Part shown: piece by piece, positions 1-42,320 of the stretch
How positions within the stretch are numbered: the stretch's first letter is position 1
How the letters are laid out: each line of letters opens with the position of its first letter
Origin: Actinomycetota bacterium
GTDB lineage: Bacteria; Actinomycetota; Acidimicrobiia; Acidimicrobiales; Ilumatobacteraceae
Direction of reading: 5' to 3'
DNA length: 42,320 bases
Assembly: GCA_027730505.1 (NCBI GenBank)
Contig: JAQCGT010000012.1
Coordinates: 1-42,320 of the forward strand
Translations under genes and position numbers: made by a program
The notes under the pieces: model-generated
The model's input: only the letters and a program-made list of their open reading frames with translations
What the model was told of the DNA's origin: nothing
The model's database searches: none

Positions 1-1
1 C

Positions 2-565
2 CTGTTCGGACTGCTCGCCACCCTCATGTTGCTCCTCGGCATGATCACCGGCCTGCTCGAAGATCTGAGCGACCTCGACCTTGCCGGAACCGTGTTCGCA
101 GAAGGTTCGGCAGTGCTCGTCATCTATGCGGGAGCCCTCGCTGCTCTCGGAGGCCTCGTGATGTGGGCTCCCAAGCTCTGGGGTATGCAGATCCCTGAGA
201 AGAAGGTGTTGCCCCTCGCGCTGCTCGGAGCGCTCGCCACCGTGCTCGCCGCTGTGCCGCACGTCATCGCCGGATTCAGCGGGCAGGCCGGCGGCGTCGG
301 CACCTACGACGGCGACGGCGCATCGGCCGCTCTCAACGGCATCGTTCTCGTCGGCCACGCTCTCATGGCGCTCACCGTGCTCGGCGTTGCCGGTGCGATC
401 GCCACCAGCCGAGGTTCAGGTGACGGCAGCACCAACCCGTGGTGCGCCCACACCGTCGAATGGTCGACCACCTCGCCGGCCCCGGCCGACAACTTCGCTG
501 CGATGCCGACCGTCCGGTCGGCCGAACCCGAACTCGACCAGACCCCTGAAGGGAGCCCGTCGTGA
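2..565 (+). CDS. Heme-copper (cytochrome c) oxidase subunit I, C-terminal part, truncated at window start
   Basis: Open frame from window start; GGLVMWAPKLWG and NPWCAHTVEWSTTSPAPADNFAAMPTVRS resemble subunit I C-terminal motifs. Confidence 0.8.
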   Translation: MFGLLATLMLLLGMITGLLEDLSDLDLAGTVFAEGSAVLVIYAGALAALGGLVMWAPKLWGMQIPEKKVLPLALLGALATVLAAVPHVIAGFSGQAGGVGTYDGDGASAALNGIVLVGHALMALTVLGVAGAIATSRGSGDGSTNPWCAHTVEWSTTSPAPADNFAAMPTVRSAEPELDQTPEGSPS

Positions 566-1140
566 CGCTCGCCCTCCCCGCCGGCCCAGCACCGGCAGCA
601 CGGCGCCAAATCTTTGTCGGCACCGCCCTCGCCGCCCTCGCCGGCACCACGATGATGGGCGGGATGCTCGCCGTGTGGGCGCTCATCCGTCAGCGTGCCG
701 TCGATGCCGGCGAACGCTTCCCCGTCAACTTCATCATCCCCGAAGTGGCCACCAACGTGATGTTGATCACGTTGTTCTCCCTGTGCCTGTTCGCCCAATG
801 GGCCGTGTACTCGGCCCGGCGTGGCGACCGTGCGCACACCGGCCTCGCCCTCGGCGTGGTGCTCGTGCTCGGTATCGCCTACGTCAACGCGCAAGCCTTC
901 GTCTACACCCAGATGGAGATGCCGCTCGCCGGCAGCGGCTACGCCACGATGTTCTATGCCATCACCGGAACCATGGTCGCCATGGTGGTCGCCGGTCTCG
1001 TCTACACCGTCGTCGCAATGTTCCGATCACTCGGCGGTCGCGACCGCGAGTTCGAGGTGATCTCCGCCCACGCCATGTACTGGTACTTCATCGCCGCCGC
1101 CTACGCCGCGATGTGGTTCCTCGTCTACGTCACGAAGTGA
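562..1140 (+). CDS. Heme-copper oxidase subunit III family protein
   Basis: 192 aa, multiple TM segments, terminal AHAMYWYFIAAAYAAMWFLVYVTK; start overlaps upstream stop. Confidence 0.8.
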   Translation: MTLALPAGPAPAARRQIFVGTALAALAGTTMMGGMLAVWALIRQRAVDAGERFPVNFIIPEVATNVMLITLFSLCLFAQWAVYSARRGDRAHTGLALGVVLVLGIAYVNAQAFVYTQMEMPLAGSGYATMFYAITGTMVAMVVAGLVYTVVAMFRSLGGRDREFEVISAHAMYWYFIAAAYAAMWFLVYVTK

Positions 1141-1154
1141 GAGCAGGTACCTGA

Positions 1155-2288
1155 ATGTTCACCACCGGTTCCAAACTCCTCCTCGGCTCCACCGTCGCTG
1201 CCCTCATCGGCACCCTGCTCTACGGGATCCTCGTCGGCGGAATCATGGGCACCGTCGGACTCGTGTCGGCCACCGCTGCGCTCGGCACCTTCGCCGCCAT
1301 CAACATCTTCACCCGTGACGCCAACGTGTCAGTCGACGACATCGATGCGTTCGCCGGCGCAGCCGCTGGCGCCGAACGCCCGGGATCGAGCATGTGGCCT
1401 CTCGCCATCGGCCTGGCCACCGCCACGATCACGCTCGGACTCGTCACCTACACGGCGATCTTCATGCTTGGCGTGATCCTGCTCATCGCCGGTACCGCCG
1501 AATGGATGCTTCAGGCGTGGGCCGAGCGAGCATCGTCGGATGCCAACCACAACCGCGAGGTGCGTGGTCGCCTCGCCTACACCGCTGAGATGCCGGCGGC
1601 GGCTGCCATCGGTCTCGGCATCGTCATCTACGCCTTCAGCCGAGTGATGCTCGGCGTGCCGAGCAAAGCCTCCACCATCGTGGCATTCTCGGTCGTGGCG
1701 GCAGTTGTGCTTGCCGTTGGAGCGTTCGTCGGCAGCAACCGTCGTATCTCCGCCCCCAAACTCACCGGCCTGTTCGCGGTCGCCGGTGTGGTGCTTGTCT
1801 CAGGCGGTGCCGTCGCCGGTCTCAACGGCGAGCGTGAGATCGAAGAACATCACACCACCGCCTACTACGCACAAGAGGGCAAGTGCGGCACGGGTGAAAT
1901 CTCGGCCGACGAGCACGCCAGCCAGACCGTTGCTGGCAAGGCGTCACAGGCAGCGACCGTGGTGCTCTCCGACAGTGGATTGACCTACACCTTCCCCGGC
2001 CTTGACCAGGTCCGTTCGGGTTCGATCCAGCTGCCCCGCTCGAGCGCCGTGAACATCCTGTTCCGCAACGAGACCAACGAACACCGTCGCCTCGTGGCCG
2101 ACATGGCACCCGAGGTCGAGGGATCACCCGCCAAGATCTGCAGTCAGTTGGTCGAAGAGGGCGGCGTACAGCTCCTCACCCTGAACTATCCCGTTCCGAG
2201 CTTCGATCCGTCGGTCGAAGCCAACGGTGGCTACGCCCTCAGCGTGCCCGGCGTCGACGGCGCCCGCCTTGAGGTCGTGGTGCCATGA
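1155..2288 (+). CDS. Multi-TM membrane protein (oxidase subunit IV-like N-terminus) with C-terminal cupredoxin-like region
   Basis: 377 aa; many TM helices then soluble C-terminus NILFRNETNEHRRLV...C; sits between oxidase subunits III and II. Confidence 0.55.
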   Translation: MFTTGSKLLLGSTVAALIGTLLYGILVGGIMGTVGLVSATAALGTFAAINIFTRDANVSVDDIDAFAGAAAGAERPGSSMWPLAIGLATATITLGLVTYTAIFMLGVILLIAGTAEWMLQAWAERASSDANHNREVRGRLAYTAEMPAAAAIGLGIVIYAFSRVMLGVPSKASTIVAFSVVAAVVLAVGAFVGSNRRISAPKLTGLFAVAGVVLVSGGAVAGLNGEREIEEHHTTAYYAQEGKCGTGEISADEHASQTVAGKASQAATVVLSDSGLTYTFPGLDQVRSGSIQLPRSSAVNILFRNETNEHRRLVADMAPEVEGSPAKICSQLVEEGGVQLLTLNYPVPSFDPSVEANGGYALSVPGVDGARLEVVVP

Positions 2289-3595
2289 GTCACTCCCACG
2301 AGGATCACGAACGCACCATGTCGACCGATGTCCGTACTACTCGTAGGCTCTCTTCCGTGCGCTCTTCACTGACCACCGCAGGGCTCGCAGTAACAGCCAT
2401 GATCGGGCTGTCTGCATGTGCGAGCAACGCCCCGCAGGACACGTGGCAGCCCGCCGGCGAGAACGCCCAGAAGATCCACGACCTGCAGTGGCCCGTGTTC
2501 ACGGTGGCCGGCATCGTCGGTGTGATCGTGCTGGTCTTCATCGGTGTCATCGTCTTCCGCTTCCGTGACAAAGGTCAAGCGATTCCCGAGCAGACACACG
2601 GCAAGGCCTGGCTCGAGTACCTCTTCATCGCCATCCCCGCCGTGATTCTCGCCGCCATCGCCATCCCGACTGTGGGCGTCGTCCTCGCTCTCGCCGAGAC
2701 CGATGACACCGAATGCATCATCAACGTCACTGGTCAACAGTGGTGGTGGGAATACGACTACGAAGTGGAGCCCGACGGCTCCATCTGCGGTTTCGCCCCG
2801 TCCGCCGGTGAGGCCAGCCCGATCATCACATCGGGCCAGGTGGTGATCCCGGCAGGCACGAACGTCCTGCTGCGAGGCACCAGCCGCGACGTGATCCACA
2901 GCTATTGGATCCCCCGTCTCAACGGTAAGCGAGACATGGTCCCAGGCCGAGTCCACTACCTGCGTCTGCAATCCGACACGCCCGGCATCTACGCCGGACA
3001 GTGCACCGAGTTCTGTGGGCTCTCCCACGCCAACATGCGCATGGAGACCGTGGTGCTCGCGCCCGCTGACTTCCAGCGATGGCTTGACAACGAACTCGAG
3101 CCCTACAAATCGCCCGCCGAAGGCACCCTCGCCAAAGAAGGCGAAGCCACCTACATCACCCAGTGCGCACGTTGCCACCAGGTGAATGGCCTCGTCGACG
3201 ACAAGGGCACCGACGACACGAGCGATGACACCGTCGTCGTGTCGTACCCCGACCAGTTCGTGTTCTCGGGCGCAGCCCCGAACCTCACCAACCTGATGGG
3301 GCGCAACACCTTCGCCGGCGCCTCATGGGATCTGCTGACACCCGAGTGTCGTGAGGACGTCTGGGAAGCGAGCCCGGAAGAGTTCGGTGAGAAGTATCTC
3401 GCCGGCGTCACCGAGGACTGCCTCAACGACATCGATCTGCGGGAATGGCTCCGCAACGCACCGGCCAAGAAGCCGATGTACGCCGACGCCGAGCTGTTGG
3501 AACCCACCGACGGCAAGACCCGCGGCATGCCCTATCTGGCCCTCTCCGAGGACCAGATCGACCAACTGATCGCCTACCTGCTCGAGCGCAAGTGA
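2285..3595 (+). CDS. ctaC: Cytochrome c oxidase subunit II with C-terminal cytochrome c domain (caa3 type)
   Basis: Lipobox LSAC; CuA motif GQCTEFCGLSHANM; heme motif CARCH; ATGA overlap with upstream gene. Confidence 0.95.
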   Translation: MSHSHEDHERTMSTDVRTTRRLSSVRSSLTTAGLAVTAMIGLSACASNAPQDTWQPAGENAQKIHDLQWPVFTVAGIVGVIVLVFIGVIVFRFRDKGQAIPEQTHGKAWLEYLFIAIPAVILAAIAIPTVGVVLALAETDDTECIINVTGQQWWWEYDYEVEPDGSICGFAPSAGEASPIITSGQVVIPAGTNVLLRGTSRDVIHSYWIPRLNGKRDMVPGRVHYLRLQSDTPGIYAGQCTEFCGLSHANMRMETVVLAPADFQRWLDNELEPYKSPAEGTLAKEGEATYITQCARCHQVNGLVDDKGTDDTSDDTVVVSYPDQFVFSGAAPNLTNLMGRNTFAGASWDLLTPECREDVWEASPEEFGEKYLAGVTEDCLNDIDLREWLRNAPAKKPMYADAELLEPTDGKTRGMPYLALSEDQIDQLIAYLLERK

Positions 3596-3602
3596 GGTTC
3601 TG

Positions 3603-5609
3603 ATGGCCATCATCGAACGCCCCTCCGACACCGTCGCCCTCGCACCATCGGGTGCGCCGGCCGTCGCCACCCCCGACACGTCGTACGGCGTGTTCCGCCG
3701 ACCGGTGCACACCACCGGGTGGAAGTCGTGGCTCTTCACGATCGACCACAAGAAGCTCGGCATCATGTACGGCGTCACCGCCATGGTGTTCTTCATCATC
3801 GGAGGCGTCGAGGCACTGCTCATCCGTCTGCAGCTCGCCGGTCCCAACGGCACCGTGCTCAACGCCGACCAGTACAACCAGATGTTCACGATGCACGCCA
3901 CCACCATGGTGTTCCTCTTCGTGATGCCGATGGCTGCTGCGTTCGCCAACTACATGGTGCCGCTGCAGATCGGTGCCCGTGACGTCGCGTTCCCACGAAT
4001 CAACGCGTTCGGATACTGGGCCTACCTGTTCGGAGGACTGCTCCTCAACTCGTCATGGTTCCTCGGCGGTGCCGCAGACGGTGGCTGGTTCATGTACGCC
4101 CCCAACTCGTCGGTCGTGTTCTCGCCGACCAACGGCGTCGACTTCTGGGGTCTCGGCCTCCAGATCACCGGAATCGCCTCGCTCACCGGTGCGATCAACC
4201 TGATCGTCACCGTCATCAACATGCGGGCACCCGGCATGAGCCTCATGAAGATGCCGATCTTCACCTGGATGGTGATGGTGGTGCAGTTCCTGCTGCTCTT
4301 CGCCATGCCGGTCATCACCGTGGCGCTGTTCATGCTCATGTTCCAGCGCTCATTCGACGCCACGTTCTTCAGCGTCGAAGCCGGTGCCGACCCGCTGCTG
4401 TGGCAGCACCTGTTCTGGATCTTCGGTCACCCCGAGGTGTACATCATCGTGTTGCCGAGCTTCGGCATCGTGTCGGAGATCCTCCCGGTGTTCTCGAAGA
4501 AGCCGCTCTTCGGATACCCGCTCGTCGTGTTCTCGGGTGCCGCCATCGGACTCGTCGGCTGGGGTGTGTGGGCCCATCACATGTTCGCCTCCGGCCTCGG
4601 ACCGATCTCGGTCGCCGTGTTCTCGGTGGCCACCATGGCGATCGCCATCCCGACCGGCGTCAAGATCGTCAACTGGACGCTCACCATGTGGGGCGGCAAG
4701 ATCGCCTTCACCGTGCCGATGCTCTACGCCGTCGGCGTGATCGTGCAGTTCACCATCGGTGGCCTCTCGGGCGTCACCCACTCGGTCGCCCCGTCGGACA
4801 CCCAGCAGACCGACACCTACTACATCGTCGCCCACTTCCACTACGTGATCTTCGGTGGAGCGGTGCTCGGACTGTTCGCCGGCCTCTACTACTGGTGGCC
4901 GAAGATGTTCGGCAAGATGCTGAATGAGCGTCTCGGTAAGTGGAACTTCTGGCTCACGATCGTCGGAATGAACTTGACGTTCGGGCCGATGCACGTCATC
5001 GGTCTTCAGGGTCAGCCCCGCCGCATGTACGTGTGGACCGAGAACCGGGCCGGTGAAGGTTTCTTCAACATCGGGTTCTGGAACCTGATGGCCACCATCG
5101 GATCGTTCGTGCTGACCCTCGGTGTGTTGGTGTTCCTCATCAACATCTACGTCTCACACCGCAAGGGAACTGAGAAGGCACCGCTCGACCCATGGGACGC
5201 TCGAAGCCTCGAGTGGATCACGGCCAACCCGCCGAAGGAACACAACTTCGACCGGCTGCCGACGGTTGGTCATCTTGATGAGTTCTTCCATCGCAAGTAC
5301 GAAGACCGCGGCGAAGGTGAACGCCACGACTACCACCAGGTGGCAACCGCCGAGGAGATCCTCGCCGCCGAGGAGGCCAGCGCCGACAAGCACATCCACC
5401 TGCCGTCGCCGTCGTACTGGCCGATCCTGCTTGCATTCAGCCTCCCGATCATGGGTTACGGCGTGATCTACAACCTGTATCTCCTCGCCGGTGGTGCCCT
5501 GTTGGCGCTGGTGTCGATGTACGGCTGGGGTATGGAGCCGCACACCGCGCCGAGCGATGACTACGACCCGCCCAAGGGCACCGAACTGGAGGTGGCCGCG
5601 CATGGCTGA
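3603..5609 (+). CDS. ctaD: Cytochrome c oxidase subunit I
   Basis: 668 aa; GHPEVYIIVLPSFG, WAHHMF, HFHYVIFGG motifs; extra C-terminal TM segments. Confidence 0.97.
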   Translation: MAIIERPSDTVALAPSGAPAVATPDTSYGVFRRPVHTTGWKSWLFTIDHKKLGIMYGVTAMVFFIIGGVEALLIRLQLAGPNGTVLNADQYNQMFTMHATTMVFLFVMPMAAAFANYMVPLQIGARDVAFPRINAFGYWAYLFGGLLLNSSWFLGGAADGGWFMYAPNSSVVFSPTNGVDFWGLGLQITGIASLTGAINLIVTVINMRAPGMSLMKMPIFTWMVMVVQFLLLFAMPVITVALFMLMFQRSFDATFFSVEAGADPLLWQHLFWIFGHPEVYIIVLPSFGIVSEILPVFSKKPLFGYPLVVFSGAAIGLVGWGVWAHHMFASGLGPISVAVFSVATMAIAIPTGVKIVNWTLTMWGGKIAFTVPMLYAVGVIVQFTIGGLSGVTHSVAPSDTQQTDTYYIVAHFHYVIFGGAVLGLFAGLYYWWPKMFGKMLNERLGKWNFWLTIVGMNLTFGPMHVIGLQGQPRRMYVWTENRAGEGFFNIGFWNLMATIGSFVLTLGVLVFLINIYVSHRKGTEKAPLDPWDARSLEWITANPPKEHNFDRLPTVGHLDEFFHRKYEDRGEGERHDYHQVATAEEILAAEEASADKHIHLPSPSYWPILLAFSLPIMGYGVIYNLYLLAGGALLALVSMYGWGMEPHTAPSDDYDPPKGTELEVAAHG

Positions 5610-6225
5610 CACCGCCGTCCATGACGACACGCACGCCGCACACGACGACCACGCCGCACATCACACCTCGACCGGCCTGTCGAACAACAAGCTGGCGATG
5701 TGGATGTTCCTCGGGTCAGAGTGCCTGCTCTTCGGCGGCCTCATCTCGACGTACATGCTCTACCGCGGTCGCCATTCGGCGAACCTCGGACCCGACCAGG
5801 TGTGGGACATCCCCTTCACGTCGGCGTCGAGCTTCGTGCTGTTGATGTCGTCACTCACCATGGTGCTTGCGGTGTCATCGGCACATCGCAAGGACGACCG
5901 CAACACCAAGGTCTGGCTCTCGGTGACAGCTCTGCTCGGCGCTCTCTTCGTGGCCGGCCAGGTGTATGAGTTCACCACGTTCTACCGAGAGGGCCTCGGC
6001 TTCACCACGAGCTTGTTCTCCTCGAGCTTCTACACCCTCACCGGTTTCCACGGTGTGCACGTGACCGTCGGCATCATCATGCTCATGTCGCTCTCCGGCA
6101 TGATCAGCCGCAACAAGGTGCCCGGCGACAAGGCTGAGACCGTCGAACTCTTCGGTCTCTACTGGCACTTCGTCGACGTGGTGTGGATCCTCATCTTCAC
6201 CCTCGTCTACCTGATCCCGGCCTGA
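5602..6225 (+). CDS. ctaE: Cytochrome c oxidase subunit III
   Basis: MADTAVHDD start at 5602 (ORF track start 5491 is upstream); GFHGVHVTVG, LYWHFVDVVWI motifs. Confidence 0.95.
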   Translation: MADTAVHDDTHAAHDDHAAHHTSTGLSNNKLAMWMFLGSECLLFGGLISTYMLYRGRHSANLGPDQVWDIPFTSASSFVLLMSSLTMVLAVSSAHRKDDRNTKVWLSVTALLGALFVAGQVYEFTTFYREGLGFTTSLFSSSFYTLTGFHGVHVTVGIIMLMSLSGMISRNKVPGDKAETVELFGLYWHFVDVVWILIFTLVYLIPA

Positions 6226-6241
6226 CCAGAATCGAGACGCC

Positions 6242-6565
6242 ATGAGCAGCGCCACCGACACCCATAGCGAACACGACACCGAATCACACGGATTGAGTGA
6301 TCTTGGTTACATCAAGATCGCGATCTTCCTCGCAGTCATCACTGCGGTGGAGGTCGTGTTCAGCTACACCCAGGAACAGCTCGGTGCTGCGTTCCTACCC
6401 GGACTGCTCATCCTCATGGGCGTCAAGTTCTTCATGGTGCTGCTCTACTTCATGCACCTGAAGTTCGACTCCAAACTGTTCAGCCTCATGTTCTACATCG
6501 GAATGGGACTGGCGGTCGGTTGTTACGCCGTGTTCCTGGCGACGATGCATTTCTTCCACTCCTGA
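6242..6565 (+). CDS. ctaF: Cytochrome c oxidase subunit IV (prokaryotic COX4 type)
   Basis: 107 aa, 3 TM; KFFMVLLYFMHLKFDSKLF motif. Confidence 0.85.
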   Translation: MSSATDTHSEHDTESHGLSDLGYIKIAIFLAVITAVEVVFSYTQEQLGAAFLPGLLILMGVKFFMVLLYFMHLKFDSKLFSLMFYIGMGLAVGCYAVFLATMHFFHS

Positions 6566-6580
6566 CCCCCGGAGGCGTCG

Positions 6581-7522
6581 ATGCCGGCGCAACTCGACAA
6601 TTTGAACCTCAACCCGTGGGCCTTCGTCCCACACCCCGAGGTGTGGCTGCTCGTCGGGTTCCTCACGGCTGCGTACGTGTACATGGTGCGGGTCATCGGG
6701 CCGAAAGCCGTCGGCCCCGGTGTCGAGGTCATTTCCCGCCGTAACCGCAACTCGTTCATCGCTGCCATGGTGATCCTGTGGATCGCAAGCGACTGGCCGG
6801 TGCACGACATCAGCGAGGACTACCTCTACTCGGTGCACATGGTGCAGCACATGGCACTGGCCTTCTGGGTGCCGCCGCTCGCCCTCATGGCCACCCCAGA
6901 GTGGCTCATGCGTACCCTCATCGGTTCGGGACGGATCTACAAGGCGTTGCGGTGGCTCACCCTGCCCGTCGTTGCGGCGCTGCTTTACAACGGTGGCACC
7001 ATGCTCACCCACCTGCCGTCGCTGGTGAACGCGTCCGTCGGCGACGGCTACTGGAACGGCGCACTGCACTACGGCCTTCATGTGATCGTGGTGACGGCGT
7101 CATTGCTGATGTGGATGCCGGTCGTCGGTCCGATCCCCGAGTTCCGCCTCGGACTCATCGGCAAGATGATCTACCTGTTCGCGCAATCGATCGTGCCGAC
7201 GATCCCTGCGGCGTTCCTCACCTTCGCCGACTCGGCCGTGTACTCGGCGTACGAACGTCCGGTGCGACTCTGGGGCATGTCGCTCGTCGACGACCAACAG
7301 CTCGCCGGCGCCATCATGAAACTGATGGGCGGCATGTTCTTGTGGGCACTCGTGATCTACTACTTCATGCAGTACGCGAAGCAGTTCCGTCACAGCCACG
7401 ACTACCGACGCGGCAACCGACCACACGACAGCGAGATGGTGGGAACCGATGACTCGCCGCTCACCACGGCCGACGTCGAAGCCGCATTTGCCCGCAGTAC
7501 CCCGGTCCGCGAAGAGCGCTGA
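6581..7522 (+). CDS. ctaG: Cytochrome c oxidase assembly factor CtaG-like membrane protein
   Basis: 313 aa multi-TM; SVHMVQHMALAFWVPPLALMATP motif; GGAGG upstream; position after ctaF. Confidence 0.85.
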   Translation: MPAQLDNLNLNPWAFVPHPEVWLLVGFLTAAYVYMVRVIGPKAVGPGVEVISRRNRNSFIAAMVILWIASDWPVHDISEDYLYSVHMVQHMALAFWVPPLALMATPEWLMRTLIGSGRIYKALRWLTLPVVAALLYNGGTMLTHLPSLVNASVGDGYWNGALHYGLHVIVVTASLLMWMPVVGPIPEFRLGLIGKMIYLFAQSIVPTIPAAFLTFADSAVYSAYERPVRLWGMSLVDDQQLAGAIMKLMGGMFLWALVIYYFMQYAKQFRHSHDYRRGNRPHDSEMVGTDDSPLTTADVEAAFARSTPVREER

Positions 7523-7539
7523 CCGCTAGCCTCGGCGCC

Positions 7540-8853
7540 GTGATCGACGTCCGGCTCCTGCGTTCCGACCTTGACGCTGTTCGTGCGTCGCTGGCTCGTC
7601 GTGGCGATGCCGACCTTGATTCGCTCGTCGACACGATGATCAGCCTTGACGCCAAGTTGCGTGAGATCACCGCCGAACGGGATGCCGTGCGGGCCAAGGT
7701 CAACGAACTCTCGAAACAGGTTGGAATGCTGCGTCGAGACGGCGATGCCGCCGGCGCTGAAGCGCTCCAGGCCGAAAGTCGTGCGCTCGGTGAAACCGAG
7801 AACACCTTGGCCGCCGACCACGACACGATGTCGGCGAAGCTCCGTGAGGTGCTGTTGGTGGTGCCAAACCTGCCCCATCCGGATAGCCCCGATGGTACGA
7901 GTGATGCCGACAACCCGGTGATCTCGGGGCCGTTTCTCCCAGCTGGCGGCATCGATGGCTTTGCCGAACACCAACGCGTACCTCACTGGGAGATCGGCAC
8001 CGATCTCGGCATTCTCGACAGTGAACGTGCCACGAAAATCGCAGCATCGATGTTCACCATGCAGCGCGGGGCTGGCGCCACGCTCGCCCGGGCGCTCTGC
8101 CAGTACGCGCTCGACGCCAATGCCGATGCCTTTGAGGAGGTGCGCCCGCCCACGCTGGTGTCGACGGCCACCCTGACCTCAACCGGTCAGCTGCCGAAGT
8201 TCGCCGATGACGCCTATGCCATCGAACGCGACGACCTGTGGTGTATCCCGACCGCCGAGGTGCCGCTCACCTCGATGTACGCAGGCGAGGTCCTCGCCCA
8301 AGCAGACCTACCGGCGCGGTTCATGGCGTACAGCCCGTGCTATCGCCGCGAGGCCGGCTCGGCAGGCCGCGACACCCGCGGCATGTTGCGCGCCCATGAA
8401 TTCGACAAGGTCGAGATCCTTGCCCTGGCTACCCCCGACCAGGCGGCTGAGCTGCTCACCGAGATGGTGGGCCGTGTCGAGCGACTGATCTCGTCACTCG
8501 GCCTGCACCACCGGGTGATCGAGATCTGCACCGGTGACATGGGTCAGAGCCATCACCGTTCCTTCGACGTCGAGGTGTACGCGCCGGGATGTGAGCAATG
8601 GCTCGAGGTGTCGTCGGTGTCATGGTTCTCCGACTATCAGGCCCGTCGCGCTGACATCCGCTACCGGCCGCTCGACGCCGACGGCAAGCCGGTGAAGGGC
8701 ACCGCTCTCGTACACACCCTGAACGGCTCGGCGCTCGCCGTGCCACGGGTCTGGGCCGCAATTCTCGAAACCAACCGGCAACCCGATGGCACCATCGCAG
8801 TGCCGAAGGTGCTGCACCCGTACATGCGTGGCATCACGGTGATCGGCGGCTGA
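7540..8853 (+). CDS. serS: Serine--tRNA ligase
   Basis: GTG start; N-terminal coiled-coil [10 protein letters not shown]...; class II motifs [26 protein letters not shown] and [10 protein letters not shown]. Confidence 0.97.
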
Positions 8854-8854
8854 T

Positions 8855-9502
8855 GTGGCCGACCGTGATGCCATTCGTGATCGGCGTATCCAATACGAGA
8901 CCGCTGGTCTCGAGGTTGGCGATGTCGACAGCGATCCGGTCGTCCAGTGGCACCGCTGGTACGACGACGCGGCGGCGGCCGAGCTGGTGGAGCCGAACGC
9001 GATGACAATCGGCACCGTCGATGCTGACGGTGTGCCCGATGCCCGCATTGTGCTCGTGCGGGCCGTTGACCATGCCGGACTCACGTTCTTCACCAACTAC
9101 GACTCGGCCAAAGGAACGCAACTCGGTGCCAACCCGGCGGCAGTGGCGGTGTTCGGATGGCTCGACCTGCACCGTCAGGTGCGCGTGCGCGGCACGGTCA
9201 CCAAAGTCACCGAGGCGGAGAGCGACGAGTACTTCATGAGCCGCCCGCGTGGATCGCGAATCGGCGCGTGGGCGTCGCCGCAGTCGACCGTGATCGCCGA
9301 CCGAGCCGAACTCGAGCATCGGGTAGCCGGCGAAACCGCTCGCTTCGATGGTTCCGAGGTCACTCGTCCCGCACATTGGGGCGGCTACCGGATCGTGCCG
9401 GACACCTGGGAGTTCTGGCAGGGGAGACCGAGCCGTCTTCACGACCGACTCCGCTACCGGCGAGTCGGTGACGTCTGGGTCATCGAACGCCTCGCCCCCT
9501 GA
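8855..9502 (+). CDS. pdxH: Pyridoxamine 5'-phosphate oxidase
   Basis: GTG start; [55 protein letters not shown]. Confidence 0.95.
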
Positions 9503-9554
9503 TCACTCAGACGGTTCGCCACCGCGTTGGGTGCGCACCGAAACAGCGGTATTC

Positions 9555-9582
9555 GTACAGAATGACAACAAACATTCTGTAC
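9555..9582. promoter_or_regulatory. Perfect 10-bp inverted repeat (GTACAGAATG-N8-CATTCTGTAC), candidate toxin-antitoxin operator
   Basis: Arms 9555-9564 and 9573-9582 are exact reverse complements; lie just upstream of the vapB-like ATG (9592). Confidence 0.8.
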
Positions 9583-9591
9583 ACTTTGGAG

Positions 9592-9873
9592 ATGGACATC
9601 GGCATCACCGAACTCCGGGCCAACCTCGCACACTGGATCGCCCGAGCAGCGTCGGGTGACGATGTTGTGATTACCGACCACGGACGTCCCGTTGCGCGTC
9701 TGGTGCCCACCGAACCCGTTGACCGGTGGTCGGAACTCATCGAATCAGGACTCGTGCTGCGACCAGACGAGGTGACTCGGAGTCACCGAACGGACGACTT
9801 CCCGATTGCGCACGAGCCGACCGGGGTGTCGCTCGCCGATGAACTCGAGGCGATGCGAGACGAAGACCGTTGA
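9592..9873 (+). CDS. vapB: Type II antitoxin, Phd/YefM/VapB family
   Basis: MDIGITELRANLAHWIARAASGDDVVITDHGRPVARLVP; start 9592 preferred over 9562, which would place the palindrome inside the CDS. Confidence 0.88.
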   Translation: MDIGITELRANLAHWIARAASGDDVVITDHGRPVARLVPTEPVDRWSELIESGLVLRPDEVTRSHRTDDFPIAHEPTGVSLADELEAMRDEDR

Positions 9874-10295
9874 TCGTCTATCTCGACACGAGTGCGGTCA
9901 TCAAGCTCATCCACATCGAGACCGGCACCGATACGGCACAGCGGCTCTGGCGATCAGCATCGACTCTGTGTGCGAGTTCGATCGTGGTGCCAGAGGTGGC
10001 CTCGGTGATCCGCCGCGTGTCGGGGCCAAGCGGACCGGGCCAGCTCCAGCAGGCGTGGATGTCTCGTCGACGCTACGTCTCAATGATCTCGGTCGATCCT
10101 TCGGTCATCGCTCTCGCCGAAGACCTCGCCGGACGCCACCCACTCTCGGGCGCCGATGCGCTCCATCTCGCCTCGGCACTCACGACCAACTTCGGCAACC
10201 TCATCTTCCTCACCTGGGATCGACGGTTGCATCAGGCGGCGCACGTTGAGGGGCTCACCGTCGCTCCCCGAGACCCGAACGCAGGCGAGCCGTAG
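9870..10295 (+). CDS. vapC: PIN-domain toxin, VapC family
   Basis: MIVYLDTSAVIKL, conserved E, DALHLASA, LTWDRRL; TTG start overlapping the vapB stop. Confidence 0.9.
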   Translation: MIVYLDTSAVIKLIHIETGTDTAQRLWRSASTLCASSIVVPEVASVIRRVSGPSGPGQLQQAWMSRRRYVSMISVDPSVIALAEDLAGRHPLSGADALHLASALTTNFGNLIFLTWDRRLHQAAHVEGLTVAPRDPNAGEP

Positions 10296-10308
10296 ACTTA
10301 CGGGGGTC

Positions 10309-11289
10309 ATGACCTCTGTCCAACCCCCAAGCACGCTCCCGCAGGCCAACGACCCGTGCTGGTGCGGCAGCGGACGTAAATACAAGCGCTGCCACCGAGC
10401 CTCTGAAGGTCGTGTGCTGCCGGGTGAGATCGCGCCGATGCTCACCGTTCCCGAGCACATCGCTCGACCCTCCTACGCCGACACCGGCGAGGTGGAACGC
10501 TGGGACGAGCCGCTCGTGAAGAGCCCCGAGATCATCGAACGGATGCGACACGCCGGACGCATCGCGGCCGAGGTACTCCGACTCGCTGGCGAGTATCTGA
10601 AGCCCGGCATCACCACCGACGAGGTCGATCGCTACGTCCACCAACTGTTCATCGACCGCGACACGTACCCGAGCACCCTCAACTACCACGGCTATCCCAA
10701 GAGCCTGTGCACCTCGGCCAACGAGGTCATCTGCCACGGCATCCCCGACTCGCGGGTCATGCTTGACGGCGACATCATGAACCTCGACGTGACCGGCTAC
10801 GTGGGCGGCGTGCATGGCGACACCAACGCCACGTTCTGCATCGGCAACGTCGACGCCGAGAGTCGTGAACTCATTCGCGTCACCGAAGAGTGCACGTGGA
10901 AAGGCATCGAAGCGGTGCGTCCCGGACGGCCCGTGAGCGACATCGGCCGCGCCATCGAAGAGCACGCCAAAGCGCACCGCTACGGCGTGGTGAAGGCCTT
11001 CATCGGACACGGCATCGGCGAGCAGTTCCACACCGATATGCAGATCCTCCACTACTACGACTCGCGTGCCACGACGATCATGCAACCCGGCATGACCTTC
11101 ACCATCGAACCGATGATCACCCTCGGTGATTGGCGGCATCGCATGTGGGACGACGGTTGGACAGCGGTGACCGCTGACTGGCGGCGCACAGCGCAGTTCG
11201 AACACACCGTGCTCGTCACCGACGACGGTGTTGAGGTCCTCACCGGTGGTGACGGCGCCGTGTCGGGAACCGCCCCCTGGAATCGCTGA
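10309..11289 (+). CDS. map: Type I methionine aminopeptidase with N-terminal SEC-C zinc motif
   Basis: DPCWCGSGRKYKRCH then HGIPDSR...NLDVTGYVGGVHGDTNATF, GHGIGEQFH, TIEPMI; ATG 10309. Confidence 0.95.
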   Translation: MTSVQPPSTLPQANDPCWCGSGRKYKRCHRASEGRVLPGEIAPMLTVPEHIARPSYADTGEVERWDEPLVKSPEIIERMRHAGRIAAEVLRLAGEYLKPGITTDEVDRYVHQLFIDRDTYPSTLNYHGYPKSLCTSANEVICHGIPDSRVMLDGDIMNLDVTGYVGGVHGDTNATFCIGNVDAESRELIRVTEECTWKGIEAVRPGRPVSDIGRAIEEHAKAHRYGVVKAFIGHGIGEQFHTDMQILHYYDSRATTIMQPGMTFTIEPMITLGDWRHRMWDDGWTAVTADWRRTAQFEHTVLVTDDGVEVLTGGDGAVSGTAPWNR

Positions 11290-11336
11290 CGAGTCAACCC
11301 CTCACGTCGGGAACCGCAACGGCGCTCCGAGCGACC

Positions 11337-11855
11337 ATGACAGTCGTGAAGACACGACTCCTGCTCCCCGCTCTCGCTGTGATCACCCTCGGTGCTGTTG
11401 CCTGTGGCGGTGACGACGAGAGCATCACCATCACCGACCCGTGGGCCCGAACCAGCCCCGCCATGGTCACGATGGGCGCCGCCTACATGCAGATCGCCGC
11501 ATCGGCAGGCGACACCCTCATCGGCGTCAGCGTGCCCTCATCGATCGCCGAACGTGCCGAGATCCACGAGATGGCCCCTGTCGCCGCAACAGACGACTCG
11601 ATGGAAATGAGCTCGGACGATTCAATGGACATGGACTCCATGGATATGGAGTCGATGGACGAGGTCATGGTCATGCAACAGATCATGAGCCTCGAGCTCC
11701 CGGCCGGTGAGACCGTTGAACTGAAGCCCGGCGGCTACCACGTCATGCTCATCGGACTCGCTGCCCCGCTCGAGATCGGTGAAACCTTCGACCTCACCCT
11801 CGACTTCGAAAACGCCGAGGATCAGGTTGTGACCGTGGAGGTCCGCGAAGGCTGA
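11337..11855 (+). CDS. PCu(A)C-type periplasmic copper chaperone lipoprotein with Met/Asp-rich insertion
   Basis: Lipobox AVAC; DPWARTSPAMVTMGAAYMQI; EIHEM...; GGYHVMLIGL; repeat DDSMEMSSDDSMDMDSMDMESMD. Confidence 0.9.
   Translation: MTVVKTRLLLPALAVITLGAVACGGDDESITITDPWARTSPAMVTMGAAYMQIAASAGDTLIGVSVPSSIAERAEIHEMAPVAATDDSMEMSSDDSMDMDSMDMESMDEVMVMQQIMSLELPAGETVELKPGGYHVMLIGLAAPLEIGETFDLTLDFENAEDQVVTVEVREG
11592..11660 (+). repeat. In-frame degenerate repeat coding (D/E)SM(D/E)M units
   Basis: gacgactcgatggaaatgagc...gacatggactccatggatatggagtcgatggac. Confidence 0.75.
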
Positions 11856-12334
11856 TGCTGCGCCGGATTGGATTCGCCGCACTGCTCGTCATCGTCACCG
11901 CATGCGGCGGGTCCGACCCATCGGCGACCCTGCCCGACATCACCCTCGAACGAGTCGACGGTGATGCCGCAGTCGATCTCGGTGATCTCGACGGCCCTGC
12001 CGTCATCAATCTGTGGGCGACCTGGTGTGCCCCATGTCGGCGAGAGATCCCCGATCTTGAGACGTTTCATCGAGACCTCGGCGACGCCGTCGACGTGATC
12101 GGCATCAACATCGGCGACGAGCCGGACCAGATCACCAACTTCCTCAACGACCTCGACGAACCCGCCGTCACCTACACCCAACTCGTCGACCCACTCGCCG
12201 ACGTCGCCGATCACCTCGGATCGAGCACACTGCCCGTCACCGTGGTTGTGGCCAACGGCCAGATCGTGGAACGACACGATGGCCCGATCACCGCCGACGA
12301 ACTCAACGATCTGATCGCACCACACCTGGGCTGA
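11855..12334 (+). CDS. TlpA/ResA-like thiol-disulfide oxidoreductase lipoprotein
   Basis: Lipobox TACG; NLWATWCAPCRREIPDLE; cis-Pro region STLPVTVVV. Confidence 0.92.
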   Translation: MLRRIGFAALLVIVTACGGSDPSATLPDITLERVDGDAAVDLGDLDGPAVINLWATWCAPCRREIPDLETFHRDLGDAVDVIGINIGDEPDQITNFLNDLDEPAVTYTQLVDPLADVADHLGSSTLPVTVVVANGQIVERHDGPITADELNDLIAPHLG

Positions 12335-13319
12335 TGAGCACAGCGAGTGCGCCGGCGATCGCCGCCACCGCCACCACCGCCGCACCGGCCGTGACCACAC
12401 GATCGACGGCGCCGGGCCACGGACTCGGAATCAACGCCCGCCACAATCCGGTACGGCGATCCCACACCCACACGCTGAGCACCACACCCGATACGAGCAA
12501 CGCACCGTTCGCCCAGAACCAGCGGCCCGACCGCTCGAACGCCACACCAGCCGCGCCGCCGATCAGTGCGCCGAGCGGCAACACCCACCAGCGCGGGTTA
12601 GGGCCGGTATCAGCCGGCGTTGTCGCGTAGGTAACGACTCCGACGATCAGTGCCACCAGCGACACAGCGCCGAGCCACATCGACGCAGCAGCCAGTCGAC
12701 GTCCACCGAAGACCAGTACCGCTGCCACCGCAGCCATACCGAGAATCAGACCGGCGATCGATGGTCGTGCCGACGGGGCTGGCAACAACGTGCTCTCCAC
12801 CCGCACCGCCACGTCGACATCGTCAACCGTGAACGGCACCAGCGACGAGATGACGACATCCCCGGGCTCGGCCCCAATCGGCGGGGACGACTCCATCCAA
12901 TGGATCCGGTGATCGTGCCATGCCACCGAACAGTCATCGTCGATCTGCTCCCACTCGGGGGTGGCGTCCGGATCGACGAAGTCCGGTCTCACGACATCGC
13001 CATAGCGATCCTCGTTGTACCAGGCGGACCAACTCAGGCGGTTCTGCCACACCGAGCAATCGGCATCGATCCGCAGATAGGGCTCGGCGTCGTAGCCCGG
13101 GATCGTGGCGGTCGACCCAGGATCGACGTTCAGCCACAAGAACGAATCGACCCCTTCGACCTTGATCGAGAATGTGTCGGGCACACCGTCAGCACCGTCA
13201 GCGGTGACATCGACAACCACCGACTCGAAATCTGTCGGGCCGGGCGCATCGGCCGAGACCACCCTGGCAGGAATGATCACGAAGGCACACGCGAGCAGCG
13301 ATCCCCGCAGCCACCTCAT
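12303..13319 (-). CDS. Secreted/membrane protein of unknown function (signal peptide, extracytoplasmic domain, C-terminal TM helices)
   Basis: Start MRWLRG at 13319 gives ATGA overlap with upstream gene; EPYLRIDADCSVW...YNEDRYGD...AWHDHRIHWM; several C-terminal TM segments. Confidence 0.7.
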   Translation of the reverse strand: MRWLRGSLLACAFVIIPARVVSADAPGPTDFESVVVDVTADGADGVPDTFSIKVEGVDSFLWLNVDPGSTATIPGYDAEPYLRIDADCSVWQNRLSWSAWYNEDRYGDVVRPDFVDPDATPEWEQIDDDCSVAWHDHRIHWMESSPPIGAEPGDVVISSLVPFTVDDVDVAVRVESTLLPAPSARPSIAGLILGMAAVAAVLVFGGRRLAAASMWLGAVSLVALIVGVVTYATTPADTGPNPRWWVLPLGALIGGAAGVAFERSGRWFWANGALLVSGVVLSVWVWDRRTGLWRALIPSPWPGAVDRVVTAGAAVVAVAAIAGALAVLISPGVVRSDR

Positions 13320-13705
13320 GCGGGAAGAACCTTGAGGGTGAACCGCCCGCTCGGATGCACCGAACAATCCCCGCTCAACTCACCAGCCGAGGTGAACGAC
13401 TGCACCATCGTCTCACCCGCACCCACATAGAAGATGCCGACCACATGGCCACGGTCGTCCTCGTTCACGATGCGGATCGACTCCCCGACACGCACCACGA
13501 GTTCGGCTGGCACGATGTCGAGTTGCTCCCCGGCATCGATACGGGCGCCGGCACCTGCCGGAATCGTGTAGTCGTACTCGGCGACCGCCGACATATCACC
13601 GGCTGTCGTTCCGGGAGCGGAGTCACCGGACGTCACCCAGACACCGGCAACAACACCGACCAGCCCGAGCGCCGCCACCACCGCAAGCAGCCGCAGTCGG
13701 TTCAC
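13316..13705 (-). CDS. Cupredoxin-like secreted protein
   Basis: N-terminal TM/signal; LVVRVGESIRIVNEDDRGHVVG...FTSAGELSGDCSVHPSGRFTLKV (His...Cys..His arrangement). Confidence 0.75.
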   Translation of the reverse strand: MNRLRLLAVVAALGLVGVVAGVWVTSGDSAPGTTAGDMSAVAEYDYTIPAGAGARIDAGEQLDIVPAELVVRVGESIRIVNEDDRGHVVGIFYVGAGETMVQSFTSAGELSGDCSVHPSGRFTLKVLPA

Positions 13706-14310
13706 GCCCGTCGACCCGCCAGGAGATCCTCGATGTCGGCCCGCAACGCCGCCCGTTCGAGACCGAACGGCCAGGTGATGAGCAACCCACCGGTGTCATC
13801 GACGGCGTACAGCGATCCCGAGTGCGCCACCTCGATCGTTCCGTCATCGGCTTCGGTGACCGAATAGCTCGCGCCGAAGGCCTCAGCCGCAGTCAGCAGT
13901 TGCACAGCATCCTCGGTACCGAGAGCGATGCCATCGGGGAAGAAACTCGTCACGTAGTCAGGCAGGATCGGAATGTCGCGATCGGGATCAACCGTCACCA
14001 TCGCCACGTCGACCCGATCACGATCGGCGTCATCGATCTCGCGCAGTGCAATTCGAAGATCCTGCATTGTCGTTGGACACACATCTGGGCAATTCGTGTA
14101 GCCGAAATAGACGATCAACAGTCCGTCATCGTCAGCGACGAGCTCCCGCTCACCGCCAGCGTCGCCGAGAATCGGCAGCACGACTCCGGCCAGACTCGGA
14201 TTCGGAGTGCGCACGTAGCCAGCGAGCTCACGCTGACCTCCGCACGCAACCGCGAGGAACGCCAGCACCACAGCAATGACCGCTCGGGGCATCAGCGCAG
14301 CCCGCCTCAT
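13702..14310 (-). CDS. SCO1/SenC family copper metallochaperone lipoprotein
   Basis: Lipobox AVAC; VYFGYTNCPDVCPTTMQDL; VTVDPDRD. Confidence 0.93.
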   Translation of the reverse strand: MRRAALMPRAVIAVVLAFLAVACGGQRELAGYVRTPNPSLAGVVLPILGDAGGERELVADDDGLLIVYFGYTNCPDVCPTTMQDLRIALREIDDADRDRVDVAMVTVDPDRDIPILPDYVTSFFPDGIALGTEDAVQLLTAAEAFGASYSVTEADDGTIEVAHSGSLYAVDDTGGLLITWPFGLERAALRADIEDLLAGRRA

Positions 14311-14690
14311 GGCAACTCCAACTCAGCGATGAAGTCAGTGATCGACTCGACATCGCTCAACGAGAGATTGTTCATCGGCATCGGAATCGAATAGCCGGCA
14401 ACTTTTCGAGCTGCCGGATCCATGATCGACTCGACGACATAGGCACGGTCGGCAACGAGGGATGTGCCGTCGGCGAACTCCGAGGTCGATCCGATCAAGC
14501 CCACCAACGACGGGCCGACACCGCCTCCGCCATCTGATCCATGACACGCAGCACAACCGTTCGAGATGTAGATCGACCGGCCCGCGGCCGCAGCCTCGGA
14601 CAATGCTGGCCCGGAATCATCAGCACCACACGCTGCGAGTAGAGCGACACCGACGGCAACGCCGAGCACCGACCGTACCGACGACGTCAC
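14307..14690 (-). CDS. Small c-type cytochrome lipoprotein
   Basis: Lipobox LAAC; NGCAACHGSDGGGGVGPSL; distal Met candidates in IPMPMNNLS. Confidence 0.9.
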   Translation of the reverse strand: MTSSVRSVLGVAVGVALLAACGADDSGPALSEAAAAGRSIYISNGCAACHGSDGGGGVGPSLVGLIGSTSEFADGTSLVADRAYVVESIMDPAARKVAGYSIPMPMNNLSLSDVESITDFIAELELP

Positions 14691-15241
14691 GCGGAACGCT
14701 CCACAACGCCAAATCCCGAACCCTGAAGATGCTCGATCAGATCCATTCGTGCACGAGCGACGCGCGACCGGACTGTGCCGATGGGACAGTCGATCACATC
14801 AGCTGCCTCGGCGTAGGACAAGCCGAGGACCTGAGTCAGCACAAACGCATCACGGCGATCCGGATCAAGCCGATCGAACACATCGTCGAGTTCGGTGGTG
14901 CCCAGGTCGTGATGCACATCAGCGACGACACCACCTTCGAGTCGGCCGTTGCGGCGACGCGTGCGCTCCCGACGCCGGACTGAGTCGGCGCAGACCCGTC
15001 GGGTGATCTGGCGAACCCAGTGCACGGCCGGCCCATCACCGCGGAATCGGTGCATCGAGGCGACGATTCGTTCATTCGTCTCCTGGATCAGGTCGTCGAT
15101 CGAGTCCGGGTCTCCGAGAAGTCGGCACAACGGCTCGATCTCTGTGCGAGCCCACACGAAGAATTGCCGAGACGCCTCGGCGTCGCCCGCGGCCGCGGCG
15201 AGCAGGAGCTCGGACCAACGGGCATCGGCGTCGGCGACCAT
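14687..15241 (-). CDS. ECF-type RNA polymerase sigma factor
   Basis: Region 2 DDLIQETNERIVASMHRF; region 4 LGLSYAEAADVIDCPIGTVRSRVARAR; start at 15241 (GGGGGA upstream) or 15271. Confidence 0.9.
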   Translation of the reverse strand: MVADADARWSELLLAAAAGDAEASRQFFVWARTEIEPLCRLLGDPDSIDDLIQETNERIVASMHRFRGDGPAVHWVRQITRRVCADSVRRRERTRRRNGRLEGGVVADVHHDLGTTELDDVFDRLDPDRRDAFVLTQVLGLSYAEAADVIDCPIGTVRSRVARARMDLIEHLQGSGFGVVERSA

Positions 15242-15287
15242 TCCCCCAGTCAACCAGGTCTTCCGCCACATCTCCCAGGGTCCTCGG

Positions 15288-16631
15288 TCACACCAGACGA
15301 CCGGTGCGAGCCCACCACTCGATCAGCCGAGATCGCGCCTGGGTGTCGAACGAGAACGCCGACAACACCGCCTCCCCACAGGCGACCAGATCACCGGCGG
15401 TGAGGGCCTCGACGGCCACATCGAGCGACACCCTCGGCCATGGCACCGACATGATCACCGATGGCGATAAACGCACGCTCGTCGGTGCCAGGCCCGAACC
15501 GGCCATCGTCTGCCAGGCGTGCAACGTCGCCACCGGCGACGTCAGCAATGCAGCGATCGCGTCGACGTCACCCGGATCGTGGGGCACCACCGAGACCACG
15601 GGCACGCCCGGCAACCACGAACCGTCCCGATCAGCGACCGCCTCCACCACACGAGTCTGAGCCGCAACGAGCACCTTGGGAACCAACAGGGCCTCAGCCC
15701 ATGGTCGGAACCGACCCTCGAGCTGATCGAGATCAACTCTCGGATGATCAAGGCGCTGCTTCGCGAACCGCACCGGACGCTCACCCCACCGACACCGACC
15801 GGGATCGATCAACCCCGACGTCACCAGCGGCGGACCGACAGCACCGTCGGACACGGCGGGAACAAGTGCGTAGTACTCGTCGCGGAAATTCGCAGTGGCC
15901 CTCGCTCGATCACCGATGGTCGTACCGGTGTCGGGAAGGGCCAACCGAGGAACGTCGAGCACCTCGGTCACCACCGACGACCACGGCGCAGGATCACCGG
16001 GAATGTCCACATCACGGCGCTCGAAGACCAGCATGCACACGTTCACCTCGGCGTCGAATGGACGCTCGGGCGACCACCACGACCCGACGATGTGCGCCGC
16101 GCCCGTCACCGCAGAGCGCAACGCGGCGGCATCACGGGCCGTCAACACCGACTGGGGGAGCAGGATCACCATCCGGCCACCCGGCCGTAGCGACAACACA
16201 CCAGCGAGACAGAACTCCATCGCGGCGTTCGCGTACGGGCCACCGCCGAAACGACTCGCACCACGACGAGACGTCGCCGTTGCCATCTGGGACAGGAACG
16301 GTGGGTTTGCGATCACGAGATCAAACGGTCCGCGTTCACGACTCCAATCCACCGACAACCCGTCAACGCAGCGCACGTCGAGACGCCCGTCGTCTATGGC
16401 AGCCACGGTCTCCGCATCGACATCAGCACCGACGGCGATCACACCGTCGCCGAGTCGATCACAGATAGCTGAGAGCAGCCGACCATCGCCACACGCCGGA
16501 TCGAGCACCCTCATCGCACCAGACGTCGGCGTCACATCGTCAAGCAACGCGTCGGCCATCCGGGCGATGAGTGACGCCGGTGTGTACCAAGCGCCGAGGC
16601 GTCGGCGCTGCGCCGGTTGCCGATCCGCCAT
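15288..16631 (-). CDS. N6-adenine-specific DNA methyltransferase-like protein
   Basis: WYTPASLIARMADALL; VLDPACGDGRLL; FDLVIANPPFLSQ; start MADRQP at 16631 (ORF extends to 16787). Confidence 0.85.
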   Translation of the reverse strand: MADRQPAQRRRLGAWYTPASLIARMADALLDDVTPTSGAMRVLDPACGDGRLLSAICDRLGDGVIAVGADVDAETVAAIDDGRLDVRCVDGLSVDWSRERGPFDLVIANPPFLSQMATATSRRGASRFGGGPYANAAMEFCLAGVLSLRPGGRMVILLPQSVLTARDAAALRSAVTGAAHIVGSWWSPERPFDAEVNVCMLVFERRDVDIPGDPAPWSSVVTEVLDVPRLALPDTGTTIGDRARATANFRDEYYALVPAVSDGAVGPPLVTSGLIDPGRCRWGERPVRFAKQRLDHPRVDLDQLEGRFRPWAEALLVPKVLVAAQTRVVEAVADRDGSWLPGVPVVSVVPHDPGDVDAIAALLTSPVATLHAWQTMAGSGLAPTSVRLSPSVIMSVPWPRVSLDVAVEALTAGDLVACGEAVLSAFSFDTQARSRLIEWWARTGRLV

Positions 16632-16653
16632 CGGCGAAGCGTAGGGTCGCGAC
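16632..16653. promoter_or_regulatory. 22-bp divergent intergenic region with overlapping candidate leaderless -10 boxes
   Basis: + strand TAGGGT 16642-16647 then 6 nt to GTG 16654; - strand TACGCT 16643-16638 then 6 nt to ATG 16631. Confidence 0.55.
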
Positions 16654-17571
16654 GTGCCCGACAGGTACATCGAATTCGATCGAGCCGGCTGGGCCGCGCT
16701 GCGAGCCGCGACCCCGCTCACCCTTGACGACGCCGACCTCGACCGCCTGCGCGGTATCAACGAGCGCATCGACCTCGACGAGGTCACCGCCGTGTACCTG
16801 CCGCTCAGCCGCCTACTGAACCTCTACGTGAGTGCCGTGCAGGACCTGCATCGGGTGTCGGCCACCTTCCTTGGCACGTTCGCGCCGAAAGTGCCGTATG
16901 TGATCGGTGTCGCTGGATCGGTCGCCGTCGGCAAGAGCACCTTCAGCCGCATTCTCCAAGCGTTGCTGTCGCGTTGGCCTGACCACCCGGCGGTCGACCT
17001 CATCACCACCGATGGATTCCTCCATCCCAACCACGTACTCGCCGAACGCGGCCTGATGGATCGCAAAGGCTTTCCCGAGAGCTACGACACCCGCGCCCTC
17101 GTGGGGTTCCTACGCGACGTCAAGAGCGGACGCCCCGAGGTGAGCGCACCGGTGTACGACCACGTGACCTACGACATCGTCCCCGATGCCGCCGTGACGG
17201 TGCGCACCCCCGACATCGTCATTGTCGAAGGAATCAACGTGCTGCAGGTGGGCCGAGATACCACCGAGTACGTGAGCGACTACTTCGACTTCTCGATCTA
17301 TGTCGACGCCGACGAAGACGACATCGAGGAGTGGTATGTGGAACGCTTCCGCACCTTCCGCCAGTCGGTGTTCACCCGACCCGACAGCTACTTCTCGAAC
17401 TATGCCGACCTCGACGATGCGATGGCGGAACAGATGGCACGATCGATCTGGGAGCGGATCAACGGCGTGAACCTCACCGAGAACATCATGCCGACCCGAG
17501 ACAGGGCTTCACTGGTGATCCACAAAGGCGCCGACCACCGGGTCACCTCAGTACGACTGCGCAAACTCTGA
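16654..17571 (+). CDS. coaA: Type I pantothenate kinase
   Basis: GTG start; [43 protein letters not shown]. Confidence 0.95.
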
Positions 17572-18282
17572 TCAGATCGTGTGCTCGGCCGCGAGCCAGC
17601 CAGCCACATCACCAATCGATGCGAGTTCATCGAAATGATGCTCGGGATCCGCGACCAACTCGTGCTCCCAGGTGGAGTGATAGGGCACGTGCACACCCCA
17701 TCCGCCGAGTTCGATCAGCGGCAACACATCGCTGCGCACCGAGTTACCGACCATCACGAACCGTTCCGGGGTGATCGACCATTCGCCGAGCAACTTGGCG
17801 TAGGTGTCGACGTCTTTGTTGAGCACCACACCGACCCGTTCGAACAGGTGCTCCAAACCCGATGTGCGCACCTTGCGGGTCTGATGTACGAGATCGCCCT
17901 TGGTGATCAACACGAGGCGATGCGTCGCCGACACTGCAGCGAGTGCTTCTGGAACTCCGGGCAGCAACTCGACGGGTTGACGCAACATGTCGTGGACGTG
18001 ATCGACCAGTGCGCCGAGCACCGCCGAAGGCACCCGACCGCCGGTGGCCGTCACCGCCGCTTCAACCATCGACAGCCCGAATGCCTTCACGCCGTAGCCC
18101 GACAATGGCACCCGGTCGAGTTCGATCGCCCGCAACGAATCAGCCAGATCGACACCATCGGGGGTGTGGGGACCGACCAGTTCGAAGAAGAGCGCCTCAG
18201 CTTCGTCGAACGACTCCTGGCTGCGCCACAAGGTGTCATCGGCATCGAAGCCGACCACGTCGAGCAGATCGCCGCGGCGCAT
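17572..18282 (-). CDS. HAD family hydrolase
   Basis: GFDADDTLWRSQ, VLITKGD, FVMVGNSVRSDV. Confidence 0.9.
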   Translation of the reverse strand: MRRGDLLDVVGFDADDTLWRSQESFDEAEALFFELVGPHTPDGVDLADSLRAIELDRVPLSGYGVKAFGLSMVEAAVTATGGRVPSAVLGALVDHVHDMLRQPVELLPGVPEALAAVSATHRLVLITKGDLVHQTRKVRTSGLEHLFERVGVVLNKDVDTYAKLLGEWSITPERFVMVGNSVRSDVLPLIELGGWGVHVPYHSTWEHELVADPEHHFDELASIGDVAGWLAAEHTI

Positions 18283-18641
18283 CAGCGATGGATTGCGTTC
18301 AGATAGTTGTAGACCGTGATCCGGCTCACCTGCATGGCATCGGCGAGGTCCTCCACCGCCCGGCGCAAGGTGAACGCCCCCCGCTCATCCAGCAGCCGCA
18401 CCGCCCGCTGTTTGTCCTCGCGCGACAGGGTCGGAAGTGGACCACCCAACTCGCCTTCCACCGCCTCGATCAACCGGTCGAGGGCCCCGTGCAAGGGCGG
18501 CAGACGCACGGCTGCCACCGTCTCGCCTTCCCACACGACCGGTATGTCAGCGGGTTCAGCCACATCAGCGGCCACCACACGGGCGCCAAGCGCATCGAGC
18601 ACCGGAGTCAACGCGGTGACCAACGGATGATCAAGCGCCAT
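18282..18641 (-). CDS. Small HTH protein resembling the YheO/DauR C-terminal HTH
   Basis: LSREDKQRAVRLLDERGAFTLRRAVEDLADAMQVSRITVYNYLNAI; start MALDHP at 18641. Confidence 0.7.
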   Translation of the reverse strand: MALDHPLVTALTPVLDALGARVVAADVAEPADIPVVWEGETVAAVRLPPLHGALDRLIEAVEGELGGPLPTLSREDKQRAVRLLDERGAFTLRRAVEDLADAMQVSRITVYNYLNAIHR

Positions 18642-18876
18642 CGACCGACACCCCGTCGATCTCGATCGTGACCCGGGTCGCACCATTGGCATACGCCACA
18701 CGAACTACCTCGGCCACCAGTTCAGGCATCTGTTCGGCTTCGGCAATACACGTCGATCCGAACGCCCCGAAGTCGACGGTTACGCCAAGTGCCTCAAGCG
18801 CAGCGACGGGAGCCGTCACGTGCGCACCCGGCTGACCGTCGACGAAAGGCTCGATGGTGAAGTCGAGGCGCTGCAC
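18631..18876 (-). CDS. Small protein resembling MTH1187/YkoF (DUF77, thiamine-binding) superfamily
   Basis: 81 aa; ALEALGVTVDFGAFGSTCIAEAEQMPELVAEVVRVAYANGATRVTIEI; GTG start with upstream TACAAT. Confidence 0.5.
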   Translation of the reverse strand: MQRLDFTIEPFVDGQPGAHVTAPVAALEALGVTVDFGAFGSTCIAEAEQMPELVAEVVRVAYANGATRVTIEIDGVSVDGA

Positions 18877-18900
18877 CTCACCGATTGTAGAGCGGACGTG

Positions 18901-19167
18901 TCACGTGCCCATGATGCGCATCAGTTCCTGCGACCTTGCGACACAATCACGGCCGGCGGCGGCGAACGCCTCGTCGAGGCGGGAGAGCACCTGCTTGAAC
19001 GACCCGTTCCAATCCTGTTCGAACCGCTGACGGGCCGGGCCCTGCCACGTTGTCGACCCGATCGAGCGGTCGACGGTTGCGACCATCCGGTGCAACACCT
19101 CAATCTGCTCGGTCAACGTGCGGCCCAATTGGGCCAGTTGTTCGGGATTCGCTCCGTACATCACCAT
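18901..19167 (-). CDS. WXG100 (ESAT-6-like) family protein
   Basis: About 88 aa; LGRTLTEQIEVLHRMVATVDRSIGSTTWQGPARQRFEQDWNGSFKQVLSRLDEAF; GGAGGA upstream of ATG 19167. Confidence 0.8.
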   Translation of the reverse strand: MVMYGANPEQLAQLGRTLTEQIEVLHRMVATVDRSIGSTTWQGPARQRFEQDWNGSFKQVLSRLDEAFAAAGRDCVARSQELMRIMGT

Positions 19168-19219
19168 GATTCCTCCGATCGTGCTCTGCGACTGCGAGAG
19201 CGTCGCCAGAGGGGATCGA

Positions 19220-19849
19220 TCACTCGTCGCCAGGGAAGAGCACACTCGGCGACCATGAATCAGCAGCGGCGACGAGTCCGTCGATCAACGCCTCTGTGTG
19301 CGGCGTGAGACCGTGCTCCCAGTCCCACCACAATGGCGACGAACCGCGTACCCGGGGAGGCAACTCGATCTGGACCCCGGCGCCGCGTGGCAGGTTCACC
19401 GGATTGCGCGGATGCATCCCACGCAGATCCTTCGGAATCTCCTCGGCGTCACTCACCAGTCGATACGCGGGCAGCCGAGATCGAAGGTGCTGAGCCACAT
19501 GATGAGCCAAGTCACGGTTACGACCACCGAGCAGCAGTGACGTGAAGAAGCCCCGTCTCCCGAAGCCGTGCACCGTCACCACCACATCGACATGTTCGAT
19601 GAACGCCGACATGGCATCGGAGTGGCTCGGGTCGAACCGGATCGACGGAATGTGAGGGGGATCGTCGCCGGGATGGAGCACGCCGTAATACGACGCACCA
19701 GCACGCATCGCCGCCTCCCGGGCGATCAGATCGGTGGCGGCTTCGAGCCCGCCACCGTGGTACGCCATGAAGCCGAACGTCGAGCGCAGCACACATTCCT
19801 CGACCACACCGTCGGTGGCCAACAGACGGGCGAAGTCGTCTGACGCCAT
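19220..19849 (-). CDS. Poly-gamma-glutamate hydrolase-like protein
   Basis: FGFMAYHGGGLEAATDLIAREAA...ASYYGVLHPG...VVVTVHGFGRRGFFTSLLLGGRNRDLAHHVAQHL. Confidence 0.7.
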   Translation of the reverse strand: MASDDFARLLATDGVVEECVLRSTFGFMAYHGGGLEAATDLIAREAAMRAGASYYGVLHPGDDPPHIPSIRFDPSHSDAMSAFIEHVDVVVTVHGFGRRGFFTSLLLGGRNRDLAHHVAQHLRSRLPAYRLVSDAEEIPKDLRGMHPRNPVNLPRGAGVQIELPPRVRGSSPLWWDWEHGLTPHTEALIDGLVAAADSWSPSVLFPGDE

Positions 19850-19895
19850 GACCGCATCGTGCCACCGTCACACCGCCGACCTAGCATCGTTACCG

Positions 19896-20468
19896 ATGTT
19901 GGTGTGGATGGACCTCGAAATGACCGGACTCGATCACACGAGCGACGTCATCGTTGAGATCGCCACGCTCATCACCGACGACGAGTTGCAGATCGTGGCC
20001 GAAGGCCCCGACCTCGTCGTGCACCAACCCGACGAGGTGCTCGCCGCCATGAACGACGTCGTCACCCGCATGCACACCGAGTCGGGCCTGCTCGAAGCCA
20101 TCCGCACCTCCACGCTCGACCTTGCCGAAGCGGGTCGCCTCACGCTCGACTTCATCCGCGAGCACTGCCCCGAACCGGGAACCGTGCCGCTGTGCGGCAA
20201 CTCGATCGGCACCGACCGCCGATTCCTTGCGGCATATCTCCCCGAGATCGAGAACTATCTGCACTACCGCAGCGTCGACGTCTCAACCATCAAAGAACTG
20301 GTTCGTCGTTGGTATCCCCAGACCCAGACCCTGCGGCCCTGGAAACCCAACAGTCACCGCGCCCTCGACGACATCCGAGAGAGCGTCGCTGAACTGCAGC
20401 GCTACCGCGACTTCGTCTTCCGCGACCCGGATCAAGTCGACGCCGCCATTGCCGCTCGCCCCAGTTGA
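19896..20468 (+). CDS. orn: Oligoribonuclease
   Basis: MLVWMDLEMTGLDHTSDVIVEIATLITD; GNSIGTDRRFLAAYLPEIENYLHYRSVDVSTIKEL; RALDDIRES; start 19896. Confidence 0.97.
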   Translation: MLVWMDLEMTGLDHTSDVIVEIATLITDDELQIVAEGPDLVVHQPDEVLAAMNDVVTRMHTESGLLEAIRTSTLDLAEAGRLTLDFIREHCPEPGTVPLCGNSIGTDRRFLAAYLPEIENYLHYRSVDVSTIKELVRRWYPQTQTLRPWKPNSHRALDDIRESVAELQRYRDFVFRDPDQVDAAIAARPS

Positions 20469-20501
20469 CGAAACCGAGGTTTCAGGTGCGACACTGCACC
20501 C

Positions 20502-21476
20502 ATGCGCGCCGCAGTTGTCGAGCAATACGGAGGACCCGAAGCCATTTCGGTGATGGAGGTTCCCGATCCGATTCCGGGTCCTGACGAGATCCGAGTGGCG
20601 GTCGAGTACAGCGCCTGCAATCGTGCCGACACCCTGCAACGTCAGGGTGCATACCCCGATCCGATCAAACGCCGGCACGAGATCCTCGGACTCGAGTACG
20701 CCGGCCGAGTCGAATCGGTGGGCGAACGGGTCACCCGCTGGTCGGTCGGCGATCGCGTGATGGGCATCGAAGCCGGCGCCTGCAACGCCAGCATGATCGT
20801 CACCCACGAGCGCATGGCGCTTCCGGTGCCCGAATGCATCAGCGACACTGAGATGGGTGCGATCCCCGAGGTGTTCATCACGGCGTGGGATGCACTGTGC
20901 GCCCAAGGTGGCCTCACCGCCGGTCGATGGGCGCTCGTGCACGCTGGTGGTTCCGGCGTCGGCACCGCTGCCATCCAGATCGCGAAGGCCATCGGAGCGA
21001 ACATCGCGGTCACCTGTTCGGCCCGCAAAGCCGACGCCTGTCGTGCCCTCGGCGCCGACCTTGTGCTCGAGCGCTCGCCAGCCGACTGGCTCGGTGCGCT
21101 CACTGAACACGTTCCGGGTGGCGTCGACGTGGTGCTTGACGTGATCGGCGGTGAAGAAGCCGACCGCAACCTCAAGGCCGTGAAGACCCAGGGCACGATC
21201 ATGCAGGTCGGATTCATGGGTGGCACCACCGCCACCATCACCGCCAGCCTGATCTTGTCCAAGCGCATCCACTGGATCGGCACCACCCTGCGGAACCGCC
21301 CGATCGAACAGAAGATCCAGGCGGTGCAGGGATTCGCCGCTGAGATGCTCCCGCTGTTCGAGGCCGGAGTGCTGAAGCCTGTCGTCGACACCACCTTCGC
21401 GCTCGACGACATCGCTGACGCGCATCGCCACATGGAAGCCGACGCCAACATCGGCAAGATCCTCCTCAAGATCTGA
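20502..21476 (+). CDS. Zinc-type alcohol dehydrogenase/quinone oxidoreductase (MDR superfamily)
   Basis: MRAAVVEQYGGPEAISVMEVPDP; LVHAGGSGVGTAAIQIAKAIGA; DVVLDVIGG. Confidence 0.93.
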   Translation: MRAAVVEQYGGPEAISVMEVPDPIPGPDEIRVAVEYSACNRADTLQRQGAYPDPIKRRHEILGLEYAGRVESVGERVTRWSVGDRVMGIEAGACNASMIVTHERMALPVPECISDTEMGAIPEVFITAWDALCAQGGLTAGRWALVHAGGSGVGTAAIQIAKAIGANIAVTCSARKADACRALGADLVLERSPADWLGALTEHVPGGVDVVLDVIGGEEADRNLKAVKTQGTIMQVGFMGGTTATITASLILSKRIHWIGTTLRNRPIEQKIQAVQGFAAEMLPLFEAGVLKPVVDTTFALDDIADAHRHMEADANIGKILLKI

Positions 21477-21497
21477 CGTCGAAAAACGCGAGGAGTC

Positions 21498-21521
21498 GCT
21501 CGTTCCGTCCTCGGGACGAGC
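21498..21521 (+). promoter_or_regulatory. Hairpin (9-bp stem with one G-U, 6-nt loop) ending at the WhiB-like start codon
   Basis: GCTCGTTCC-GTCCTC-GGGACGAGC followed directly by ATG (21522); GAGGAG SD-like just upstream. Confidence 0.55.
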
Positions 21522-21860
21522 ATGACACTCGAACTCGACTACATCACCGAACCCGTCGTCCTCACCGACACGCATCGCGCCCGCTGCGCCGATGGAGAAG
21601 GCACGTTCACCACGCTGTTCTTCTCCGACGATGCCATCGACTTGGCCCGAGCCAAAGCGATCTGTCAACGGTGCAGCCTGAGCGATGACTGCCTCGCCGG
21701 CGCGCTCGAACGATCAGAGCACTACGGCGTGTGGGGCGGACAACTCCTAATGGATGGTGTGATCGTCGACGACCGCCCACGACGGGGTCGGCCGCCGAAG
21801 AGTCCACGTCCTGCGCTCGAGGTCGAGGAAGTGCCCGTGCCGCCACACCTTGTCGCCTAA
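21522..21860 (+). CDS. WhiB family regulator, WhiB7-like (AT-hook C-terminus)
   Basis: C...CQRCSLSDDC cluster cysteines; EHYGVWGGQLLMDGVIV; RPRRGRPPKSPRP AT-hook-like tail. Confidence 0.88.
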   Translation: MTLELDYITEPVVLTDTHRARCADGEGTFTTLFFSDDAIDLARAKAICQRCSLSDDCLAGALERSEHYGVWGGQLLMDGVIVDDRPRRGRPPKSPRPALEVEEVPVPPHLVA

Positions 21861-21872
21861 TAGCCTGACCAT

Positions 21873-22475
21873 ATGGATCAACGCACCCGGCTCAAGGTGT
21901 TCGCCGGGGTCGCCGGGGTGATCATGCTCGGTCTCATCGCCGTCGGTGCACCGGAGGTGCGCGACGCTGTGAGCGGCTCGGATGTTGACGTCGTGCTCAG
22001 CGAGCCGGGCGAATATCAGCAGCCGGTCGATGGGTCATCGACCACGTTCAGGGACTTCTTCCCCGACGTCGAGATCTACGACACGGCTGGTCAGGCCGTC
22101 ATGAGCCGCGCCCTGCTCGGCACCCCGCTCGTGGTCAACCTCTGGTTCGCCAATTGCCCACCGTGTCAGCGCGAGATGCCCGACTTCGCGGCAGTCGACG
22201 AGGCGACGGGCGATTCGGTCCGCTTCGTCGGCATCAACCCGGTCGATACCGTCGAGCGTATGACCGCCTTCGCCGACTCGGTCGGCGTCACCTATGAGCT
22301 CTACAGCGATCCGTACGCCAGGATCACCGATGCGCTCGGCACAGTTGCGTTCCCACTGACTGTGTTCGTCGACGCTGAGGGCAACGTGCTCGACCGACGA
22401 GGCGTGCTCGACGTCGAATCGCTCGGCGAACGCATCGAAACCCTGTTCGACATCACGGTGGACATCTCCGCGTGA
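21873..22475 (+). CDS. TlpA-like thiol-disulfide oxidoreductase (membrane anchored)
   Basis: N-terminal TM; NLWFANCPPCQREMPDF; GTVAFPLTVFVD. Confidence 0.9.
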   Translation: MDQRTRLKVFAGVAGVIMLGLIAVGAPEVRDAVSGSDVDVVLSEPGEYQQPVDGSSTTFRDFFPDVEIYDTAGQAVMSRALLGTPLVVNLWFANCPPCQREMPDFAAVDEATGDSVRFVGINPVDTVERMTAFADSVGVTYELYSDPYARITDALGTVAFPLTVFVDAEGNVLDRRGVLDVESLGERIETLFDITVDISA

Positions 22476-23305
22476 GCCTGTCGTTCCTGCGTGGACTCGT
22501 CGCTGCGGTCAATCCGTGCGGTTTCGTGCTGCTCCCCACCTACTTGATGTTCTTCCTCGGTGCTGAGGTGACAGGAGCGGCATCGGGGATCGGGGTCCGA
22601 CGCGCCGGCATCAGACGCGCGCTGACGGTGAGCGGTGCATTGACCGCCGGCTTCATGGCGGTGTTCATCGTGGTCGGCATGGTCACGTACCACTTCACCT
22701 CATGGATTCAGCGCAACGCCCGCTACGCCACGATCGTCATCGCCATCGCTCTCGTCATCTTCGGCATCGCCATGCTCTCGGGTCGTCGTCTGCCCATCAA
22801 CACCCCACACCTCAACGCCGGCGGACGTGACCGTGGACTGTGGTCGATGTTCGTCTACGGCATCGCCTACGCCGTCGCATCATTGGGCTGCACCATCGGG
22901 CTGTTCCTTCCGTCGGTGTTCACCGCCCGCGACGACGGACTCATCGCCGCCATCGGTCACGTCGCGGCATACGCGCTCGGCATGGGCATGCTCATCACGG
23001 CGCTCACCGTGTCGCTGGCCGTCGCCAAAGTCGGCCTGCTCGGCGTGCTGCGACGTTCGACGCAGTATGTAGAACGAGTCGCCGGGGTGTTCGTGATCCT
23101 GTCGGGCATCTACCTCGCCTGGTACTTCTGGGTGGTCGACATCGGGTCGGGCACCGACCCCATCACCGGTGCCGTCGAAGACGTGCAGCGCTGGGTGATC
23201 ACCTCGCTCGACGCCAACTGGCAGGTCGCGGCGGTTGTCCTCGGCGCAGTGATCGTCGCCGCCCTCGGTTACGTCCGCTGGGGCCGCGACACCGATCAGC
23301 GATAG
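22472..23305 (+). CDS. CcdA/DsbD-family cytochrome c biogenesis transmembrane protein
   Basis: GLVAAVNPCGFVLLPTYLMFFLG; AVASLGCTIGLFLP; GTGA overlap with tlpA-like gene. Confidence 0.9.
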   Translation: MSLSFLRGLVAAVNPCGFVLLPTYLMFFLGAEVTGAASGIGVRRAGIRRALTVSGALTAGFMAVFIVVGMVTYHFTSWIQRNARYATIVIAIALVIFGIAMLSGRRLPINTPHLNAGGRDRGLWSMFVYGIAYAVASLGCTIGLFLPSVFTARDDGLIAAIGHVAAYALGMGMLITALTVSLAVAKVGLLGVLRRSTQYVERVAGVFVILSGIYLAWYFWVVDIGSGTDPITGAVEDVQRWVITSLDANWQVAAVVLGAVIVAALGYVRWGRDTDQR

Positions 23306-24582
23306 CCGAGCGCGCTGGCCTCACGGGCCAATTCGTCGCGATGATCGGGATGAGCGATCGATATCAACGCTGCGGTGCGCTCGGCGATCGTCCGCCCTCG
23401 CAACTCGGCCACACCCCATTCGGTCACCACCTTGTCGACCGTGTTCTTCGGTGTGGTCACCGCCTCGCCCGGGGCCAACCTCGGCACGATCCGGCTCCGA
23501 CCGTCACTCGTCGTCGAGTGCAGCACCACAAAACCCTGACCGCCCTCTGAGTACATCGCACCGCGAGCGAAATCGTTCTGTCCACCCGACGACGAGTAGT
23601 ACCGCCCATCGATCGTCTCCGAGGCGCACTGCCCGTAGAAATCGACCGACAGCGTGGCGTTGATCGAGATGAACCCTCGCTCACGGGCGATGATCCGCGG
23701 ATCGTTCACATATCGGACCGGCCACAACTCGACAGCGGTGTTCTCATGCAGGAAGCGGTGCAATCGGTCGGTGCCGAGTGCGAACGTGCCGACCGTCTTC
23801 GTGCGGTTCAGGTCCTTACGAATGCCGTTCACCACACCTGACTCGATCAGATCGACCACACCGTCGGACAGCAACTCGGTGTGGACACCGAGATCGCGAT
23901 GATCCGACAGCGCCGCCATGATCGCGTTCGGGATCGCCCCGATACCGGTCTGCAACGTCGCCCCATCGGGAATCCGCTCCGCGACAAACCCGGCGATGCG
24001 ATGATCGATCTCATCGGGCGCACGCGGCGGGACCTGCACGAGCGGACGGTCACTACGACACCAGCCGAGCACCTGCGACGAATGCAACTGATTGCGGCCG
24101 AATGTGCGCGGCATGTGCTCGGTCACCTCGAGAAAGAAGCGGGCTCGACCGATGAAACTCGAGACGTAGTCGGCGGAGACGCCGAGCGAGAAATAGCCAT
24201 GCTGGTCAGGTGGAGACGCGGCCGCGATGACCAGTGGGTCGCTTGTGCGCCACCGCATGATGTCGTACACCTCCGAGAAATGGTTCGGCACCAGATCGAC
24301 CGTGCCCTTGGCATAGTGCTCACGGGTGATGTGCGACAGGAAGTACGCCACGTGATGCATCCGATCACCGAAGCGCCCAGCGAGATACGGCCGATCGTGC
24401 AGCGCATGCATCTGATGGACACGCAACCCGGTCGGCCCGCGACCCCCGGCGACTGCTGATTCGATTGTGTCGAGCAACAATGTTGGCTCACCGTTTGCGA
24501 GCGGCACGATCAGATCGGTGCCATCAGCCACATGATCGAGAATCACCGACGCGTCACACGGGCTCGTCGCATCAGTTCCCAC
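23296..24582 (-). CDS. Acetyl-CoA hydrolase/4-hydroxybutyrate CoA-transferase family protein
   Basis: TLQTGIGAIPNAIMAAL; HTELLSDGVVDLIESG; GGQNDFARGAMYSEGGQGF; GTG 24582 preferred over ORF start 24738. Confidence 0.9.
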   Translation of the reverse strand: MGTDATSPCDASVILDHVADGTDLIVPLANGEPTLLLDTIESAVAGGRGPTGLRVHQMHALHDRPYLAGRFGDRMHHVAYFLSHITREHYAKGTVDLVPNHFSEVYDIMRWRTSDPLVIAAASPPDQHGYFSLGVSADYVSSFIGRARFFLEVTEHMPRTFGRNQLHSSQVLGWCRSDRPLVQVPPRAPDEIDHRIAGFVAERIPDGATLQTGIGAIPNAIMAALSDHRDLGVHTELLSDGVVDLIESGVVNGIRKDLNRTKTVGTFALGTDRLHRFLHENTAVELWPVRYVNDPRIIARERGFISINATLSVDFYGQCASETIDGRYYSSSGGQNDFARGAMYSEGGQGFVVLHSTTSDGRSRIVPRLAPGEAVTTPKNTVDKVVTEWGVAELRGRTIAERTAALISIAHPDHRDELAREASALGYR

Positions 24583-24619
24583 GTCGGCCACCGTAGGCCG
24601 ACTGGGATACCGTCGCCCT

Positions 24620-25495
24620 ATGACGTCCGACACTGGATCGACCCCATCCGAACGCCAGCGAGCGGCTGATGTGCCCGTGAGGCCCGCAGCAACAGTGATG
24701 TTGGTCCGCGACGGTGACGCCGGGCCTGAAGTGTTCATGCTGCGCCGGACGCTGTCGGCGGCGTTCGCGAGCGGTCAGTACGTCTTCCCCGGCGGCAAGG
24801 TCGACGGCACCGACCATGCCGAGGAACTCGAACCGATCTGCGACGGTCTCGACGACGACGGAGCGTCAGCGCGTCTCGGACTCGAACGCGGCGGTCTCGC
24901 CTGGTTGGTGGCCGCCATCCGTGAGAGCTTCGAAGAAGCTGGTGTGCTGCTTGCCCGCCGGGCCGACTCAGCCGAGATGATTCGGTTCGACGCCGACATC
25001 GCCGGGCCCATGGCCGAAGCACGCCGTTCGATTCATGCGGGTGACCGTTCTCTCGCCGACCTGTGCCGTGAACACGACCTTCGACTCGTCACCGACGCGA
25101 TCGGTTTTGTGAGCCACTGGATCACCCCGATGGGTGAAGGTCGACGATTCGACACCAGATTTCTGCTCGCTCGGGCACCCGAAGCCCAAGAACCACTGCA
25201 CGATGGTGGCGAGACGATCGACAGCCTGTGGGTGCGACCCGCCGACGCGCTCGATCGTTGGCGGGCCGGTGACCTGCAGATGTTCCCGCCGACCGTGGCG
25301 AACCTCGAGTGGCTCGGCTCGTACGGCGATGCCGACGACGCCTTGGTCGGTGCCGAAGATCTCGGTATCCCCTCGCCAATCCTTCCCCGTATGCGCACCG
25401 ACGCCGATGGCAACGTGACCGGCATTGCGATGCCCGGTGAGGCCGATTACAACGACGTGCCGCTGCCCGAATTCGTCTTCGGGCGCTTCCGATGA
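24620..25495 (+). CDS. NUDIX hydrolase
   Basis: YVFPGGKVDGTDH...AAIRESFEEAGVLLA. Confidence 0.9.
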   Translation: MTSDTGSTPSERQRAADVPVRPAATVMLVRDGDAGPEVFMLRRTLSAAFASGQYVFPGGKVDGTDHAEELEPICDGLDDDGASARLGLERGGLAWLVAAIRESFEEAGVLLARRADSAEMIRFDADIAGPMAEARRSIHAGDRSLADLCREHDLRLVTDAIGFVSHWITPMGEGRRFDTRFLLARAPEAQEPLHDGGETIDSLWVRPADALDRWRAGDLQMFPPTVANLEWLGSYGDADDALVGAEDLGIPSPILPRMRTDADGNVTGIAMPGEADYNDVPLPEFVFGRFR

Positions 25496-25496
25496 G

Positions 25497-26738
25497 TCAG
25501 TCGGCCGACTGAGCGTCAGCCTCTGACAGCGCCGTCTCGACCGCTGCGAGCAGCCGAGCTGAGCACCCGGCCATGTCGATCCCGTCGGTGGACGGCACCA
25601 TCGGCACCACCTCATCGCGAAGTCGATTGACGATCGCACGCAATGCAGTCGCCGCCGGCCCATCGGACGAGAGGATCACCGGTTGGCCGATGTCGCCGCC
25701 GTCAGCGAGCGCAGCCTCGATCGGAATCGAACCGAGCAGTGGCGCCCCAACGGCGTCGGCGAGCGCCTGGCCCCCACCAGAGCCGAACACCTCATGGTGT
25801 TCGCCGTGCTCGCACACGAACCCCGACATGTTCTCGATCACACCGACGACCGGCAGGAACGAGCGTCTCGCCATGTCAGCGGCGCGCTGAGCGACCCGTT
25901 GCGCGGCGAGTGCTGGGGTGGTGACGACAACGAGCGAGGTCCGAGGCAGCAGTCGTGCCAGCCCCATCTGCACATCACCGGTACCCGGCGGCATATCGAT
26001 CAGCAGATAGTCGAGGTCACCCCACGCCACATCGCGCAGGAACTGTTCGACCGCCTTGGTGAGCATCAGGCCACGCCACATCAATGCGGTGGACTCTTCG
26101 ACCAAGAACCCGGTCGACACCACCTCGATCATCCCGTCACCGATCGGCAGACGATTCGGCGTGATTCGGGGACGACCGTCAACCTCGGCGGCCTCAAGCG
26201 GTTGGTCAACACCGAGGAGACGTGGAACAGAGAACCCCCAGATGTCGGCATCGAGCACCCCGACGGCGAGCCCACTCGCCGCAAGTCCGGCAGCCAGGTT
26301 GACCGTCACCGAGCTCTTGCCGACCCCGCCTTTGCCGCTCGCCACGGCAACGATCCGGCAACGCTCGCCGATAGCGGTTTCCGGGGCGCGTTCACGGGCA
26401 TTCCAGCGGGCCGTCGTCATTGCCGCCGTGCGCTCCTCTGGGGTCATCTCGCCCCAGTCGATCTTCACCGAGGCCACCCCCGGATGAACGCTGATGCGAT
26501 CCTCGATCGACCGCTTGATCTCGGCGCGCATCGGACAGCCGCCGATGGTCAGCTTCACCCCGACTGTGACCGCGCCGTCGGGAGCGACCTCAACCGACGG
26601 AATCATGCCGAGCGTCACGACATCACTTCCCAGTTCGGGATCGATAACCGTTCGAAGGGCATCGGTGACCACATCGACCGAAGGGGGTTCAGCAACGGTG
26701 GGCTCGTGCGCCGGCGGCGTGATCAAGCCGTCGTCCAT
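25497..26738 (-). CDS. Mrp/NBP35 (ApbC) family ATP-binding iron-sulfur carrier
   Basis: N-terminal MIP18-like region; VASGKGGVGKSSVTVNLAAGLA; IDMPPGTGDVQ; start MDDGLI at 26738 preceded by TAGGAT-N6. Confidence 0.95.
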   Translation of the reverse strand: MDDGLITPPAHEPTVAEPPSVDVVTDALRTVIDPELGSDVVTLGMIPSVEVAPDGAVTVGVKLTIGGCPMRAEIKRSIEDRISVHPGVASVKIDWGEMTPEERTAAMTTARWNARERAPETAIGERCRIVAVASGKGGVGKSSVTVNLAAGLAASGLAVGVLDADIWGFSVPRLLGVDQPLEAAEVDGRPRITPNRLPIGDGMIEVVSTGFLVEESTALMWRGLMLTKAVEQFLRDVAWGDLDYLLIDMPPGTGDVQMGLARLLPRTSLVVVTTPALAAQRVAQRAADMARRSFLPVVGVIENMSGFVCEHGEHHEVFGSGGGQALADAVGAPLLGSIPIEAALADGGDIGQPVILSSDGPAATALRAIVNRLRDEVVPMVPSTDGIDMAGCSARLLAAVETALSEADAQSAD

Positions 26739-26817
26739 GCCCAAATCCTACCGAGGGGTGGTCCGCCGGTCGCCGTGTGGCTAGCATTTCCACCATCGTC
26801 ATAGGAGGAATTCAGAC

Positions 26818-27147
26818 GTGATCACACTCACCGACACCGCCGCCAACAAGGTCAAGGAGCTTCTCGACGCCGAAGGCTCGTCCGAACTCGCTCTGCGCGT
26901 CGCCGTCCGCCCCGGCGGATGCAGTGGCTTCTCCTACGAGATGTTCTTCGACGGCGACATCGCCGCCGACGATGAGCAGGCCACCTTCGGTGACGCCAAC
27001 CTCGTGAAAGTCGTCGTCGACCCGGCGTCAGCTCAGCTGCTCCAGGGTGCCACGCTCGACTACAAGGACGGCCTCGAGCAGTCGGGATTCGCCATCACGA
27101 ACCCGAACGCCAGCCGTACCTGCGGTTGCGGCCAGAGCTTCTCCTGA
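26818..27147 (+). CDS. HesB/IscA family iron-sulfur insertion protein (ErpA-like)
   Basis: GTG start with AGGAGG; RPGGCSGFSYEMFFD; NPNASRTCGCGQSFS. Confidence 0.95.
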   Translation: MITLTDTAANKVKELLDAEGSSELALRVAVRPGGCSGFSYEMFFDGDIAADDEQATFGDANLVKVVVDPASAQLLQGATLDYKDGLEQSGFAITNPNASRTCGCGQSFS

Positions 27148-28661
27148 GTCGAAACAGTCGCCGAATCCCCGTCGTACTCGGGGTCATTGCGTCGCTCGGC
27201 CTAATCATCGGGGCACCGCTCTACCTGCGTGCCGTTGAGGACGACCTCGCAGGCCGCGTACTGGCGGCAGCTGTCGAGGCTGAACCAATGGTCAATGGCG
27301 TGACCTTCGATGGCCAAGACGGCACCGTGTTCTGCGTCACCCCGCTCGATTATCCGGCGAGCCTCGTCGCTGCCCTCAAGGAGGTGAGCGGCGTGCGCTC
27401 GATTACCGCTGATCGCACCTGCCGGGTGCTGCGCGCCCCCACCGTCGACCCCAACCTGCCGGTCGCCGTGACTGTCGCCACGTCGACCACCACCACCGTC
27501 GCATCGCCAATCGATCCGACCACCACCACGCTCGGGTCTTCCACCACGACCACCACATCGGTCCCTGAACCCGAAACCGAAGGCGATGCGATCGTCGAGC
27601 AACTCACCTCTGACCCAGCGCTCACCACCTTCGCCCGAATCATCGACGCGTCCGGACGTATTGCTGGCGAATCGGGGCCCATCACATTGCTCGCTCCGGT
27701 GGACGGCGCCTTTGATGACCTCGGTGCCGACGCCCTCGCTGCGCTGCTTGCCGACCCGACGGCCCTCGACGCCCTCATCGATCGTCACCTGCTCGACGAC
27801 GACGGCGATCGAGTCGTACCCGACGGCGACAACCTGATCGTCGACGGAACTGCCCGCCTCATCGACCGTGTCGATGTCGGCAGCAGTTCGATCTGGCTGA
27901 TCGATGCCGTGCTCGCTTCTGGAGACCTTGGAATCGTGCCGACACTGCGAGTCGACCTCGCGGTCGACGGCGTTGAGATCATCGGCACTCTCGCCGACCA
28001 GACGACGCTCGACCGTTTCGTTGTCGCAGCATCCGCCGCAGGCCTACCCGTGAACGTCACCCTAGACCCCAACGAGACGACGACAGTCGCCCCGGCCGAC
28101 GTCGGTCCGCTTGAGCGTCTGATCAGAGCGATGGTGACCCTCCTCGATACCGCGTCGCTGTCCGTCGATGACGACAGCGTGACTCTGATCGGTACCCGAT
28201 TTGACGAGACCGATGCCGACACCGTGGCCGCGCTCGCCCGGGTGCTCGACGCCGAGGTGACCATCACCGCCCGCCCGAGCCCTACCCAAGCGGAGATAGA
28301 TCGTCTCAACGATGTGATCGCCGAACTGGTCGCCGCTGACCCGATCTCGTTCGAGTCGGGGAGCGCCCGGATCGTCGCCGGTAGCAATGATGTGCTTGCC
28401 CAGATCGCGGCGATCCTCGAGCGCAACGCAGAACTCGAGGTCACCGTGCGCGGCCACACCGACAGCAACGGTGTTCCGGCCTCGAACCTCGCGCTCGGGG
28501 CATCGCGAGCCGATGCCGTCGTGAATGCACTCGTCGACCTCGGCATCGACGCAGGTCGTCTGACCGCACAGGGAGTGGGCTCGGCAGAACCGGTGGTCAT
28601 CGACGGGATCGAGGACCCCGAGCGGAGTCGCCGTGTCGAGTTCGTCCTCGTGGGAGGATGA
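27126..28661 (+). CDS. OmpA-family C-terminal domain protein with Thr-rich linker and fasciclin-like region
   Basis: TM segment near N-terminus; TTTTVASPIDPTTTTLGSSTTTTTSVPEP linker; LLAPVDGAFDDLGADALAALLADPTALDALIDRHLL; VTVRGHTDSNGVPASNLALGASRADAVVNALVDLGI; start uncertain (TTG 27126 or CTG 27144). Confidence 0.8.
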   Translation: MRPELLLSRNSRRIPVVLGVIASLGLIIGAPLYLRAVEDDLAGRVLAAAVEAEPMVNGVTFDGQDGTVFCVTPLDYPASLVAALKEVSGVRSITADRTCRVLRAPTVDPNLPVAVTVATSTTTTVASPIDPTTTTLGSSTTTTTSVPEPETEGDAIVEQLTSDPALTTFARIIDASGRIAGESGPITLLAPVDGAFDDLGADALAALLADPTALDALIDRHLLDDDGDRVVPDGDNLIVDGTARLIDRVDVGSSSIWLIDAVLASGDLGIVPTLRVDLAVDGVEIIGTLADQTTLDRFVVAASAAGLPVNVTLDPNETTTVAPADVGPLERLIRAMVTLLDTASLSVDDDSVTLIGTRFDETDADTVAALARVLDAEVTITARPSPTQAEIDRLNDVIAELVAADPISFESGSARIVAGSNDVLAQIAAILERNAELEVTVRGHTDSNGVPASNLALGASRADAVVNALVDLGIDAGRLTAQGVGSAEPVVIDGIEDPERSRRVEFVLVGG

Positions 28662-28668
28662 CGAGGCG

Positions 28669-29274
28669 ATGTTCTACACCCTCACCATCGGAATCCTTTG
28701 GTACCTGGTCGCGCTCGGACTCGGTCTCGTCATCGGATGGGTGCTGCGCAGCACCGCCGCCAGCCGACAGGTGAGCCGGGCGCGCCGCCGCCAACAGTCC
28801 GAGTCGGAAGCCGAGATCGCAGCATTGCGTGAACGGGCTAGCGACCTCGAGCGCGCTGCCGAGGAACGCGACGGGCTCAAGGCCGAATTGGAACGGCTCC
28901 GCGCAGCTGCCGAACGCCCGGCAGCCGACGCCTCCGAACCAATTGATGAACCCGCTCTTGACCTCACCCTCGACCTTGACACCGCTGCAGCCGTTCTCGG
29001 CAGGCGACTCGTGCTCGACGACCTGCGCGCAGTCAGCGGCATCGGCCCGGCGATCGAGCGACTGTGCCAAGGAATCGGTATCCGCACGTGGCTTGATCTC
29101 GCCACCACCGAGATCGGCGTACTGCGATCGATGCTGGCCGATGCCGGCCCGCGATTTGGCATGCACGATCCGACGAGTTGGCCCCAGCAAGCGCGACTGC
29201 TTGCCGAGGGACGATGGGACGAATTCAAAGAACTCGAGGCTCGTCTCGCCACCCAGCGCAGTGCCGCCACCTAG
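28669..29274 (+). CDS. Membrane-anchored coiled-coil protein with helix-hairpin-helix domain
   Basis: N-terminal TM IGILWYLVALGLGLVIGWVL; coiled-coil; LDDLRAVSGIGPAIERLCQGIGIRTWLDLA. Confidence 0.75.
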   Translation: MFYTLTIGILWYLVALGLGLVIGWVLRSTAASRQVSRARRRQQSESEAEIAALRERASDLERAAEERDGLKAELERLRAAAERPAADASEPIDEPALDLTLDLDTAAAVLGRRLVLDDLRAVSGIGPAIERLCQGIGIRTWLDLATTEIGVLRSMLADAGPRFGMHDPTSWPQQARLLAEGRWDEFKELEARLATQRSAAT

Positions 29275-29283
29275 CATGCGCTC

Positions 29284-29631
29284 ATGAGCGCACCAATCGG
29301 GCCCTACACACCCGCAGTTCGCGCCGGTGACTTCATCATCGTCTCCGGCCAACTCGGCATCGTCGGAGGTTCGCTTGCCGACGGCGTCACCGCCCAGACC
29401 ACCCAGGCCGTGGTGAACCTCGAGGCCCGTCTCGCCGAGATGGGCGCCGGGCTCGGCGATGTCGTCAAGACGATGTGCTTCCTGACCGACATGGGCACGT
29501 TCAGCGAGTTCAACGACGCCTACGTGGCCGCCTTCGGCGACCACCGCCCGGCCCGCTCGACCATCGGTGTCGCAGCACTACCGTTCAACGGTGCCGTCGA
29601 GATCGAAGCATGGGCGTACCGCCCGGCCTGA
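29284..29631 (+). CDS. RidA (YjgF/YER057c/UK114) family protein
   Basis: MSAPIGPYTPAVRAGDFIIVSGQLGI; GDVVKTMCFLTDMGTFSEFNDAYVAAFG; RSTIGVAALPFNGAVEIEAWA. Confidence 0.95.
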   Translation: MSAPIGPYTPAVRAGDFIIVSGQLGIVGGSLADGVTAQTTQAVVNLEARLAEMGAGLGDVVKTMCFLTDMGTFSEFNDAYVAAFGDHRPARSTIGVAALPFNGAVEIEAWAYRPA

Positions 29632-29664
29632 GCCGACCGGAGCCGAACAGGTAGGATCAGGGTC

Positions 29665-29820
29665 ATGGCCGGAGCCATCGCGATCGTCATCGTCCTCGCC
29701 CTCTTTCCCGTGTTGATCGGCATCAGCGGCGGGCTCGCAAGCGCCATCATCGGAGCGGTGCTGCAGCGCGACGGCGAGATTCGCCACGAGGGCAGCGAAC
29801 TCGCCGCCATCGACGACTGA
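29665..29820 (+). CDS. Small single-TM protein (51 aa), absent from the supplied ORF track
   Basis: MAGAIAIVIVLALFPVLIGISGGLASAIIGAVLQRDGEIRHEGSELAAIDD*; TAGGAT-N7-ATG upstream. Confidence 0.6.
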   Translation: MAGAIAIVIVLALFPVLIGISGGLASAIIGAVLQRDGEIRHEGSELAAIDD

Positions 29821-29824
29821 TCCG

Positions 29825-31198
29825 GTGGACACCACCTCGCACGAACTCGTCGTCCACTCCGCTCGGCTCGTCGCAACCTGCGACGCCAATCGAGCAGAGA
29901 TCCGCGGCGGATGGGTGGCTATCGACAATGGACTCATCACCGCGGTCGGATCCGGTCAGGCTCCCCGCGGTGCGAATGAGATCGATGCGTCGGGTTGCCT
30001 TGTCACCCCCGGGTTGATCAACACCCATCACCACCTCTATCAGAATCTGACACGGGCCTATCCGCCGATGACGGATTCACCGCTGTTCGGCTGGCTGCAG
30101 TCGCTGTATCCGCTGTGGGCGGCGCTCGACACCGAGTCGGTGTATCTGTCGGCGTGGGTTGGACTGGCCGAACTTGCCTTGTCGGGGTGCACAACCTCAA
30201 CCGATCATCTGTATGTGCATCCACGAGGTGCGGGTGACCTCCTGGCCGCTGAGATATCGGCGGCGATCGACCTCGGCATGCGGTTCCATCCGACGCACGG
30301 CTCGATGTCGCTGTCGGTGAAAGACGGCGGACTGCCCCCCGACGATGTCGTGAGCACCGACGATGAGATCCTCGCTGCGGCCGAGTCAGCGGTGAGCAGA
30401 CACCATGACCGTCAGCATGGTGCCATGGTGCGGATCGCCCTCGCCCCGTGCTCGCCGTTCAGCGTCACCGAGCAGTTGTTGATTCGTACAGCCGAATTGG
30501 CGGAGCGTCTCGACGTGCGTCTTCACACCCACTTCGCCGAGAACGCCGAGGACGACGAATTCAGCCTCGCCACCTTCGGCTGTCGACCGACCGAGTACCT
30601 CGAACGCACCGGATGGTGCACCGACCGCACGTGGGTCGCGCACTGCGTCATGCCGAACGCCGACGAGATCACGAGACTCGGTGCCGCCGGAGTCGGCGTG
30701 GCGCACTGTCCGAGCTCGAACCTGATCCTCGCCTCGGGCATTGCGCCGGTCGTTGCATTGCGCGACGCCGGATGTCATGTGGGCCTGGGCGTCGACGGTT
30801 CGTCATCTGCCGATTCGGCTTCGTTGTGGCTCGAAGCGCGCCAAGCGTTGCTGTTGGCCAAGTTGCGTGATGGCGCGGCGGCGATACGCGCCCGCGAGGT
30901 GCTCGAGATCGCCACCCTCGGTGGCGCTGCGTGTCTCGGCCGTAGCGGTGAACTCGGCGTGCTCACCACTGGAGCGGTCGGCGATGTCGCGATCTGGGAT
31001 CAGACCGGGCCGGCCCACGCCGGAGCGATCGCCGATCCGATCGAGGCATGGTTGCGTTGCGGTCCGACCGGGGCGCGAGACACGATCGTCGCCGGTCGGG
31101 CAGTGGTGCGCAATTCCGTGCTGGTGTCCGACCGGATGGATGAGATTCTCACCGCTCACGCCGTGGAAGCACGACGCATCCAGCGCCTGACCGACTGA
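29825..31198 (+). CDS. Amidohydrolase, 8-oxoguanine deaminase-like
   Basis: GLINTHHHLYQNLTRAYP; LHTHFAENAEDDEF; GVAHCPSSNLILASGIAPV; GLGVDGSSSADSASLW. Confidence 0.88.
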   Translation: MDTTSHELVVHSARLVATCDANRAEIRGGWVAIDNGLITAVGSGQAPRGANEIDASGCLVTPGLINTHHHLYQNLTRAYPPMTDSPLFGWLQSLYPLWAALDTESVYLSAWVGLAELALSGCTTSTDHLYVHPRGAGDLLAAEISAAIDLGMRFHPTHGSMSLSVKDGGLPPDDVVSTDDEILAAAESAVSRHHDRQHGAMVRIALAPCSPFSVTEQLLIRTAELAERLDVRLHTHFAENAEDDEFSLATFGCRPTEYLERTGWCTDRTWVAHCVMPNADEITRLGAAGVGVAHCPSSNLILASGIAPVVALRDAGCHVGLGVDGSSSADSASLWLEARQALLLAKLRDGAAAIRAREVLEIATLGGAACLGRSGELGVLTTGAVGDVAIWDQTGPAHAGAIADPIEAWLRCGPTGARDTIVAGRAVVRNSVLVSDRMDEILTAHAVEARRIQRLTD

Positions 31199-31201
31199 GA
31201 T

Positions 31202-31900
31202 TCAGACACCCCAGCGAGACTGGCCGAAGCGGTAGCCGACCGAGCGAACCGTCTGAATCAGATCGGCGTGCTCCTCACCGAGCTTGGCTCGCAGACGTCG
31301 CACATGCACGTCAACCGTGCGGGCGCCGCCGTAGTACTCGTATCCCCACACGCGGCTCAACAACATCTCACGGGTGAACACCTTGCCCGGATTCTGAGCC
31401 AGGAATTTCAACAACTCGTACTCCATGTACGTGAGGTCGAGCGGTCGATCACTGATCGAGGCCTGGTAGGTCTCGAGGTTCAGGGCGAGGTCGTCGTACA
31501 CGACGAGATCGCTGCGCGCCGCGACGGTGACCGTCGCAGCCATCAGGTGACGCATTCGTGCCTCGAGTTCACTCGGATGGAACGGTGCGAGGCAGAAGTC
31601 GTCGAAGAGGTCGTCCCGCAACTCGAGATCGGCGAGTTGTCCACCGGGAACGAGCACGAGCGTGCGCGCCGGATCGGAGTCGCCCTTGCGCAACGACCGA
31701 ACGAACGCCCACGCCGCCTCGGCATCAACGGTGAGATCGATGACTGCTCCGGCCCAACCGGTCGCCGGCCGAGCGTCAACGGCTCCCTCCCAACTGCTGA
31801 CACCCTTCCACGCATAGCCGGCGAGGTCGAGGGTACGCGCCAGTTCCGTGGACACCGGATCGCCGAACACGACGATCATTCCGATGTCCACCTGCGTCAC
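31202..31900 (-). CDS. OmpR-type winged-helix response regulator, GlnR-like
   Basis: LDLTYMEYELLKFLAQNPGKVFTREMLLSRVWGYEYYGGARTVDVHVRRLRAKLG; GTG 31900 overlaps upstream glutamine synthetase stop. Confidence 0.85.
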   Translation of the reverse strand: MTQVDIGMIVVFGDPVSTELARTLDLAGYAWKGVSSWEGAVDARPATGWAGAVIDLTVDAEAAWAFVRSLRKGDSDPARTLVLVPGGQLADLELRDDLFDDFCLAPFHPSELEARMRHLMAATVTVAARSDLVVYDDLALNLETYQASISDRPLDLTYMEYELLKFLAQNPGKVFTREMLLSRVWGYEYYGGARTVDVHVRRLRAKLGEEHADLIQTVRSVGYRFGQSRWGV

Positions 31901-33234
31901 AGCGACCCCAGATACCGGTCGATCTCGAACTGGCTGACGTGGGTCTTGTAGTCCCGCCACTCACGGCGCTTATTGCGCAAGAACCACTCGAAGATGTGCT
32001 CACCGAGCGCTTCGCGTGCGAGATCAGATTCCTCCATGACCCGCAGCGAGTCGGACAATGACTGTGGTAACTGGCCGATCCCCAGTCGTGACAACTCCCG
32101 GTCACCGAGTTCGAACAGGTTCGCGTCGGCCTCGCCCGGCAACTCGTACCCTTCGCGCACGCCTCGCATACCGGCTGCCAGCAGCATGGCGAACGCCAGA
32201 TACGGGTTGCAGCTCGGATCAGGGGAGCGGTATTCGAGGCGCGTCGCACTCGGATTACCGCGCTTTGGAATGGGCACCCGGATGAGACCCGACCGGTTGT
32301 TGCGGGCCCACGAAACGTGCACTGGAGCCTCGAAGCCCGGCACCAGCCGCTTGTAGGAGTTCACCGTCGGATTGGTGATCGCAGTGATCTCAGCGGCATG
32401 GCGCAACAGACCGGCCATGAACGACTTGGCCAGCGGTGACAGGTTGTACGGGTCATTGGGATCGTAGAAGGCGTTGTCATCACCGCGGAACAACGACATA
32501 TGGGTGTGCATGCCCGATCCCTGGACGCCCTCGAGCGGCTTTGGCATGAACGTGGCGTAGACGCCGTGCTGGGCGGCGACCTCACGCACCACCAGACGGA
32601 AGGTCATGACCGCATCAGCCATGATCAGCGCGTCGTCGTGGCGCAGGTCGATCTCCTGCTGGCTCGGCGAGTCCTCGTGGAACGAGTACTCGACCGGGAT
32701 GCCGAGCTGTTCGAGCGTGCGGATCGTCTGCTTGCGCAGATCACCGGTGGCGTCACGGGTGGTCAGATCGAAGTACCCGCCGGCGTCGAGAGGCACCGGA
32801 CGCTCGCCGGTGACCGGGGGAGCGAAGTAGAAGAACTCGATGTCGGGGGCGATGTAGAAGCTCAGCCCGTCAGATCGCAACGACTGCACCTGGCGACGCA
32901 ACACCTGGCGGGGGTCACCGTCGAATGGGGTGCCATCGAGGTGATGGATGTCGCAGAACACTCTCGCCTCAGTCGATGATTTGTCGCCCCACGGCAAAAT
33001 CTGGAACGTGTCGGGATCGGGGATCGCCAACACATCGGATTCCTGCACACGGGAGAATCCGTCGATCGACGACCCGTCGAAGGTCATACCGTCGCTCAGC
33101 GCGTTCTCGAGTTCGTTCTGGCTGATGGCGAAGCTCTTGAGGTTGCCGAGTACATCGGTGAACCACAGACGCACCATACGAACCCCGCGCTCGGCAGCGG
33201 TTTTCAGGACGTAGTCGCACTGTTGGTCGCGCAT
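31897..33234 (-). CDS. Type I glutamine synthetase (GlnA2-like)
   Basis: RLWFTDVLGNLKSFAI; MTFDGSSIDGF; KPLEGVQGSGMHTHMSL; start MRDQQC at 33234 with AAGGAGAG; ORF extends to 33543. Confidence 0.95.
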   Translation of the reverse strand: MRDQQCDYVLKTAAERGVRMVRLWFTDVLGNLKSFAISQNELENALSDGMTFDGSSIDGFSRVQESDVLAIPDPDTFQILPWGDKSSTEARVFCDIHHLDGTPFDGDPRQVLRRQVQSLRSDGLSFYIAPDIEFFYFAPPVTGERPVPLDAGGYFDLTTRDATGDLRKQTIRTLEQLGIPVEYSFHEDSPSQQEIDLRHDDALIMADAVMTFRLVVREVAAQHGVYATFMPKPLEGVQGSGMHTHMSLFRGDDNAFYDPNDPYNLSPLAKSFMAGLLRHAAEITAITNPTVNSYKRLVPGFEAPVHVSWARNNRSGLIRVPIPKRGNPSATRLEYRSPDPSCNPYLAFAMLLAAGMRGVREGYELPGEADANLFELGDRELSRLGIGQLPQSLSDSLRVMEESDLAREALGEHIFEWFLRNKRREWRDYKTHVSQFEIDRYLGSL

Positions 33235-33274
33235 GATCTCTCCTTCGGCGGGACAAGTGTGGCAGCAAAGTGCG

Positions 33275-33308
33275 AAAAGAGGGTCCCGCCGCAGCGGAAC
33301 CCTCTCTT
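33275..33308 (-). terminator. Strong hairpin between glnII-like and glnA-like genes, candidate terminator/attenuator
   Basis: 15-bp imperfect stem AAAAGAGGGTCCCGC/GCGGAACCCTCTCTT with CGCA loop; TTTT at the minus-strand 3' side. Confidence 0.65.
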
Positions 33309-33334
33309 CGAAGGGGGGATCTGTGGACTGGCGC

Positions 33335-34363
33335 TCAGCGCTTCTTCGAGCCCTTGGCAGCCGCCGTGCACACCGTGTCGGTGATGAGGCGGGCCACGGT
33401 GTAGGGATCGCAGTTGGCGTTGGGACGACGATCTTCGGCGTAACCCTTGCCGTCCTTCTCCACCTGCCACGGGATTCGGATCGAAGCGCCACGGTCAGAC
33501 ACGCCGTAGCTGAACTTGTCCCACGGAGCGGTCTCATGAGCACCGGTCAGACGGTCCTGGATGCCGTCGCCGTAGTTCATGACGAGATCCATGTAGTTCT
33601 TTCCGATCGCCTCGCAGGCAGCGGTGATCGCCCTGTAGCTCTCACGCATTGCGACAGTCGAGAAGTTGGTGTGACAGCCAGCGCCGTTCCAGTCACCCTT
33701 CTTGGGCTTGGCGTCGAAGCTGATGACTACGTCGTAATCCTCGGCGATGCGATGGAGAAGCCAGCGCGACACGTACATCTGGTCGCCGACAGCGGTCGGG
33801 CCGAGCGGTCCGATCTGGTACTCCCACTGGCCGGGCATGACCTCGGCGTTGGTGCCCGAGATCGACAGACCGGCATCGATGCAGGCCTGGGTGTGCTCTT
33901 CGACGATCTCACGACCGACGACGCGGCCGGTGCCGACGCCGCAGTAGTACGGACCCTGCGGGGCGGGCTGGCCACCACCGACGGGGAAGCCGAGGGGGCT
34001 GCCGTCGGGACGCAGCATCGTGTACTCCTGCTCGAGGCCGAAGATCATGGCGTCATCGGCGTACTTCTTCTCGATCCGGGCGCAGGCGGCACGGGTGTTC
34101 GACGGATGTGCACGCATGTTCGAGGCGAGCAACACCTCGCACATCACGAGGATGTTGCGACCACCACGGATGGGATCGGGGCACTGGAAGACCGGACGCA
34201 GCACACAGTCGGACTTGTCGCCCGTGGCCTGCTCGGTCGAGGAACCGTCGAAACCCCAGATCGGGGGTTCGGTGACCTCGTCATGGAGGATCTTGGTCTT
34301 GGACCGGAGCATGGGTGTCGGCTCATGGCCGTCGATCCAGATGTATTCAGCTTGGTACGCCAC
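33335..34363 (-). CDS. glnII: Type II glutamine synthetase
   Basis: WGFDGSSTEQATGDKSDCVLRPV; NAEVMPGQWEYQIGP; GAGCHTNFST; RGASIRIP. Confidence 0.93.
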   Translation of the reverse strand: MAYQAEYIWIDGHEPTPMLRSKTKILHDEVTEPPIWGFDGSSTEQATGDKSDCVLRPVFQCPDPIRGGRNILVMCEVLLASNMRAHPSNTRAACARIEKKYADDAMIFGLEQEYTMLRPDGSPLGFPVGGGQPAPQGPYYCGVGTGRVVGREIVEEHTQACIDAGLSISGTNAEVMPGQWEYQIGPLGPTAVGDQMYVSRWLLHRIAEDYDVVISFDAKPKKGDWNGAGCHTNFSTVAMRESYRAITAACEAIGKNYMDLVMNYGDGIQDRLTGAHETAPWDKFSYGVSDRGASIRIPWQVEKDGKGYAEDRRPNANCDPYTVARLITDTVCTAAAKGSKKR

Positions 34364-34421
34364 AGGGGACCCTTTCGGTTCAGATGGCTTGTAGGGGCGT
34401 CGCAGACGATGTCAGCACGCC

Positions 34422-34459
34422 GTTTCGAAGCCGTGTCCCAATTGTGAACGCCGTGTGAA
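34422..34459 (-). promoter_or_regulatory. Candidate GlnR-binding array upstream of glnII
   Basis: Minus strand: TTCAC-N6-TTCAC-N6-GACAC-N6-GAAAC (5-mers every 11 bp). Confidence 0.45.
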
Positions 34460-34463
34460 CTGG

Positions 34464-37064
34464 TCAGCGAGGGCGCATCGGCAACCTATGTCGGTGCTCG
34501 CCGTCGAAGGCGTGGAGCGCTGCGGCCACCGCTGGCGCCGTGGGCACCAGGCCGATCTCACCGACACCTTTGATGCCGAAGGGCGACCGAGGTTGTGGCA
34601 CTTCGACGAGGCGAACCTCGACAGCAGGCATGTCTTTAGCGCGCAGGATGCCCAACTGTCGCAAGGTGGTCGCAGTCGGCATTGCCGACTCATCGGCGGG
34701 GAAGTCCTCGGTGAGGGCGTAACCGAGACCCATGTGCACTGAACCCTCGACCTGACCTTCGACGAGTAAGGGGTTCACCGCACGGCCGACGTCGTGAACG
34801 GCGACGACACGATCGACCGAACCACCCTCATCGAGCACGACCATCTGCGCCGCATATGAGAAACACGAATGGATCGTCGGGTTCTGCACCGTCGGGTCGC
34901 CGAGCTTCTGCGTCCAATCGATCACGTACTCACCGTGATGATCGACGTCAGGTGTGCATCCAGCCTCGAGCGCGGCCGCACACGCAGCGCGCACCGAGCC
35001 GGCGGTCATCAACGTGCCTCGGCTTCCCGTGGTTTGACCGAAACCGAGTTCACGCGTCGTGTCGACGATCACGTCGATACGACTGGGATCGACACCGAGT
35101 TCACCAGCAGCCACCTGTAGGGCGACCGTGTGCACACCTTGACCCATTTCGGTCCATCCATGACGCACCTCGATGCGGCCGTCGGTTCGGAACCGCACCA
35201 CCGCACCGCACACCTCTCGGAAGCCGTTGCCGAGTCCTGAGTTCTTCATGCCGATGGCGAGACCCACGGCCCGCCCCTCGGCACGCGCTGCCTCCCAGTC
35301 GGGCCGGATCGCATCGAGACAGGCGAGTGCCCCACCGGCACCGTCGTCCATCACCTGACCAGGACCCCAGATGTCGCCCGAGGCGATCACGTTGCGCCGA
35401 CGCATCTCCCATGGATCGATCCCTGCGACCTCGGCGAGACGATCGATCATGCCCTCGGTTGCGAACTGCGCCTGATTAGCGCCGAAGCCTCGGAATGCTC
35501 CGCACACCGGGTTGTTCGTGCGAACCGCGATCGCCTCAACGTCGAGCGCCTGCCAGCGGTATGGACCTGCAGCGTGGCCGGCGGCCCGTTCGAGCACTTT
35601 CATGCCGACACTCGCATAGGCGCCGGAGTCGCCGATGGCACGAACCGAGAGACCGGTGAGTGTGCCCTCGGCATCGCATCCCGCACGCATGACCAACTGG
35701 ATCGGATGACGCTTGGCGTGCATGCGGAAGCTTTCCGGTCGGCTGAGCGTGCACTTGACCGGGCGGTCGAGAATCCAGGCAGCGAGTGCTGCATGCCCCT
35801 GGTTGGACATGTCCTCCTTGCCGCCGAAAGCACCGCCGTTAGACACGAGCTCGACCGTGACCCGGTCGCGTTCAACGCCGAGCACGGCAGCGATGTCGTT
35901 ACGGTCGTCCCACACACCCTGACCACCCGAGTACACGTGCAGTCGGCGATCATCGCCACTGCCCGAAGGGACCGCCACCGTCGACTCCGGCTCCAAGAAG
36001 GCGTGCTCGATGCGCTGCGTGGTGAATGTTTCGCTGACGACATGGGCGCTCGCATCGATCACGGCATCGACATCTTTTGACACACCGTCAGCGCTGCGTC
36101 GGTACGCGCTCGTCGACAGCACGTTCGAGTCGGTTCCCCAGACGGCGATCGGAGCGCCCTCAGCCAACGCTGCCACGGGGTCGACGACCGGCGGAAGTAC
36201 GTCGTAATCGATCGCCACCAGTTCAGCTGCTGCCCGTGCCCGCTCCCGTGTGTCGGCCACGACGACAGCGAGCACATCGCCGCCATAGGAGGTGACACCG
36301 TCGACGGGAATCATCAACGGCCAGTCCTTGTGGATGAGTCCGGTGCGCAACTCGCCGGGGATGTCCTGGGCGGTGAGAACCGACACCACTCCGGGTGCCG
36401 CACGCGCGTCGGCGATGTCGATGCGTCGCACCCTGGCTCGGGCGTGGTCGGTGAGCCGAAGCGCTGCGTGCAGCATCCCCGGCACTCGAATGTCGTCGAC
36501 ATAGTCACGATGGCCGAGGGTCAACTCAGCTGCCTCGTACTTGGCGCCCCGGCCACCGACACCGTCGGCAAGGCGCGGCGGGTCAACGGCACGTCCCTGT
36601 GCGACGGTCTCGATGGCGTCGAGGATCTTCACGTATCCAGTGCAGCGGCACAGATGGGCGCCGAGATGCGGGGCCATCGCCTCCCGGGTGAGCGCCGCCC
36701 CCTTCTTCGCGATCTGATGATGGGCCCGCATGACGATGCCCGGAATACAGAATCCGCATTGGAGGCCACCGCAGGCTGCGAAGGCCTCGGCGAATCTCGT
36801 GCGTTCATCCTCGGGCAGCCCTTCGAGGGTCACCACCTGCTTGCCCGCCACCGAGTCGACTGATTGCTGGCAGGCCACCACGGCCCGCCCGTCGATGAGC
36901 ACCGTGCAGCAGCCGCACTGACCGGATGGGGAACATCCGTCCTTCGGCGAGGTGATGTCGAGCTCTTCGCGAAGAGCCGACAGCAGGTGCGGGTGCTCGA
37001 CCCCGACGCTCACGTCATGGCCGTTCACGCTGAACTGGACACGCCCCTGCTCGATCACCGACAC
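34464..37064 (-). CDS. Xanthine dehydrogenase-family molybdenum hydroxylase, fused [2Fe-2S] and Mo-cofactor domains
   Basis: CSPSGQCGCCTVLIDGRAVVAC; LQCGFCIPGIVM...HLCRCTGY; GGAFGGKEDMS; GAFRGFGANQAQFATE; GKG.GEIGLVP-like C-terminus. Confidence 0.92.
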   Translation of the reverse strand: MSVIEQGRVQFSVNGHDVSVGVEHPHLLSALREELDITSPKDGCSPSGQCGCCTVLIDGRAVVACQQSVDSVAGKQVVTLEGLPEDERTRFAEAFAACGGLQCGFCIPGIVMRAHHQIAKKGAALTREAMAPHLGAHLCRCTGYVKILDAIETVAQGRAVDPPRLADGVGGRGAKYEAAELTLGHRDYVDDIRVPGMLHAALRLTDHARARVRRIDIADARAAPGVVSVLTAQDIPGELRTGLIHKDWPLMIPVDGVTSYGGDVLAVVVADTRERARAAAELVAIDYDVLPPVVDPVAALAEGAPIAVWGTDSNVLSTSAYRRSADGVSKDVDAVIDASAHVVSETFTTQRIEHAFLEPESTVAVPSGSGDDRRLHVYSGGQGVWDDRNDIAAVLGVERDRVTVELVSNGGAFGGKEDMSNQGHAALAAWILDRPVKCTLSRPESFRMHAKRHPIQLVMRAGCDAEGTLTGLSVRAIGDSGAYASVGMKVLERAAGHAAGPYRWQALDVEAIAVRTNNPVCGAFRGFGANQAQFATEGMIDRLAEVAGIDPWEMRRRNVIASGDIWGPGQVMDDGAGGALACLDAIRPDWEAARAEGRAVGLAIGMKNSGLGNGFREVCGAVVRFRTDGRIEVRHGWTEMGQGVHTVALQVAAGELGVDPSRIDVIVDTTRELGFGQTTGSRGTLMTAGSVRAACAAALEAGCTPDVDHHGEYVIDWTQKLGDPTVQNPTIHSCFSYAAQMVVLDEGGSVDRVVAVHDVGRAVNPLLVEGQVEGSVHMGLGYALTEDFPADESAMPTATTLRQLGILRAKDMPAVEVRLVEVPQPRSPFGIKGVGEIGLVPTAPAVAAALHAFDGEHRHRLPMRPR

Positions 37065-37125
37065 GCTTTACATTCTGTCAAAGACTCGGGGTGAACGACA
37101 GGGTCGGGTGTGCGACCATGGGTTC

Positions 37126-37479
37126 ATGTCCGTCGTCAAGATCAACGCCATCGAGGTGCCACCAGGTGCCGGAACCGAACTCGAGGCCCGATTCGCCGCC
37201 CGAGCCGGATCGGTCGACTCACAGCCCGGCTTCGAGGAGTTCATGCTGTTGCGCCCGGTTGCCGGCGACGACCGCTACTTCGTCGTCACCCGGTGGGAGA
37301 GCGAACAGGCCTACCAAGATTGGCGCAACGGCCAGGCGTTCGCCCACCAACATCGCGAGACCCACACCGACGACGGCCACGGCGATGCCAAACCCCAACA
37401 CCCGGTCGCCTCTGGGGCGTCGTTGCTCGAGTTCGAGGTGGTGTCGCTGACCGTGGGCGGCACGCATCCAGCACCGTAG
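37126..37479 (+). CDS. Antibiotic biosynthesis monooxygenase (ABM) domain protein
   Basis: INAIEVPPGAGTELEARFAARAGSVDSQPGFEEFMLLRPVAGDDRYFVVTRWESEQAYQDW; start 37126. Confidence 0.88.
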   Translation: MSVVKINAIEVPPGAGTELEARFAARAGSVDSQPGFEEFMLLRPVAGDDRYFVVTRWESEQAYQDWRNGQAFAHQHRETHTDDGHGDAKPQHPVASGASLLEFEVVSLTVGGTHPAP

Positions 37480-37491
37480 GCTCTGGGCCTC

Positions 37492-38742
37492 GTGGCCCTC
37501 ATCGTCCAGAAGTACGGCGGAACATCCGTCGCCGATCCCGACCGCATGCGAGCGGTCGCCGATCACGTCGCCTTCACCAAGCGTCATGGCGACCAGGTCG
37601 TCGTCGTCGTGTCGGCCATGGGCAAGTCGACCGACAACTTGATCAAACTCGCCAACGAGGTGTCGTCGGTCCAACCCGGACGCGAAATGGACATGCTGCT
37701 CACCACCGGTGAACGCGTGTCGATGTCACTGCTGTGCATGGCACTCGCCGACCGTGGGATCGAAGCGATGAGTTTCACCGGCAGCCAGGTCGGCATCATC
37801 ACCGACACCGCCCATGGCAAGGCCAAGATCCTCGAAGTGCGCGGCGACCGTCTTCGTGAAGCACTCGCCGAGGATCGGGTGTGCGTGGTCGCTGGATTCC
37901 AGGGCGTGTCGACCGCCAAAGAGATCACGACCCTCGGCCGCGGCGGCTCCGACACGACCGCCGTTGCCATCGCAGCGGCCCTTGGTGCCGACGCCTGCGA
38001 GATCTACACCGATGTGACCGGCGTGTTCTCTGCCGATCCCCGCATCGTGCCCCAGGCCCACAAACTCGCCCACGTCAACTTCGACGAGATGCTCGAGATG
38101 GCCGGTGCCGGATCAAAGGTGCTCGCTCTGCGCTCAGTCGAGTTCGCCCGCAACCACAACGTCCCGATCCACGTGCGCTCCAGTTTCACCTGGGAACCCG
38201 GCACGTGGGTCACCACCGAGGAGCCGTCCATGGAAGATCCGATCATCTCCGGCGTCGTCACCGACTCGAGCGAAGCCAAGGTCACCGTGCTCGGTGTGCC
38301 CGACCGCCCCGGAATCTCCGCCGCCCTGTTCGAGCCGCTCGCCGCCGCCAACGTGAACGTCGACATGATCGTGCAGAACACCTCGACCGAGGGTCGCACC
38401 GACATCTCGTTCACCGTGCCGATTGCCGACATGAAGGTCGCCGAGGGCATCGTCGCCCAAGTCGCCGAGCAGATGCAGGCAGCCGGCGTCACCCACGACA
38501 ACGACATCGCCAAGGTGTCACTCGTCGGCGCCGGAATGAAGACCTCACCCGGGGTCGCCGCCTCAATGTTCCGCACGCTCGCCGACAACGGCGTGAACAT
38601 CCAGATGATCTCCACTTCGACCATCCGAATCTCAGTCGTCATCGCCTCGGCCGACCTCGAGAATGCAGCGCGCTGCCTTCACACCGCGTTCGGACTCGAC
38701 TCGGGGCAGGCGTACTCCGCCCCCCTGCCTGAGCGGAAGTGA
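37492..38742 (+). CDS. Aspartokinase
   Basis: [38 protein letters not shown]; two ACT-like regions; GTG start. Confidence 0.97.
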
Positions 38743-39581
38743 CAGAATCGGGTCCCATGGCCCGCCGCTCCCAACTGATCCCCTGGAAGGTGGCCGGGCG
38801 CGTCAGCGAACGTCACTCAAGCGGTGATGACGTGGTGCGCGAGACAGGCTGGGTGTTCAACAACGCCACCGGGAATCACCTGACCCTCGCCGAGTTCGTG
38901 GCGAGCGGCGACGACGAGGTGCCGGCCTATCTCGAGGCCTTCGACCTGCGATCAGATGCCAATCAGGGTCGTACCGTCGTCGAGATCGGATCGGGTATCG
39001 GTCGAATGACGGCCGCCTTCACCCGCGAGTTCGGTTACGTGATCGCAGCCGACCTCGACATCGGATTCCTGGAACGGTGTCATGAGACCGTCGCCCGCTT
39101 CGGTCGAGCCGAACGCCTGCACACCCTCGAGGTCGCCGACGGTCGATCCCTCGATCTGCCGGACGACTCCGTCGATCTGGCGTTCAGTTACATCACGCTC
39201 CAACACTGCGCCCCTGCCGACGCGCTGCATCTCGCCAGCGAAGCCGTTCGCGTGACTCGTCCCGGCGGTTCGGTTGCGCTGAACTTCCGCGGCTCGTCCC
39301 GTCTCGACCCGGTGCTGTTGCCACTCGGCGCAGTTATCAGAGCAGCGTTCAGGGTTCCCCGAGTCGGCGAGTGGCTGTCACAGCAGCGGGTCATCACCCG
39401 TCTGGCTTGGCAGGTGAGCCGAATCGACCCCGAACAGGTTCTGTCGCTGCTCGAGGGTCGTCTCACGTCGATCGCCGTCTACACCGGCCAGCCCGCGCGG
39501 CCGGTGCCAGAGGGCGCCGTGTGGCGACATTTCGACGGCATCAACCAGAACCACTGGTGGCTCATCGCCACCGTCAGGTGA
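38739..39581 (+). CDS. Class I SAM-dependent methyltransferase
   Basis: [28 protein letters not shown]; start 38739 (GTG, overlapping) or 38757 (ATG). Confidence 0.88.
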
Positions 39582-39598
39582 TCACCGCCTGCCGTTAG

Positions 39599-40627
<1,029 letters not shown>

Positions 40628-40631
40628 TCCG

Positions 40632-40910
40632 TCAGCAGGCACACGGGATGGCCGAGCACTTCGGACAGCCCCCTCGGTAGCGCTCGGCCACATCGGTCAG
40701 ATCCACACCGACCTGATTGGCGAGCGAGGCGAGCCACGCCAGTACGTCGCTGAACTCGTGGGCAATTTGATCGGGCGTGCCCTTGCGCACGGCTTGGGCG
40801 AGTTCGCCGAGTTCCTCGCACAGCCAGGCGACGGTGGGCGCCACTCCTCGGTCACGATCCATGTCACCGTAGGTGGCCTCGATCACGTCCTGGAGTTCGC
40901 GCAGATTCAT
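40632..40910 (-). CDS. MazG-like nucleotide pyrophosphohydrolase with C-terminal Cys-rich tail
   Basis: WLCEELGELAQAVRKG...HEFSDVLAWLASLAN; CPKCSAIPCAC tail. Confidence 0.88.
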   Translation of the reverse strand: MNLRELQDVIEATYGDMDRDRGVAPTVAWLCEELGELAQAVRKGTPDQIAHEFSDVLAWLASLANQVGVDLTDVAERYRGGCPKCSAIPCAC

Positions 40911-40986
40911 GTGATGACCGTATCCGTCGGTGACAGGTGAAAATCCCCGACCCAGATCGTTCTTCCCCGCCTACGGTGCCGCCCCC

Positions 40987-41850
40987 ATGAAGGTCATGGT
41001 GCGTCCCGGTGTGATCGTGACCATCGGCGTTGTGCTCCCGATCGCTGGGCTGGGGCTCTGGTCGCCGTCCGAGGACGCGCCCGAGCGTGTGCGGGTGGTG
41101 CTCGAGACGGAACCCGTCGCCGGTACGGCTGCGGCCCCGGCGACGAGACGGGTGATCCCCACTCCGAATCGTGTTGACACACCGGTGGAGGCGATTGCCG
41201 TCGTTGCCACCCAGACGATGCCTATCGAGGAGACCACGACCGTGATCTCACCCTCGACGACGTTGCCCATCACCATCCCGGCGTCACCGAGGGTTGCGCA
41301 GCCCGATGCCCACGCCGAACCCGATGTTGAGATCATCGAGGAGGTTCGTTGGGTGACGGGAATGATGCCAGTGCTCAGCCCAGTCGACGCGGCCACCGCT
41401 GACGCCGTGCGCAGCGCTGTCCATGAGGCGTGGGCGACACACGTGGCGTCATTGCGAGCCCCTGAGGATGCCACCCTCGAAGCGGACGCGAGCAGGCGTC
41501 GCTCGGGATATGCCCGCTACTTGATTGACAGCCGTGTGTCGGAGTACCGGGCGATGCGTCTGTACGCGACCCCGGCGTTCGGTATCCCGACGACGCTCAC
41601 CGTTGCGGCTGTGGCGGCGCTCGACTCCGATCGGATGATCGCCACCTACTGCGTCATCGACTCCGAGATCATCATGGAACGCGACGGCGATCCACGGGGT
41701 GGTGATTCGTTCCACAACACCGTCGTCGCTCGTGAACAGGGGCGATTTGGCCTGCTGCGCAGCGCCGACGGCTGGTTGATCGACGACATTGCGGTGACCG
41801 ACCGCCAGGTGCTCCACCCACAGGCTCCATCAGAGGTTCCGCCATGTTGA
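40987..41850 (+). CDS. Secreted/membrane-anchored protein of unknown function
   Basis: N-terminal TM VIVTIGVVLPIAGLGLW; Thr/Pro-rich linker; soluble C-terminus; start 40987. Confidence 0.65.
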   Translation: MKVMVRPGVIVTIGVVLPIAGLGLWSPSEDAPERVRVVLETEPVAGTAAAPATRRVIPTPNRVDTPVEAIAVVATQTMPIEETTTVISPSTTLPITIPASPRVAQPDAHAEPDVEIIEEVRWVTGMMPVLSPVDAATADAVRSAVHEAWATHVASLRAPEDATLEADASRRRSGYARYLIDSRVSEYRAMRLYATPAFGIPTTLTVAAVAALDSDRMIATYCVIDSEIIMERDGDPRGGDSFHNTVVAREQGRFGLLRSADGWLIDDIAVTDRQVLHPQAPSEVPPC

Positions 41851-42320
41851 TCCGCGCCCTCGCTTGGGTGGTGGTGGCAGCCACAGCCCCCTTCACCGTC
41901 GGTGACGGCGAGGGTTCAGGTGACCCGTCGGTCGAACTCATCGCCGAGGGTGACACGATTGGTGCGGGGATCGAGATTCCTGACGTCGAGCGTCCCGGCG
42001 AGCCGGGATCGAGGAATGGCGACTGCTTCTGGCGGTACTACCAGTATTCGGTGGTGCCGCCCGAGCCTGGTGACGTGTTCTCGCAGCGGCCGTTCATCCG
42101 TGAGCATCCGACGACCGGACGCCTGCAAGTCGCTGTCGATTACGTGTGCGACGGCCAGGTCAGCGGCATCGGTTGGGTCGACGCCGATCCTCCATCCGTG
42201 GCAGAGCTGTTGACCGGACCGAGCGCCGCTGTCAGGCGTCGACTGCCGGCTCCGGTTCCTCGCATCGATCCGGCTGGCGGTGCCACCGTCAATCTCGGGC
42301 TCTGGTTGGCGGTCGAATCC
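41844..42320 (+). CDS. Secreted protein of unknown function, truncated at window end
   Basis: ATG 41844, signal-like MLIRALAWVVVAATAPFTVGDG, frame open to window end; missing from the supplied ORF track. Confidence 0.65.
   Translation, partial: MLIRALAWVVVAATAPFTVGDGEGSGDPSVELIAEGDTIGAGIEIPDVERPGEPGSRNGDCFWRYYQYSVVPPEPGDVFSQRPFIREHPTTGRLQVAVDYVCDGQVSGIGWVDADPPSVAELLTGPSAAVRRRLPAPVPRIDPAGGATVNLGLWLAVES

What the first reader, a model, noticed from the sequence alone, without database searches (positions are those of the whole stretch)
12303..15271. Five-gene coupled operon: ECF sigma, cytochrome c lipoprotein, SCO lipoprotein, cupredoxin-like protein, membrane protein
Seen: all four junctions are 4-nt NTGA overlaps (14687-14690, 14307-14310, 13702-13705, 13316-13319), implying tight translational coupling. 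The sigma gene is followed by a lipoprotein cytochrome c rather than a recognisable anti-sigma gene. Established: SCO and cupredoxin proteins handle copper; CuA assembly of heme-copper oxidases uses SCO. Inference: an extracytoplasmic copper/redox-responsive regulon in which a c-type cytochrome or the terminal membrane protein gates the sigma factor. It faces PCu(A)C-tlpA and lies about 5 kb from a caa3 oxidase locus. Best candidate in the window for an undescribed system.
Basis: partly seen in the sequence, partly recalled or inferred. Interest (0 to 1): 0.7.

Follow-up and report, generated by a model that had tools for sequence, protein, structure and literature searches.

The report
Copper-linked sigma factor with distant anti-sigma
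A bacterial gene switch (an ECF sigma factor) sits in one operon with helpers that put copper into respiratory enzymes, and its most likely 'off' protein, a membrane anti-sigma factor normally encoded beside it in relatives, is found elsewhere in this genome while still carrying the same promoter signature.

Summary
In detail: five minus-strand genes (sigma, cytochrome c, SCO, cupredoxin-like, membrane protein) overlap by GTGA/ATGA at all four stated places, and the order is conserved in Ilumatobacteraceae. An N6-methylase gene ends 16 nt upstream of the sigma.

In 43 of 51 sigma-bearing relatives' loci a zf-HC2 anti-sigma gene (cytoplasmic zinc domain plus four membrane helices) lies at the locus, usually divergent from the sigma. 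In the window's genus it is missing there but retained elsewhere (here contig C1:48046-48738). Within the genus it occurs in the same four genomes as the sigma, plus one 72%-complete genome.

Relatives' anti-sigma promoters share GGGAAC-N17-CGAC. The motif also sits directly before the distant anti-sigma gene and before PCuAC-TlpA facing the operon (window 11307-11339), and is absent from PCuAC in nine of nine sigma-lacking congeners assessed.

Best reading: a SigC-like copper/CuA-assembly regulon held off by an unlinked membrane anti-sigma, resembling mycobacterial SigC and its putative anti-sigma RscA. The cue (probably copper shortage or faulty oxidase assembly) is inferred. The terminal membrane protein (WHDHRxHWM motif, 374 genome loci) is an uncharacterised, probably copper-handling family. 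New variant of a known kind.

The parts
14687..15271 (-). ECF sigma factor (SigC-like; an in-frame ATG start near 15238 is also possible)
   Evidence: Pfam Sigma70_r2 42.6 bits, r4_2 54.2 bits; best NCBIfam matches PRK12535 and SigC PRK09649, both below equivalog cut-offs
14307..14690 (-). lipoprotein c-type cytochrome
   Evidence: Pfam Cytochrom_C 37.5 bits; CxxCH, a Met and lipobox Cys conserved 21/21
13702..14310 (-). SCO1/SenC lipoprotein
   Evidence: Pfam SCO1-SenC 78.4 bits; CPDVCP cysteines and His conserved 30/30
13316..13705 (-). cupredoxin-like protein
   Evidence: sub-threshold Copper-bind; His 30/31, Cys 31/31, His 28/31 conserved
12303..13319 (-). uncharacterised membrane protein, WHDHRxHWM family: extracytoplasmic beta domain plus five predicted membrane helices
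   Evidence: no Pfam/NCBIfam/PDB sequence match; 374 confirmed genome loci for the motif; AF2 model pLDDT 91.7; no significant fold match
15288..16622 (-). N6-methylase-like gene ending 16 nt upstream of the sigma; divergent from coaA
   Evidence: Pfam N6_Mtase 48.1 bits; coaA-methylase next to the sigma locus conserved in the family; start codon approximate
11307..11339 (+). predicted ECF promoter GGGAACC-N16-CGAC (GGAAC-N17-CGAC), immediately upstream of PCuAC
   Evidence: best matrix hit in the window, 26.7 bits, next best 11.8; exact pattern hit
11346..11855 (+). PCu(A)C copper chaperone (GTG 11346 preferred over ATG 11337 because of the promoter)
   Evidence: Pfam PCuAC 106.2 bits; promoter position; start choice is inference
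11855..12334 (+). TlpA-like thioredoxin lipoprotein, overlapping PCuAC by 1 nt
   Evidence: Pfam AhpC-TSA and Redoxin about 60 bits

Best explanation
The operon encodes a SigC-like ECF sigma factor together with an extracytoplasmic copper-handling/CuA-assembly set (cytochrome c, SCO, cupredoxin-like protein, uncharacterised membrane protein). The sigma is held inactive at the membrane by a zf-HC2, four-helix anti-sigma factor that in this genus is encoded at an unlinked site (contig C1:48046-48738). When the anti-sigma detects its cue outside the membrane, most likely low available copper or a faulty copper site in the caa3 oxidase, the sigma is released and transcribes from GGGAAC-type promoters (GGAAC-N17-CGAC). 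In this genome those lie before PCuAC-TlpA (supplying SCO and CuA) and before the anti-sigma gene itself (negative feedback). Shown by sequence: gene order, the anti-sigma family and its retention in the genus, the motif and its tracking with the sigma. Inferred: physical pairing, direct recognition of the motif by this sigma, copper as cue, direction of response, and sensing by the conserved H/H/D/E/H residues predicted on the outer face of the anti-sigma.
For: A zf-HC2 anti-sigma is at the locus in 43 of 51 sigma-bearing loci, usually divergent; zf-HC2 above cut-off in three relatives; fold matches RsiW (prob 0.99) and RslA (0.92) on the cytoplasmic domain. The window genome has one strong family member, C1, E 7.5e-26; in the genus it is present in G000, G270, G008, G259 (and G288, 72% complete), and the sigma ortholog in exactly G000, G270, G008, G259. 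H, H, D, E, H conserved 75-80 of 80 and kept in the distal copy. 68 of 74 divergent anti-sigma/sigma intergenic regions carry the motif, 65 with spacing 17. Motif enriched upstream of genes not used for training: PCuAC 31/53, cytochrome c 38/61, SCO 14/76, against methylase 0/29, metAP 0/31, coaA 0/29; background 1.2% (some loci are duplicates of one genome). In this genome the motif sits directly upstream of the distal anti-sigma and of PCuAC. In the genus the PCuAC motif is present in G000, G270, G008 and absent in nine of nine assessable sigma-lacking genomes. Relatives put the same anti-sigma beside CopC-CopD, YcnI-like and SCO genes. M. tuberculosis SigC supports copper acquisition (PMC7924339) and C. 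glutamicum SigC responds to aa3 defects and copper deprivation (PMC7337898).
Against: No expression or binding data. The distal anti-sigma belongs to a different anti-sigma sublineage from the one beside operon-type sigmas (99.7 support; grouping with the operon type rejected, p 4e-5), so it is not simply the moved original; it may be a partner swap or may belong to another, lost sigma. The sigma tree alone does not exclude the other sublineage (83 support, p 0.14). No motif lies before the methylase, sigma or cytochrome c in the window, so the five-gene operon itself is not a predicted target here, although cytochrome c or SCO is in relatives. GGAAC-type -35 elements are shared by many ECF sigmas (general knowledge). 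G302 (58% complete) has the PCuAC motif without a detected sigma, and G288 (72%) the anti-sigma without a detected sigma; both could be assembly gaps.
Confidence: 0.68

Rival explanations
1. The terminal membrane protein (WHDHRxHWM family) is itself the sigma's membrane regulator, perhaps like multi-helix anti-sigmas without a zinc domain.
For: In several class members the sigma is followed directly by this protein (L060-L062, L066, L070, L077); it has an extracytoplasmic domain with a conserved His/Met motif that could sense copper.
Against: Where sigma and membrane protein are adjacent a zf-HC2 anti-sigma is usually present too (L060, L062, L070, L077). The protein occurs in many loci without any sigma. 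Its model has no cytoplasmic domain, only short loops. The sigma is often found without it nearby (L140-L146, L149).
Confidence: 0.1
2. The sigma is not held by any anti-sigma in this genus: it is controlled by its own conformation or abundance, and the C1 zf-HC2 protein is a leftover that serves another sigma.
For: The C1 protein descends from another anti-sigma sublineage; self-occlusion has been proposed for M. tuberculosis SigC (PMC8999054); M. [quoted passage not shown]
Against: No sigma gene lies beside the C1 gene, and the other ECF-type locus examined (C12) has its own small zinc-finger protein. The C1 gene and the sigma are kept or absent together within the genus, G288 aside, and its promoter carries the presumed motif.
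Confidence: 0.15
3. The overlaps only reflect compact gene packing: the sigma regulates an unrelated stress and travels with constitutively expressed CuA-assembly genes.
For: No expression data; no motif in front of the window's own cytochrome c or SCO genes.
Against: The motif is enriched before cytochrome c, SCO and PCuAC genes of relatives but not before neighbouring housekeeping genes, and tracks with the sigma at PCuAC within the genus.
Confidence: 0.07

Closest known systems
Mycobacterial SigC (ECF36) and its putative anti-sigma RscA
   Same: Related ECF sigma (second-best NCBIfam match); copper-linked (PMC7924339); putative anti-sigma RscA unlinked in M. tuberculosis but near sigC in other mycobacteria (PMC6917791). 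A member of the same zf-HC2 four-helix family lies near a SigC-type sigma, in the same orientation, in 29 of the 30 best loci of a Mycobacterium-like genus.
   Different: The window sigma is below the SigC equivalog cut-off (101 vs 219 bits), is not beside cobK, and is in an operon with SCO/cytochrome c rather than monocistronic; predicted targets are CuA-assembly chaperones, not the nrp operon and ctpB. Whether RscA of M. tuberculosis belongs to this family was not tested.
Corynebacterium glutamicum SigC
   Same: ECF sigma linked to aa3 oxidase function and copper deprivation (PMC7337898).
   Different: C. glutamicum SigC drives cydABCD; no such target was found here, and no sequence comparison with it was run.
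TlpA-ScoI-PcuC copper delivery of Bradyrhizobium
   Same: Same kinds of parts: PCuAC, SCO and a TlpA-like reductant for CuA assembly (PMC6696091).
   Different: No ECF sigma is described for that pathway there; here the set adds a cytochrome c, a cupredoxin-like protein and the WHDHR membrane protein.
CorE (Myxococcus xanthus)
   Same: Copper-related ECF sigma.
   Different: CorE senses copper through a Cys-rich C-terminal extension (PMC8999054); the window sigma has no such extension.

Membership tests
ECF sigma factor | sigma-70 regions 2 and 4 present | tested here: met
   Pfam Sigma70_r2 and Sigma70_r4_2 above cut-off
SigC equivalog (PRK09649) | score above the curated cut-off of 219 bits | tested here: not met
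   101.4 bits
SigC equivalog (PRK09649) | chromosomal position beside cobK | tested here: not met
   neighbours are an N6-methylase and cytochrome c; cobK is beside SigC in L326
SigC-type copper regulator | copper-dependent regulon | tested here: inconclusive
   motif before PCuAC here and before cytochrome c/SCO/PCuAC in relatives; no expression data
Zinc-binding anti-sigma factor (zf-HC2) | HxxxCxxC zinc motif and anti-sigma-domain fold | tested here: met
   zf-HC2 38-40 bits in three relatives; motif 80/80 including the window genome's copy; RsiW/RslA fold match for a relative
Zinc-binding anti-sigma factor (zf-HC2) | binds and inhibits the cognate sigma | not testable with these tools
   needs an interaction or transcription assay
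SCO1/SenC | CxxxC plus distal His copper ligands | tested here: met
   conserved 30/30 and present in the window protein
Cupredoxin (plastocyanin/azurin, PF00127) | score above the Pfam cut-off | tested here: not met
   14.1 vs 21.2 bits; H/C/H ligand-like positions are conserved
PCu(A)C chaperone | PF04314 domain above cut-off | tested here: met
   106.2 bits

The most novel reading that the evidence does not exclude
In this genus the original anti-sigma beside the sigma was lost and replaced by an unlinked anti-sigma of a sister sublineage that recognises the same sigma and uses the same promoter motif: a natural partner swap within one family of copper-linked, four-helix membrane anti-sigmas whose outer-face H/H/D/E/H site is the sensor. 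This family would include the anti-sigma of mycobacterial SigC, and the WHDHRxHWM protein would be a new extracytoplasmic copper-handling factor for CuA assembly.
Probability: 0.3. Interest if true: 0.7.

Novelty: new variant of a known kind. Interest (0 to 1): 0.5.

Why it matters
How actinobacterial SigC-type sigmas sense copper status is open; the 2021 M. tuberculosis study states that no anti-SigC factor had been identified (PMC7924339), although a putative unlinked RscA is mentioned elsewhere (PMC6917791). This work gives a defined anti-sigma family with conserved candidate metal ligands, a promoter motif and a predicted regulon, testable in cultured Ilumatobacter. It also indicates that sigma and anti-sigma genes can become unlinked while both are kept, so 'no adjacent anti-sigma' should not be read as 'no anti-sigma'. 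It flags an unnamed, widespread membrane protein family (374 genome loci) tied to copper genes.

Tried and rejected
Gating by the cytochrome c or the terminal membrane protein: rejected as the main model once the anti-sigma was found. Autoregulation of the sigma operon: no motif before methylase, sigma or cytochrome c in the window. Other members of the regulon in this genome: 20 sites of the looser pattern against 15 for the reversed control, and none of the extra sites examined lay clearly at a promoter. Simple relocation of the operon's own anti-sigma: rejected by the tree. A known fold for the membrane protein: no significant PDB match (best E 3.8e-3 with TM-score about 0.2, pentameric receptors, not meaningful). 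'Loss' of the membrane protein in G008 and G259: not claimed, because in G008 the contig ends right after the cupredoxin gene and G259 may likewise have a gap. The Morosov 2018 copper-deprivation paper is not held.
Full report
WHAT IS THERE. Family searches support an ECF sigma, a c-type cytochrome lipoprotein, an SCO1/SenC lipoprotein, a cupredoxin-like protein (below the Pfam cut-off, but with conserved His/Cys/His positions) and a membrane protein that matches no Pfam, NCBIfam or PDB sequence. An N6-methylase-like gene ends 16 nt upstream of the sigma start and is divergent from coaA. On the opposite strand lie a methionine aminopeptidase gene, PCuAC and a TlpA-like gene; a coxB-coxA-coxC-ctaG cluster lies at 2285-7522 (read by eye).

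CONSERVATION. The membrane protein was found in 48 of 148 genomes of the class and, by its WHDHRxH[WA]M motif, at 374 confirmed loci in a collection of one genome per species. In the window's family, Ilumatobacteraceae judging by the named relatives (Ilumatobacter, Desertimonas), the layout coaA / methylase / sigma-cytc-sco-cup-memb / tlpA-pcuac / metAP recurs. Elsewhere in Acidimicrobiia the cytc-sco-cup-memb cassette is kept but rearranged, often facing sigma-PCuAC; other loci join the membrane protein to CopC-CopD and YcnI-like genes without a sigma.

THE ANTI-SIGMA. Most relatives carry, next to the sigma and usually divergent from it, a gene of about 200-230 codons with an N-terminal zf-HC2 domain and four predicted membrane helices. 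Of 51 sigma-bearing loci, 43 have it at the locus; the eight without include all four of the window's genus. The modelled cytoplasmic domain of a relative matches the anti-sigmas RsiW and RslA. Beyond the zinc motif, two His at the start of helix 2, an Asp at the end of helix 3, and Glu and His at the start of helix 4 are conserved in 75-80 of 80 sequences. If the N-terminus is cytoplasmic, all five face outwards: a plausible extracytoplasmic metal site (inference).

IN THIS GENUS. Nothing lies between methylase and sigma, but the genome holds one strong family member at C1:48046-48738, divergent from a thioredoxin-like lipoprotein gene and beside an aldo-keto reductase gene; the same neighbours recur in the congeners that have it. 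Of 16 genomes of the genus, G000, G270, G259 and G008 have the sigma; the same four, plus the 72%-complete G288, have the unlinked anti-sigma; eleven have neither. Phylogeny places the unlinked protein in a sister sublineage of the operon-type anti-sigmas (99.7 support; grouping with the operon type rejected, p 4e-5). Synteny, and more weakly the sigma tree (83 support, alternative not rejected, p 0.14), place the sigma with the operon type. A partner swap is therefore possible but not proven. Unlinked pairs also occur in other genera (for example G152, G177, G157), where the anti-sigma can sit behind CopCD genes.

PROMOTER AND REGULON. Sixty-eight of 74 intergenic regions between divergent anti-sigma and sigma genes contain GGAAC-N15 to 18-CGAC pointing at the anti-sigma gene, 65 with exactly 17. 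A matrix built from 55 distinct sites was tested upstream of genes not used for training: PCuAC 31/53, cytochrome c 38/61 and SCO 14/76 reached 12 bits, against 0/29 methylase, 0/31 metAP, 0/29 coaA, 1/101 sigma, 1/77 cupredoxin-like and 2/142 membrane protein; random regions 1.2% (some loci were fetched twice by different routes and many are related, so counts are not independent). In the window the best hit by far is 11307-11339, directly before PCuAC (26.7 bits; next 11.8). The unlinked anti-sigma genes of all five congeners also carry it. Within the genus the PCuAC motif is present in G000, G270 and G008, which have the sigma, and in G302 (58% complete, sigma not found); it is absent in nine of nine assessable genomes lacking the sigma. 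The looser pattern is not enriched genome-wide (20 hits against 15 for the reversed control), so the predicted regulon here is small: the anti-sigma and PCuAC-TlpA. The window's own cytochrome c to membrane-protein genes have no such promoter and are presumably co-transcribed with the sigma.

MECHANISM. From the roles of SCO, PCuAC and TlpA in CuA assembly (PMC6696091), the set most likely supplies copper to the caa3 oxidase encoded nearby. The anti-sigma would hold the sigma until extracytoplasmic copper, or a correctly built oxidase, is lacking; the sigma then raises PCuAC-TlpA and its own inhibitor. The direction (shortage rather than excess) is inferred from the target genes and from SigC precedents in M. 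tuberculosis (PMC7924339) and C. glutamicum (PMC7337898).

COMPARISON. The window sigma resembles SigC but fails the SigC equivalog cut-off and lacks the cobK neighbour. The same anti-sigma family is present in 162 of 249 genomes of a genus recognised here as Mycobacterium-like from a SigC equivalog, CobK and a PPE-like protein. In 29 of the 30 best-scoring loci a SigC-type sigma lies in the same orientation in the locus fetched. Where the anti-sigma was mapped at its full length the sigma starts about 230 nt after it; in about a dozen of the 30 the script recorded a minor second alignment instead, so the spacing, and the promoter upstream, were not measured there. These 30 are biased towards that arrangement because one query row came from it. 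In the loci inspected singly a motif of 22-25 bits lies upstream of the anti-sigma, but the automatic scan within 200 nt of the domain start in the 30 loci found it in only one, so the promoter is not established for that genus. The literature names a putative anti-SigC, RscA, unlinked in M. tuberculosis and near sigC in other species (PMC6917791), while the copper study states none had been identified (PMC7924339). The arrangement found here fits that picture; identity of RscA with this family was not tested.

VERDICT. A real, conserved copper-linked sigma system. It is best described as a new variant of the SigC-type sigma/anti-sigma kind, with an unlinked, possibly swapped anti-sigma and an uncharacterised membrane protein family.

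Noticed in passing
loci L324-L326, L329-L358 (Mycobacterium-like genus): A zf-HC2 four-helix anti-sigma gene lies upstream of a SigC-type sigma (SigC equivalog next to cobK in L326) in most of the best-scoring loci, and 162 of 249 genomes of that genus carry the family; a candidate anti-SigC.
   Followed up: partly
window 12303-13319; loci L180-L259: The WHDHRxHWM membrane protein family (374 confirmed genome loci) has no Pfam or NCBIfam model and travels with CopC-CopD, YcnI-like, SCO and PCuAC genes; some genomes (G106) have two copies.
   Followed up: partly
window 11540-11640: The PCuAC protein contains a Met/Asp/Ser-rich insertion (DDSMEMSSDDSMDMDSMDMESMDEVM) that could be an extra copper-binding stretch.
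   Followed up: no
window 9562-10295: Two small overlapping genes that look like a Phd-type antitoxin and a PIN-domain (VapC-like) toxin, judged by eye from the translations.
   Followed up: no
window 36108-36140 (-): Second-best match to the sigma promoter matrix (11.8 bits); its gene context was not examined.
   Followed up: no
loci L251, L252: Contigs labelled Bifidobacterium breve MAG encode a protein of this mostly Acidimicrobiia family, possibly mislabelled or mixed bins.
   Followed up: no
loci L046, L047, L049: PCuAC-SCO-CopC/CopD-like-cupredoxin-membrane protein operons without sigma or anti-sigma nearby, suggesting that the copper cassette also exists under other control.
   Followed up: no
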